Below are positions 1 through 64,000 of a stretch of 64,000 nt of DNA, piece by piece. The position numbers were made by a program, and so were the translations under genes. Where the stretch lies: assembly GCA_903877385.1 (NCBI GenBank), contig CAIRDP010000054.1:1-64000 (forward strand), given 5' to 3'. Position 1 is the first letter of the stretch; each line of letters starts with the position of its first letter. The DNA is from an uncultured Bacteroidales bacterium. Lineage in GTDB: Bacteria; Bacteroidota; Bacteroidia; Bacteroidales; FEN-979. Below the pieces are notes generated by a model, which worked only from the letters and a program-made list of their open reading frames with translations, did not search any database and had not been told where the DNA came from.

Positions 1-76
1 CGTTTACCGTAACCGTAAACTATAACTAAAAGACACAAACCCCTTCCCCATGAGGGCGAAAGTGGGGCTGATCTCG

Positions 77-109
77 AAAACCCCGTGAACGAAAGTTCAC
101 GGGGTTTTT
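77..109. terminator. Intrinsic terminator hairpin (CCCCGTGAAC-GAAA-GTTCACGGGG with flanking A/T tracts)
   Basis: Perfect 10-bp stem with GAAA tetraloop; lies just downstream of the minus-strand CDS ending at 155. Confidence 0.85.
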
Positions 110-154
110 CAGTTATATCTCAATGGTATTAGTACATGGCCAGTCCACTTGACA

Positions 155-1354
155 TCACAGTCCGAACCTGGGTTTCAGATCGATCTCCTCCCAGCCTGAA
201 ATCCCTCTGACTTTCAGCCACATCTTCAGTTCGGAGGGTTTTACAACGACAGAGTAAATAGTGCTGATCAGCGAGCCATTTGCGAAAGTTGCGCCACCAT
301 CGGGGATTGTAAGGTCAAATATCTCCATCATCCGCAGTGGATCGATATTGCCTTTGTTCTGTTCACCCAGCTTCAGAAGGTTCTGCCTGCGTGTGACCGT
401 TTTCCCAATCCCCTCGTTCGTGCTGTCGAAAAACACGATCGGGTAATTCCGCCAGGAGGGATCTGTGAAATCATTCGATGCAGAAACCAGGCCGTTTCCG
501 CTTCGACCCTGCACCCTGAATGTCGCCCACTCGTATATCGTGGCATAAGAAGGGAAGGTCGAATTCATGATCAAACCGATTTCAGGCAGGTTCGTTTTGA
601 ACCATTGGTCGACTTCATCAGGATTTGTATTCCTGAAAAGGCTTTCGAGAAGAATGTTGTTGACGTTTTCCCTGCCAGGCACGCTGAGTGTATCGCAGTT
701 CTGACCGTTCTGAAGTTCCAGGAAAATACCTTTCGAGTTCATGGAAGTCTGGTAAAAAATGCTCCCCATAAGATCTATATTTGCCACGGAAGCAGGGTAT
801 CCTGTAGGATTCCATACCACCACCTGGAAGTATTTTGCGAATTTCCTGATACCCGGTGCAAGCAGATCCAGGTTTCGGCCCACGATGGCATACCCGTCGG
901 TGGTATAGTCACCCCAGGCTGAAAGGCTGCTGCACCCTGTATTATACAAATCTATGAATGATGAAGAAAGAATAATCACCTGATCATGGGAAAGTCCGCA
1001 AGTTTCGGCTATCCCCTCATAATAATCTTTAAATATCTGCGGATATGAATTGTAGTTAGCCCGGCCCTGCTGCAGAATATCGGCGTAGGCCACACCTTTC
1101 TCGCCAAGCAGGTACTGGTTTACAATTGTATCGTAATACCCCCTGATATGGGGACCCAGAAGCAATCCGTATTGCCTGCCCATTTGTTTGAAAGTGCCAC
1201 GGAGTTCAACAACATAGAAGGCTCCTGCGGAAGACCTGTACAGGGCGCCCCCCTCGGCCCCGGCAACAGGTTCGACATATAAATTGTTTTTAGAGCAGGA
1301 TGACAGGGCGGCAAACAGAAGGAAAAGGGCGGCAATGTGTTTCAGAAGTTTCAT
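155..1354 (-). CDS. Probable lipoprotein of the C45 / acyl-CoA:6-aminopenicillanate acyltransferase-like (Ntn-hydrolase) family
   Basis: MKLLKHIAALFLLFAALSSCSK lipobox; GCSSLSAWGDYTTDGYAIVGRNLDL resembles the C45 catalytic-Cys region; start trimmed from ORF 155..1387. Confidence 0.65.
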   Translation of the reverse strand: MKLLKHIAALFLLFAALSSCSKNNLYVEPVAGAEGGALYRSSAGAFYVVELRGTFKQMGRQYGLLLGPHIRGYYDTIVNQYLLGEKGVAYADILQQGRANYNSYPQIFKDYYEGIAETCGLSHDQVIILSSSFIDLYNTGCSSLSAWGDYTTDGYAIVGRNLDLLAPGIRKFAKYFQVVVWNPTGYPASVANIDLMGSIFYQTSMNSKGIFLELQNGQNCDTLSVPGRENVNNILLESLFRNTNPDEVDQWFKTNLPEIGLIMNSTFPSYATIYEWATFRVQGRSGNGLVSASNDFTDPSWRNYPIVFFDSTNEGIGKTVTRRQNLLKLGEQNKGNIDPLRMMEIFDLTIPDGGATFANGSLISTIYSVVVKPSELKMWLKVRGISGWEEIDLKPRFGL

Positions 1355-1491
1355 AGGAAGGATATTGCAATCCCAAATATACTGCATTTTGTGGATATTC
1401 GGAACATCCGACCACCTCCCGCCTGTTTATGTTGACCATCTAACCTTATTACTAATCAATAAGATGAAATGGGCAGGCTGTTTTGGCGAAG

Positions 1492-2193
1492 TTATTTAAA
1501 GCTGTCGCTGTTTCCAGCTTTTGACTTTGCAAGGCGGAAGCCGATAGTACATTCACTGTAATTATGAGGTTCAGAATTCCTATTAGAGACTCGACAATGT
1601 TTCGGCGGACTATACCAACCACCTCCACGATATACTCTTCTTTTCACTCCTTTATCGACTTGATTTGGATTTTTCTTATCCACTGAACTATAATAACCAT
1701 ACAAATCGCTGCACCATTCCCAAACATTGCCACTCATATCAAATAATCCCAGTTCATTCGCTGATTTTTGACCTATAGGATGAGTTTTAAAGCCACTTTC
1801 ATTACGATACCATCCCACAAGATCAATCTCATTGCTTCCTGCATATTTATATCCATGGGATTGCTTCCCCCCGCGTGCAGCATATTCCCACTCGGTTTCG
1901 CTTGGCAACCGATAGTTATCCCCGGTTTTAACATTGAGCTTATGAATGAATTCCTGAACATCATCCCAACTTACATTTTCAACCGGACAATTACTACAAT
2001 CCTTGAAAACTGATGGATTTGTCCTCATCTCATCCTGCCATTGCTGCTGAGTTACCTCATATTTTCCAATATAGAAATCATCTACGGTGACTTTGTGTGG
2101 ATTTTCATCCCCATCACAATCGCTCTGGTCTTTTGAGCAACCCATTGTAAAACTACCTCCTTCTACAAATACCATATCGATTATACCTGTCAA
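1492..2193 (-). CDS. Formylglycine-generating-enzyme (SUMF1/FGE-sulfatase) domain protein; probably the C-terminal part of a frameshifted gene
   Basis: MVFVEGGSFTMGC...YEVTQQQW...LPSETEWEYAARGG...GNVWEWCSD...RGGGW...GFRLAKS; TTG start overlaps the upstream stop. Confidence 0.85.
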   Translation of the reverse strand: MTGIIDMVFVEGGSFTMGCSKDQSDCDGDENPHKVTVDDFYIGKYEVTQQQWQDEMRTNPSVFKDCSNCPVENVSWDDVQEFIHKLNVKTGDNYRLPSETEWEYAARGGKQSHGYKYAGSNEIDLVGWYRNESGFKTHPIGQKSANELGLFDMSGNVWEWCSDLYGYYSSVDKKNPNQVDKGVKRRVYRGGGWYSPPKHCRVSNRNSEPHNYSECTIGFRLAKSKAGNSDSFK

Positions 2194-2465
2194 AATGGAG
2201 CTACTGATTGTATCCTTTTTTTCTTCTCCTTGTGATCAATGATATCCACCGTGCCATTCCTATAGCGGATTTTATAAACCTCTGCCGACTTGATTTCATA
2301 AACCGGGCTGTTAATGGTATCGGTTTTCTTGTATTTAATAACGTCCTCATTGATTGAACGAATCTTGCAAGTAATTGAGCTTCCATCCATTTTATAAAGG
2401 ACATCCTGAGAGAAACCTAAAACCGATAATAATAAGGCAATGAGAAATATCAGTATGAGCCTCAT
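2190..2465 (-). CDS. Secreted N-terminal segment, probably belonging to the SUMF1-domain protein
   Basis: Signal peptide MRLILIFLIALLLSVLGFSQ; ends at a TGA overlapping the start of the next ORF. Confidence 0.6.
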   Translation of the reverse strand: MRLILIFLIALLLSVLGFSQDVLYKMDGSSITCKIRSINEDVIKYKKTDTINSPVYEIKSAEVYKIRYRNGTVDIIDHKEKKKRIQSVAPF

Positions 2466-2587
2466 ATTAGTAGTTATTGATCAAGGTGTTTAAAAAAACG
2501 TTTTCTGTATCTCACAATCCTGCATCCGACATTTGGGAAATTCATCAAGGATTAAGAAAACAGCTTGCAGATTTAGCTTTTTCAAAT

Positions 2588-3259
2588 TCAAATTGATAGT
2601 TTTGATACTTTCTGTAAAACGAATAAAGTTTTATTTTTAGAAATAAAACCAACTAATCCATCCTTTATAGAATAATACAGGTAATTTCCATACTGGCAAC
2701 TTAGTTTATATACATTATAAAAAGTCTTGTTGCCTATGTGCAAAGAAACATAATATGCACTGACTGAATCATTTGTAGATTGAGAGCGTTTGAAGATGGA
2801 ATCATTATTAAAACAAAATGAATCATAGCAATAAAAAATAAGTGGGTTGCCATTGTTAATAGTAAAGGTCAAATATTTTTCAATAGTTCCAGTGCGGAAG
2901 TAATTCGAGAAATTTAAATCAAGTTCAATATATCCATTGGATGTTGTCTTAAAATACGTGTGATTCCAATCGCAATAATAAGTGTCGCCAAAACAATGAT
3001 AAAGCATTAGCTCATCACCATCAGGGTCACTTGAATAGTTAAAAGCTTGCTCAGTGGCACGGCCTGTTCCAAAAAAAACGATGGAATCATTAATTGAATC
3101 TTTATAAATCAATTCTTCTTTCCCCGAATAAGGATTGATATTAAGATCTTCCTGACTAAAAGATAATGATGGTTGTTGCGTCCCGTGGCATCGATGGCAT
3201 TCTGTGAAAAGAAAAATTGAAACCATGCCTGATAAAAGAATGAAAAGCAAATTTTTCAT
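2588..3259 (-). CDS. Hypothetical exported protein or lipoprotein
   Basis: 223-aa ORF with N-terminal hydrophobic signal and Cys (FLFTEC). Confidence 0.6.
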   Translation of the reverse strand: MKNLLFILLSGMVSIFLFTECHRCHGTQQPSLSFSQEDLNINPYSGKEELIYKDSINDSIVFFGTGRATEQAFNYSSDPDGDELMLYHCFGDTYYCDWNHTYFKTTSNGYIELDLNFSNYFRTGTIEKYLTFTINNGNPLIFYCYDSFCFNNDSIFKRSQSTNDSVSAYYVSLHIGNKTFYNVYKLSCQYGNYLYYSIKDGLVGFISKNKTLFVLQKVSKLSI

Positions 3260-3696
3260 ATAGCTGAAAATTTTATCCTGATCAAACTAAATGTAATCAG
3301 GACCAGTTGATTCCTGCAAAAGTAACGTATTTAATAATTAGATATTATGTCACAACCTGTAACCCGACTCTTTGGCTGTAAAGATGTCTTTTCGGTTCAT
3401 CAAAATATTGGGTGAACCCTGAAAGTTTAATCTTTTATCGATATCAGTATCAAGGACTATAGATATTTTGATCTGGGATTCAGTGATGCTAAGGTGGCCA
3501 TAGCTTTAAACTATCCCGAACCAGGGGTGTTGTATAACCGAAATTGATTTTTACTAACCCACCCGGGGATAGTTTGGGAAATAGAATTTGATAAAAAGAG
3601 AGAATCAGAAGGGTTTACCCTACCTTCTACCCTCCCCATATAAAAACAAATGCTCTGTAATCAACACAATTACAGAGCATTTAAGTAAATTATTTG

Positions 3697-3781
3697 TACC
3701 CCGGGCGGGACTTGAACCCGCACAACCGCAATGGTCACAGGATTTTAAGTCCTGCGTGTCTACCAGTTCCACCACCGGGGC
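3697..3781 (-). tRNA. tRNA-Leu (anticodon TAA)
   Basis: Acceptor GCCCCGG/CCGGGGT; anticodon arm CAGGA-CTTAAAA-TCCTG; GGTTCAAGTCC T-arm; long variable arm. Confidence 0.93.
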
Positions 3782-3866
3782 AATAATCTGAAGAACATTT
3801 TCTGCCGCATTTTTTGCAATGCTGCTGCGGCCTGGCCGTTTTTACAGCGGCCGATCCGCGGAAAAA

Positions 3867-3890
3867 AAAACCCTCATCGGGGAGGGTTTT
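3867..3890. terminator. Hairpin terminator between the two tRNA genes
   Basis: AAAACCCTC-ATCGGG-GAGGGTTTT. Confidence 0.6.
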
Positions 3891-3894
3891 CTGG

Positions 3895-3967
3895 AGCAGA
3901 AGACGAGACTCGAACTCGCGACCCTGACCTTGGCAAGGTCATGCTCTACCAACTGAGCTACTTCTGC
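3895..3967 (-). tRNA. tRNA-Gly (anticodon GCC)
   Basis: GCAGAAG/CTTCTGC acceptor, anticodon loop TTGCCAA, U discriminator, CCA encoded at 3892-3894. Confidence 0.94.
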
Positions 3968-4200
3968 AGGGTTAATTTGAGGGTGCAAAAGTAAAACAAG
4001 TCTGCAACACTACAAAATGTTTATTGAAAATTTTCAATTTAGCTTAAAGAACGGGTTTATCCGCTCAGGTTATTAATGGCTATTAATCCCAGTGCAGAGC
4101 CCTGGACCCAGGTTCCGACCCGGAGGGCGAGGGATTTACCCGGAAAATACACTACCTGCCCGTGCCCGGAATCCCTGCAACAGGCTCAATCAGGTAAAAC

Positions 4201-6900
4201 TCAGGATTTTTTCAACAATTTTTTGATCTCGTTGAGTTTCATCAAGGCTTCAACAGGGGTGAGTGTGTTGATCTCGGTATTCAATATATCCTCCTTGATT
4301 TGTTGCAGCAGGGGATCATCAAGCTGGATAAAACTGAGCTGGAAGCCTGCCTCGCCTGATGCTGGATGCGGGATACGGGAAGTTGCATGAAGATTTTTTA
4401 ATCCGGTATCCTGTATCTTGTATCCTGTGCCTGGATTTCCTGTTCCCTGTTTCCCCAGTTCCTCAGCCTGGTGCGACTCTTCAAGCTGGTGAAGGATCTC
4501 TGAAGCCCTGTCAATAACACTGGACGGCATGCCCGCCATTTTTGCTACGTGTATGCCGAAACTGTGTTCGCTCCCTCCCGGCTGTATCTTCCTCAGGAAG
4601 ATCACCCTGTTCTGTATCTCCTTGATTGAGATATGAAAGTTTTTTATCCTGCCGTGGATTGAAGCCATCTCGTTGAGCTCATGGTAATGGGTGGCAAACA
4701 GGACCTTGGGCCTGTGCAGGGGGTGGCTGTGAAGGAACTCGGCAATAGCCCAGGCAATGCTGATCCCGTCGTAGGTGGATGTCCCCCGGCCTATCTCGTC
4801 AAGCAGGATCAGGCTGCGGTTCGAAATATTATTAAGTATGCTGGCCGTTTCATTCATCTCTACCATGAACGTTGATTCCCCCGATGATATGTTGTCGGAA
4901 GCCCCCACCCTGGTGAATATCTTATCAACCAGTCCGATGCTTGCCCTTTCGGCCGGGACAAAACTTCCCATCTGGGCCATCAGGACGATGAGGGCGGTTT
5001 GCCGTAACAGGGCTGACTTACCCGACATATTGGGACCTGTGAGCATGATGATCTGCTGGGAATGGTCATCCAGGTATACATCATTAGCTATATACTCCTC
5101 CCCGGGCTTCATCTGCCTTTCAATTACAGGATGCCGGCCGCTGATGATCTCCAGCTCAAAGGAATCGTTTAGCTGGGGCTTCGTATAAGCATACTTTGAA
5201 GCACTGAGGGCGAACGACCCGAGCACATCCAGCCTTGAAACAAGGTTTGCATTAAGCTGCACCGGGACGATATAATCGTTTACGAACAGCAGGAGGTCGT
5301 TATAGATCCTGGCTTCAAGACCGGCTATCCTTTCTTCGGCATGAAGGATCTTTTCTTCATATTCTTTTAGTTCAGGCGTGATGTACCGTTCGCAATTCAC
5401 AAGGGTTTGTTTTCTCTCCCATTCGGGAGGCACCTTTTCCTTATGGGTGTTCGTAACCTCGAGATAATACCCGAAAACATTGGTATACCCTACTTTCAGC
5501 GAAGTGATGCCGGTGCGCTCCGTCTCCCTTTGCTGTATCTTCACCAGGTAGTCCTTTCCCGAATACGCGATCTGCCTGAGCTCATCCAGTTCGGCATTGA
5601 CACCTTCGCCTATCACATTCCCCTTGGCGGCCAATGCGGGAGGATCGGGATTAAGGTCCCTGCCAATTTTTTCCCTTACCTGCAGGCATAGATTCAGCTG
5701 ATCGGCTGTTTTCTTAAGCCCTTCATTGTCAGCAGAAGTGGCCATGCTTTTAATTGTCTCAACCGAATCAAGGGCCTTCTTCAGGTGAAGCATTTCCCTC
5801 GGCTGGATTTTGCCTACCGCCGCTTTCGATATAAGTCTTTCCAGATCCCCTATAACGGTCAGTTCATGCCTGATCCTGCCTGCCATCTCGGGATTCTGCG
5901 ATAAATATTCTACGATAGCCAGCCTTTCTTCTATCGGCTGAAGGTTTTTCAGGGGAAGTATCATCCAGCGGCGTAGCAGACGGGAGCCCATCGGCGATAC
6001 GGTTTGATCCAGGACATCAAGAAGCGTTCTGGCATTCTCACTGTTGGGCGAAAGCAGTTCCAGGTTACGGATTGTAAACCTGTCGAGCCACATATAATGG
6101 TCTTCCTCTATCCTCGAAAGCCTTGAAATATGAGCCACCTTTTCATGCTGGGTTTCGGCGAGGTAATGAAGTGCCGCACCTGCAGCAATTACCGCCATAT
6201 CGAGGTTCTCAACACCAAAACCTTTTAAGGATGTCGTGCCGAAATGATTCAAAAGAAGTTCATTGGAGAAATCAGGGGTAAACACCCAGTCATCAAATGT
6301 GTTTAAATAAAATTTACTGCCGAAAAGCTCGGTGAATTTCTGTTTTTTGCTTTTCTGAATTATAACCTCACTGGGCCTGAAACTCTGGATCAGCTTGTCA
6401 ATGTATTCCGTCCCTCCCTGGGCCAGGTAAAACTCCCCCGTTGAAATATCCAGGAATGAAATACCCGAGATCCTGGGTTCAAGGTGAACGGAGGCCAGGA
6501 AATTATTTTCTTTCTGTTCGAGTATTTTATCGTGATACGAAACCCCGGGTGTTACTAATTCGGTAACCCCCCTTTTAACAATGGTTTTGGTAAGCTTAGG
6601 ATCTTCCAGCTGATCGCATATTGCTACCCTCAGGCCAGCTTTTACCAGCCTGGGAAGGTACAGGTCAAGCGAATGATGCGGAAAGCCCGCGAGTTCCACA
6701 TAAGTGGCAGCTCCATTGGCCCTCCTGGTGAGGACAATACCAAGGATGCCCGAAGCTTTAACGGCATCTTCCCCGAAAGTCTCATAAAAATCCCCTACCC
6801 TGAACAATAAAAGGGCATCAGGGTATTTGGCTTTGATGGCATTGTATTGCTTCATCAAAGGAGTTTCGGCTATTTCCTTAGCGTTCTGCTTCATTAACAA
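4201..6900 (-). CDS. mutS: DNA mismatch repair protein MutS
   Basis: Full-length MutS with [25 protein letters not shown] Walker A and [20 protein letters not shown]. Confidence 0.97.
4402..4455. repeat. Quasi-tandem 7-bp repeat array (GTATCCT-type) inside mutS
   Basis: GTATCCT GTATCTT GTATCCT GTGCCTG GATTTCCT GTTCCCT GTTTCCC. Confidence 0.7.
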
Positions 6901-7004
6901 CTATGACTGCGGATGATATCTTCCCTACCCCCGGCCAGTTTCCAAAAGTACGATTCGCAACGTAATGCCTTGCCCCTTTGTTGAAAAGTAGGCAAAAGAA
7001 TTTT

Positions 7005-7039
7005 GAGCCAAGAGCCAAGAGCCTGGAGCCAAGAACCAA
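7005..7039. repeat. Quasi-tandem 7-bp repeat array (GAGCCAA-type)
   Basis: GAGCCAA GAGCCAA GAGCCTG GAGCCAA GAACCAA, followed by hairpin GAGTAA-TTCG-TTACTC (7040-7055). Confidence 0.85.
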
Positions 7040-7100
7040 GAGTAATTCGTTACTCGGGTATTCCTGTTCCTGCTTTAGAATTCCTAACTTTGCTCCTGAT

Positions 7101-7640
7101 ATGAACCTCCGCAAACTTTCCATGTCAGAACTGGGCCGCCTGAGTACCGAAGAATTCAGGACAGCCGGAAAATTTCCCATTGTTGTTGTTCTGGATGATA
7201 TCCGTTCACAGAACAATACAGGCTCGGTATTCAGAACATGCGATGCGTTTAAGGCAGAACAAATCTGCCTCTGCGGAATAACCGCAACTCCCCCTCATCG
7301 CGAAATCCATAAAACCGCCCTTGGGGCCGAAGAATCGGTGAACTGGAAATATTACAACTCGGCTGCTGAAGCTGTAATGGAATTAAAGAAATCGGGTTAC
7401 CTTATCCTGGCCCTGGAACATACAAATTCCAGCCTCCCTCTCCAGGATTATAAAATTCCTTCAGGGCATAAAATCGCCCTGGTCTTTGGCAATGAAATCC
7501 AGGGAGTGGGTGACGAAACTTTAAAACTTGCCGATGCCTGTCTTGAAATCCCCCAGTTCGGGACCAAACATTCCATCAATGTATCTGTAGCTGTTGGGAT
7601 TACATTATGGGAAATACTCAGGAAAATGAAAATAATCTGA
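7101..7640 (+). CDS. RNA methyltransferase, TrmH/SpoU family
   Basis: VVLDDIRSQNNTGSVFRTCDAF, LVFGNEIQGV, IPQFGTKHSINVSVAVGI; start moved to MNLRKLSMSELG. Confidence 0.9.
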   Translation: MNLRKLSMSELGRLSTEEFRTAGKFPIVVVLDDIRSQNNTGSVFRTCDAFKAEQICLCGITATPPHREIHKTALGAEESVNWKYYNSAAEAVMELKKSGYLILALEHTNSSLPLQDYKIPSGHKIALVFGNEIQGVGDETLKLADACLEIPQFGTKHSINVSVAVGITLWEILRKMKII

Positions 7641-7826
7641 ACGGTGTAACCTTTACCTAATACCCCTCGTACAACATAAAAAGAAAAAAAGTTTGTGAAA
7701 ATAACACCAATCTTGTTAATTTTGACGTCGGAAAATATTGATTCTGTCTTAACACGCTATGAATCAATGATTAATCTGATTTATCTGCAAATTAACTTCA
7801 AAATGTTAATTTTATAACGCATTTAA

Positions 7827-7859
7827 TTTGCTAATCATAAGCTAATTTTAATATATTTG
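7827..7859 (+). promoter_or_regulatory. Bacteroidetes-type promoter TTTG-N21-TATATTTG
   Basis: Matches TTTG...TAnnTTTG consensus upstream of the 7905 CDS. Confidence 0.7.
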
Positions 7860-7904
7860 TAAAATCAGTAAACAAAACAAATAGAAATCTAAAATCAAAG
7901 TCGT

Positions 7905-10493
7905 ATGAAAAAGTTTTCACGATTACTCTCAAGGGCCGTCATCTTCCTGCTTGCGGTGCTTATCTCGGCAGCTTCCTTTGCCCAGGATAAAAAGCAGGAT
8001 CAAAAGCAGGATCAAAAGAAGGATAAGAAGGAAACGAGTTCCAGGCCCAGCGCAGCAAGCTCATATAGTTATTGGTCTATCGGGCTTTTTGGTGGTCCAA
8101 TGCAGTTTAACGGCGACCTTTCCAAAAATCTGTTATTTAACTTTCGTGAAAAGAATTCCTTAGGTTATAACTATGGTTTGGTGGTAACCAAACAATTTAC
8201 CCGCGTTTTGGGAGTTCGTTTCAGACTTGCACATGGAATGCTCCAAAGCGAAGTAGATGGCAAATATGTATGGAGTTATAATGGAGGCAATGGTACTGCA
8301 GACTTTATCTCCAAAAAATTCATTGCCTATCCCTGGGAAACTGATCTCCAGGCTACAATTAACTGGACGAACTGGATCCTTGGTTACAAACCCGAGAGGC
8401 TTTTTTCGTCGTATTTGATTTTCGGTATCGGCGCAGACCAGACCATCGGGCACAGTACCAATGTTCTTACAGGTGTTGACAACGGGCATGAAGGTCATAA
8501 AAGCGCTTCCGACAACATGGGCAACACCAGCGGTATTGCCGGTAACAATCTTGAATTCAAAGTGGGTGTAGGTCTCGGATTTGACTTCAACATCGACCAG
8601 CATTGGTCAATTCCCATTGAAATTTACTGGAGATGGCGTGATGGCGACATCCTTGATTTGACCCCGGCCGGATCAAAGCAGGTCATCAACGACATGTATT
8701 CATCAGCCACCGTGGGCGTCGCTTACAAATTCGGTTATACCGGCGGCAGCCTCAAGTATATGGAAAAACATTACGGCGAAGTTAAATATGAGACCCAGCC
8801 TCCCGTCCTCAGCGAAAAAGGCGATTCAGTTACAGTTACCATCAAGGGAAATTTCCCGCCGAAATATTTTGCCAAGAAAGCAGCTATGCAGTTCCAGCCG
8901 GTGCTGACTTATGCAGGCGGGCAAACCGACCTGAAAGCCATCAGCCTGAAGGGCGAAAAAGTTACAGGCGACGGAATCCCCGTCAAGTACAAAGAAGGTG
9001 GTTCATTTACTTATACCACAACCTTCCCGTATAAACCTGAGATGAATACCTCTCAGCTCAAAGTCGCTCCTGTTATTTATGAAGCAAAGGAAAAGACATA
9101 TGCCAAGAAGGAAGAGATCAAGGAAAAAGTGAAATTCATCGAACTTCCCAGCCGCGATCTCGTACCGGGTGTTATTTATACCCCCACCCGCATCATTCCT
9201 GACCAGGCTGCCCTGATTGCCGACCATGGCTATCAGAAAGAAGTCATCGTAAGCAAGACCGGAGCCGTTTATTTCAAGAAAAACAAATTTGACCTCGATC
9301 TTAAATATGGTATCAACAAAACTGATGCAGGAAAAGCCGGCCTCTCCGAAGTGGCCAGTTTCATACACCAGGGATGGAAGATCAAGAGTATCGATATGAA
9401 TGGTTGGGCATCGCCCGAAGGTGAAGAAACCTTTAATGCAGGACTTTCAGAAAACCGTTCAAAGACAGGTCAGAAATGGATGATCGATCAATACAAGGAT
9501 TGGGCTAAAGTAGCTAATAAGGACAATAAGGATAAGAAAGCCGTAAAAGCAGCTATCGAAGCAGCCGGTAAAGATGTGAACATGCCTCTTGCACATCATG
9601 GTCCCGATTGGAATGGCTTCCTTAAAGCAGTCCAGAACTCTGATCTGAAAGACAAGGATAAAATCCTGAATGTCGTCAACTCAGCCGCTGATCCTAAAAA
9701 GAAAGAACAGGAAATCCGCAATATGATCCTGATCTATCCCCAGATCGAAGAAAAACTTCTGCCCCCCTTACGTCGTTGTGAAGTTACTGCCAACCTGTAT
9801 GAGCCGCGTTTCACCGACGAAGAACTCAGCAAGTATGCAGTTTCCGATCCTTCCAAACTTAAGGTTGAAGAACTTCTCTATGCCGCAACCCTCACCAATG
9901 ATCCTGCAACAAAACTTACCATTTATGACAATGCTGCAAAACAGTATCCCAATAACTGGAAAGCTTTGAACAATGCAGCTGCCGCAAATATCGTAAAAGG
10001 CAATTATGCCAAAGCCAGTGATTACCTCACTAAAGCCCAGGGTATTGCCCCGAACAACGGCCTTATCGAAAACAACATTGGTGTTGTTGCTGCCAAACTG
10101 AAGGATTACAAGAAAGCTGATGCCCAGTTTAAGAAAGCTCAGCAGCTTGGCGAAAAAGAAGGTTACAACCTTGGTATTTATGAAATCCCGAAGGGTAATT
10201 ATACAAAGGCCCTCAGTATGCTTGGTGATGCAAAATGCAACTACAACTTAGGCCTTGCCCAGCTGGTCTCCGGTAATAACAGCGCTGCTGAAGCCACTCT
10301 TAAGTGCGCTCCCCAGACTCCGGAAACATTCTACCTCCTCGCCATCGTTGGTGCACGTACAAACAACAGCAAGATGTTGTACGAATACCTGATGAAAGCC
10401 TGCCAGGATTCAAACCTGAAATCTCAGGCCAAGGGCGACCGTGAATTCTATAGCTTCGCAAATACTCCTGAATTCCAGAATATCGTGAAGTAA
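7905..10493 (+). CDS. OmpA-like / TPR-containing outer-membrane protein
   Basis: Signal peptide, N-terminal barrel-like region, OmpA-like WASPEGEETFNAGLSENRSKTG, C-terminal TPRs. Confidence 0.75.
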   Translation: MKKFSRLLSRAVIFLLAVLISAASFAQDKKQDQKQDQKKDKKETSSRPSAASSYSYWSIGLFGGPMQFNGDLSKNLLFNFREKNSLGYNYGLVVTKQFTRVLGVRFRLAHGMLQSEVDGKYVWSYNGGNGTADFISKKFIAYPWETDLQATINWTNWILGYKPERLFSSYLIFGIGADQTIGHSTNVLTGVDNGHEGHKSASDNMGNTSGIAGNNLEFKVGVGLGFDFNIDQHWSIPIEIYWRWRDGDILDLTPAGSKQVINDMYSSATVGVAYKFGYTGGSLKYMEKHYGEVKYETQPPVLSEKGDSVTVTIKGNFPPKYFAKKAAMQFQPVLTYAGGQTDLKAISLKGEKVTGDGIPVKYKEGGSFTYTTTFPYKPEMNTSQLKVAPVIYEAKEKTYAKKEEIKEKVKFIELPSRDLVPGVIYTPTRIIPDQAALIADHGYQKEVIVSKTGAVYFKKNKFDLDLKYGINKTDAGKAGLSEVASFIHQGWKIKSIDMNGWASPEGEETFNAGLSENRSKTGQKWMIDQYKDWAKVANKDNKDKKAVKAAIEAAGKDVNMPLAHHGPDWNGFLKAVQNSDLKDKDKILNVVNSAADPKKKEQEIRNMILIYPQIEEKLLPPLRRCEVTANLYEPRFTDEELSKYAVSDPSKLKVEELLYAATLTNDPATKLTIYDNAAKQYPNNWKALNNAAAANIVKGNYAKASDYLTKAQGIAPNNGLIENNIGVVAAKLKDYKKADAQFKKAQQLGEKEGYNLGIYEIPKGNYTKALSMLGDAKCNYNLGLAQLVSGNNSAAEATLKCAPQTPETFYLLAIVGARTNNSKMLYEYLMKACQDSNLKSQAKGDREFYSFANTPEFQNIVK

Positions 10494-10506
10494 GTTTGTT
10501 TATTGA

Positions 10507-10543
10507 TAAAAAAAGCCCGGCAAATTGCCGGGCTTTTTTTTTC
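10507..10543. terminator. Bidirectional terminator
   Basis: AAAAAGCCCGGCAA-ATT-GCCGGGCTTTTTTTT between convergent genes. Confidence 0.88.
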
Positions 10544-10558
10544 CTTAAACTCGTCTTA

Positions 10559-11083
10559 TTATAAGCTGATCCTCTTTACCCCTCCCTTGTCATTGCACAT
10601 CAGTAATAAGTCCGAAACGGGCTTCCTGTAAACAGGGTGCATAAAAGCGGGGGCTATCTCATTCAAAGGCACCAGTGTAAACCGCCTTTCATGGAGCCTT
10701 GGATGAGGTATCATCAGTTCTTCGGTAAACAGTATCCTGGAATCGTAAAACAATATATCCACATCAATGGTACGCGAAGAGTATACTGTGGATGAACATA
10801 CAGAGCCGGAACTGCATTCGGGTTCCTGCCGTACCCTGCCCAGTCTTTTTTCAATCCTGTGTATCTCCTGTAAAAGCTCTTCGGGGCTTAATGCTGTTTC
10901 TGCTTCCAGGGCCTGGTTATAAAACGGGCTGTTGTCTTCAAACCCCCAGGGCTCTGTTTCATAAACCGATGATATCTTAAGAATAGTCCCAATGCTTTTA
11001 CTGATACCTGAACAGGCCATGAGCAGATTGCGCTCCCTGTCGCCCAGGTTGCTTCCGAGAAGTAAAAAAACCGAATGCTGCAT
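10559..11083 (-). CDS. folK: 2-amino-4-hydroxy-6-hydroxymethyldihydropteridine pyrophosphokinase
   Basis: LLLGSNLGDRERNL, YETEPWGFEDNSPFYNQALEAET, RTIDVDILFYD, IPHPRLHERRFTLVPLNEIAP. Confidence 0.95.
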   Translation of the reverse strand: MQHSVFLLLGSNLGDRERNLLMACSGISKSIGTILKISSVYETEPWGFEDNSPFYNQALEAETALSPEELLQEIHRIEKRLGRVRQEPECSSGSVCSSTVYSSRTIDVDILFYDSRILFTEELMIPHPRLHERRFTLVPLNEIAPAFMHPVYRKPVSDLLLMCNDKGGVKRISL

Positions 11084-11101
11084 AGTGGTGATGAGGAAAT
11101 G

Positions 11102-11719
11102 CTATAAACTGTAAAGCCGGGTGATCAATGCCGATATCTTCTGTCCGTAAGCCGGGTCGGTGGCCCATTTACCGGTCAGTTGAGTGACTTCGGTTACCGT
11201 GCCCCTTCTGACATTGCTGAAGCGGGGATCAACGAGAGGACTTCTTACCGGTTCCTGGCTGGCATACGCTTTCAAATGCTGTATATGAGCCCTCACCCCT
11301 TCTTCCATGCTCCCGAACCAGTCACCCCCGCTGAACATATCGATGCAACCTAATCCGCAGTAATTATACTGGTATTTACTCACAGCACCCTCGAATTTTA
11401 AAAAACCCGTTTCAAGGCACATCTGGCAAAATGCCACTTCGTAATTTACGCCCTCCCGGTTTGCTTCAATGATATAAGCCTTGATGATCCTGTTTACCAT
11501 CACCTGGTCGGCATGACCGTGGTATTTGAACAGGAAATTCCTCATGAGCTCGGGAGAAGCTTTCCCTCTTGCCATGATCTTCAGGCTGGGTCCTTTTTTT
11601 ACCTTTGATTCCTTTGAACTCTGCGTTTTTCTCTTTGCTGCCTTATGAGGTGGGGCTGCAATTGAAGAAAACCCGATTGCCGCAAACAAAATAACAATTG
11701 TAACCAACCTCAGTCTCAT
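11102..11719 (-). CDS. Exported glucosaminidase-domain (FlgJ-like) protein
   Basis: Signal peptide; ANREGVNYEVAFCQMCLETGFLKF...YNYCGLG...GVRAHIQHLKAYA...GKWATDPAYGQKI. Confidence 0.85.
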   Translation of the reverse strand: MRLRLVTIVILFAAIGFSSIAAPPHKAAKRKTQSSKESKVKKGPSLKIMARGKASPELMRNFLFKYHGHADQVMVNRIIKAYIIEANREGVNYEVAFCQMCLETGFLKFEGAVSKYQYNYCGLGCIDMFSGGDWFGSMEEGVRAHIQHLKAYASQEPVRSPLVDPRFSNVRRGTVTEVTQLTGKWATDPAYGQKISALITRLYSL

Positions 11720-11855
11720 TCGTCAAATTTCAAGTGTGCAATTATAAATATTTTATAGACGGTATGGCAAAAATGAAAGATTATTTTTGCACAGAAACTT
11801 GTTTACAATTAACTTGCTGTCATCAATCAATAACGAAATTCAAAACCTAAATATT

Positions 11856-13613
11856 ATGAAACAATTCTTCAAGTTCATGTTTGCCAGCATGCTCGGGACA
11901 TTCCTGGTGTTTGTGGTCCTGTTCCTGATCAGTCTTGGGATAGTCGCGGGTATTATCGCGGCAGCCTCCAGCGATGAAGTTATTATCTATAAAAACACTG
12001 TACTGGTTTTAAAGATGGATAAGCCCGTGGCCGATCGCAGCCCCAAGATGCCTGTTTTCGGGATGTTCGGGACTGAGAAATATTCAGGTCTTACCGATAT
12101 TTTAAAGAACCTGAAAAAAGCAAAGACCGATAGGAATATTTCAGGAATTTACCTTGACCTGTCATCGGTACAGGCAAGCATGGCCACTGTTGAAGAAATA
12201 AGGGAAGGACTGCTGGATTTCAAAAAATCAGGAAAATTCATCTGGGCTTACAGCGAAGGATTTGACCAGAAGGCATATTACCTGGCTTCTGCAGCCGATA
12301 AAATCTATCTGACCCCCCAGGGGATGGTCTTTTTCACGGGACTGAGTGTAAATGAAATGTTCCTGAAAGGAACCCTTGAAAAACTCGATATTAAAATCCA
12401 GGTGATCAGGCATGGCAAATTCAAGGCAGCGACAGAACCCCTCTTTCTCGATAAAATGAGCCCCGAGAACAAACAGCAGACCACCGAGCTGATCAGCTGC
12501 CTCTGGGATAAAATGCTCACAGGGATCAGTGAGTCGCGGCATATCAGCAAGGATGAACTGAACCGTATCGCCGACAGCCTGAAATTAAGCAAAGCATCGG
12601 AAGCCCTCAAATACAAGTTTATCGATCAGGTCGCCTACAAGGATGAATTTCTTAAAGATCTGCGCTCAAAGATCGGCCTTGACGAAAAAGCCAGGATCAA
12701 AACCATCACTATCGACAAATATACCGATGTGGAAGATCATGAAAAGAAAGCCTCCTCCAGGGATAAAATTGCCATTATTTATGCGCAGGGTTCTATTGCC
12801 GGGGGCGAAGGCGATGACCAGAGCATAGGCTCAGAGCGTATTTCCAAAGCCATCAGGAAAGCCAGGGAGGATGATCAGGTAAAGGCCATTGTGTTCCGCA
12901 TCAACTCGGGAGGGGGCGACGGTCTTGCTTCGGATATAATATGGAGGGAAGTGGTGCTGGCAAGCAAGGTAAAACCCGTTGTGGCTTCATTTGGTGATGT
13001 TGCAGCAAGCGGGGGATACTACATTGCATGTGCCTGCACTAAAATCCTTGCCGAACCCAATACCATTACCGGGTCCATAGGGGTGTTCGGTTTGGTTCCC
13101 AATTTTGAAGGCCTTATGAAGAACAAGCTTGGTATTACTTTCGATGAAGCTAAAACGAATAAGAACTCAGGATTTATACCTGTTCAACGGGCTCTTACCC
13201 CGTTTGAGTATGCCACCATCCAGAAAGGTATCGAAGATTTCTATGATAACTTTATCAGCAAGGTTGCCGAAGGCAGGAAGCTTACCAAAGCCCGGGTCGA
13301 CAGTATCGGACAGGGCAGGGTGTGGAGTGGTGTTGATGCAAAACGGATCGGCCTGATCGATGAATTCGGAGGCCTTGATAAAGCTGTGGAAGTTGCTGCT
13401 GAACTTGCAAAACTCAAGGCTTATAAAATTCTCTCCTTGCCTGAACAGAAAGAACCGATACAGCAGATCATCGATCAAATTTTCGGAAATTCCCCCGAAT
13501 CAAGGATACAAACCGTAATGGGAGAAGATTATAAATATTACAGGATACTTAAAGAGATTCGCGGCATGAAGGGCGTGCAGGCGAGGTGCCTGTATGATTT
13601 CGATATCAACTGA
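11856..13613 (+). CDS. sppA: Signal peptide peptidase SppA (67K type)
   Basis: Duplicated S49 domains; FRINSGGGDGLASDIIWREV, GDVAASGGYYIA, TITGSIGVFG; start trimmed to MKQFFKFMF. Confidence 0.94.
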   Translation: MKQFFKFMFASMLGTFLVFVVLFLISLGIVAGIIAAASSDEVIIYKNTVLVLKMDKPVADRSPKMPVFGMFGTEKYSGLTDILKNLKKAKTDRNISGIYLDLSSVQASMATVEEIREGLLDFKKSGKFIWAYSEGFDQKAYYLASAADKIYLTPQGMVFFTGLSVNEMFLKGTLEKLDIKIQVIRHGKFKAATEPLFLDKMSPENKQQTTELISCLWDKMLTGISESRHISKDELNRIADSLKLSKASEALKYKFIDQVAYKDEFLKDLRSKIGLDEKARIKTITIDKYTDVEDHEKKASSRDKIAIIYAQGSIAGGEGDDQSIGSERISKAIRKAREDDQVKAIVFRINSGGGDGLASDIIWREVVLASKVKPVVASFGDVAASGGYYIACACTKILAEPNTITGSIGVFGLVPNFEGLMKNKLGITFDEAKTNKNSGFIPVQRALTPFEYATIQKGIEDFYDNFISKVAEGRKLTKARVDSIGQGRVWSGVDAKRIGLIDEFGGLDKAVEVAAELAKLKAYKILSLPEQKEPIQQIIDQIFGNSPESRIQTVMGEDYKYYRILKEIRGMKGVQARCLYDFDIN

Positions 13614-13626
13614 GATATCCTGAAAT

Positions 13627-13658
13627 AAAAAGGCTGCCCCGACAAAAGCAGCCTTTTT
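13627..13658. terminator. Bidirectional terminator
   Basis: AAAAAGGCTGC...GCAGCCTTTTT. Confidence 0.85.
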
Positions 13659-13678
13659 ATTTATCCAGTATCCACTAT

Positions 13679-14719
13679 TTATCTCATCGGGTAACGCTTG
13701 AAGATATCCTCGCTCTTCATCAGGATATCAATATACTGCGCCCTTTTATAAACGAAAGGATCTTTGAGCGTTTTACGGGATAACTTACCCTTGAAACTGT
13801 CGATGGTCCCGAATTTCTTACGGTCCATCCATTCTTCTATTTCGGTGAGCATCTTTGTGATCTGTGCCGGTCCGTTTTTATAGATTGTGCTTACAACCTG
13901 AACACAGTCGGCTCCTGCAAGGATCATTTTCACCGCATCCTTTCCGCTGAAAATACCGGTGTTGGCGCATAAGGAACCGCGAATTTCCTGGTACAGCATA
14001 CCCACATACCTGATAGCCAGTCGATTATCCTCCTCATTGCTGAGATTATAGGGGAAGTGGTGTTCAAGCTTTTCTATATCAATATCAGGCTGGAAAAGTC
14101 GGTTGAAAAGAACAAAACCGTCAACCCCGGCATGATACATTTGCTGGATAACACCCAAAACGTTGGTATAAAAAGGACTCAATTTTACACTTACAGGTAT
14201 CTTGAGGTTCTTTTTCACTTCGGATATCACGGCAAGCTGTTCATTGATAACTGCCTTTCCTTCTTTCTTGAAATCGGCCGGAAGGGTGTACAGGTTCATT
14301 TCCAATGCATTAACACCTGTTTGTTCAATCAGCTTTGAATATTCAACCCAGGTATCTTCAAATAAGCAGTTGAGGCTTGCTATAACAGGTATGTTCACAG
14401 AGTCAACAACCTTTCGCATCTGCGAAAGGTGTTCGCGTGGCCCGGCATGATTGATATCGGGAAACAGGCTGATCATTTCAGCATGCCGTTCATTATACTG
14501 ATTCAGTTCTTCCGAAAGCTGCAACCTTTCAAGTTCTATCTGTTCTTCAAACAATGTTTTGTAAACTATGGCAGCAGCCCCGGCTTCTTCAAGCCTCTTT
14601 ATTGTATCCAGGTCCTGAACCAGGTTACTAGCTCCGACGATTACAGGGTTTTTAAGATTCAACCCCATGAAATTTGTAGTGAGGGTAGACATAAGTGTTT
14701 GTTTTAAAGATTCCTGCAA
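13679..14719 (-). CDS. Dihydroorotate dehydrogenase-like protein
   Basis: NFMGLNLKNPVIVGASNL, VSVKLSPFYTNV, AGADCVQVVSTIYKNG; adjacent to nifJ. Confidence 0.8.
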   Translation of the reverse strand: MQESLKQTLMSTLTTNFMGLNLKNPVIVGASNLVQDLDTIKRLEEAGAAAIVYKTLFEEQIELERLQLSEELNQYNERHAEMISLFPDINHAGPREHLSQMRKVVDSVNIPVIASLNCLFEDTWVEYSKLIEQTGVNALEMNLYTLPADFKKEGKAVINEQLAVISEVKKNLKIPVSVKLSPFYTNVLGVIQQMYHAGVDGFVLFNRLFQPDIDIEKLEHHFPYNLSNEEDNRLAIRYVGMLYQEIRGSLCANTGIFSGKDAVKMILAGADCVQVVSTIYKNGPAQITKMLTEIEEWMDRKKFGTIDSFKGKLSRKTLKDPFVYKRAQYIDILMKSEDIFKRYPMR

Positions 14720-14748
14720 AAATATTCTATTCCAGCTGTTTTACAGCA

Positions 14749-17700
14749 TTATTTCTCAAACTTCATTTCGGCCAAACGTTTGTAGTTTTCATACCTCCAG
14801 CGTGCGTTGTCCTCGGCGGCCTTGAATAGTTCAACGGATTCTTCGGGGAACATGGATTTAAGAGAGGTATAACGGACTTCGCTTGCGAGAAATTCCTGGA
14901 ATTTAAGCCAATCGGGCTCCTTGGAGTCGAGGGTAAAGGGGTTCTTCCCATCTGCAGCATGCATTGGATTGTACCTGTACAGATGCCAGTACCCTGCAGC
15001 GACCGCCTTATCCATTTCATCCTGGGCTTTGCCCATGCCCAGCTTCAACCCATGGTTGATACAGGTTGCATAAGCAATCACAAGGGATGGGCCGTGATAA
15101 GCCTCGGCTTCCTTAATAGCCCTGAAAAGCTGGCCGTTATTGGCCCCCATTGAAACCTGCGCTGTATAAACATACCCGTAGGTCATGGCCATAGCGCCAA
15201 GGTCTTTTTTGCGGACCTTTTTACCTGAAGCTGCAAACTTTGCAACAGCGCCTGCCGGGGTGGACTTTGAAGCTTGTCCTCCAGTATTTGAATATACTTC
15301 TGTGTCGAGGACAAGAATGTTGATGTCCTCACCCGATGCAATTACATGATCCAATCCTCCGTAACCGATATCATAGGCCCAGCCGTCGCCTCCGATAATC
15401 CAGATAGATTTCTTGATAAGGTATTGCTTGAGGTCGATAATGTCCCTGGCAAGCTGGCTTGTTTCTTTTTCAAGTAAGGGAATGAGTTTAAGGGTTGCAG
15501 CCTTCGACTTCTCGGCATCGCTCTTGCCTTCGATCCATTCCTGGAAAGCTGCAAGTGTGCCGGTACCCATCATATTGGCTTTAATGGCCTCTTTCATTTT
15601 CCTTGCAATACGCTCACGAAGTTTGCTTACTCCAAGAGCCATCCCATAACCGTACTCGGCATTATCCTCAAACAATGAGTTCGCCCAGGAAGGGCCCCTG
15701 CCTTCTGAATTTGCACGGTAGGGAGTAAAAGGAGCAGTGCCTCCGTAAATTGAAGAGCAACCTGTAGCATTGGCAATCATCATCCTTTCGCCATACAACT
15801 GAGTAATGAGCTTGAGATAAGGAGTTTCGCCGCAACCGGCGCAGGCTCCCGAGAATTCAAACAGGGGTTGTGAAAACTGGCTGTTCTTGAAAGTCTTGAA
15901 CCGGTCAATAACATTGGTCTTGTAACTGACCTTATCAATGAGGTAATCCCAGTTATTCACTTCATCCATCTGGCTCCCCAAGGTAAACATTTCAAGCGCT
16001 TTGGTCTTGGCAGGACAAACATCAACACAGTTTCCGCAACCTGTGCAGTCAAGAACACTCACCTGGATTTTAAATTCGAATCCGGCAAGTTCCTTGCCAA
16101 TGGCTTTCAGAGAAAGCATACCGGCCGGTGCATTCTTTTTCTCTTCTTCGTTAAGAAGGAAGGGGCGGATAACGGCGTGGGGACATACATAGGCGCATTG
16201 GTTGCACTGTATACAATTTTCGGGGATCCATTTCGGCACATTGACTGCGATGCCTCTCTTTTCGAGAACAGTCATGCCCGAAGGGAAAGTGCCATCCTCC
16301 CTCCCGATAAAAGCGCTTACCGGGATATCGTCTCCCCTCATTGCGCTTATCGGTTCAAATATTTCTTTTACGAATTTTGAACGCGTAGAATCTTCAGATT
16401 CCTTTTTCACAACGATTTTTGACCATTCGGCGGGAATTTCAATTTTCTCGGCTTCTCCTCCCCTGTCGATGGCAGCAAAATTCATATTAACGATTTCTTC
16501 ACCTTTGCGTCCGTATGTTTTCTCAATAGCTTTTTTCATGGCTTTTGTTGCCAGGTCGAAAGGAATAACATTGGAAAGTTTGAAGAATGCCGATTGCATG
16601 ATGGAATTGGTGCGGTTGCCCAGGCCAATCTCCTCGGCAATCTTGGTGGCGTCGATCATATAGAAATTAACCTGGTTGTCGGCCATGTATTTCTTCATGC
16701 CGTCGGGGAGGCGCTTTTTGGTTTCCTCCGCATTCCAGATTGAATTTAAAAGGAAGGTCCCTCCTTTTTTCAGTCCCTTGATCAGATCATATTTATCCAG
16801 GTACGAAGGCACGTGGCAGGCGATGAAATCAGCCATGTTGACCAGATAGGGAGAACGGATTGGGCTGTCGCCGAAGCGGAGATGGGAAACAGTAACACCG
16901 CCCGATTTCTTGGAATCATAGGCAAAGTATGCCTGGGCATATTTATCGGTATTGTCGCCTATGATCTTGATGCTGTTTTTATTAGCACCCACAGTGCCGT
17001 CGGAACCGATTCCCCAGAACTTTCCTGAGAATGTTCCGGCAGGCTGAATGTCGATTTCGGGTAACAACGGGAGTGATGTGAAAGTAACATCATCCACAAT
17101 GCCAATAGTGAAATGGCTCTTGGGTTCCTTCATCTTCAGGTTATCGTAAACCGAGATGATCTGAGAGGGTGTGGTATCTTTTGAACTGAGCCCGTAGCGG
17201 CCAGCAATGATCATCGGCCTCTCGTTACGGTCATAGAATATATCCCTGATGTCAAGAAAGAGAGGATCTCCGTTGGCCCCGGGTTCCTTTGTCCTGTCAA
17301 GCACTGCAATCCTTTTGACTGATTTCGGCAGTACGTTGAAAAAATATTTTTCGCTGAAAGGGCGGTAAAGGTGAACTGCTATCAGTCCCACTTTTTCACC
17401 TTTGGCGCGCAGGTAATCAATGGTTTCGCTGATGGTATCGGTTACCGATCCCATGGCAACAATAATGTTTTCGGCATCGGGATCACCATAATACACAAAA
17501 GGATGATACTCCCTGCCTGTAAGTGCAGTGATTTCCTGCATATACTGCTCAACAACGTCGGCAACGGGCTCGTAGAAACGGTTAACGGCTTCTTTTGCCT
17601 GGAAGAAGATATCGGGGTTCTGGGCAGTGCCCCTGGTTACAGGGTGCTCGGGGTTCAGTGCACGGTCGCGGAACTCCTGTAGCGCCTTATAGTCGATCAG

Positions 17701-18285
17701 TTTGGCCATATCCTCATTGTCCAGGGCTTCGATCTTCTGGATTTCGTGGGATGAACGGAAACCATCAAAAAAGTGAAGGAATGGAAGCCTTAATTTTATG
17801 GCTGCAAGATGGGCAATGCCCGAAAGGTCCATGATCTCCTGGATGGAACCGGATGCCAGCATGGCAAAACCGGTCTGCCTTGTTGCATAAACATCACCGT
17901 GGTCGCCAAAAATGGAAAGTGCATGAGCCGCTACAGTTCTGGCCGATACATGGAAAACGCAGGGAAGAAGCTCTCCTGCAATCTTGTACATATTGGGGAT
18001 CATCAGCAATAGACCCTGGGATGCCGTGAAGGTCGTGGTAAGAACGCCCGATTGAAGCGATCCGTGCACAGCGCCTGCCGCGCCTGCCTCACTTTGCATT
18101 TCGGCTACCTTAACTTCGTCACCGAATATATTCTTTCGTCCGCTTGCTGCCCACTCATCAACATTTTCAGCCATGTTCGAGGAAGGAGTTATTGGGTAAA
18201 TTGCAGCTACTTCACTGAACATGTAAGCCATATGCGAGGCAGCCTGGTTACCATCACAAGTCAAATATTTTTTTATTTTAGTCAT
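14749..18285 (-). CDS. nifJ: Pyruvate:ferredoxin (flavodoxin) oxidoreductase
   Basis: 1178-aa single-chain PFOR; two CxxCxxCxxxCP clusters; YPITPSSNMAE; GGDGWAYDIGYGGLDHVIASGEDINILVLDTEVYSNTGGQ. Confidence 0.97.
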   Translation of the reverse strand: MTKIKKYLTCDGNQAASHMAYMFSEVAAIYPITPSSNMAENVDEWAASGRKNIFGDEVKVAEMQSEAGAAGAVHGSLQSGVLTTTFTASQGLLLMIPNMYKIAGELLPCVFHVSARTVAAHALSIFGDHGDVYATRQTGFAMLASGSIQEIMDLSGIAHLAAIKLRLPFLHFFDGFRSSHEIQKIEALDNEDMAKLIDYKALQEFRDRALNPEHPVTRGTAQNPDIFFQAKEAVNRFYEPVADVVEQYMQEITALTGREYHPFVYYGDPDAENIIVAMGSVTDTISETIDYLRAKGEKVGLIAVHLYRPFSEKYFFNVLPKSVKRIAVLDRTKEPGANGDPLFLDIRDIFYDRNERPMIIAGRYGLSSKDTTPSQIISVYDNLKMKEPKSHFTIGIVDDVTFTSLPLLPEIDIQPAGTFSGKFWGIGSDGTVGANKNSIKIIGDNTDKYAQAYFAYDSKKSGGVTVSHLRFGDSPIRSPYLVNMADFIACHVPSYLDKYDLIKGLKKGGTFLLNSIWNAEETKKRLPDGMKKYMADNQVNFYMIDATKIAEEIGLGNRTNSIMQSAFFKLSNVIPFDLATKAMKKAIEKTYGRKGEEIVNMNFAAIDRGGEAEKIEIPAEWSKIVVKKESEDSTRSKFVKEIFEPISAMRGDDIPVSAFIGREDGTFPSGMTVLEKRGIAVNVPKWIPENCIQCNQCAYVCPHAVIRPFLLNEEEKKNAPAGMLSLKAIGKELAGFEFKIQVSVLDCTGCGNCVDVCPAKTKALEMFTLGSQMDEVNNWDYLIDKVSYKTNVIDRFKTFKNSQFSQPLFEFSGACAGCGETPYLKLITQLYGERMMIANATGCSSIYGGTAPFTPYRANSEGRGPSWANSLFEDNAEYGYGMALGVSKLRERIARKMKEAIKANMMGTGTLAAFQEWIEGKSDAEKSKAATLKLIPLLEKETSQLARDIIDLKQYLIKKSIWIIGGDGWAYDIGYGGLDHVIASGEDINILVLDTEVYSNTGGQASKSTPAGAVAKFAASGKKVRKKDLGAMAMTYGYVYTAQVSMGANNGQLFRAIKEAEAYHGPSLVIAYATCINHGLKLGMGKAQDEMDKAVAAGYWHLYRYNPMHAADGKNPFTLDSKEPDWLKFQEFLASEVRYTSLKSMFPEESVELFKAAEDNARWRYENYKRLAEMKFEK

Positions 18286-18370
18286 AATATGTTGATTTTT
18301 AATGATTTGATTCTATCTACTGTGAATCGATTAACAGACTGCAAAGGTACAATTTTTTTAATTTTGCCGG

Positions 18371-20713
18371 ATGCTTTATCCAATATCTTTTGAAAATAAG
18401 CTGGGCTTTGATCATATCAGGGAACTGCTGAAGGCTAACTGCCTGTCGTCCATGGGGAAGGACCTTGTATCCTCGATTTCTTTCTCGGCCTCGCAGGAAG
18501 ATATCTTCCTTAAATTAAAGCTGAGCGGTGAAATGCTCAATGTGCTTAATTTTGAAGAAGGATTTCCCGCCCAGGATTATTATGATCTCATCCCCGAATT
18601 GAAGAGGATAGCCACCCCCGGAACCTATATTGAAGAGGAGACACTTTCGGAATTAAGGCTTTCGCTGCATACTGTGGCCGGCCTGATCCGTTTTTTTTCA
18701 AGCAGGATGGAAACATATCCCGGGCTTTATGAGCAGATCAGTTCCACAATTACCGACAGCTCGGCCCTGGATCTGCCGGCCGGTTTTATTCACAGCATCG
18801 ATAAAATACTTGATGAGCGCTCCGAAGTCAGGGACAACGCTTCCCCTGAGCTGGCAAAACTGAGAAAAGAAAAGGCATTCAAGATGGCGAGCGTGGAGCA
18901 CAAGATCCACCATGACCTCAAAGTTGCAAGGCAGTCAGGCTGGACCCCCGATGATGCGGAGATTACCATCCGCAACGGCCGCCTGGTAATACCTATGCTG
19001 AGCGCCCACAAACGAAAGATCAACGGGTATGTTCATGATGAATCGGCTACAGGCCAAACGGTTTATATTGAGCCGGCCGGGATATTCGAAACGAATAACG
19101 AAATCAGGGAACTGGAGTATGCCGAAAAACGGGAGATCATCAAGATCCTCACAGTCTTCACCGCCCGGCTAAGGCCCGAAACCGGCAACCTCATCAGCCT
19201 GTACAAATATATGGGAGTGATTGATCTTATCAGGGCCAAAGCGGTGTTTGCAAGGGATATATCAGCTGTTCTTCCAAAGTTTACAGTTTCCCGTCACAAC
19301 CCGTCCAAAACCGGCTCAGGCGCAGGATTTAAATGGTACCAGGCCATCCACCCCAATCTTTATCTTCATTTTAAAAAAATAAATAAAACAGTGGTCCCTC
19401 TTGACCTGGAGCTTGAAGGCGATGAGCGTATCCTCATCATATCGGGGCCCAATGCAGGTGGGAAATCCGTTTGCCTCAAAACCGTAGGCCTGGTCCAGTA
19501 CATGTTCCAGTGCGGCCTGCTGCCACCGGTGAGGGAAGATTCGGAATTCCTTGTGTTCAAGAAGATTTTTATAGATATAGGTGATGAGCAGTCCATCGAC
19601 AATGACCTGAGTACATATACATCCAAGCTTCTGAACCTTAAATTTTTTCTGGAGAATGCCGATGACAGTTCCCTTCTCCTTATAGATGAATTCGGCTCGG
19701 GGACCGATCCCTCACAGGGAGGGGCCATGGCCGAAGCCTGCCTCGAAGCCATGGCTAAGAAAGGAACCTATGGAGTGATCACCACGCATTATTCAAATCT
19801 CAAACTGCTTGCCGGGAAGATCAGGGGAATTGTGAACGGGGCCATGCTGTATGATTCCAAAAAGCTTAAACCGCTCTACCGTCTTAAAAAAGGGAAGCCG
19901 GGTAATTCCTTTGCCTTTGAAATAGCGGCCCAAATAGGTTTTCCTTCGGAAGTCCTGGACAAGGCCAGGAATATCACGGGGCACAGCCAGTTAAACTTTG
20001 AGAAGCAGATCCAGGACCTGGAAACAGAGAAGGAGGAAGTAAGCAGGAAAACCACAGAGATCAGGGTTGCCGATGATTTTCTTGATGAACTCATCAGGAA
20101 ATATGAAAAGCTTACAAGCGATCTTGAAACATCTAAAAAGGAGATCCTCGGGAATGCCCGGCAGGAGGCATTAAAGATCGTCACCGATGCAAACAGGACT
20201 ATCGAGAGAACCATTAAGGAGATCAAGGAAGCTGAAGCCGAAAAAGAGAAAACCAAAACCGCCAGGACGGGGCTGAAGGAACTGAAGGAAAAACTTGAAG
20301 AGAAGATCACCCCCCTGTCTTTTCCCGAAACCGGGCCAGCTGAGCCCAAAACATCCAAACCTGCATCAAGGCCAATCCCGCGTACAATTGTGCAGCCCAT
20401 CGAGCCATTAAGCCCTAAAAACAGGCAATACCAGTCCTACCTTGACGACATGCACCGGAAATTGCAGAATTTCCAAATGACTCTCGATTTGCGGGGGAAA
20501 CGGGTCGAAGAGTGCATCTCCATGCTGCAAAGGTATATTGATGACGCCATCATGCTTTCCATTCCCGAAGTGAGGATACTGCATGGCAAAGGGAACGGGG
20601 TACTGAGGCAGGTGAGCAGGGATTACCTTCGTTCGGTAAAGGAAATTAAAAGCGCAAAGGATGAGCAGGTTGAAAGTGGCGGAAGCGGAATAACAGTGGT
20701 GGTATTTAAATAG
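18371..20713 (+). CDS. mutS2: Endonuclease MutS2
   Basis: ISGPNAGGKSVCLKTVGL, LLIDEFGSGTDPSQGGAMAEA, C-terminal Smr domain LDLRGKRVEECI...RILHGKGNGVLRQ. Confidence 0.95.
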   Translation: MLYPISFENKLGFDHIRELLKANCLSSMGKDLVSSISFSASQEDIFLKLKLSGEMLNVLNFEEGFPAQDYYDLIPELKRIATPGTYIEEETLSELRLSLHTVAGLIRFFSSRMETYPGLYEQISSTITDSSALDLPAGFIHSIDKILDERSEVRDNASPELAKLRKEKAFKMASVEHKIHHDLKVARQSGWTPDDAEITIRNGRLVIPMLSAHKRKINGYVHDESATGQTVYIEPAGIFETNNEIRELEYAEKREIIKILTVFTARLRPETGNLISLYKYMGVIDLIRAKAVFARDISAVLPKFTVSRHNPSKTGSGAGFKWYQAIHPNLYLHFKKINKTVVPLDLELEGDERILIISGPNAGGKSVCLKTVGLVQYMFQCGLLPPVREDSEFLVFKKIFIDIGDEQSIDNDLSTYTSKLLNLKFFLENADDSSLLLIDEFGSGTDPSQGGAMAEACLEAMAKKGTYGVITTHYSNLKLLAGKIRGIVNGAMLYDSKKLKPLYRLKKGKPGNSFAFEIAAQIGFPSEVLDKARNITGHSQLNFEKQIQDLETEKEEVSRKTTEIRVADDFLDELIRKYEKLTSDLETSKKEILGNARQEALKIVTDANRTIERTIKEIKEAEAEKEKTKTARTGLKELKEKLEEKITPLSFPETGPAEPKTSKPASRPIPRTIVQPIEPLSPKNRQYQSYLDDMHRKLQNFQMTLDLRGKRVEECISMLQRYIDDAIMLSIPEVRILHGKGNGVLRQVSRDYLRSVKEIKSAKDEQVESGGSGITVVVFK

Positions 20714-20969
20714 TATATTCTCAATCGTACCCCCCGGTTTCATTTAACAATTTTTAACGTTTTTCTTTTCGTCACAATTTGAACCCAATCAAATACCTAA
20801 CAAATAATTTTAATTAGCTGAAAGTCGTTTTTTTACAACCTCATCGCAACACGGATATTTTATATTCCGCCTACTCCCCTGCCTGGTTTTAGCAAATTGG
20901 CTGTTTAAGATGATTCATTATTCATCTTCATAATCGTACTTTTGCCCCTCTGCGCCAAAAACCGAAATC

Positions 20970-22517
20970 ATGAGTTTAAGAGCCAAGACAAATGAACTCA
21001 AAAGAAGGATGAATGAAGCCTTTCAGGGAGGCGGTGAACAAGCCCTTGAAAAGCAGAAGGCATCCGGAAAAATGACAGCCCGTGAAAGAATTCTGGCTTT
21101 GCTTGATCCAAACTCATTTCATGAATATGATCTGTTTGTCAAGCATGCCGGACAGGATTTCGACATGGATAAAAAATACCTGCCTGGCGATGGTGTCATA
21201 ACAGGTACCGGGTCGATCAATGGATGGCCTGTTTGCATCTTTGCCCAGGACTTCACCGTTGCAGGTGGTTCGTTAGGGTTCATGCATGCAAAGAAGATTA
21301 CCAAGATCATGGATCATGCCATGAAGATGAAAGTACCCCTGATCGGGATCAATGATTCGGGTGGTGCGAGAATACAGGAAGGCGTTAACTCCCTGGCAGG
21401 CTATGGTGAGATCTTTTACAGGAATACACAGGCCTCGGGGGTTATTCCCCAGATCAGTGTTATTCTTGGTCCCTGTGCCGGCGGGGCGGTATATTCCCCG
21501 GCCCTCACCGATTTTGTTTTTGTTGTCGACAAGATCTCCAAAATGTTTATCACCGGTCCTGAAGTGATCAAGACCGTTTTGGGCGAAGAAATTTCGATGG
21601 AAGATCTCGGAGGCGCCAAAGTTCACGCTGAAATCACAGGGAACGCCCATTTTTTTGCCGAAAGCGAAGAAGAATGTTTCGAACAGATCAAAAGGCTGGT
21701 AAGCTTTATCCCCTGGAACAACGACAAAAAAGCTGAACTGTTTCCCAAAAAAGCACCTAAATCAAGGCATTATAAAATAGAAAGCATTTTCCCGACCAAC
21801 CCGATGACTCCTTATGATGTAAGAGATGTAATCAAGGCCCTGGTTGACGATTCTGACTTCTTCGAGATTCACGAGATGTGGGCCGCCAACATTGTTATAG
21901 GATTTGCAAGGATCGACGGGCAGACCATCGGATTCGTGGCAAATCAGCCCATGGTGCTTGCAGGTGTTTTGGATGTGGACTCTAGTGACAAAGCAGCAAG
22001 GTTCATACGTTTCTGCGATGCATTCAACATCCCTCTTGTTACCCTGGTCGACCTTCCGGGTTACCTTCCGGGCATTGACCAGGAACATGCCGGCGTTATC
22101 AGGCATGGTGCAAAAGTACTCTATGCATACAGCGAAGCCACGGTGCCAAAACTTACAGTGATATTGCGAAAAGCATACGGAGGCGGGTATATTGCCATGT
22201 GTTCACATCACCTGCGTGCCGATTTCGTATTCGCCTGGCCTACTGCCGAAATTGCGGTTATGGGGCCCGAGGGCGCTGCAAACATCATCTTCCGTTCCGA
22301 AATAAAATCCTCCGATAATCCGGATGAAACCCGCAAAAGGCTTATCGAGGAATACAGGCAGAAATTTGCCAATCCCTATGTTGCCGCAGCCTATGGTTAC
22401 GTGGATGCAGTTATAGAACCATCCGAAACCAGGGATTTCCTGGTCCATTCACTTACCCTGGCACAGAGTAAAAATGAGATCGCCCCGAAGAAAAAGCACG
22501 GGGTTCCCCCATTCTGA
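20970..22517 (+). CDS. Acyl-CoA carboxylase, carboxyltransferase (beta) subunit, propionyl/methylmalonyl-CoA type
   Basis: GKMTARERILALLDPNSFHE, GPCAGGAVYSPALTDFVF, VDLPGYLPGIDQEHAGVIRHGAKVLYAYSEATVPK. Confidence 0.93.
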   Translation: MSLRAKTNELKRRMNEAFQGGGEQALEKQKASGKMTARERILALLDPNSFHEYDLFVKHAGQDFDMDKKYLPGDGVITGTGSINGWPVCIFAQDFTVAGGSLGFMHAKKITKIMDHAMKMKVPLIGINDSGGARIQEGVNSLAGYGEIFYRNTQASGVIPQISVILGPCAGGAVYSPALTDFVFVVDKISKMFITGPEVIKTVLGEEISMEDLGGAKVHAEITGNAHFFAESEEECFEQIKRLVSFIPWNNDKKAELFPKKAPKSRHYKIESIFPTNPMTPYDVRDVIKALVDDSDFFEIHEMWAANIVIGFARIDGQTIGFVANQPMVLAGVLDVDSSDKAARFIRFCDAFNIPLVTLVDLPGYLPGIDQEHAGVIRHGAKVLYAYSEATVPKLTVILRKAYGGGYIAMCSHHLRADFVFAWPTAEIAVMGPEGAANIIFRSEIKSSDNPDETRKRLIEEYRQKFANPYVAAAYGYVDAVIEPSETRDFLVHSLTLAQSKNEIAPKKKHGVPPF

Positions 22518-22544
22518 TTGTCCTGATCACTAAATCTTCATCGC

Positions 22545-22886
22545 ATGGAAGAAAACGAAAAACCACAGGCACAAACTGAACCGGAATTCATCTCATTCCA
22601 GATGGAACATATTGCCTTTAAAACCCTGCCAAACCGTACGTTTTTACTGCGCAAACCCTATAAGGTGGACGATCCCAAAAAGATCACCGCCTTCATCCCG
22701 GGGACTATTGTAAAAGTGTATGTCAAGGAAAACCATAAGGTTAAAGAAGGAGAGACCCTCCTGGATCTCCAGGCCATGAAAATGAACAACCATCTTTTAT
22801 CACCGGTTAATACCGTGGTAAAAAAGGTCTATGTAAAACAGGGCGACAGGGTGACAAAGAACCAGCTCCTGGTCGAGCTTAAGTAG
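22545..22886 (+). CDS. Biotin carboxyl carrier protein subunit
   Basis: Biotin-lipoyl fold with AMKM motif (LLDLQAMKMNNHLLSPV). Confidence 0.9.
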   Translation: MEENEKPQAQTEPEFISFQMEHIAFKTLPNRTFLLRKPYKVDDPKKITAFIPGTIVKVYVKENHKVKEGETLLDLQAMKMNNHLLSPVNTVVKKVYVKQGDRVTKNQLLVELK

Positions 22887-23469
22887 GCATCATTTCCTTT
22901 ATAAGATCTTCTATTTCTTTCTTCCCCTCCCGGGTTTCGGCTGAAGTTACGATCATCCCGGGCATAAAGTGCGGTATATATGCCTGCATCCCTTTCAGGT
23001 AATTTGACTCAAGATTTTTCCTTTCAGCTTTTGAAAGCTTGTCGGTTTTGGTAAACAGGATCACGAACGGCTGGTCATTCCTGATCATCCAGCTCATGAA
23101 TTCGGCATCCTGCCTGAGGGCTTCATGCCTGGCATCGACCAAAACAAAAGTGCAGCGGAGGGCCTGGCTTTTCATGATATAGGCATTGATGATCTGTTCC
23201 AGCTTCGCTTTTTCAACTTTCGATAACCTGGCATATCCGTAGCCCGGCAGATCAACCAGGTAAAACAGCATCTCCTCTTCAAGGTAATGGTTGATGGTCC
23301 TTGTTTTACCAGGGCTGGAGGAGGTTTTGGCAAGGCTCCTGCGGCCTGCAAGCATATTGATCAGTGAAGATTTGCCCACATTGGAACGTCCGATGAATGC
23401 AAACTCGGGAAGGCCGGTGCGGGGACTGTCCTTCGGATGTACTATACTGGAAATAAATTTAAGATTCAT
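22879..23469 (-). CDS. engB: Ribosome biogenesis GTP-binding protein EngB (YsxC/YihA)
   Basis: FIGRSNVGKSSLINML, PGKTRTINHY, LVDLPGYGYARLSK, LFTKTDKLSK. Confidence 0.95.
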   Translation of the reverse strand: MNLKFISSIVHPKDSPRTGLPEFAFIGRSNVGKSSLINMLAGRRSLAKTSSSPGKTRTINHYLEEEMLFYLVDLPGYGYARLSKVEKAKLEQIINAYIMKSQALRCTFVLVDARHEALRQDAEFMSWMIRNDQPFVILFTKTDKLSKAERKNLESNYLKGMQAYIPHFMPGMIVTSAETREGKKEIEDLIKEMMPT

Positions 23470-23507
23470 GCCTGCGGATGTGGTTTTAGGTTATCAATAC
23501 TCTTTTG

Positions 23508-24371
23508 CTATTTCAAGCAATAAACTGTTTGCTTTATGAACTCAGCCCACTGTAGATCGTTCCTTGATTTATCAAATGATTGCCAGGGAATAATATCGCC
23601 AATGATAACGGTAATCGTTTGGCCTTTCTGCTTAACCATCTCATCAACAAGGTACAACATTTCCACATTGGTTTTGATTCCCAGTTTTTTTCTCAGGTTT
23701 GCAAGATTATAAAACCAATCGGAATTCCTGCCCGAAATATATACAGGCAGAATATTACGCTGATATTTCCTGGCTTTTTTTATGAAGGTGGATTTCCATT
23801 CCAGGTCCCTGATCACCCCTCCCTTGAATTTTCGGGAAACCAGCCCGGCCGGGAAATACAGTATGATCTTATCCCGGGCGAAAGTCTCGTCTATAAGTTT
23901 TGTATTGTCAGTATTTTTACCATGCTTGTTGATCGGGATGAACAAGGGCCTCAGGCCGGGAACGTTCATCAGAAGGTCGTTTACCGGGAATACTATATCG
24001 GGCCTGGCTTTTCCAATCTGGTTCATAAGCACCATCCCGTCGAGCCCGCCCAGGGGATGATTTGCAGCTATGATCAGGCGCCTGCTGTCAAGCATCTCCT
24101 TAAGCCTTTTGAACTGCATTTCACTGCCCGTTCCTGGAATTTCAGTGTTTATGGTAACCCCGAATTCCATCAGCATGGCTTCAACAAAAGGAAGTCCGGT
24201 TTTATCCCTGTGATTATAAATATATCCGTTGATCTCATCCTGGTGAATGATCCTCTTCAGGTAATTCAGTATGAATTTCGGAATGATCTTAAGCAGCTTT
24301 GGATTTTTTGATTCAAAAAGCCCTTCAACATTGATCAGTTTTTCAGGTATGATATTATTTTCCTCCGGCAT
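23508..24371 (-). CDS. Lysophospholipid-acyltransferase-family protein; candidate O-acyltransferase of glycine/amino-acid lipid synthesis
   Basis: AANHPLGGLDGMVLMNQIG, FPVNDLLMNVPGLRPLFIPINKHG, LYFPAGLVSRK; divergent from the GNAT N-acyltransferase. Confidence 0.8.
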   Translation of the reverse strand: MPEENNIIPEKLINVEGLFESKNPKLLKIIPKFILNYLKRIIHQDEINGYIYNHRDKTGLPFVEAMLMEFGVTINTEIPGTGSEMQFKRLKEMLDSRRLIIAANHPLGGLDGMVLMNQIGKARPDIVFPVNDLLMNVPGLRPLFIPINKHGKNTDNTKLIDETFARDKIILYFPAGLVSRKFKGGVIRDLEWKSTFIKKARKYQRNILPVYISGRNSDWFYNLANLRKKLGIKTNVEMLYLVDEMVKQKGQTITVIIGDIIPWQSFDKSRNDLQWAEFIKQTVYCLK

Positions 24372-24467
24372 CCTGCAAAATTAGGAAATAGATCATATAA
24401 GCGCCTTATTGCTGAAAACGGTTTCCCTGCTTTTACTACTTTTGTAAAAGAGTCTTATCCTCTTAGC

Positions 24468-25448
24468 ATGGAAACTATTATTCCCCCGGTCGACAAGCAC
24501 CTGCTTGATGCCGAACTTACCGACTCCAAGTTTGTCCGTAATACGAATAACGGGCAGAACAAGATCTATATATTCACTGCCCATGATTCACCTAACCTCA
24601 TGAAAGAGCTCGGAAGGCTGCGTGAGATTACCTTCAGGGATTCAGGCGGAGGCACAGGGAAGTCCATGGATATTGACGAATTTGACGTCATGGACGAACC
24701 CTTTCACCAGCTCATCGTTTGGGATCCCTCCGACCATGAGATCGTTGGCGGTTACCGGTTTATCCATGGAAGGGATATTCCCTGCCTGGCCAACGGATGC
24801 TTAAGTTCCGCCACAGCCGAACTCTTCGACTTTTCACATAAATTTATCCGTGATTACCTCCCCTGGTCTATTGAACTCGGACGTTCGTTCGTCCAGCCCG
24901 AATACCAGCCTACTGTAAACCTGCGTAAAGGCATGTATGCCCTTGATAACTTATGGGACGGGCTCGGTGCCATGATTATCGAAAATCCTGATGTACGGTT
25001 CTTTTTCGGAAAGATGACCATGTATCCCCAGTATAACAAACCGGCCCGTGACATGGTATTGTACTTTCTGCAGAAGTTCTTTCCCGACAACGAGCACCTG
25101 ATGACACCTAAATTTAAAGTTGTCACCCAAACATCGGAAGATGAGTTGAAAACCATCTTCAATGCACCTTCCTTTGAAGAAAATTACAAGATACTGATCC
25201 ATGAAGTAAGGCATAACGGGGAACTTGTTCCACCCCTGGTCAATGCGTATATGAACCTTAGCGCAACAATGCGCACTTTCGGCACCTCGATCAACCCCGG
25301 CTTCGGAGATGTTGAGGAAACAGGCATCATGATAAAGATCGATGATATCTATCCAAGGAAAAAAGAAAGACACTTAAAAACCTATATTCAGAGGTTATCG
25401 TTCAGGGGATTTCGCTGGACGCGGAAAAAAGACAGGACTCAGCCTTGA
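24468..25448 (+). CDS. GNAT (hemolysin/OlsB-like) N-acyltransferase; candidate amino-acid lipid N-acyltransferase
   Basis: LREITFRDSGGGTGKSMDIDEFD, FHQLIVWDPSDHEIVGGYRFI, ELGRSFVQPEYQ. Confidence 0.8.
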   Translation: METIIPPVDKHLLDAELTDSKFVRNTNNGQNKIYIFTAHDSPNLMKELGRLREITFRDSGGGTGKSMDIDEFDVMDEPFHQLIVWDPSDHEIVGGYRFIHGRDIPCLANGCLSSATAELFDFSHKFIRDYLPWSIELGRSFVQPEYQPTVNLRKGMYALDNLWDGLGAMIIENPDVRFFFGKMTMYPQYNKPARDMVLYFLQKFFPDNEHLMTPKFKVVTQTSEDELKTIFNAPSFEENYKILIHEVRHNGELVPPLVNAYMNLSATMRTFGTSINPGFGDVEETGIMIKIDDIYPRKKERHLKTYIQRLSFRGFRWTRKKDRTQP

Positions 25449-25453
25449 TTCTC

Positions 25454-25714
25454 TCAGGCAGTTTTAGCTTTATTGGCCTTTTTCATCAGCTTGCTCTTCA
25501 GATTGGCAGCTTTATTTTTATGGATAACAGTCTTTTTTGCAAGTTTATCTATCTGGGAGATAACTTTTGGCAAATCTTTCTGCAAAGTTTCTTTTTCCTC
25601 GGTTGCACGAAGTTTTTTAACAGCGTTACGCACTGTCTTAGCCTGGTAACGGTTGTCTGTCCTTTTTGTTTCTGTACTCCTGATGCGTTTTTCCGAACTT
25701 CTGTGATTGGCCAT
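25454..25714 (-). CDS. rpsT: 30S ribosomal protein S20
   Basis: [36 protein letters not shown]...[27 protein letters not shown]. Confidence 0.93.
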
Positions 25715-25819
25715 GGATTGCTTTATTAATTTATTGTCCTTATTTTCAAAATCAGGGCGCAAAATTACAACAATTATTTGAAATAGGAAATAGAAAACTC
25801 ACAAATTACTGAATATGAA

Positions 25820-25842
25820 AAGGCCGGATTCACTCCGGCCTT
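25820..25842. terminator. Hairpin AAGGCCGGA-TTCAC-TCCGGCCTT
   Basis: Perfect 9-bp stem downstream of the minus-strand H1-like gene; weak T tract. Confidence 0.6.
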
Positions 25843-25860
25843 ATGCTATACGTTTCACTC

Positions 25861-26502
25861 TTATTCAGTTTTTTCCGCTTGAACTACCGCTGGCACTATG
25901 GGGGCCGCCGGTTTCACTTCCACCCCGGGAACCTCTTTGACCTTTGGTTTTGCTGTTGCTGTTTTCTTACCAACTGCTTTGATCTTCGGGGCTTTTTTCG
26001 GACCGGGTTTTGTCACTTTTTTCGGGGCCGGTTTGCTTTCCTTTTTCGGCTGGTCCTTGACCGGGGGAATTGTTTTTTTTACAACTGCTTTAGCTGGCTT
26101 TGCCTTCCTGTCCGCTTTTTTATCATTTTGCTTGGCCTCTGCAGCCTTCAAAGGAGCAACCTTAGCTGCAATAACTTTAGGGGCGGCTGCAATTTTGCCT
26201 TTTGATCCCTTTTTACGCCCTCTTTTCTTAGGCCTGCCCGGTTTGCCTTTTCCCTTTTTATCAGTTTCCGCTGATTTTTCAGCGGCAGTCTGTTTTATTT
26301 CAGGGCGAACTGTTTTGGCAGGACGGCCTCTGCCTTTTTTCTTTTTTAATTCATTTTTTTGAGGAATATCACGCGAAATTCCACCGAGTCGGCTCAGGAT
26401 ATTTTTTATCTCTCCAACATATTTTTCTGCTTCAATAAGCTCAAGCTCGTATTGTCCCACAAGGAACTCCAGCTCTTCTACTGTGAATTTAATACTCGGC
26501 AT
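25861..26502 (-). CDS. Histone H1-like Lys/Ala/Pro-rich putative DNA-binding protein with AT-hook-like motifs
   Basis: N-terminal helical segment followed by KKKGRGRPAK, GKPGRPKKRGRKKGSKGK and AK-rich tail. Confidence 0.7.
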   Translation of the reverse strand: MPSIKFTVEELEFLVGQYELELIEAEKYVGEIKNILSRLGGISRDIPQKNELKKKKGRGRPAKTVRPEIKQTAAEKSAETDKKGKGKPGRPKKRGRKKGSKGKIAAAPKVIAAKVAPLKAAEAKQNDKKADRKAKPAKAVVKKTIPPVKDQPKKESKPAPKKVTKPGPKKAPKIKAVGKKTATAKPKVKEVPGVEVKPAAPIVPAVVQAEKTE

Positions 26503-26537
26503 GTTTTTAGGATTAAATTAAATACTGGTAATTTCCG

Positions 26538-26568
26538 CAAATGTAATATTGAATTCCATAAATTCAAA
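26538..26568 (-). promoter_or_regulatory. Promoter TTTG-N19-TACATTTG for the H1-like gene
   Basis: CAAATGTA at 26538-26545 and CAAA at 26565-26568 on + strand. Confidence 0.65.
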
Positions 26569-26671
26569 AATAATAATAATTTGGATTATTACAATCAGCT
26601 GAAAATAAAATACCTCCTTGTATTACTTGCCTGTGACCGGAGTCCCTGAATGAAGGGGATCGTAAAAATGT

Positions 26672-26702
26672 TTTGCAGTATTCAATACATTTTGTAATTT
26701 TG
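26672..26702 (+). promoter_or_regulatory. Promoter TTTG-N19-TAATTTTG for tRNA-Glu
   Basis: Matches consensus; about 18 nt upstream of the mature tRNA 5' end. Confidence 0.75.
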
Positions 26703-26720
26703 CACTCCCAAAAAGATCTT

Positions 26721-26792
26721 GGCCCGTTCGTCTAACGGTTAGGACGTCAGGTTTTCATCCTGGTAATAGGGGTTCGATTCCCCTACGGGCTA
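26721..26792 (+). tRNA. tRNA-Glu (anticodon TTC)
   Basis: GGCCCGT acceptor, TCAGG-TTTTCAT-CCTGG anticodon arm, GGTTCGATTCC T-arm. Confidence 0.94.
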
Positions 26793-26807
26793 CACAAAAT
26801 CAAAATT

Positions 26808-26841
26808 AAACCCTGTAAATTAACAACTTACAGGGTTTTTT
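26808..26841 (+). terminator. Terminator of tRNA-Glu
   Basis: AAACCCTGTAA-N9-TTACAGGGTTTTTT. Confidence 0.85.
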
Positions 26842-27120
26842 CTTTCCAAGGGGGCAAATGAAACTTGCTTTTTCATAGGTTCCAATTGCATTCAGGTTGC
26901 AGCCTACTAACATTACAAACAAGGATATCTAGGAATTACTTTCAAAATAATCATATCCTAAGCACCCATCTGCGTCTATCATGTTATGTTAAATACAAAC
27001 GGACTCGTTGTACTGAGGGAAGGGAAATGCCGGCTACCTGGAATGCTTGCAAGTTTGGGATACGATTGCGGCCTGGACTGCTTGCGACCATCCTGCACTA
27101 TTATTTGCAACTGAAATAAA

Positions 27121-27300
27121 CAATTAATACACCGGGTACGAGGAACGAAGCACCGGGTGTATACCAATTGTAAGAATCCGGAGCAACGGCTAAGCCTGAA
27201 CGAATAAACGGTGAAGCCGTGAGGAGCTTGCGACGAAACGGAGCGGAACCGCCGAAATGAGTGAAGTGATTAGCTATTGCGGAGGGAAGATATCTTGTGG
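27121..27300. other. Structured non-coding region with consecutive inverted repeats
   Basis: CAATTaaTACACCGGGT...ACCGGGTGTAtaccAATTG, then ACGGCT...AGCCGT; no convincing ORF. Confidence 0.5.
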
Positions 27301-27372
27301 AAAACTAAGTTTAAATTTTCAGACATTTTTATTGAAGTTTAACTTGATCTTTTTCATCGATAATATCAGTTT

Positions 27373-29226
27373 TTAATCAGGTTTATTCCTTATATCAATG
27401 GGAAAGATCACTTTAAGACTTATATTTCTTCCCATGTCATAGATCCCCGATCGACCGGTCGTATTATCCGGGTAAGGTTCAAAGTATTTTAACCTGCTCA
27501 GGTGCGACTGATAAGCCACATCAAAAATGTTAGTCACCGCCAGATGAATACTGCAGATGACATGACCATTTTTTCTTGTCACATCACCACCAATTCCTGC
27601 ATCAAATAAAGTATAACCAGGGGTTGGTGTTTCTGTATTATCAGCAATATAGGCCCTGTTCTGCGCTGCATAATACTCCATGGCAATTCTGGCATAAATG
27701 GAAGATAAACCCTTTATCCCTTTGTCGAATTCGACCCGTAACTCAGTATGTGTATGCAATGGTGGAATGAAAGGCAGGTACCTGGAACTATCAGTTATCT
27801 TAACCCCGTTTCCTCCCTGATTAATTGCATAGACGACTGATAAGGAGTTTTCAAAATGCATCCACTTGAAAAAATGAATATCGAGGCTTGCCTCTCCTCC
27901 ATATAATACGGCCTGGGATTGCTGGAACTTAAATGTTTGGTTTCCTGGTACTATGATTGAATCCTGCCCTCGCTTATTCAGGACTTTATGGTTAAAAATA
28001 TAATTGCTTATATTATTGTAGAATGCCTCTACACTAACTATAACCGGTTTGGATGTATAAAACAAGCCAAGGTCTCCCTGCAGGCTGAATTCCGGCTTAA
28101 AGTCAGAATTGCCTATTTGATACATGTTGGTTCCGGGATGAACTCCGTTAGCAGATATTTCTTCAATATTTGGGGCTCTGAAACCACGGGCAACATTAAC
28201 CTTGGCACTGAAGTTTTTAGCAATGTTGTAAGTTATTCCCAGGCTTGCCGAAAGACCTGAATAGGTATGTTTAAAGTCCGAAAACTTCTTATCAGCCCCT
28301 ACAGTATCTGGCGGAAACACCTGCATATCAAAACCTGTAGTTGGATCTGGCCTGGTAAACATCTGGTCATTCCTGAAAAACCGCATGTCATATCTCACCC
28401 CTGCGCTGATGTCAATCTTTTTAAATGATTTCTTTACAAGCAGAAAAGGCCCCAGATCAAATTGCCGGTAATCCGGAATGATGAACTCCGTGCCTTTGTT
28501 TGAATTGATCTGGTACATCCCGTTAACACCCGGAGTAATTTCCCATCCGGCGAGTTCGGGTAAATAATATTTCAGATCGTAGGTGATGGTATTTAAGTGC
28601 AGATCCAGACCGGGAGTCTCCGCTGCCTGCGGATGGCTGAATTCCTGTCGGTGATTGAACTGGTATCCGAGAATAATACCGATTTTACTGCCATCAAGAT
28701 AAATACTTGAAGTCGAGTAGATCTTATAATGCTGTATATAGCCATTGATCTTCTCAAAGATCAGCCCAAGGACCGAAGCATTGATCAATGTTTTGTTATC
28801 CTCCTGGATCTCTTCTGAGCCTTCACCAGCAAAATCATAGGCATCCAGAAATTCAAATAAGTACTGAAGTCCGCTGAGCTTTCCTGTGCGTTTCTTACCA
28901 TTGTTGTGTTTCAGGACCGTTGAGGAAATGATCGGCAATAACGCATGATCTTGAAGGTTGCTGGTGAAGATGGTCAACTGCTCAAGTTCAGTCGGCTCGA
29001 AAAGCGAGGAATTCAGATAGGGTATCTTGCTGAATAAATTTGCCATTTCAGCATCCCTTTCCTCTGACTTCCTTGCAAGAACACGGAAAAACAGGTTGTC
29101 CAGGTCATCATATCCATCAATCCGTCCAGTTTTCATAAACCCATATTCCTTATCACCCTTGTGATAACGGATAAGTTGGGCTTCCAGCAGTTTCAGGAAA
29201 AGGATCCGGTTCAGCCAGGTGATCAC
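27373..29226 (-). pseudogene. Chimeric ORF: middle segment of a type IIG restriction-modification enzyme fused in frame to the C-terminal beta-barrel of a TonB-dependent receptor
   Basis: Residues 1-163 (ITWLNRILFLKLLEAQL...NKTLINASVLGLIFEKINGY) type IIG-like; from about residue 164 (IQHYKIYSTSSIYLDGSKIGIILGYQFNHRQEF...NFSAKVNVARGFRAPNIEE...) TonB-receptor barrel. Confidence 0.85.
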
Positions 29227-30194
29227 CAGTTCGAGGGAAACATTAATAGCCTTTCTGCATAGGTTTCACCAAAAAATACCGGTTGATTCAACCGGGAGAT
29301 TTTATCCCGGGTGTCGAGTTGTAAAATAGTATTTTCCATGAGTGAGCCCGGATCACGCTGCCCCTCATTTTTGCGCTCAATGATCTTTTTGCTTCCCGAT
29401 TTTATTTCTGTTAGACCAATGATATGAAGTAGTTCGGAATAAAAGGTCTTATCAAGCGAGTTGCTGTCATTTAAAAATGGAAGCTTAAGAAGATGTTCCG
29501 GGGAAAGAACTTTAAAAAGTGCAATTAGTTTCGTGTCATCGGTTTTATCTTCATTCCTTAATGGAGTTTCATAAAGGCGGAAATCGAAATACGTAAATGA
29601 AATTTCAGAAGCGATGCCCGAAATAAAGGGTTCTGCAATTGAATTATAGAAAAAATCTGTTGTAGTTCCTGCCAGCCGGCCTTCTTCAAAGTCAGTAAAC
29701 TGTTTTACCAAACCCTTATTTTGGGCAAATGTCTTTTCAAAGACCGTTGCATCAAAAATGTACCATTCATAAACATTTGTTGCGATAAGGTGTTTTATCT
29801 CCAGGTTTCCGCCTGTAATTCTTTCCCGAAGATAATAAAGAATCAACTCCTGAAATGCTTTGGCATTCAGGTCATCCTTCTGTATCATCTCGCTTTTATT
29901 GCCTGGTTTCTTAACTTCAATCAGAACTCCGGGCATACTTTTAGAATCATGTCCGGTGTGAATTACCAGATCGTTACGGCCTTTGGTGTTGAGATAAAAT
30001 TTTGGTGAATAAAAAGTATTCTTTAAAAAATCACCCAGGTCATTTTTGTTATGTTCCTCTGATTCTTTTTCATCTAACCCATCCAATAACCCAATTAGAT
30101 TATTCTTGAAAAGTTCTATCTCACTACGGGAAGGTTTTACCTTCAGGTAGACCTTGTTGAGTGATTTTCGAGGAGTTACAGGGGAAGTAATCAT
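29223..30194 (-). pseudogene. N-terminal fragment of a type IIG restriction-modification enzyme, truncated by frameshift
   Basis: VYLKVKPSRSEIELFKNNLIGLLD...NTKGRNDLVIHTG...GVLIEVKKPGNKSEMI...ELILYYLRERI...FKVLSPEHLLKLPFLNDSNSLDKTFYSELLHIIGL; homology appears to continue in the other frame (NVSLELVITWLNRILFLKLLEAQL). Confidence 0.8.
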
Positions 30195-30311
30195 TATCGA
30201 AAAGTTAAACAGAAAACAAATTTCTACTTTATTTTAATATGCCTGTCGATATAGCTTTGGTCCTTGCTAAATTTACCATGAAAATTTAGCTGCAGAATTA
30301 AGAAAATAATC

Positions 30312-32985
<2,674 letters not shown>

Positions 32986-33008
32986 AACTATAGATAATTA
33001 CTATTAAC

Positions 33009-33069
33009 AGAGAATAATTCTTATTAAAGATTAAACAAAGATACAAACAAAAAATACGGAATTTACAAA
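33009..33069 (-). promoter_or_regulatory. Candidate promoter and PerR/Fur-box of the perR-katG operon
   Basis: TATCTTTG -7 (33036-33043, minus) with TTTG at 33066-33069; dyad AGAATAATTCT at 33011-33021 within a 7-1-7-like element. Confidence 0.55.
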
Positions 33070-33221
33070 AGGGAGGAAAAAAAGATGGCATTTGCCTGGT
33101 AAACGGCCTTACCATCATGCATCGTTTTTACAAAGATGGTACCATGCCCATCGTTTTTATCACAAGATGCAGTAAGAACCAAAATGGCAATAATGCTATA
33201 TAAACAATAGTAAATCTTCAT
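33063..33221 (-). CDS. Very short putative lipoprotein, possibly truncated
   Basis: MKIYYCLYSIIAILVLTASCDKNDGHGTIFVKTMHDGKAVYQANAIFFSSLL; lipobox; directly follows RND gene. Confidence 0.5.
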   Translation of the reverse strand: MKIYYCLYSIIAILVLTASCDKNDGHGTIFVKTMHDGKAVYQANAIFFSSLL

Positions 33222-33234
33222 TTCGAACGGATAA

Positions 33235-36200
33235 TCATGGGTTGACCTGACTTTCATTCCGATATGTCAGAAAATATAATACCGGGGTAATGAAAACAGT
33301 AATCAGTAATGACATAAACAGCCCCCCTACGATAACAGTGGCAAGGGGCCTTTGTACATCAGAGCCAACACCTGTATTTAAGGCAGCCGGTAGCAAACCG
33401 ATAATGGCAATAAGCATGATCAGGAACACAGGTTTGATCTGGACCATAGAGCCTTTAATGACAACGTCATAAAGTGAACCGGCATGCTTCTCCCTGATGC
33501 GGTTAAGATAGCTTACAAGGAGGACTCCCGACATGACTGAAACTCCGGAAAGAGATACAAAACCAACCCCTGCCGAAATACTGAAATTCATACCCCTGAG
33601 CAGCAGGGTCAATATTCCACCAAGGATAGCGAAGGGGATAGCTGAGAGCACGATCAGAACATCTTTATACTTATACCTGAAAAAGATCAACAGGGTAAAA
33701 AAGATCAGAAGCATGGTTATCGGGACAATGAAAAGAAGCCTGTCTTTAGCTCTGCGCAGGTTTTCAAATTGCCCGCCCATACTCCAGTAATAATCTTTGG
33801 GCAATTTGACCTGTTGTTCAATCTTTCTTTGGATCTCTCCTGCAAAACTTCCCTGGTCTCTACCACGTATATTCGTTTTGACAGTGATCTGGCGTTGGTC
33901 TTCGTCCCTGAAAATTATAGATTGGCCTTCACGAAGATTGATAGAAGCAACCTGTGCAAGAGGTATTCTCATACCGGTCTTTGTGGGAATTATAATTTTG
34001 CCTATTTGTTCGGGAGTGCTACGGCTTTCCTTGGTAAACCTGAGGATAATATCAAAATGACGTTCATCCTCCCATAATGAGCTAACAGGTAATCCGCCTA
34101 TGGCCATTTCCAGCACGGCATTGATATCCGAGACATTGATGCCGTATCGGGCAGCTGCAATCCGGTTAACTTCAACCACCAGCTGGGTTTGTTTCTTCTC
34201 CTGTTCAATACCTGTTTCAGAAGCTCCGCGGATATGTTTTGCAATGCCAAGGATCTTTTCGCCGTATTTTCTGAGTGTATCCAGGTTTTTCCCTGTCACA
34301 AAAACTGCCAGATCGGAAGAAGAGCCTGTTGCGTTTTCAGTTACCATATCGATGATAGGCTGGGTGATGGAAAAGCTGGCTCCCGGAAATAATTCCTCAA
34401 GTTTCTTTTTAATCTCGAGTACGAGTTCCTTTTTCGTTCTTCCTGAAACCCATGTGTTATAAGGCTGTTTGAGCTGAACCATAGCCTCAATGCGGTTCGG
34501 CCCGAACGGGTCAGTACCGTCATCATTTCTGCCAAGCTGCGTCATCACTCCCTTCACTTCATCAAAACGAGATAACTCTGACCGGATCAGTCCGGGGTAC
34601 TGATTTGCGGCTTCTAATGAAATTCCGGATGGAAGGTAAAATCTAACCCATATACATCCTTCATCCAGTTCAGGTAAGAACTCGGTTCCAAGTTTGGATC
34701 CCAGGTAAAATCCGGAGACCAGAAAAATTATTGATCCTGTAATAGCCAGTGCGGGGAACCTCAGAAGAAGAGTAAGAGTTTTATTATAGGATGAGGAAAT
34801 TGCCGACCAGATTAGATTTTTATGCTCCGGTTTTACCTTTTTACTGATATAGGAAAACAGAACAGGCGCCAGGGTAATGGCATATATCATTGAACCGAAA
34901 ATGGCATAGGCAAGTGTATAAGCCATAGGAGAAAATAAACGCCCCTCAACCCTTTGCAGCGTGAACATCGGCAATAATGCAAGGATGATTATAAAAATGG
35001 AGAACAAGATTTGCATCTGTACTTCCCTGGCTGAATGAAGGATTATATTTTTCACATTATACTGTTCATTCAGGCTGTTTTTCCCGATTGTCAGATTTCT
35101 GGTTATGGCTTCAATCATCACGATGGAGGCATCCACAATAAGTCCGAAGTCAATAGCTCCCAATGACAACAGGTTGGCAGGAATACCAGTCAGGTACATG
35201 GTGATGAAAGCGAAAAGCAGTGAGAAAGGAATTGCCAGCGCTGAAATTAAAGCTGCACGCCAGTTTCCTAATAAAATAGTCAGGATAATAAGGACAATAA
35301 TGATGCCTTCAAAAATTGTTTTGGCAACCGTATGCACCGTAAGGTTAACCAGTTCAGTTCTGTTATAATAAGTTATTACCTGAATACCTTTGGGCAGAAT
35401 ATGGTTGAGTTCATCAACTTTTTCAAATACATTCTTCATGGTACTAGAAGGATTGGAGAATTTTTTCAACAGTACAATTCCTTCTATCCCCATATTCCGT
35501 GAAACTCCCCGGGACTTATCGACATAACCGAGAATGCCGGTGGGAGGGAGGTTGCCTGTTTCAACGGAGGCAACGTCCCTGATCAGTACAGGAACTCCAT
35601 CATGGTTGTCAACAACAATATTTTCAATGTCCTCAGTCCTGGCAATTCGTCCTATTCCTCTGATATTCATTTGGGATGAACCCACCCGGATAAAATTCCC
35701 ACCGGTATTTTTATTATTATTGGTGATGGCATCTGCAATATCCTGAACCTTTAATTGAAATTTTTCAAGCTTGATGGGATCTATGATAACCTGGTACTGT
35801 TTGAGTAGTCCACCGAAATTTGCCACATCTACCACCCCGTCGGCCTGGAGCAGTTTAGGGATTACAACGTAATCTTGAATTTCCCTCAGGTAAGTAAGGG
35901 GAATGCTGTCGGGAGCCTCAAGAACATATCGAAAGATTTCCCCCATGGCCATGGTCATTGGGGCAAGTTCCGGTTCAATGCCTTCGGGCAGGTCAATCCC
36001 CTTAAGTTTCTCAATAACCAGTTGCCGTGCAAGATAAATATTGGTCTGATCATTAAAAGTCAGAGTAACAATTGACAATCCGAAAATGGTCCTGGACCGT
36101 TTCGAAATGATCCCTGGCACGGTATTCAGTGCTCTTTCAACCGGAATTGTAACTTGCTGCTCCATTTCCTCTGAAGGTAGGCCATTGGCCTGGGTGATAA

Positions 36201-36342
36201 CCCCTACCTCGTTATCGCTGATATCCGGGTAAGCTTCAATTTCCAGCTGAAACCATGCCCAGATTCCTGCTCCCACAACCATGACAGCCACGATCAATGT
36301 AACCGCCCTATGTTTGAATATAAAGTTGATGATCCTGTTCAT
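33235..36342 (-). CDS. CusA/CzcA-family heavy-metal efflux RND transporter
   Basis: 1035-aa RND; GTEFLPELDEGCIWVRFYLPSGIS, AIDFGLIVDASIVMIEAI, GGLPVSSLWEDERHFDIILRF. Confidence 0.95.
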   Translation of the reverse strand: MNRIINFIFKHRAVTLIVAVMVVGAGIWAWFQLEIEAYPDISDNEVGVITQANGLPSEEMEQQVTIPVERALNTVPGIISKRSRTIFGLSIVTLTFNDQTNIYLARQLVIEKLKGIDLPEGIEPELAPMTMAMGEIFRYVLEAPDSIPLTYLREIQDYVVIPKLLQADGVVDVANFGGLLKQYQVIIDPIKLEKFQLKVQDIADAITNNNKNTGGNFIRVGSSQMNIRGIGRIARTEDIENIVVDNHDGVPVLIRDVASVETGNLPPTGILGYVDKSRGVSRNMGIEGIVLLKKFSNPSSTMKNVFEKVDELNHILPKGIQVITYYNRTELVNLTVHTVAKTIFEGIIIVLIILTILLGNWRAALISALAIPFSLLFAFITMYLTGIPANLLSLGAIDFGLIVDASIVMIEAITRNLTIGKNSLNEQYNVKNIILHSAREVQMQILFSIFIIILALLPMFTLQRVEGRLFSPMAYTLAYAIFGSMIYAITLAPVLFSYISKKVKPEHKNLIWSAISSSYNKTLTLLLRFPALAITGSIIFLVSGFYLGSKLGTEFLPELDEGCIWVRFYLPSGISLEAANQYPGLIRSELSRFDEVKGVMTQLGRNDDGTDPFGPNRIEAMVQLKQPYNTWVSGRTKKELVLEIKKKLEELFPGASFSITQPIIDMVTENATGSSSDLAVFVTGKNLDTLRKYGEKILGIAKHIRGASETGIEQEKKQTQLVVEVNRIAAARYGINVSDINAVLEMAIGGLPVSSLWEDERHFDIILRFTKESRSTPEQIGKIIIPTKTGMRIPLAQVASINLREGQSIIFRDEDQRQITVKTNIRGRDQGSFAGEIQRKIEQQVKLPKDYYWSMGGQFENLRRAKDRLLFIVPITMLLIFFTLLIFFRYKYKDVLIVLSAIPFAILGGILTLLLRGMNFSISAGVGFVSLSGVSVMSGVLLVSYLNRIREKHAGSLYDVVIKGSMVQIKPVFLIMLIAIIGLLPAALNTGVGSDVQRPLATVIVGGLFMSLLITVFITPVLYFLTYRNESQVNP

Positions 36343-36343
36343 C

Positions 36344-37351
36344 TCAGATACCTAAGCAGATTCCTTTAAGTAAAAAAACATTGCTTGTCACTACATTCTC
36401 GCCCGGTTTCAATCCTTCAGATATTTCAATATAATCCCCGGTTTCAGTAGAAATACTGACTTCTCTTCGTTCAAATTGAAGAAGACTGTGCATAATGAAA
36501 ACATAGAATTTTGCATTTGAACTGAAGACAGCTTTTTTCGGGACCATCAGCCCCTGGTGAGGCATCTCGAACCGTACATTTGCATACATCCCAGGCCGGA
36601 TTTTCTCCTGCGGGTCAATGAGTGATAACCTGACCCGGAGCTTCCTGGTTTCCATATTCATGACTTCAGCTATCACATCAATATTCGCGGTGATGAATTC
36701 ATTGGGGAAACTGGGAAACTCAAGCATGTATTTTTGCCCTTTTTTAATTACGTTCATTTCAGATTCAGGCAGATCGCAAATCAGCCAGACCGTCCCTCTG
36801 GGTGAGTTGTTTAAATTTTCAGGATTCAAACCTGATTCCCTGAGTTTGGCCTCATTTTCAGCCAGTGAAGTTTTAATATTCAATAATTCAGCGGATGCAT
36901 CATTCAGTTCTTTCCCTGTTGCTGCCCCGTTTTTATAAAGATCATTGACCCTGTCGAAATTAAGTTTTGATGTCTTCAGCAATGTTTGATTCTGCAAATA
37001 GGAAGAATATACACTGGTAAGCTCTGGGCTATTGAAAAGTATTAGATTTGAATTTTTATCTTCTGAAGACTGGTGGACTCTCCCGATAACTGTAGCAGGG
37101 GCCAGGAAACCCAACGTGGTTTTTTTAATATTTGCAACCTCGGTAAGAAAGAGAGCCGCTTTCTTACTTCCTGATGGAAATTCAATCCAACTGCCATTTT
37201 CTTTAACCACTGGTTCATCATTGGCGGGTTGAACCACGTAATTTGACTGTTTATCACGGGAGCATCCGCATAAACATATTACAATAACAACAAGGCAATA
37301 GAATAAAGGATTGATTTTCGGTCTCATGATTATAATGAAATTAAATTGCAT
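36344..37351 (-). CDS. Efflux RND transporter periplasmic adaptor (CusB/CzcB-like)
   Basis: Lipobox CGCSRDK; membrane-fusion-protein hairpin and barrel-sandwich; SEGLKPGENVVTS. Confidence 0.88.
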   Translation of the reverse strand: MQFNFIIIMRPKINPLFYCLVVIVICLCGCSRDKQSNYVVQPANDEPVVKENGSWIEFPSGSKKAALFLTEVANIKKTTLGFLAPATVIGRVHQSSEDKNSNLILFNSPELTSVYSSYLQNQTLLKTSKLNFDRVNDLYKNGAATGKELNDASAELLNIKTSLAENEAKLRESGLNPENLNNSPRGTVWLICDLPESEMNVIKKGQKYMLEFPSFPNEFITANIDVIAEVMNMETRKLRVRLSLIDPQEKIRPGMYANVRFEMPHQGLMVPKKAVFSSNAKFYVFIMHSLLQFERREVSISTETGDYIEISEGLKPGENVVTSNVFLLKGICLGI

Positions 37352-38589
37352 GCAATTAATACTTTAATATAGCTTTGTCTGAAGTCGTATAAGGCTTGGT
37401 AATATTGGTTTTGCATTTCAAACCAGTCCCGTTCGGCTTCAAGATAGTCAAGAATCGTTGTGCCTCCTTTGAGATATGAAAGCCTGACAGTATTCAGAAC
37501 AGTCTCTGATTGCATGTAGATCAGATGATACTTTTGAAAAGTGGCTGCATTTGTTTGATATTCCATGTATGCCGACCGAACTTCATTTTGCACCCTGGCC
37601 TGGTAGGCTTTCAAAAAACTTTCCGACTGTGTGATCTGAAGCTTTGCCCTGGTAACCTGGCCCTGGTTCCGGTCAAAAACCGGAACTGGAAATTGAAGGT
37701 ATGCTCCAAGATAAGGAACTTTATTCTGAGGATTATAATTCAGACCGATTTCCGGCTGTGGAAATGCTATTGCCTTCTGAAGATCAAGATTCACTTTTGC
37801 AGCTTCGATGGCTCTCAGATTGATCAGCAGATCGGTCCTGTTGTGAAGCGCATATAAAATCGCTGAATCAAGGGTTGATGGCAGGCTGGTGCGGAATACA
37901 GGTTCAGTATCGGAGATGACGATACTGTCGCTGGTACCAAGAAGCTGCTTCAGGCTGAAAAGCTCTGAAATATATTCCTGGAGCGATTTTCGCAGCATAA
38001 GTTGATACTGATCAGCTTTTATGCTGGTTCGCAGGAATTCGGTTGTGGTAATAACCTGGTTCCTGAGCCTGATCTGGTTTACATTCAACAGTGTGTCAGA
38101 ATTAATCTTTGCCCGTTGCACAATTTCCAGCTTCTCTAAAGCAAACCATGCATCAAGCCACTGGTTGGCGACATCAAATAACATGTTCCTCTCATAATCG
38201 GAAAGATTAGCAGATTCAATATCTACGTCTTTTTCGGCTTTGTGAATCTTATATTTCCTTTGTCCTGCAACCTGAAGAATTTTTCCAACCTGGATGTTGG
38301 ATTGCCGGTTTGCCGGATCAAATGCCCCGGTGTTTTCTTCAAAACATTTACTATTTATAACCTGTTCGGCCGACAAGTTCAGTGAAGGATTAGGTCTGAG
38401 TGAGGCTGTGATGATATCTGCTTTAACAAGATCTGTATTATACTTCTGGGCAAGAAAGAATAGATTGTTCTTCCTCGCTATTACCAAAGCATCCTGAAAT
38501 GAAATGTGGGTTTGAGCATTGGTTGTGTGAACAATAACAATGAGAATAAAAAGAGCCTTTTTGAATACAATACCCGGTCGAATTAACAT
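37330..38589 (-). CDS. TolC-family outer-membrane efflux protein (CusC/CzcC-like)
   Basis: SFQDALVIARKNN, ASLRPNPSLNLSAEQ, LSYLKGGTTILDYLEAERDWFEMQNQYYQALYDFRQSYI. Confidence 0.9.
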   Translation of the reverse strand: MLIRPGIVFKKALFILIVIVHTTNAQTHISFQDALVIARKNNLFFLAQKYNTDLVKADIITASLRPNPSLNLSAEQVINSKCFEENTGAFDPANRQSNIQVGKILQVAGQRKYKIHKAEKDVDIESANLSDYERNMLFDVANQWLDAWFALEKLEIVQRAKINSDTLLNVNQIRLRNQVITTTEFLRTSIKADQYQLMLRKSLQEYISELFSLKQLLGTSDSIVISDTEPVFRTSLPSTLDSAILYALHNRTDLLINLRAIEAAKVNLDLQKAIAFPQPEIGLNYNPQNKVPYLGAYLQFPVPVFDRNQGQVTRAKLQITQSESFLKAYQARVQNEVRSAYMEYQTNAATFQKYHLIYMQSETVLNTVRLSYLKGGTTILDYLEAERDWFEMQNQYYQALYDFRQSYIKVLIACNLISL

Positions 38590-39336
38590 AGTTCCTCAAA
38601 ATTATTATTGAAAAGATGTTTTTTGACTGTCTGGTAATCATCGTTAGCAGGCAATCCTGTCTGCAACATTTTATATTATGTTTCTGGAAGGAAGATAACC
38701 TCGGGTCAAAAATAGAGAATGTGTGATAATGATTCCGTTTTCTGAATAGTGCGAATGTTGGTTCATAACCGAATTCATGATCAACCAACACATAGCGGGA
38801 AGGATTATAATCGAAACCCAGTTATTTCTTCTGAGAACGTTCATCTGCTATTTTAGATCGCTTCAAAGGTACAAAATGCAGCAATACTAAATGATCCCGA
38901 GATAGTTAATACAGTAGATATGAAATGAATCCTTTCACCTCGATTTTCAGAGTAAAAAAACATTCAAGCCTGAGCCGGCTTATGCTTTGGGTCGTATTCA
39001 ATAAATTTTCGATGGTTTAAGATTCCCTGTAAATTCGCTGCAATCGCTGTAAATGTGCAAACTACTGTAAAGTAAACTGCATATATATAATATGGTTCGA
39101 TGCTGATATTCAAAATGTCAGCCTTTGTTATATTTTTGGTACAATCCGGGTTCATCATTTGTTCACTATCCAGGGCTTACAGGATGATTCAATAATGAGG
39201 ATATACCCTGTGCAGGCTGTCGATAAGAGCTTGAGTAATGGAGTTTTTCGGAAAGTTTTTTGACCCTCCAATATTAATACACAATATTAATTTCTTATAT
39301 TTGAGAAATACTATTTTTGTACTAAATAATGGTTAT

Positions 39337-40737
39337 ATGAGAAAGTTGATCATTCTTGCCATGATTGTAAGCCTGTCGTTTTCCCAAGCCCTTGCCCAGA
39401 AGGAAGGCAATATCTGGTATTTCGGGAATCATGCAGGACTCAATTTTAATAATGACACCGTGCTGGCTCTGCAGAACAGTGCGATGTGGGATAATGACAA
39501 TTCAAGCACTGTCTGCAATTCTGCCGGACAACTGCTTTTTTACACCAACTCCGACACCGTCTGGAACAAGTTGCATAAGGTCATGCTTAACGGGACTGAT
39601 CTCGCCGGCAGCATTACTTCAGGGCAATGTGCAGTCATAGTACCACAACCGGGTACAAGCAAGTATTTTATCTTCACAAATGCTCCTTTCCTTTCTGACC
39701 AGGGCTTGAGTTTCTCTGTCGTCGACATGGCCGAAGATAACGGCAACGGAGCTGTGATCATAAAAAATTTCCAACTGTTCCCGTATACGACAGAAAAACT
39801 TGACGCCATATACAACCAGTCGGATGATTCGTACTGGGTAATCACGCATCCTTTTGAATCCGGCTATTATTTTGTTTATAAATTGACTTCAAACGGCTTG
39901 TTGATTCCGCCTGAAATAAGTGATCCCTGTGCCCTGATGTCGGGAGGAAACCCCTATGGCTACAATGCCATAGGACAGATGACCGTTTCGCCCGACGGGC
40001 AAATGATTGCCTCGGGCGTGCTAAGCGACGGGTTTATCGAATTATGTGATTTTAACATGGCTAACGGTCATATATCAAACAGCAGGATAATTCCAGGTTT
40101 TCAAAATCCCTGGGGGATTGCTTTTTCCCCTGACAGCAAGATGCTATATGCCACAAGGTGGTGGACCGACAATGTATTCGTGTTTAACCTCTCGGATACA
40201 TCGCTGTCGGCAATAATTGCAAGCGGGATGTTAATAGGCCATGCTACTTCCTCAAACGCTTACAATTACCAGGCAGGGTACATGCAACTTGGACCCGATA
40301 ACAGGATCTACATATCGAAATATGAATCGCATTATCTGGCGGTAATAAATCATCCCAGCATCTACGGCACGGGATGCGGTTTCGTGGACAACGGGATGTA
40401 CCTGGGAACAAAAACAAATACTTCCGGACTTTCCAGGGTTCCTGCAAGGCCATCGTTTCCTGTTTCCGTCCCCCCTCAGAATAACACAAACATGTCCATA
40501 AGAATATGTCCAAATCCCTCCAATGGCAATTTTCAATTGTATTGGCCCGCTAGGACTTCAGGTTCGGAATACACACTGGAAATATCCGACTTGCCTGGAA
40601 AGATTATTGTAAGAGAAAAAATTCAGTACTTTTCACCTGCCGCATTATCATTCCCTCAATTAGTTCCCGGCATCTATAATCTCAGAATCTGGAACAATAA
40701 GGAGGTCTTTACACAAAAAATCAGTATCGTCCCTTAA
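39337..40737 (+). CDS. T9SS type A sorting domain-containing beta-propeller-like protein
   Basis: Signal peptide; WYFGNHAGLNFNN; ISPDSKMLYAT-like repeats; C-terminal ICPNPSNGNFQLYW...LPGIYNLRIWNNKEVFTQKISIV. Confidence 0.85.
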   Translation: MRKLIILAMIVSLSFSQALAQKEGNIWYFGNHAGLNFNNDTVLALQNSAMWDNDNSSTVCNSAGQLLFYTNSDTVWNKLHKVMLNGTDLAGSITSGQCAVIVPQPGTSKYFIFTNAPFLSDQGLSFSVVDMAEDNGNGAVIIKNFQLFPYTTEKLDAIYNQSDDSYWVITHPFESGYYFVYKLTSNGLLIPPEISDPCALMSGGNPYGYNAIGQMTVSPDGQMIASGVLSDGFIELCDFNMANGHISNSRIIPGFQNPWGIAFSPDSKMLYATRWWTDNVFVFNLSDTSLSAIIASGMLIGHATSSNAYNYQAGYMQLGPDNRIYISKYESHYLAVINHPSIYGTGCGFVDNGMYLGTKTNTSGLSRVPARPSFPVSVPPQNNTNMSIRICPNPSNGNFQLYWPARTSGSEYTLEISDLPGKIIVREKIQYFSPAALSFPQLVPGIYNLRIWNNKEVFTQKISIVP

Positions 40738-40819
40738 TACGAAAATCCAAGGTATGAACCCCTGGGCAAGCCCAGATTCCAGATTCAGCTGCAAGCTGAG
40801 GGGAATTTACCTGAAGCGG

Positions 40820-41524
40820 TTAAAGTTTCCCGTTCGGTCCTATTTCATCCGCCTGGAAGCGGAAACCGATGCGCTTGCCTGTCCTTATCGACATTGAATC
40901 AAGCTGGGATTGCATTTCCTGCTGGGTAACTTCTTTGAGGTCATCGAAAGGCGGTGTGAGAAGATCGAAGTTGATGGTATATAAAATGCTGGAATAAATT
41001 ACCGAACGGATTGTTTTCAGGTTAAGCCTCGCATGAGGGAAGTCATTATAAGGCATTCCTACTTCACGCTTGCCTTCAAGGAAATAATGCAATTCCCTGT
41101 TGACAAATAATCTTCCGATCAGATATCCCAGATCATTCGGGCGGTTGTACTTAAAGGAATCTGAAAGAAAATTAAAGATCATGATATTCCCGCAATAGGA
41201 CCTGAGTTTATCCTGCCTTATATAATCGGTCTTCATAACCTTATGATCGCGGGGGAATTCAAAGACATTGGTATGCATCATGAATATCAGGATGTCGGAT
41301 CCAAACCTTAGTTCAAACTGGAAATCCCCCCTGTCCCTGAATTCAAAAAGCAAGGGATATTTTGTTTTGCCAACATTTGCCTGATTCCTGCTTATGAATC
41401 CCTCCGACTCCGTTTTAAATTGCCCGAATACCTCAAGGGTTTTATGATAAACTTCCTGCTTTAAGGAGGCTTTTCGTATAAATGATTTTACCAATTCGGA
41501 AGGTTTGGTGAGGTCCTGGTCCAT
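40820..41524 (-). CDS. Conserved hypothetical protein
   Basis: 234-aa ORF without recognised motif. Confidence 0.7.
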   Translation of the reverse strand: MDQDLTKPSELVKSFIRKASLKQEVYHKTLEVFGQFKTESEGFISRNQANVGKTKYPLLFEFRDRGDFQFELRFGSDILIFMMHTNVFEFPRDHKVMKTDYIRQDKLRSYCGNIMIFNFLSDSFKYNRPNDLGYLIGRLFVNRELHYFLEGKREVGMPYNDFPHARLNLKTIRSVIYSSILYTINFDLLTPPFDDLKEVTQQEMQSQLDSMSIRTGKRIGFRFQADEIGPNGKL

Positions 41525-41542
41525 GATTCGATCTGATTTATC

Positions 41543-42229
41543 TTAGGTATATGCCAGTACGGATTTGATAAGTGGTTTAAGTGATTCATACGTATGATTG
41601 AAAATACAAGCGAGGGAGTTGGAGGGAATCCATCGGGCAATAATAATGCCTTCGGCAATCTGGGGTTTAAGTGAATCTTCGGTTGAACCCTCCATCCGGA
41701 ACCAGCGTGTATGCTTAATGAACCTGCGGTCGCCATTAAAATAAATATGGTATGTAAAAGGAAGCTCCGAAGAGATTTTAAAGTTTTTAAGTCCGGTTTC
41801 TTCCTTTACTTCCCTCAAGGCTGCAATGCGTGCAACCTGATCATTCATATCGGCAGCCGAAAATTTGCCGGGCCTGCCAGGCTTGATCTTGGCCGCTTTG
41901 CGCCTGTCTTTTCCGCTTATTTTACCTTTCGGAAGATCCCATTTGCCATTTCGGTGGATAAACAGGATTTCACCATGTTCGTTAAAAACAACTCCCCCTG
42001 CGGCTTCAATAGTTTCATGCAGGCTGAAAAATGCTTTTACCATTTGCTTATATTTATCATCCGACCAGACCGACAGTATCCCCTTTTTCTTTTTTTCGAA
42101 ATCAAAGACAAGATCTTTCAGTGCCCTCCTTCCCGTATATTGTACCTGGAGTTCATTTTCCTTGAGTTTTACCGGCCTGGAATCCAGGAGAACCATTAGG
42201 ATATCATCGCAATAGATTTCTATTTTCAT
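41543..42229 (-). CDS. NUDIX hydrolase
   Basis: AAGGVVFNEHGEILFIHRNGKWDLPKGKI...AALREVKEETGL. Confidence 0.92.
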   Translation of the reverse strand: MKIEIYCDDILMVLLDSRPVKLKENELQVQYTGRRALKDLVFDFEKKKKGILSVWSDDKYKQMVKAFFSLHETIEAAGGVVFNEHGEILFIHRNGKWDLPKGKISGKDRRKAAKIKPGRPGKFSAADMNDQVARIAALREVKEETGLKNFKISSELPFTYHIYFNGDRRFIKHTRWFRMEGSTEDSLKPQIAEGIIIARWIPSNSLACIFNHTYESLKPLIKSVLAYT

Positions 42230-42328
42230 GTTGAAGCCGGTCTATAAGAAAACAAAGGTACTAAATAGAGACGAATGGGTCGGACTTCAATTTTTATGTA
42301 ATTTTGGAGTGAAAAAAGAATCTGTAAT

Positions 42329-42964
42329 ATGATATTCAAAGAAGACATCGCGATGACTACGGCCGAACTGCTTTTAAAGATCAAGGCGGTTAAGCTGAGC
42401 CCTAAAGATTTATTCACATGGGCATCGGGAATCAAATCCCCGATTTATACTGATAACCGGGTAACCCTGTCGTATCACGATATAAGGACGTTTATCCGGC
42501 AAAATTTCGTTTCAGCCATTGAACAGAACAAATGGGAGCCCGAACTGATCGTGGGTGTTGCCACTGGAGGAATACCGCAGGGTGCACTGGTTGCACAGGA
42601 GCTTGGCTTACCGTTCGCTTATGTGCGTTCATCAAAAAAAGAACATGGGCTTACAAACCAGATTGAGGGTGAGGTACGATCGGGGCAGAGGGCTGTAATT
42701 ATTGAAGACCTTATTTCAACGGGATCAAGCAGCCTGGGCGCTGTAAGTGCGCTTAAAAATGCAGGTTGCCAGGTGAAGGGGATGCTGGCCATATTCACTT
42801 ACAACCTGAGTATTGCCAAGGCCAGTTTTCAGAATGAGAATTGCCCCCTGGTCACTCTCACCGATTATGATTATCTGATCAATAAGGCTCTTGAGATCAG
42901 TTATATCTCCGAAGAGGATATGGCCATCCTCAGGGAATTTAAGACAAGGCTTGAGAATAAGTAA
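42329..42964 (+). CDS. pyrE: Orotate phosphoribosyltransferase
   Basis: FTWASGIKSPIYTDNRVTLS, LIVGVATGGIPQGALVAQELGLPFAYVRS, RAVIIEDLISTGSSSLGAV. Confidence 0.96.
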   Translation: MIFKEDIAMTTAELLLKIKAVKLSPKDLFTWASGIKSPIYTDNRVTLSYHDIRTFIRQNFVSAIEQNKWEPELIVGVATGGIPQGALVAQELGLPFAYVRSSKKEHGLTNQIEGEVRSGQRAVIIEDLISTGSSSLGAVSALKNAGCQVKGMLAIFTYNLSIAKASFQNENCPLVTLTDYDYLINKALEISYISEEDMAILREFKTRLENK

Positions 42965-42966
42965 GA

Positions 42967-43009
42967 AGCATAAAAAAAGCCGTCGGTTAAAGACGGCTTT
43001 TTTTATGCT
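42967..43009. terminator. Bidirectional terminator with perfect 18-bp inverted repeat
   Basis: AGCATAAAAAAAGCCGTC-GGTTAAA-GACGGCTTTTTTTATGCT between convergent genes. Confidence 0.92.
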
Positions 43010-43019
43010 GTTTAACTTA

Positions 43020-44561
43020 CTATTTGTCGATGATCAGTTTGTGGTTTACCTCGTTACCATTATACCTGAGGCGGACAATATAGAGGCCTTTATTAAGTTT
43101 GCCAAGGTTGATTTCGCGATAATTTATTCCGCTGTTCAGATCAAAATTCTCACTGATCAAAGTACTTCCAAGCAGATCAATTACTGTTACCTGCAGGTTC
43201 AGAGGTTCCTCAACATTCAGTTTTATATTCAGCTTATCCGAAGCAGGGTTAGGGAAAATACTGCTGCTTACCACTCCATTCTCACCAATACCGGTTGAGA
43301 GTGTTTTGAAATTCCATACAGGGCTCCAGTTGCTTGTGTCGGGAACCTGGGAATCGGAAAAAGCTCTCATTCTCCAATAGTAGGTTGTCGAATTCTTAAG
43401 GCTTTTCGTCAAAGCAATCGCTGTGAGGGAATCGGCAAGTTTAACATCTATAAATAGGGGGCTTGAGCTGAAATCGGATGTTACATCAATCTGCAACTGG
43501 AACTTCACAATTCCGGTTTGCTTTGTCCAGGTCAAAGTTGGTTTAAGCGCAATGCTCGTAGAATTGTTTGCAGGGGATTTAAGTTTAACCATGTCAATGG
43601 TTGTAAAGGAATATTTCGCCGACCAGGTCGTTGTATCGGAGATATGCCTTCCCCTTACCCTCCAGTAATATTTCAAACCAAACTTTGTGTACTGGCTGTT
43701 CACGAAGTTCGTATCAACCTCTGAGGATGCAACCACATTATTAAAGTTGGAGTCAAGAGCCAGCTGATATTGATAGGCAAGCAGGCCTTTGACATTTTTC
43801 CAGATAAGTGTGGCATTAAGCACCTGGTCTACTGCATTGAGTGCAGGAGTGGTGGGGACTATAGTACTGGCAACAGTAAAATAAAAATTTGTCGACCAGT
43901 TGCTGGTGCTGAGATTATGTCGTGCACGCACCCTCCAGTAATATTTAGTGCCGAATCTCAGGTTGTTCACCCAGAAATAATTCAAGGGGTAGGCAACGGT
44001 TCCGGACCTAAACTGTGGTGAATTAAAATTTTTCGTCGTATCGCATTGGACATCATAATACCGAACGCCGGTTATAGTTGTAAGGGTGACTGAAGATCCT
44101 GAAATAACGGAATCTTTTGTCGACCATGACAATACCTGTTTAGGTGCTATGGTATCCTTGGTTTTTGCTGTTGGATTCAGCACAGGGAATACGGGAGTTA
44201 CATGTCCGAAAACAGTAAAAGACCATGCAGTGCTCCATCCTGAAGTTTCTCCCTTGTCAATTGCCCTGACACGCCAGTAATATCTTTTTCCGAAAAAAAG
44301 TTCATGTGCCGTATATCCTGTAAGTAAAACCAGGGAAGTATCTGAGCGAACCGGGGAATTGAAATTCTGGCTTGTATCAATCTGAATCTCATAGGTCAAA
44401 TTTATACTGCCTACAATGGCATTCCAGCTGAGAGTCAGGTTTGGCATCTGGTTGAGAGTATTGTTAACCGGTGTTTTGAGCGTGGGAGTATATACTTCTG
44501 TTCCTGCCATGGTAGCAGCGGCAAAGAGTGAAAGCAAGAGGACCGATAAAAATCTTTTCAT
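43020..44561 (-). CDS. T9SS type A sorting domain protein with repeated Fn3-like modules
   Basis: Signal peptide; four YYWRVRA...WS repeats; C-terminal SSIFPNPASDKLNIKL...LNKGLYIVRLRYNGNEVNHKLIIDK. Confidence 0.88.
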   Translation of the reverse strand: MKRFLSVLLLSLFAAATMAGTEVYTPTLKTPVNNTLNQMPNLTLSWNAIVGSINLTYEIQIDTSQNFNSPVRSDTSLVLLTGYTAHELFFGKRYYWRVRAIDKGETSGWSTAWSFTVFGHVTPVFPVLNPTAKTKDTIAPKQVLSWSTKDSVISGSSVTLTTITGVRYYDVQCDTTKNFNSPQFRSGTVAYPLNYFWVNNLRFGTKYYWRVRARHNLSTSNWSTNFYFTVASTIVPTTPALNAVDQVLNATLIWKNVKGLLAYQYQLALDSNFNNVVASSEVDTNFVNSQYTKFGLKYYWRVRGRHISDTTTWSAKYSFTTIDMVKLKSPANNSTSIALKPTLTWTKQTGIVKFQLQIDVTSDFSSSPLFIDVKLADSLTAIALTKSLKNSTTYYWRMRAFSDSQVPDTSNWSPVWNFKTLSTGIGENGVVSSSIFPNPASDKLNIKLNVEEPLNLQVTVIDLLGSTLISENFDLNSGINYREINLGKLNKGLYIVRLRYNGNEVNHKLIIDK

Positions 44562-44589
44562 ATCTTGAGTTTTATGTTGTTATTGATAA

Positions 44590-47415
44590 TTACTGCTTGA
44601 CAACTTTACCTAATGAATTATTTATCCTAACGATATACGTCCCTGCCTGCAGAGAACTGAAGTCAATGCGGGATGTAGACTCTCCCTGAGGTTTAATTCC
44701 AAGGCTGCCACCCATTACCATGGTTCCGTTCATATTATAAACATAAATCCCGGCATTGCCAGTCTGGCTAAGAGTGTAAGTAATATTTGCATAATTCTGC
44801 ACAGGGTTCGGATTGATCTTTAAATCATTTTCCAGTTTTTTGGCCGAAGGTCCCGGGCTGATGCCAACAGGGGTAAGATAGGTAGTGTCCATGAAAAATC
44901 CGAGTCCCCATGTGGCGGCATAAACGGCTCCATAATTCAGCATCGAGTAATACTGGATCGTTTGCTGTGAAAGAGCTGTAACCGGCACATTTCCCATATT
45001 TGCCATGTCGGGTTCCCAGGTAGGTGCAGCATCAGTAAGATTTGAGGTTGTGTAGACGCCCCATTCAGTGCCAAGAATTGCGTTGTTCTGGTTATGCATC
45101 TCGATGATACAGCTGAATACCGGTGATGCCGGCAAATTGCCGGTCACATCCCTCCAGCTCGGCGACTGGTCCAGCCCGTTGTCGGTCATGTATACATAGC
45201 TTGTATTCCCATAGTTTCCAAGGGCTACAAGGACGCGGTTAGGGTTGTTCGGGTCTACTGAAATCCCGGTAATATACCTGCCTGCAAAAGGAGTTCCCTG
45301 CATTGCATCATTGCTGATGATGAATGTCGGGCTGTCGAAGTCGGCAGTTGCAGTATTATAAGCCATGAGCAGGTTGCTGGCCCTGTAAACATGACCCTTG
45401 GTTGTACCCATCCAAAGGGTATTCATATCATTCGAAACAGTGAGGGTACAAATGACTTCACCTGGTGCAGAAGTAACATCCTTATAAACCAGGTACCATT
45501 CTGCTGCTTTGTCGAATTGCAGCATGTACTTGTTCATGAAAACTCCTGTACGACCGCCCTTTGTCGTAGCCATAAAGAAACGGGCTGCAACCGGGTCGGG
45601 TATCATCGCGCTGTCATGTGCAGGAATAATGGTCGGGGTAATATAAACAAACGGGAAACTACCGTTTTTGCTTTTTCCGGTGATAGGAGTCTGAGGGGGA
45701 ATAGGGGTGTCGGTTTTGTTATAATATTTCACACTGTCGCGGGTGGTGGTGTAGTCAAAGCTTTCGGCAAGATTTATCGGGAGGTTTACCCCGCTGCTCA
45801 GAACAATGTCGGCTCCAAGCGGGTCATTATCATACGTCAGGTCGGTGAGGTCACGGCGGCGTAACGTACGATAGGTAGATGAATTTGAATCAGCATTTGT
45901 AAACACGACAAGATTCGGGTCAATTTTACTCCAGGTGCAGTTGCCACCTGTGCGGCCTTCATCGCCATAATCATTCCCGTCTTTCCATATCTGGACACCA
46001 TAAGTGGGGTCATTAACAAGGCTTGGATAATAAGCTCCGTCAACGATTGTACCGTTATGAAACGCACCGCCCATCACATATCCCTTGCTGTAGGTATTGG
46101 ATAATGATTGAAAACGGCCTACCTGTAAATTTAAGGATGAGGTCTGATAAACAATTTGCCCGGTCCTTATCGTTGCCACGCTCACGCCCCCGTCGGTGGC
46201 CATAACCATGCGTCCGCTGTTCCCCGGCATAAATGAATACTGATGATGGTAATTGGGTGCAAAGGTTGTGCTGGAGGGTGCAGAGGAACCGTCACTGACA
46301 ACCTCCCAGTCAAAATAATTTTCTCCTGCAACTCTCTTACCAAGCCACATCTTTTTGGAGCCGATAAAAACTTCATCGGGATTATTTGGCACTACTGCGA
46401 TGGCATTATAGGAAATGCCATTGATGCCATAAGGTTCGAATGAAACACTTGAAGGGAAAATAAGTGTCCAGTTATCGCCTCCATCTATCGAGCAGTAGAC
46501 TCCTTTCATGAAACCTGAAGGAAGGCACATGGTTGCGTACATTACAAGTGGATTGGATGGTGCAATTGCGACTCTGACCCAGCCAATATTAGAATTTGGA
46601 AGTTTAGTCGAATCACCGGTGCTGAGAAGGGTGAAATTGGTTATATCGCCGGCTTTGGCAACATATACTGAATCGTCAACAACGGCGAGAACCGTTCCGT
46701 CGCTGCCTACATTCACGTCATTTGCATAACCGGGTAAAGCTGTTGTCCAGGTCGTACCGTCATCAGAATAATAAATTCCACCTATGGTTGCAACATACAT
46801 GCGCTCATTCCTGGGATCAGATGCAAGCTGGGCAATACCCAGCCAATGAGGGTTGAAAGCCGTACCGGGGACAAGTGTAAAGTTCATACCGTCCGTTGAA
46901 CGGTATAGCCCGTTTCCATTATCATATGAATTTTTATAAACCTGTCCGGTCCCGGCATAGAATACACCGCTTTTTGATTGTGCCAGGCAGGATACCCTGG
47001 GGATATTTCCATCCGGTGTTCCAACCGCATGCCAGGTCAAACCTAATGTTGATGAATACCATATACCCCCGTTAGGAGCTCCTGTATAAATAGTGGTCCC
47101 CGTTGCATCACGGTTGTCAAATATTGCAGCGCAGACAGGGCCGGCGATATTTGCAGGGCCAAGAGGAGACCAGTTCAGGTTCAGCCGCGATGTTGATTTG
47201 AGGCGCATCTGCTCTGCCTGTTGCTGGGCTTTCAGCATATCATTCGCTGAAATTACGCCAGTTGTCTGATTTGCTTTCAGACGATAGAAAGGATCATCAT
47301 TTCTGATAGTTCCTTTGTCAACAGGATTGCCGGCAAAGGTTGCTGAAGCAAGGACGAGTAGAAACAATCCGACGAAAGTTGTCCGTAATAGAGAGAGTAA
47401 ATGTCTATTTTTCAT
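44590..47415 (-). CDS. T9SS type A sorting domain protein, sialidase/VPS10-like beta-propeller
   Basis: Signal peptide; YTGAPNGGIWYSSTLGLTW, YYSDDGTTWTTA, YCSIDGGDNWTLIF; C-terminal LKINPNPVQNYANITYTL...LQAGTYIVRINNSLGKVVKQ. Confidence 0.88.
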   Translation of the reverse strand: MKNRHLLSLLRTTFVGLFLLVLASATFAGNPVDKGTIRNDDPFYRLKANQTTGVISANDMLKAQQQAEQMRLKSTSRLNLNWSPLGPANIAGPVCAAIFDNRDATGTTIYTGAPNGGIWYSSTLGLTWHAVGTPDGNIPRVSCLAQSKSGVFYAGTGQVYKNSYDNGNGLYRSTDGMNFTLVPGTAFNPHWLGIAQLASDPRNERMYVATIGGIYYSDDGTTWTTALPGYANDVNVGSDGTVLAVVDDSVYVAKAGDITNFTLLSTGDSTKLPNSNIGWVRVAIAPSNPLVMYATMCLPSGFMKGVYCSIDGGDNWTLIFPSSVSFEPYGINGISYNAIAVVPNNPDEVFIGSKKMWLGKRVAGENYFDWEVVSDGSSAPSSTTFAPNYHHQYSFMPGNSGRMVMATDGGVSVATIRTGQIVYQTSSLNLQVGRFQSLSNTYSKGYVMGGAFHNGTIVDGAYYPSLVNDPTYGVQIWKDGNDYGDEGRTGGNCTWSKIDPNLVVFTNADSNSSTYRTLRRRDLTDLTYDNDPLGADIVLSSGVNLPINLAESFDYTTTRDSVKYYNKTDTPIPPQTPITGKSKNGSFPFVYITPTIIPAHDSAMIPDPVAARFFMATTKGGRTGVFMNKYMLQFDKAAEWYLVYKDVTSAPGEVICTLTVSNDMNTLWMGTTKGHVYRASNLLMAYNTATADFDSPTFIISNDAMQGTPFAGRYITGISVDPNNPNRVLVALGNYGNTSYVYMTDNGLDQSPSWRDVTGNLPASPVFSCIIEMHNQNNAILGTEWGVYTTSNLTDAAPTWEPDMANMGNVPVTALSQQTIQYYSMLNYGAVYAATWGLGFFMDTTYLTPVGISPGPSAKKLENDLKINPNPVQNYANITYTLSQTGNAGIYVYNMNGTMVMGGSLGIKPQGESTSRIDFSSLQAGTYIVRINNSLGKVVKQ

Positions 47416-47454
47416 AGTTTTAGGTTTGATTTAACGGTTTCTCCTTTAAACGAA

Positions 47455-47485
47455 CAAATATAAATTAAAAAACCTTATCTGCAAA
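47455..47485 (-). promoter_or_regulatory. Promoter TTTG-N19-TATATTTG for the T9SS gene ending upstream at 47415
   Basis: CAAATATA at 47455-47462 and CAAA at 47482-47485 on + strand. Confidence 0.7.
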
Positions 47486-47524
47486 AAAATTTTCAGACGC
47501 AAGAAATAATGAAAGAAAGCGCTC

Positions 47525-48310
47525 TCAGATCTTCTCGAAATTCTCCTGCTGAACCCAGCCTACACTGCCGTTTACAATACGGATCTCATACCAGTTCCCG
47601 ATATGGTCGATGAGTTGGATCTTACTGCCTTCATGGATGACGAATATGTCGGTACTCTTTTCGTCAGGAGAACTTTTTACTGTTACGGTGGGATTCGTGA
47701 CAATTGCCGACTGTTCAGACTTCCTGGAGTTATAGCTGGTCCAGGCAAACATCAGAAATATCAGGGAAAGAAATAAAATTGAAAAACCAGCCCAAAAACC
47801 TAACTTACGGATCATCAATACCCTTGAGGCAATGTACAGGCAAAACACAGATAAGGCCAGAATCAGGCCGGCAATTCCTGCAACTGCCCAGGCGTCTGTC
47901 GAATACATGTCGGTAACGGCCTTAAACCAACGCTTTAGAAAAAAGTCGGGAAGGGCCTCAATCTTATCGGTAATCTTGTTGTTTGTCACAATAAGATTAA
48001 AATTAACATCTTCATTTCCAGGGTCCAGGCGTTTTGCACGTTCATACCAGAGTATGGCATGAGCAATATCGTTCAGTTTGTAATAGGTATTGCCCAGGTT
48101 GTAATAAAGATAGGGAGACTCCAGGCCCTGGGAAACCAGTGAGTTATATGTATTTGCTGCTTCTTTGTAATTGCCCGAGGAATAAGCGCTGTTGCCCTTT
48201 GCCAGTAAAAGCTGGTATTCGGAAGCATTGGCTGTTAAAGAAATAACGGTCAGTATCATTATCAGGATCAGGCCTTTCGGGCAGGGCCATAAACGCGGCA
48301 TTCCTATCAT
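47525..48310 (-). CDS. batE: BatE-like protein (TPR, transmembrane and SH3-like domains)
   Basis: TPR YLYYNLGNTYYKLNDIAHAILWYERAKRLDP; C-terminal SH3 segment; last gene of BAT operon. Confidence 0.85.
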   Translation of the reverse strand: MIGMPRLWPCPKGLILIMILTVISLTANASEYQLLLAKGNSAYSSGNYKEAANTYNSLVSQGLESPYLYYNLGNTYYKLNDIAHAILWYERAKRLDPGNEDVNFNLIVTNNKITDKIEALPDFFLKRWFKAVTDMYSTDAWAVAGIAGLILALSVFCLYIASRVLMIRKLGFWAGFSILFLSLIFLMFAWTSYNSRKSEQSAIVTNPTVTVKSSPDEKSTDIFVIHEGSKIQLIDHIGNWYEIRIVNGSVGWVQQENFEKI

Positions 48311-50211
48311 CTCAATTCCCTTTCTATTCTTGAAATTACGGCAAGTGCTTCATTATAAATACGCTCCATGTTCACTGACTTTTCACCGGGAGCGAAACGG
48401 GCATATTCGGTATTATTCAGGGTATCGATAAAAATCTGGATTAAATCCTCGCTTACTTCTTTGCTGACCAGGGTTTGTTTTACGGTATCAATTGAAAGTT
48501 CAGCAACCGGCAAACTGAATTTATCCCCGAGATACCCCCATAAAGCCTGGGAAATCTCAACATAAAATTCCTCCTGTTTCTGCTCTTTCTGGTAAAGTTC
48601 GGCCTTCCTGAGCCGTTTGCGCGCCACCTTGGTAGCCCTGAGGTTTTTCATAAGCACCACATCACTTCGCCGTTCGCTGAACCTCCTGAACAACAGGACA
48701 AAAACAAAGAACAGCAGGATCGGAATAACAATCCAAAGTATAAATCCAAGAGAGCCAAAAAAGTACGTTCCGGTGTGGTCAAGTACAAAGACCTGGTTTT
48801 TAATATGCCTGATGTCACTACCTATATACTTGATTTCTTCATGGTTAGCCCCGGTATAGGTAACATTTGCAGCCTCCCCTGTCCCTTTCTCAACATCGAT
48901 GGTATACGCAGGACTGGTAAGGGTGATATATTTCATTTTTTTCAGGTCATAGAAAGAAAATGAAATCGGTTTAAGGCTGAATTTACCAGGCTTACGGGGT
49001 ATTATCAGATATTCAAAGACCTGGGATCCGCTCACTCCTTTCTCAGAAGAGTGTATATCATTGGAAACCTTCGGGTCGTATGTCTCAAAATCAGGAGGGA
49101 AGGATACGTTCAGTTTATCAATCAACTGGAGGTTCCCCTCACCGCTTATCACACATTTCAGGTTTATCGCTTCATTAGTTTTAACGCTTGTCCTGTCAAG
49201 TTCGGTATGGAAATTGAAACTTCCCACTGCGCCGGCAAAATCATCAGGCACACCGCTTGAAGGCAAGGGCTTTACGTTGATCACAAGAGGGCTGGCACGC
49301 AGTGATTTTTCAACAGGAGTGTATGAGGTATTGAAGAAACTGTCATTAAAAAAGTCGTCGAAAAAAGGATCCCCTGTCCTGGTTTTGGATTGCCTTTTAA
49401 TCTGGGCCTGGCATACAAGTTCAAGAGGCTCGATCGTAAGTTTTCCGCTTTTCAGCGGGAAGAGAGTGTATTTTCGCAAATCGGCCACAATATACTGCTG
49501 ACCGTCGATCACCTGGTTGTACTGCTGCAGTTTTTCCTTTTCCTTGGTGAGGCTTTGTGACCAGAATCCGGGGAATGAAGGTTCTTTGGAAAACATGATC
49601 TGTGAAACAGGCACCTTGGTGAATATCTTGTATGTCACCGAAATTCCTTCACCCTGTTGAGGGTTGGAGTTGCTCACATAGGCTTTGAGCATAACATCAT
49701 TCGGGCCGGTCTGAACATTGCCCTGCTGACGTTGATTTCCGTTTGACTGGCCCTGGTTGCCTACAGCCTGTGCCGCCCCGTTTTTCGACACTTTGATTGT
49801 CAGGGAATTGGATGTTATGGTACGCCGGTCCACCGTGACAGTTGCCGGGGGGATATCAAATGTACCTTCCCTGTTTGCCTGGAGGATATACTGGAAAGAA
49901 TATCGAACCGACATGCTTGTACGGCCGTTGACCGATTGTATGCTTGAAGAAGTTGAGGTGAAGGGGCCGCTGATCACATCAAAGCCGCTCAGCCTGGGTC
50001 CCCTGAAATCAGTGCCCTGGCTGTTCAGGGTGTATGTTAACGTGAAGGATTCACCAACACTGACATTTGTCTTGGCCGAGCCCTGGAAGGAAATATCCTG
50101 GGCAAAGCCTGCAGCATAGATGGAGATAAACCCAACAATCAATAAAAGCCTTTTGAACACCATATATATTATTGTAGGAATTAATCCTTCACAATTTACC
50201 ACAAAAAACAT
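48307..50211 (-). CDS. batD: BatD protein
   Basis: Signal peptide; FQGSAKTNVSVGESFTLTYTLNSQGTDFRGPRLSGFDVISGP; long BatD-like protein with C-terminal TM. Confidence 0.92.
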   Translation of the reverse strand: MFFVVNCEGLIPTIIYMVFKRLLLIVGFISIYAAGFAQDISFQGSAKTNVSVGESFTLTYTLNSQGTDFRGPRLSGFDVISGPFTSTSSSIQSVNGRTSMSVRYSFQYILQANREGTFDIPPATVTVDRRTITSNSLTIKVSKNGAAQAVGNQGQSNGNQRQQGNVQTGPNDVMLKAYVSNSNPQQGEGISVTYKIFTKVPVSQIMFSKEPSFPGFWSQSLTKEKEKLQQYNQVIDGQQYIVADLRKYTLFPLKSGKLTIEPLELVCQAQIKRQSKTRTGDPFFDDFFNDSFFNTSYTPVEKSLRASPLVINVKPLPSSGVPDDFAGAVGSFNFHTELDRTSVKTNEAINLKCVISGEGNLQLIDKLNVSFPPDFETYDPKVSNDIHSSEKGVSGSQVFEYLIIPRKPGKFSLKPISFSFYDLKKMKYITLTSPAYTIDVEKGTGEAANVTYTGANHEEIKYIGSDIRHIKNQVFVLDHTGTYFFGSLGFILWIVIPILLFFVFVLLFRRFSERRSDVVLMKNLRATKVARKRLRKAELYQKEQKQEEFYVEISQALWGYLGDKFSLPVAELSIDTVKQTLVSKEVSEDLIQIFIDTLNNTEYARFAPGEKSVNMERIYNEALAVISRIERELR

Positions 50212-50897
50212 TACCAGTCCTTATCAATCCCTGTAACCTGCACCTTGGCTTTTTCTTTCTTCACCTTCTGCATGGTTTTCTTTTCATCATTCTTCAATGC
50301 CTCAAGCATCCTGTTTGCATCTTCCTTGCTGAGTTTTTTCTGGTCCTGGGGCTGCTGTTTCTGCTGGTCTTTCTTCTGCTGGTCCTTGTTTTGATCTTTT
50401 TTGTCTTTCTTCTGGTCCTGTTTATCCTTATTCTTTTTATCCTGGTCCTTTTTCTGCTGATCCTGCTGTTTCTTCAGCATCATTTTGGCATATTCAAGAT
50501 TGTATTTTGTATCCAGGTCAGAAGGGTTATTCATGAGTGAGTTTTTATAAGCCAGAATACTTTTATCGTACTGTTTGGCTTCCAGGAAAGAATTTCCCTC
50601 GTTATGGTAGATCTTTGCCTGAATATCCCTGTCCTGGTTCTTGCCCGCCAATTCTCCGTACAGTTTAGCCGATTCATCAAAATTCTTTTCCTGATAAACG
50701 GTTGTACCCAGGTTAAACTGTCCTTTGACCGACTCCTTGTTTATTTCAAGAGCTTTACGGTAGTCTTTCTCAGCTTCTTTAAAGTTCCCCTTGTCATACT
50801 GGCTGTTGCCCTTTCGCAGAAGTGCGTTTTCCTTCTGTGCAAAAGCAGGAAAAGTAAGCATGAAAAGAAGCAACAACGAAATCAGGCTGGCTTTCAT
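50211..50897 (-). CDS. batC: BatC TPR protein
   Basis: Signal peptide, TPRs, low-complexity KDQQKK tail; between batB and batD. Confidence 0.85.
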   Translation of the reverse strand: MKASLISLLLLFMLTFPAFAQKENALLRKGNSQYDKGNFKEAEKDYRKALEINKESVKGQFNLGTTVYQEKNFDESAKLYGELAGKNQDRDIQAKIYHNEGNSFLEAKQYDKSILAYKNSLMNNPSDLDTKYNLEYAKMMLKKQQDQQKKDQDKKNKDKQDQKKDKKDQNKDQQKKDQQKQQPQDQKKLSKEDANRMLEALKNDEKKTMQKVKKEKAKVQVTGIDKDW

Positions 50898-50898
50898 T

Positions 50899-51930
50899 TT
50901 AAAAATCCCCGAAAAGTTTAATATTCTTTATCCATCTTGTTTTCCGTTCAAAGACGAACAGGTCGAGCACCAGCATCAGCAGGGCAAGACCTGCGAAATA
51001 CTGGAACCTGCTTTCAAAATCAGAAAATTGTTTACTCTCGATATCCGATTTTTCAATTTTTTCAAGATCATCAAATACAGTATTGAGTCCCGCATCCGAA
51101 TTACTTGCTCTCACGTACATTCCTTTCCCCACATTGGCAATCTGCTTTAGAATAGATTCATCCAGCCTGCTGATGATGGTATTTCCGTCCCGGTCCTTTT
51201 TATAACCGGTTTGAACGTCCCCGTCAAAAACCGGGATAGGCACTCCTTCGGGAAGTCCCATCCCGATAGTATATAGGATAATCCCTGCTTTGGCGGCGGC
51301 CTCAGCCTGCTCAAGCACCTGGCCTTCATGATCTTCTCCGTCGGTAATCAGAACGATAGCCTTGTTGTGTTTTGTTTCACCGAAACTTGAAATAGCCAGC
51401 TTGAGTGCATCACCGATATTGGTTCCCTGGGTAGCAACCATATTGGTATTTACTGTACTCACAAAAAGCTTGGCGGCTGCATAGTCTGTTGTGATTGGCA
51501 ATTGGGTAAAGGCTTTTCCTGCAAATACGACAAGGCCGATCCTGTCCCCTTCAAGTTTGTCGGTAAGCTTAGAAATAGCCTGTTTGGCACGTTCAAGCCG
51601 GTTGGGCCTTATATCCTGCGCCAGCATGGAGTTTGAAACGTCGAGGCAGATCACAAGGTCTATCCCTTTCCGTTTCACTTTTTCGATCCTGGAGCCTGAC
51701 TGCAGGTCGGCCAGGGCCATAACCATTGCAGCAATGGCAAGGGAAAAAAGTACGAATTTAATGATGGGTTTTGCAATGGAAAATTCAGGCGCCAGGATTT
51801 TCAGGAGGCTGTTCTCCCCGTAGAGGTCCATGGCCCTTTTCCGCCTGATCATGAACAATACGAAAACGGCCGTTAAAGCCGGTATCAGGAGAAAGGCGAA
51901 AAAGAAAATACTATGTGCAAACCTGAACAT
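50899..51930 (-). CDS. batB: BatB VWA-domain membrane protein
   Basis: DLVICLDVSNSMLAQDIRPNRLERAKQAI MIDAS; tandem with batA. Confidence 0.9.
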   Translation of the reverse strand: MFRFAHSIFFFAFLLIPALTAVFVLFMIRRKRAMDLYGENSLLKILAPEFSIAKPIIKFVLFSLAIAAMVMALADLQSGSRIEKVKRKGIDLVICLDVSNSMLAQDIRPNRLERAKQAISKLTDKLEGDRIGLVVFAGKAFTQLPITTDYAAAKLFVSTVNTNMVATQGTNIGDALKLAISSFGETKHNKAIVLITDGEDHEGQVLEQAEAAAKAGIILYTIGMGLPEGVPIPVFDGDVQTGYKKDRDGNTIISRLDESILKQIANVGKGMYVRASNSDAGLNTVFDDLEKIEKSDIESKQFSDFESRFQYFAGLALLMLVLDLFVFERKTRWIKNIKLFGDF

Positions 51931-51939
51931 TCTGTTAAA

Positions 51940-52932
51940 TTATGGTATGGTCTTTAACACTGCATATCTGATAAGTCCTTCAAGAGCAAGCAAAGCAAAT
52001 GCAAGCATTATTAATGGCAAAAACTCTTCTTTCTTTTTCCTGAACTCGGTAACATCGATCCTGGTCTTTTCCATTTTATCGATTTCCTTATAAATTGCTC
52101 TGAGCTTGGTATTATTCTGAGCCCTGAAATATTTTCCATCGGTCATCTGTGAAATTTTATAGAGCAGGGGTTCGTCTATTTCCACTTTCATTTGCTGCAT
52201 CTGGATACCGAACGGCGTCTGCACCGGATAGGGAGCATACCCCATTGTACCAATGCCTATAGTATAAATCCTGGTCCCGAACAGTTTGCCTATCTCGGCT
52301 GCAGAGAGGGGATCCACCGACCCCATATTATTCACGCCGTCGGTAAGAAGGATGATAACCTTGCTCACCGCCTTGCTGTCCTTGAGCCGGCTTATTGCAA
52401 GTGCAAGACCGTCGCCAAGAGCGGTACCATCATCGATCATCCCGCTTTTAATCTCCTTGAACAGGTTTTTCAATACCGCATGATCCGTTGTGATCGGGCA
52501 CTGGGTAAACGATTCTCCGCTGAATATCACCAGGCCTATCCTGTCGTTCGGCCTGCCGTCGATGAATTCCATCGCAATTTCCTTGGCGGCTTCTATCCTG
52601 TCGGGGTGGAAATCCTGTGCAAGCATGGAACCAGAGATGTCCAGGGCTATCACAAGATCGATGCCTTCAACATTTATTGACTGCCTGCTCAGGCTGGTCT
52701 GGGGTCTTGCCAGGGCGAGAATCAGCAGGCTTATTGCCAGAAGCCTTATAACGTACAAACCGTTATACAAATAATGTCTCCATTGCACGTAATCCTTGCG
52801 AAAGCCAAGTGTGGAACTAACCTGGAGGGCGGCAGGATTTTCATTCCGGCGGAAAAAATACCAGACAGCCAGTGCAGGAACAATCAGCAGCAGGAAAAGA
52901 AAACCCGGGTTTGCAAATGTGAGTCCGTGCAT
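51940..52932 (-). CDS. batA: BatA VWA-domain membrane protein
   Basis: DLVIALDISGSMLAQDFHPDRIEAAKEIA MIDAS; TM ends. Confidence 0.92.
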   Translation of the reverse strand: MHGLTFANPGFLFLLLIVPALAVWYFFRRNENPAALQVSSTLGFRKDYVQWRHYLYNGLYVIRLLAISLLILALARPQTSLSRQSINVEGIDLVIALDISGSMLAQDFHPDRIEAAKEIAMEFIDGRPNDRIGLVIFSGESFTQCPITTDHAVLKNLFKEIKSGMIDDGTALGDGLALAISRLKDSKAVSKVIILLTDGVNNMGSVDPLSAAEIGKLFGTRIYTIGIGTMGYAPYPVQTPFGIQMQQMKVEIDEPLLYKISQMTDGKYFRAQNNTKLRAIYKEIDKMEKTRIDVTEFRKKKEEFLPLIMLAFALLALEGLIRYAVLKTIP

Positions 52933-52938
52933 ACCTTG

Positions 52939-53928
52939 TTACGATTGAGGTTTTTGTGTTGTCCGGTTCATTGTTTCAACCTGAGGTTCACTGGCCAGGG
53001 GTTTGATTGTCTGGTTTACGAATTCCACACCTGCATTCAATGCATTCTCATTATCCTGCGGAAGCGGTGTGAATTTTGCAAATTTTACCATATCGGCATT
53101 CTGAAGTATCTGGTCAACCTTATCAATAAGAGGCCGGGCAAACACTGAATCCTGCCTGAGTTTGCCAACAATTTCGTAGGTGGTGCTTTCCATGGCCGGG
53201 ATGCCGAATCCTTCCTCTATGTAAGTTCTGAGAATATCGGTAAGTTCACTGTGGTACTCCTTAACATGCCCTTCCTGCCACATTTTCCTGGTCCTCAGTT
53301 TTTCAAGGTTCTGCAATGCTTTTTCATACGGCTGAAGCCTGACTTTGGGCCTGATGCTGATCAGGGGCTCATGTTTTCTCCTTTTATTGACGTACCAGAT
53401 AAGGATGAATACAAGGGCGATCAGTGCAAGAGCTAAAAGAATATACGGTAAAATCTCAAGAAAGGTGATGGGGATCCTTAAAGGCCCCTTGATGGGTTTG
53501 AACACTTGGGTCGTGTCAACTTTTATAGTGTTGACCTTAAGCATGCTCATTCCTGTTAGGGCGGTTTTCACCGAGGTATCAGGAAGAAGCCTGTACCGGA
53601 ACGGTATCTCGGGAAAAGTATAGAAACCCGAGTCGAAACATGTCAGGTTGATTTTCTGGGTAAGGGTCAGTGACTTTTTATCTTTTGAAAAGCTGGTATC
53701 AACCTTTGAACGCCCGATTACAATTATTTTACCAAGAATTGTATCGTTAAAAGACGGCCAGATGACCTGGGTCCCGGCCGGGCAGTTCAGTTGCAATTTC
53801 AGCCCCAGGTGGTCGCCAATGAGCATGGCATTGGAATCAAGCCGGGAAGTGGCGCTAACGTTTTGTGACCATGCCGGCTGCCCCAGCAGGAGGATAAACA
53901 CAATACCGATGATATATATGTTCCGCAT
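52939..53928 (-). CDS. Exported/membrane hypothetical protein of the BAT operon
   Basis: Signal peptide plus TM; conserved position between DUF58 and batA. Confidence 0.75.
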   Translation of the reverse strand: MRNIYIIGIVFILLLGQPAWSQNVSATSRLDSNAMLIGDHLGLKLQLNCPAGTQVIWPSFNDTILGKIIVIGRSKVDTSFSKDKKSLTLTQKINLTCFDSGFYTFPEIPFRYRLLPDTSVKTALTGMSMLKVNTIKVDTTQVFKPIKGPLRIPITFLEILPYILLALALIALVFILIWYVNKRRKHEPLISIRPKVRLQPYEKALQNLEKLRTRKMWQEGHVKEYHSELTDILRTYIEEGFGIPAMESTTYEIVGKLRQDSVFARPLIDKVDQILQNADMVKFAKFTPLPQDNENALNAGVEFVNQTIKPLASEPQVETMNRTTQKPQS

Positions 53929-53932
53929 CAGT

Positions 53933-54808
53933 TTATTTTCTTGCCCCCCGTTTTTTAAACAGGTTGATCAGTGGTTTTACATAATCCTGGTCGGTCCTGA
54001 TCTTCACCCAGTCGACACCGCTTCTAAGAAAGGTATCATTAAGAAAAGCCTGGTGGTCGTCGTTCCGTTTCTTAAAATAGGCTCTCTGCCTGAAATCGGA
54101 TGAATCAATCCATTGCTGAACCCCTGATTCCGCATCTTTCACCCTGATCATCCCCACATCCGGGAGGTTTGTTTCCCTCTCATCAAAGATCTGCACTGCA
54201 ATCAAGTCATGCTTTTTGTTCGCTATTTTTATGGCATCCACAAAACCGTGGTCAATAAAATCGGAGATGACAAAGGTTGTACAACGCTTTTTAATCGCGT
54301 TTGTAAGGAACCTCAGGGGTTCTGTAAGGTTTGTACCCTTTTGCTGAGGCCTGAAATCAACAAGCTCCCTTATGATCCTGAGTATATGGGAGGGGCCTTT
54401 TTTGGGCGGGATGAATTTTTCGATGATGTCGCTGAAAAAGATCACCCCTACCTTATCGTTGTTCTGTATGGCGCTGAATGCAAGCACGGCTGCTATCTCG
54501 GTGATAAGTTCTTCTTTCAGGGTTTTACGGGTGCCGAAGTGGTTGGATCCGCTCACATCGATCATGATCATCACGGTCAGCTCCCTTTCTTCATCAAATA
54601 TTTTGATATAAGGGTGGTTGAAACGGGCGGTCACATTCCAGTCAATATTCCTGATATCGTCACCAAACTGGTATTCTCTCACTTCGCTGAAGGCCATGCC
54701 TCTCCCTTTAAAGACTGAGTGGTACTGTCCCGAGAAAATCTGGTTCGACAGACCCCTGGTCTTTATTTCGATCTTTCTGACCTTTTTAAAGAGTTCGGCT
54801 GATTCCAT
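53933..54808 (-). CDS. DUF58 domain-containing protein
   Basis: GRGMAFSEVREYQFGDDIRNIDWNVTARFNHPYIKIFDEERELTVMIMIDVSGS. Confidence 0.93.
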   Translation of the reverse strand: MESAELFKKVRKIEIKTRGLSNQIFSGQYHSVFKGRGMAFSEVREYQFGDDIRNIDWNVTARFNHPYIKIFDEERELTVMIMIDVSGSNHFGTRKTLKEELITEIAAVLAFSAIQNNDKVGVIFFSDIIEKFIPPKKGPSHILRIIRELVDFRPQQKGTNLTEPLRFLTNAIKKRCTTFVISDFIDHGFVDAIKIANKKHDLIAVQIFDERETNLPDVGMIRVKDAESGVQQWIDSSDFRQRAYFKKRNDDHQAFLNDTFLRSGVDWVKIRTDQDYVKPLINLFKKRGARK

Positions 54809-54814
54809 AGAATT

Positions 54815-54870
54815 GTGACTGGTGACTGGTGACTAGTGACTGTTCACCAGTCACTGTTCACTGTTTACTG
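54815..54870. repeat. Quasi-tandem 7-bp array with dyad symmetry (GTGACTG-type)
   Basis: GTGACTG GTGACTG GTGACTA GTGACTG TTCACCA GTCACTG TTCACTG TTTACTG. Confidence 0.88.
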
Positions 54871-54876
54871 ATTCGG

Positions 54877-55869
54877 TTATGGTACTTCTACCGTATTTAA
54901 AATCTCGTTAATGATGTCTTCGGATGTGATGTTCTCCGCTTCGGCTTCGTAGGTTAGCCCGATGCGGTGGCGCATTACGTCGTGAGCAACAGCACGGATA
55001 TCTTCAGGAATAACGTACCCGCGGCGTTTTATAAATGCATACGCTTTGGATGCCAGCGCAAGGTAGATACTTGCCCTTGGTGAACCCCCGTAACTGATCA
55101 GTCCCTCGAATTTCTTGAGCTTATAATCGGCCGGGAAACGCGACGCAAAAACAATATCCGTGATATAGTTCTCTATTTTTTCATCAAGGTAAACTTCCCT
55201 TGCAACAGCTCTTGCCCTGAGAATGTCGACAGGCTTGATAATGGTGTTTGCCATGGCAATTTCATTGCTGATATTCTGGCGGATGATCAGTTTCTCCTCT
55301 TTCTTATCGGGATAATTGATGATCACTTTCAGCATGAAACGGTCGACCTGTGCTTCGGGCAGAGGGTAAGTACCTTCCTGCTCAATAGGGTTCTCGGTAG
55401 CAAGAACCAAAAAGGGCTCGGGCAACATGAACGTTTGATCACCTATGGTAACCTGCCTTTCCTGCATTGCTTCCAGCAGCGCACTCTGGACCTTGGCCGG
55501 GGAACGGTTTATTTCATCCGCCAGGATAAAATTGGCGAAAATAGGCCCCTTACGAACCTGGAATTCCTCCTTCTTCTGGCTGTAAACCAGGGTCCCGACA
55601 AGGTCGGCTGGCAAAAGGTCAGGGGTGAACTGAATACGGCTGAATTTTGCCTCGATTGTACTAGCCAGGGTTTTAATGGCCAGGGTTTTTGCCAGCCCGG
55701 GAACTCCTTCAAGGAGGATATGCCCGTTCGCCAGCAAACCGATCAGGAGGCGTTCAATCATATGTTTCTGACCAATGATCACTTTATGCATTTCCATGGT
55801 GATCATATCCACGAAAGCGCTTTCCCTTTGGATCCGCTCATTCAGGGCTTTAATATCCGTCTCAACCAT
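54877..55869 (-). CDS. MoxR-family AAA+ ATPase
   Basis: GHILLEGVPGLAKTLAIKTLA, FILADEINRSPAKVQSALLEAMQERQVTIG, ATENPIEQEGTYPLPEAQVDRFMLK. Confidence 0.95.
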   Translation of the reverse strand: MVETDIKALNERIQRESAFVDMITMEMHKVIIGQKHMIERLLIGLLANGHILLEGVPGLAKTLAIKTLASTIEAKFSRIQFTPDLLPADLVGTLVYSQKKEEFQVRKGPIFANFILADEINRSPAKVQSALLEAMQERQVTIGDQTFMLPEPFLVLATENPIEQEGTYPLPEAQVDRFMLKVIINYPDKKEEKLIIRQNISNEIAMANTIIKPVDILRARAVAREVYLDEKIENYITDIVFASRFPADYKLKKFEGLISYGGSPRASIYLALASKAYAFIKRRGYVIPEDIRAVAHDVMRHRIGLTYEAEAENITSEDIINEILNTVEVP

Positions 55870-55988
55870 ATATGTAAAAATTTGATGCTGCAAATGTATA
55901 AAAGCTCAGCGAGCTGTTAAAATCGTCCTTGTTAATATTTGTTAACCACAGCGTTAAAAAAATGTTAACGGAAGCCTTGAGCATGGCT

Positions 55989-56462
55989 TCATTCGTGGTG
56001 GTATGATTCGTTTCTCAATATAGTAAAGGCGCGGTACAGCTGCTCTGCAAATACCAGTCTTACCATCTGGTGGGAGAAGGTCATCTTCGAAAGTGCGATC
56101 ATATCGTACTTAGGTTTTTTAAAATCTTTATGAAAGCCATATGGTCCCCCTGTAAGGAATACCAGGGATTTAATTCCCGAGACCATGCGCTGGTTCATGT
56201 ACGCTGCCAGTTCAGGCGATGTAAGCTGCCGCCCGTGCTCATCGAGAAGGACCACGGTCTCGCCCGGATGCAGTTGCTTTTCCAGTATCTCCTGTTCACG
56301 CGACTGTTGTTCGGGAATGGTCAGTGAAGACGCATTTTTCAGGGCTGGGATTTCTGTATAATCTACCTGGATATAACGTTTCAGGCGGGTGATATATTCG
56401 TTGATCCCGGTCTTTAAATATCCTTCATCAGTTTTCCCGATGACAATAAATCGTATCTTCAT
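55989..56462 (-). CDS. rlmH: 23S rRNA (pseudouridine1915-N3)-methyltransferase
   Basis: MKIRFIVIGKTDEGYLKTGINEYITRLKRYI, VVLLDEHGRQLTSPELAAYM, FLTGGPYGF, LSKMTFSHQMVRLVFAEQLYRAFTILRNESYHHE. Confidence 0.96.
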   Translation of the reverse strand: MKIRFIVIGKTDEGYLKTGINEYITRLKRYIQVDYTEIPALKNASSLTIPEQQSREQEILEKQLHPGETVVLLDEHGRQLTSPELAAYMNQRMVSGIKSLVFLTGGPYGFHKDFKKPKYDMIALSKMTFSHQMVRLVFAEQLYRAFTILRNESYHHE

Positions 56463-56532
56463 GCGATCAAGCTTTTCGGCTTTGGCAAATATCGGGATTC
56501 TTAAAAACATTAATTTTGAAAAAAATAAAAAT

Positions 56533-56925
56533 ATGGTCAGGCTGCCAGCCGTAATTATTTTTTCATGTATGCTGATGTCAGTATCCCTGTTCTCCCAGGA
56601 CAATCCGTCTTCAGAAATTATTGACGTCTTTAAAAAAGGGAATCCTGCTGAGCTGGGAAAATATTTCAGCGAGATGGTCGATCTGAGCATCCCCGGTTTT
56701 AAGGAACTTTACAGCAAGACACAGGCTTCAAGGATCGTAAAGGATTTTTTCAGCAATAAGCCGGTGAGCAGCGTTTCGGTAAACCGGGAAGGCAATTCTC
56801 CCGATGGTTCAAAATATACCATGGGCTCTATAACCGCTGGGGGAAAGAAGTACAGCCTGTATTTCCTGCTGCGCAAAAGCAAAGGGGATTACCGTATTTG
56901 TCAATTGCATATTCAGTCAGAATAA
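56533..56925 (+). CDS. DUF4783-like exported protein
   Basis: Signal peptide; SSEIIDVFKKGNPAELGKYFSEMVDLSIPG...ASRIVKDFFSNKPV. Confidence 0.82.
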   Translation: MVRLPAVIIFSCMLMSVSLFSQDNPSSEIIDVFKKGNPAELGKYFSEMVDLSIPGFKELYSKTQASRIVKDFFSNKPVSSVSVNREGNSPDGSKYTMGSITAGGKKYSLYFLLRKSKGDYRICQLHIQSE

Positions 56926-56930
56926 AGAAC

Positions 56931-57770
56931 ATGAAACTGGACGATATTATCACAAAGGCCTTGGCCGAAGACATAGGCGATGGGGATCATACCACGGCTT
57001 CCACAATTCCGGTATCGGCCCGGGGCAGGGCAAAACTGATCATCAAAGCCGATGGGATACTCTGCGGGATGAAAGTCGCTGAAAAGATCTTCGCCCATGT
57101 GGATCCTGAATTACTGATGAAACCCATACTGCATGACAGTGATGTTATAAGCAAAGGCGACATTGCATTTGAAGTGGAGGGAGCAGTCTCTTCCATTCTG
57201 CAATGTGAAAGGCTTGTCCTTAACTTCATGCAAAGGCTGAGCGGCATTGCAACAGCCACCCACAGGCTGGTCAGGCTCACCGAAGGGTACCCGGCAAAGA
57301 TCCTCGATACCAGGAAAACCACTCCCTTGCTCAGGGAGATCGAGAAATATGCGGTAAGGACGGGAGGAGGGCTCAACCACAGGTTTGGCCTTTATGACAT
57401 GATCATGATCAAGGACAACCATGTGGATTTTGCAGGCGGTATAGACCGGGCGATCGATTCGGTTCAGATATATCTTAAAGCAATGAATAAATCCCTGAAG
57501 ATTGAAATCGAGGTAAGGAATTTTTCGGAGCTGCAGCAGGTTCTTGAACATGGAGAGGTTGATCGCATCATGCTGGATAATTTTTCGTCCTCTGACCTAA
57601 AAAAGGCTGTAGAGCTCATCGGTGGACGGTTTGAGATGGAAGCATCGGGAGGTATTGATGAAACCAATATCAGAGATTATGCCGCGACCGGCGTTGATTT
57701 TATTTCAGTGGGAGCGCTTACCCATCATATCCAAAGCCTTGATATGAGCCTGAAAGCACTCAGGGATTGA
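56931..57770 (+). CDS. nadC: Nicotinate-nucleotide pyrophosphorylase (carboxylating)
   Basis: ALAEDIGDGDHTTASTIP, ERLVLNFMQRLSGIAT, ILDTRKTTPLLREIEKYAVRTGGGLNHRFGLYDMIMIKDNH. Confidence 0.96.
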   Translation: MKLDDIITKALAEDIGDGDHTTASTIPVSARGRAKLIIKADGILCGMKVAEKIFAHVDPELLMKPILHDSDVISKGDIAFEVEGAVSSILQCERLVLNFMQRLSGIATATHRLVRLTEGYPAKILDTRKTTPLLREIEKYAVRTGGGLNHRFGLYDMIMIKDNHVDFAGGIDRAIDSVQIYLKAMNKSLKIEIEVRNFSELQQVLEHGEVDRIMLDNFSSSDLKKAVELIGGRFEMEASGGIDETNIRDYAATGVDFISVGALTHHIQSLDMSLKALRD

Positions 57771-58608
57771 TGCATTTGAGAAGGCCTTCTTCAAAAGTTG
57801 TTTTCGGCTGCCATCCGAGTGCATGCCTGGCCTTTTCAATACCTGCATAAAGGTCAAATATTTCATTCTGCCTTTCGGCGCCCTTTGCTTTGTAAGGTTT
57901 GTTGATCCCGCTCAGCCTCATCACTGTTTTGATAAGGTCTTCCACGCTCACCGACTGGCCGCTGCCTATATTATAAATCCCCGGTTCTCCAGCTATGGTA
58001 CGGAAAATGCCATCCACCAGGTCATCAATATAAACATAATCTCTTCTGGGTCTGAGATCCATTACCTGAACTTCCGAAACCGAGGGATCCTTTACCATCT
58101 GGATGATTTCGGGAATTATGAAATGTGAAGGCTGACCGGGTCCGTAAGCGTTGAAAGGACGAAGGACTGAAATTCTGAGTTTGAAATTCAGGGCATAGAA
58201 CTGGCAGGTATTATCAGCAAGGAGCTTGCTGTGACTGTATGGGTTATAGGATTTAACGGGGTGGTTTTCGTCTACAGGCAGGTATTCGGGCGAACCGTAA
58301 AGGTATGAGCTGATATAGGTAAGTCCGGCCCCGGTTCTGCGGCAGAATTCAAGTACGTTCACCGTACCCGTAAGGTTGATCCTGTAGAAAGCCGCCGGAT
58401 CTTTCCAGCTGTCGGGGACGAAGGTCTTGCCTGCCAGGTGGATCACGTGAAAGAACCCTGTTTCCCCGATTTTTTCAAAGCATGAAGGATCCGTAATATC
58501 CCCCTGGGCAAGGTCCAGTCCTGTCACATCGAAACCTTCGGCGCGCAAGCGTTTTACCAAAACCCTGCCCATGAATCCATCGGAGCCGGTAACCAGTATT
58601 TTTTTCAA
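57760..58608 (-). CDS. NAD-dependent epimerase/dehydratase (SDR), GDP-6-deoxymannose reductase-like
   Basis: VTGSDGFMGRVLVKRL, YSHSKLLADNTCQFY, LRPFNAYGPGQ. Confidence 0.85.
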   Translation of the reverse strand: MKKILVTGSDGFMGRVLVKRLRAEGFDVTGLDLAQGDITDPSCFEKIGETGFFHVIHLAGKTFVPDSWKDPAAFYRINLTGTVNVLEFCRRTGAGLTYISSYLYGSPEYLPVDENHPVKSYNPYSHSKLLADNTCQFYALNFKLRISVLRPFNAYGPGQPSHFIIPEIIQMVKDPSVSEVQVMDLRPRRDYVYIDDLVDGIFRTIAGEPGIYNIGSGQSVSVEDLIKTVMRLSGINKPYKAKGAERQNEIFDLYAGIEKARHALGWQPKTTFEEGLLKCINP

Positions 58609-59306
58609 AAAAGCGAGGGGAATTTTACCAGGTCTTCATTGGCTTTCTCATAATCATCGGGCCGGCCTATATCCAGCCAGTAGCCGTTATAAGGGAAAAC
58701 GCTCACTGGAATTTTCTTTTCAAGCAGGCAAAGCATCAGGTTGTCGAAACCAAAAGGTTTGTGAAGGGGCACATATTCCAGTACTTTGCGGTTCATGGCG
58801 TATACACCCATGCTAACATTGAATGAATACTCCGGTTTTTCACGGAACCCTGTCACCTTGTTATCTTTTGCATCCAGTTCGAGCACCCCGAAATCAATTT
58901 TTGTTGTACGGTGGTAAGTCGACACTGTGAGCAGGGACTTTTGCTCGGTATGGGTTGAAAATAATTTCCTGAAATCAAGGTCGGTAAGCAAATCCCCATT
59001 CATAACTAGGAAGTCTTCGGGCAGGCCCTGTATAAGACTGATGGGCGCAACGGTTCCCAGGGGTTCGTCTTCGAGGGAATAGTTGATCTTTATGCCGAAT
59101 TTGGATCCGTCGCCAAGATAGGCCATGATTATTTCGGCAAAATGATTGAGGCAGATAAACACTTCGTCAACCCCGCATTTTACAAGTCTCGAAATCAGGA
59201 TGTCGATGATGGCCCTTTCCCCAACCGGGACCAGAGGTTTAGGTATAACGGTGGTATACGGTTTCAGCCGTGTACCCTTTCCGCCGGCAAGAATTACTGC
59301 CTTCAT
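58605..59306 (-). CDS. Sugar-phosphate nucleotidyltransferase
   Basis: MKAVILAGGKGTRLKPYTTVIPKPLVPVGERAIIDILI; NGDLLTDLDF. Confidence 0.92.
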   Translation of the reverse strand: MKAVILAGGKGTRLKPYTTVIPKPLVPVGERAIIDILISRLVKCGVDEVFICLNHFAEIIMAYLGDGSKFGIKINYSLEDEPLGTVAPISLIQGLPEDFLVMNGDLLTDLDFRKLFSTHTEQKSLLTVSTYHRTTKIDFGVLELDAKDNKVTGFREKPEYSFNVSMGVYAMNRKVLEYVPLHKPFGFDNLMLCLLEKKIPVSVFPYNGYWLDIGRPDDYEKANEDLVKFPSLF

Positions 59307-59311
59307 ACTGT

Positions 59312-60310
59312 CTATATATTATAAAGATCAGGTTTATAAAATTGCATGTTTCCCGGGGCGCTGAACCACCTGATGGTTTCGGCAAGGCCCTTGTCGAGGT
59401 CATATTCCGGCGACCATCCGAACAATTCACTGGCTTTACGGTTATCGGCCCACAAGCGTTCAACTTCTGATTTTTCGGGGCGTATCCTTGCTGATTCCCT
59501 TCCGATATCAATGGTTTTACCCATGATTACGGCTATTTTATTCACAAGGTCCCCGATTGAAATTTCATAATTACTGCCGAGGTTCACAACTTCCCCCATT
59601 GCAGTTTCGCTTTCGGCAGCCATGATAAAGCCGTTTGCAGTGTCCTTTACAAAATTAAGGTCCCTTGTAGGGCTCAGGGAACCAAGGTTGATCCTGGTAT
59701 TTCCGGCAAGTATCTGTGTAATGATGGTTGGGATGATAGCCCTGGCCGACTGCCGTGGGCCGTATGTATTGAAAGGTCGCACAACGATTACGGGTGTGTG
59801 GAAAGATCGGTAGAAGGTCAGAGCCAGGAAATCGGCCCCGGCTTTTGAAGCAGCATAGGGTGACTGGGGATTTACCGGATGTTCTTCGGTAATCGGGACA
59901 AACTGTGCGGTTCCGTACACCTCGGAAGTCGAGGTATGAATGATCTTTTTCACGTTTGACTGCCGTGCAGCCTGTAAGATATTGAGGGTACCCTTGATGT
60001 TCGTGTCAATATACACATCGGGAGAATGATAGGAATAGGGAATCCCTATCAGGGCGGCAAGGTGGAATACAATCTCGCATCCGCTCATGGCTTCACGCAC
60101 TCCATTGGGATCCCTTATATCACCGCTGAAAACGTTCAGTTCCTTCTTCAGGTTCACGGGAAAATAATCAAGCCATCCCCAGCGGTTGAAAGAGTTATAG
60201 TGCACCAGGGCCGTTACTTCGCAATTCCTCTCAAGCAATGCTTCAACAAGATGGCTTGCAATGAAACCTCCCGCTCCTGTTACGAGGACTTTAGTGTTCT
60301 TGACTTCCAT
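59312..60310 (-). CDS. NAD-dependent epimerase/dehydratase, LegB-like
   Basis: VLVTGAGGFIASHLVEALLE, FHLAALIGIPYSYHSPDVYIDTNIKGTLN, SEVYGTAQFVPITEEHPVNPQSPYAASKAGAD. Confidence 0.85.
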   Translation of the reverse strand: MEVKNTKVLVTGAGGFIASHLVEALLERNCEVTALVHYNSFNRWGWLDYFPVNLKKELNVFSGDIRDPNGVREAMSGCEIVFHLAALIGIPYSYHSPDVYIDTNIKGTLNILQAARQSNVKKIIHTSTSEVYGTAQFVPITEEHPVNPQSPYAASKAGADFLALTFYRSFHTPVIVVRPFNTYGPRQSARAIIPTIITQILAGNTRINLGSLSPTRDLNFVKDTANGFIMAAESETAMGEVVNLGSNYEISIGDLVNKIAVIMGKTIDIGRESARIRPEKSEVERLWADNRKASELFGWSPEYDLDKGLAETIRWFSAPGNMQFYKPDLYNI

Positions 60311-60416
60311 AATCTTACTAATTCCCGGCAAAAATAAGAATAAAGAACAGACTTCCGCAAGACACCATATTTTTCTAACTTTGCGTTATAATCATTGAGA
60401 AAGACATCTTCATTTC

Positions 60417-61193
60417 ATGAGCTCTGAGAAACTCACAGGTGTAAACTTCTGGGAAACCTACTGGGAAAAGGATACCGGCAAAAGAAAAAACAAAAGGCCC
60501 AACCTCAGTTTCCTGGAACTGCTGAATGTTTTCAACGGTCAGCTGCCCCAAACAAAAGGACTCAGAATACTGGAAATCGGAGGAGCAAAAGGCGAATACC
60601 TGCTGTATCTGGTGAGGCGATTCGGGTATGAAGGGCATTCGCTTGATTACTCAAAGGCCGGAAATGAACAGACCCTCGAAACTTTTTCCAGGGCCGGTTA
60701 TGAAGTGCAGGTTTATGAACGTGACCTGTTTGCCGACAACTCGGACCTCCCCTTGTTCGATATCGTATTTTCACTTGGGTTCATCGAACATTTTGATGAT
60801 CCTGTGCCTGTTGTCGAAAGCCACTTAAAACTGGTCAGGCCCGGTGGCATCCTGTTGCTGGGAGTACCAAACTACTCGGGAGTCTATAAACCGGTACTAA
60901 AAAGGCTGGCACCTTCCATGTTCCTCACCCACAATATGAAGATAATGGATGTGCGAACCTGGAGCGGGTTTGAAAAGAAGTTTGGCCTGGAAATATTATA
61001 CCGGGCCTATATAGGAGGTTTTGAACCCCTGAACATGAAGAAACTCGAAAAAAAGAGCCTGGTCAACCGTCTGATTTATTTCCTCATCCAGGTTCTGACA
61101 GTTATTTTTTCATTCAGGTTCCGGGGATTAAGAAAATACAACTCAGCCGCTATCAGCAGCTACCTGGTAGGTATTTACAGGAAAAGCAAATAA
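60417..61193 (+). CDS. Class I SAM-dependent methyltransferase
   Basis: LRILEIGGAKGEYLLYLVRRFG; FDIVFSLGFIEHFDDPVPVVESHLKLVRPGGILLLGVPN. Confidence 0.85.
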   Translation: MSSEKLTGVNFWETYWEKDTGKRKNKRPNLSFLELLNVFNGQLPQTKGLRILEIGGAKGEYLLYLVRRFGYEGHSLDYSKAGNEQTLETFSRAGYEVQVYERDLFADNSDLPLFDIVFSLGFIEHFDDPVPVVESHLKLVRPGGILLLGVPNYSGVYKPVLKRLAPSMFLTHNMKIMDVRTWSGFEKKFGLEILYRAYIGGFEPLNMKKLEKKSLVNRLIYFLIQVLTVIFSFRFRGLRKYNSAAISSYLVGIYRKSK

Positions 61194-61204
61194 TCCTGAG
61201 GGTT

Positions 61205-63586
61205 ATGAGATCTTTAAGGTTTTTCCTCATTATCCTGGTCTTCTGTTTAACCGGAAAAATCTCGGTTGCCACGGAAGATAAACCGGAACTCCCTTCTATC
61301 ATCAGGCAGGTTGATTCCCTTAATATCCTGGCAAGAAAATTAAGCTATCAGGAAATTCCTTTGTCCAAATCACTGTCGAGCCAGAGTTTAAGCCTTGCCA
61401 GAAGCTGTCATTACCTGGAGGGTGAGGCGCTGGCATTATATAATCTCGGGTTGGCCAACATGAATCAGGATAATTATCCTGTATCGCTCGAATATTTTTT
61501 CATGAGCCTGGATGTTTACCAGGGGCTTCATGATTTCGGAAACGAGATCAGTGTAAACCTGTCCATAGCGGACATGTTTTTAAGGCTGAAGGATCCATAC
61601 AGGGCAGAACCATATCTCAACAAAGCCAATTTTATTTCAAACAGGTTCAGAAATCCTGAAAAGCTGGCATTGCTCCATCAGTCAAAAGGCCTGGTTGAGA
61701 TGGGCAAGGGTAATTACTGGGAAGCGATCGACTGTTTTTATAAAAGCATAGGGTATAGCCTGAAGTTAAAGGACATAATTAATATTGGAAGATCTGATAA
61801 ACTCATAGGAGATGCCCTGATTCAGTTAAAGCAGCTGAACAGTGCAATTTTCATGTATCAGAAAGCGGTTGACATTTTCGGTAAGTTTGATGATCTGAAT
61901 GAGCTCAGTGTTCTCAATACCAGGATTGCCCATGCCTATTCAGTTCTGGGCAACAAGCAGTTTGCTTTAAATTACAACCGGAAAGCATATAATGAACGCT
62001 TGATCAGCGGTTATAAAGGCCTGATCGCTTCCTCGATAATAAATGTAGGGGGTTCATATATGGAAGTGGGAAAATATGATTCTGCCGTGTATTTTCTCAG
62101 GATGGGGCTTCAGCAGAGTATTCCCGAAAAACGCACGATTCTAATTGATGAGGCCCATGAATTGCTCGCCAATTGTTACAGCCTGCAAAAAAATTACAAA
62201 CTCAGCCTTGAGCATTACCAGGAGTATTTCACTTATCATTTGAAGGGAATTGAGGACCGCAACAAAGTTGCCATTCATACCCTGGAAGCCGAACATTCGG
62301 TTCATGATATTGAATATACCCACAACCTGCTTTCGCATCAAAACGATGCCCTGATGCTTGAATTAAGGAACCACAGGCTGCAAATGATATTTATAGGGCT
62401 TATCCTGTTCCTGACACTGATTGTTGGGATGATAGTACATGTGCTAACCAGGAGGACCCAGAGATCGGAAAAGGAGCTACAGGTGCTGAACTTCAAGCTG
62501 GAAAATGAAATCAGGGAGCATATAGAAGCAGAACGCCATTACGAGGAGAGCGAGAATCAATATCGTTTCCTGGCCGAGAATTCACCTGATGTTATTTCAT
62601 TATTCGACAGGAACCTGAAAAGAAGGTTTGTGTCGCCCAGCTGTTTTTCGATGTATGGTTTTACTGAAGAAGAACTTACTACCCGGCCCGATTCCTTTGA
62701 AGTAGTCGACCTTACGTACCGAAAACAGGTCAAATCCTCCCTGGAATCCATACTGCAACGCAAAAATCCCCAAACCCTGGTGTATAAGGCCAGGAAAAAG
62801 GACAGTACCTCATTCTGGGTTGAAAACCATATAAATCCTTTATTTGACCCTTTAAGCGGGGAGGTTTATGAACTGGTGACAGTAGTCAGGAATATTTCGG
62901 ACCGGATGCGTTATGAGGAGCAGTTGGCCGAAAATGAAAGGCAAAAAGAAGTATTGCTTTATGAGATCCATCACAGGGTTAAAAACAATTTCGCGATACT
63001 GATCAGTCTTATGGAACTGCAAAAGCAGTTTACAAGAGCCAATACGCTTGATATGCCTCTCATTGACCTGCAGCTCAGGGTCAGGACCATGTCGCTTGTA
63101 CATGAGCAATTATACCACAGCCAGAGTATTGATGCAATCCCGCTTGGGCCCTATCTCGACCGCCTGACCAGCATAATCAGCAGCGCGTTCAGCAAACCTA
63201 ATATCACTATCCATACATTGGTCCAGGAGTGTGCCGCCAGGATTGAAATTGCCCTGCCGCTGGGTCTCATTGTAAATGAACTTCTCACCAATGCCTTTAA
63301 ATATGCTTTCCCGAACAATGCACATGGAGATGTATGGATCGATCTACATCTTGACAATACCGACAGGGGTTTAGAAAGCAGCCTGGAATCGATTTATTAC
63401 ATTTTGAAAGTATGGGATAACGGAGTGGGCCTGCCCGAAAACTTCTCATTTGAGAATAACACATCCACAGGCTCCCAGATCATAAAAATACTCATTGAAC
63501 AGCTGGAGGCCAGGTGTGAGATCAAGCGCCAGCCGGGAGCATCAATAACCATACGTTTTGCAGCATTTCCTAAAGAATTTAACTGA
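61205..63586 (+). CDS. TPR-TM-PAS sensor histidine kinase (HisKA_2/HWE-like)
   Basis: Signal peptide, TPRs, TM (MIFIGLILFLTLIVGMIVHVL), PAS, YEIHHRVKNNFAILISLMELQ, ATPase NELLTNAFKYAFP...DNGVGLP. Confidence 0.9.
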   Translation: MRSLRFFLIILVFCLTGKISVATEDKPELPSIIRQVDSLNILARKLSYQEIPLSKSLSSQSLSLARSCHYLEGEALALYNLGLANMNQDNYPVSLEYFFMSLDVYQGLHDFGNEISVNLSIADMFLRLKDPYRAEPYLNKANFISNRFRNPEKLALLHQSKGLVEMGKGNYWEAIDCFYKSIGYSLKLKDIINIGRSDKLIGDALIQLKQLNSAIFMYQKAVDIFGKFDDLNELSVLNTRIAHAYSVLGNKQFALNYNRKAYNERLISGYKGLIASSIINVGGSYMEVGKYDSAVYFLRMGLQQSIPEKRTILIDEAHELLANCYSLQKNYKLSLEHYQEYFTYHLKGIEDRNKVAIHTLEAEHSVHDIEYTHNLLSHQNDALMLELRNHRLQMIFIGLILFLTLIVGMIVHVLTRRTQRSEKELQVLNFKLENEIREHIEAERHYEESENQYRFLAENSPDVISLFDRNLKRRFVSPSCFSMYGFTEEELTTRPDSFEVVDLTYRKQVKSSLESILQRKNPQTLVYKARKKDSTSFWVENHINPLFDPLSGEVYELVTVVRNISDRMRYEEQLAENERQKEVLLYEIHHRVKNNFAILISLMELQKQFTRANTLDMPLIDLQLRVRTMSLVHEQLYHSQSIDAIPLGPYLDRLTSIISSAFSKPNITIHTLVQECAARIEIALPLGLIVNELLTNAFKYAFPNNAHGDVWIDLHLDNTDRGLESSLESIYYILKVWDNGVGLPENFSFENNTSTGSQIIKILIEQLEARCEIKRQPGASITIRFAAFPKEFN

Positions 63587-63594
63587 TAAAACTG

Positions 63595-64000
63595 ATGAAA
63601 GGAAATAATAAGATTGCTATAATCGGAGCAGGGACCATCGGTACTGCCCTTGGAAACATCTTATCGGAAAATGGTTCAGCCGAAGTTATGCTGATCTCTA
63701 TCGAGGAGAATGTTGTCAGGTCTATAAATGAACAGCACATCAATGCCCGGTATTTCCCTGGCCATCATCTCCACAATGAACTGAGGGCCACTACCGATAT
63801 TTACCAGTTGAAAGGATCCTCGGTGGTCTTTTTGGCTATTCCTTCGGTTGTCATGCTGGATTATCTCAAATCGATCAGGGCCGGGATTCCCGAAAACGCA
63901 ATCCTTGTCAACCTGGCAAAAGGGTTTGGATGCAAGGAAAGTACGGTTGTTGAATGCCTTAAGAAGAATTTCATCAACCCGGTCTGTACATTAAAAGGTC
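63595..64000 (+). CDS. gpsA: NAD(P)-dependent glycerol-3-phosphate dehydrogenase, 5' part (runs off window)
   Basis: KIAIIGAGTIGTALGNILSENG...VVFLAIPSVVMLDYLKSI...ILVNLAKGF; no stop before 64000. Confidence 0.82.
   Translation, partial: MKGNNKIAIIGAGTIGTALGNILSENGSAEVMLISIEENVVRSINEQHINARYFPGHHLHNELRATTDIYQLKGSSVVFLAIPSVVMLDYLKSIRAGIPENAILVNLAKGFGCKESTVVECLKKNFINPVCTLKG

Follow-up and report, generated by a model that had tools for sequence, protein, structure and literature searches.

The open reading frame (ORF) at positions 27373-29226 (minus strand) of the 64,000-nt window, meaning the whole stretch of DNA from an uncultured Bacteroidales bacterium that was analysed, is most likely a fusion pseudogene made from the remains of two dead genes by illegitimate deletion or rearrangement within a variable region (probability roughly 0.86). 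Its 617 residues, read from a GTG start, combine part of a type IIG restriction enzyme with the C-terminal beta-barrel part of a TonB-dependent receptor, and the sequence suggests that a working hybrid protein is almost certainly absent. Automatic annotation would name the ORF after one half or the other, as a restriction protein or as a TonB-dependent receptor; both names would be wrong.

Residues 1-148 of the fused ORF match positions 81-228 of DUF7814 (Pfam, E = 1.6e-62), while residues 179-566 match positions 102-435 of the 436-position TonB_dep_Rec barrel profile (PF00593, E = 5e-35). Searched alone, residues 1-163 and 164-617 fell into distinct families, each retaining its own Pfam matches only, and additional stop codons were found in neither half. 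The ORF list and Pfam therefore agree with an earlier note on this DNA as to the ORF, its strand, its length and its two unlike halves. Pfam and the relatives also support that note's reading of residues 1-163 as the type IIG region that precedes the methyltransferase: these residues make up the second two thirds of DUF7814, and the continuation that the note expected after residue 163 is real, the sequence in intact relatives of the type IIG gene being ...KINGYKDGSFFTPGFIT.

What the earlier note overlooked is the ORF directly upstream, at 29223-30194 (minus strand; 323 aa), which is the start of the same type IIG gene, severed by a one-base deletion. This front fragment comprises the whole of DUF7149 and positions 1-73 of DUF7814 (Pfam), matches positions 9-255 of REase_MTase_IIG (PADLOC) and is ~70-83% identical to intact type IIG genes of family members. 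The second fragment, at 28738-29226 (minus strand), covers DUF7814 positions 81-228, ends ...LGLIFEKINGY and shares 88% identity with L078, the nearest intact gene; in the Pfam search, DUF7814 is accordingly split at profile position 73/81 over two reading frames. Pairwise alignment with sequences in seven loci, equivalent to five independent genes (L157/L158 apparently duplicate the L078/L079 records), found the window one base short relative to all intact type IIG genes compared, placing the deletion between 29245 and 29244 (site 29230-29250, minus strand). The front ORF ends at the frameshift stop, a TGA that overlaps the GTG start of the fused ORF (GTGA). Joined to fused-ORF residues 1-163, it makes up the first ~480 residues of a single type IIG enzyme, in two frames, and PADLOC classes each fragment, like the intact protein, as type IIG. 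Among the aligned records, L079 (SACF01000015.1) is titled Alphaproteobacteria, yet over the type IIG stretch it seems not to differ from L158, which comes from G061, a genome of this Bacteroidales family; the public name of L079 is probably wrong.

The DUF7149 and DUF7814 N-terminal region of the enzyme is thus present, though split between two frames. The Eco57I/N6_Mtase methyltransferase domain is absent from the locus, being found by Pfam in the intact paralogues only, and Pfam finds no TaqI_C target-recognition domain at the locus. The restriction gene is broken twice, by the frameshift near 29244 and by the missing methyltransferase and specificity parts, and is therefore dead twice over. 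The same genome holds two intact type IIG paralogues of 1206 and 1267 residues, which, in common with the other intact relatives, read KDGSFFTPGFIT and continue into the Eco57I methylase and then the TaqI_C specificity domain. An intact paralogue at L050:3372-9478 adjoins an AlbA_2/Schlafen-type ATP-binding protein and an ORF without a PADLOC match, in what resembles a defence-like cluster.

The receptor half (27376-28737, minus strand) contributes 454 residues, which align with the C-terminal part of an intact receptor from a related genome, G026 (L047), at 84% identity over the matched length. That orthologue (contig PLMO01000171.1, L047/L075) has 829 residues, with a carboxypeptidase-regulatory-like domain, a plug at 132-236 and a barrel. 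The receptor half lacks the signal peptide, the carboxypeptidase-regulatory-like domain, the plug (found by Pfam in the G026 orthologue but not in the fused ORF) and approximately the first 135 barrel residues. Domain search of the locus thus bears out the proposed loss of both the methyltransferase/target-recognition half and the receptor N-terminus. The best named subfamily for the receptor half is the heme/hemoglobin receptor (NCBIfam TIGR01785), a weak match below the curated cut-off. No second copy of the receptor is present in the genome, where the best paralogue is 37-45% identical.

No homologue carrying both halves was found in 44 family genomes or among the best 80 loci of a GTDB scan, and the possibility of a true protein family, which would show as full-length homologues with the fused architecture, therefore did not materialise in these sets. 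In the family genomes, a 200-residue query across the joint returned ~30 type IIG matches, all ending at or before the joint, and ~25 TonB-receptor matches, each starting within ~15 residues of the joint or further in. The best 80 GTDB loci cover either residues 1-163 or ~158-163 onward; in loci longer than 6 kb, type IIG matches end at residue 163 (72 of 72) and TonB matches start at the first residue past it (7 of 7). Two apparent joint-spanning homologues, L114 and L126 (query 2-203), were rejected on alignment, being ordinary KDGSFFTPGFIT type IIG genes whose match runs past the joint by chance. Intact parents do occur in relatives, separately, and in none of the loci longer than 6 kb that were compared, many with 10-kb flanks, are type IIG and TonB genes neighbours. 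Within the genome itself, the orphan methyltransferase half is not found elsewhere (only the two intact paralogues, at 82-83%), nor is the orphan receptor N-half (only a 45% paralogue). A search of the literature on type IIG gene decay, on fusions at microhomology and on DUF7149 found nothing specific.

Neither half shows an excess of amino-acid change relative to intact genes in pairwise or outgroup-polarised counts. The latter assign 16.5 nonsynonymous and 50.5 synonymous changes to the chimera branch in the TonB half (17 and 55 in G026), and 4 and 27 to the chimera branch in the second type IIG fragment (8 and 23 in the intact relative), although synonymous sites are saturated and the method is correspondingly coarse. 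Since neither half departs from intact relatives in its pattern of substitutions, the breaks appear recent, and on a plain reading both genes may have been intact until not long ago. Alternatively, the unrelaxed look of both coding halves could reflect selection on a functional fusion or a translationally coupled pair, in which the overlapping stop and start (GTGA) would link the 323-aa and 617-aa ORFs and the second product would have a role; the restriction fragment or the cytoplasmic barrel fragment might, for instance, be under selection as a regulatory peptide or decoy. We regard this as extremely unlikely. Because the export signal, the plug and the first part of the barrel are missing, with type IIG sequence preceding the barrel, the barrel can be neither delivered nor closed; the methyltransferase and specificity parts are lost; the front ORF stops just past the point where loss of one base disrupts a conserved gene; and none of the homologues searched shares the architecture. 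The earlier note had doubted a functional fusion because it saw no export signal, and that doubt is now strengthened by the frameshifted type IIG gene and the lack of a homologous architecture.

The fusion junction lies at 28737-28739 (minus strand), close to the switch at about 28735-28745 proposed before. From the upstream side, DNA similarity to type IIG genes persists as far as 28737-28739; from the opposite side, that to the G026 receptor extends to 28739. In the joint, GGCTATATACAGCAT, GGCTATA is common with the type IIG gene L078 and ATATACAG with the G026 receptor, and the short homology sought at the junction amounts to the 3 bp shared by these closest parents (ATA, 28739-28737), an approximate figure because relatives ~70-77% identical in DNA stand in for the true parental alleles. 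By a rough reckoning, about one joint in twenty would show an overlap of at least 3 bp by chance alone.

A joint of this kind could also have been created by the assembler or by chimeric reads, from fragments of different places or organisms. The draft genome is split over 67 contigs, its contamination is estimated at 0.94%, and the open frame without extra stops in either half would be consistent with such an artefact. Nevertheless, misassembly is improbable because an assembler would need to join on ~3 bp, which is far below what it requires. Furthermore, the orphan halves are absent from the remainder of a 98%-complete assembly, the contig is 283 kb long with both flanks of the surrounding region syntenic with sister species, and an independent frameshift already breaks the type IIG half. 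Between the two origins envisaged in the earlier note, a frame-preserving deletion or illegitimate recombination is supported by the separate intact parents, the lack of a fused homologue, the 3-bp overlap and the frameshift, whereas an assembly chimera is disfavoured.

The fusion is part of a 14-kb region (26794-40844) that synteny shows to be missing or replaced in sister species. A tRNA-Glu (TTC) gene at 26721-26793 (plus strand) forms the left border, and the variable region spans from this gene, which is the only structured RNA found in the region, to the gene at 40820. The distance between the tRNA-Glu and the sequence that corresponds to window position 40845 onward is 65 bp in G001, 2.4 kb in G007, 8.5 kb in G002 and about 15 kb in G003. 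In addition to the fusion, the cargo here includes katG, a Fur/PerR-like regulator, a CusA-type RND efflux set and a T9SS-sorted protein. Sister species carry sensor kinases, or an ABC transporter with phospholipase-D-like and glutamate-decarboxylase-like genes, or nearly nothing (names assigned by eye). Gene debris is to be expected in a region this variable. KatG and the Fur/PerR-like regulator occupy 30312-32985, with GC up to 0.53 within katG; none of the seven other genus members examined yields a match to KatG, and this segment was likely acquired.

A ~310-bp interspersed repeat at 26977-27286 (plus strand) adjoins the fusion, 87 bp beyond the fused ORF. The repeat has conserved ends (ATcATGTTATGTTAA ... 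TTGCGGAG) with hairpin-like sequence inside, and occurs in five copies in this genome and in further copies in three of seven sister species; outside the genus it has one short, weak match only, and it has no Rfam match. Its dispersal and proximity, together with gene content that is unlike in each sister species, could point to a mobile element driving insertion and loss in steps, for instance through recombination between repeat copies, instead of one deletion. However, the joint itself is free of repeats, and the region's annotated genes include no recognised transposase or integrase, which leaves this route with little probability.

Under the preferred reading, a fusion pseudogene of two dead genes, the ancestral locus would have carried two minus-strand genes, one for a type IIG enzyme (DUF7149-DUF7814-Eco57I methylase-TaqI_C) and one for a TonB-dependent receptor, and DNA from the middle of the former to the middle of the latter would have been lost. 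If the genes lay in tandem, this loss would have been at least ~3.3 kb (~720 codons of the type IIG gene and 375 of the receptor, plus whatever intervened). Illegitimate recombination across ~3 bp may then have joined the ends, with the frame retained by a one-in-three chance. A separate one-base deletion frameshifts the type IIG gene ~0.5 kb ahead of the joint. Because of this frameshift, translation from the normal start cannot run on into the fused frame. The analysis shows the two halves, their joint, the frameshift, a genome and relatives free of the missing halves and of the fused architecture respectively, and a variable setting; the former neighbourhood of the genes, a simple deletion, the order of the two lesions and a lack of function are what we infer.

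Compared with intact relatives, the locus carries disabling lesions of the kind that define a pseudogene, namely the one-base deletion and a double truncation. It offers a clean example of a decaying restriction gene and of an in-frame chimera arising by chance where a variable region borders a tRNA gene, though its significance beyond annotation is slight, and the process appears to be ordinary genome decay. Among known systems, the locus resembles type IIG enzymes with the DUF7149-DUF7814-Eco57I-TaqI_C order (PADLOC REase_MTase_IIG, PDLC03612) over their first ~480 residues, but is frameshifted near 29244 and ends before the methyltransferase and target-recognition parts. It resembles heme/hemoglobin-like TonB-dependent receptors, represented by the G026 orthologue, in its 454 C-terminal residues, but unlike that intact receptor the fused ORF lacks the N-terminal parts through ~135 barrel residues. 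While it differs from other fusion pseudogenes formed by illegitimate deletion between neighbours in that the frame was apparently kept by chance and the ancestral neighbour order was not observed, it shares with them a short overlap at the joint, truncation of both genes and an absence of relatives with the same architecture.
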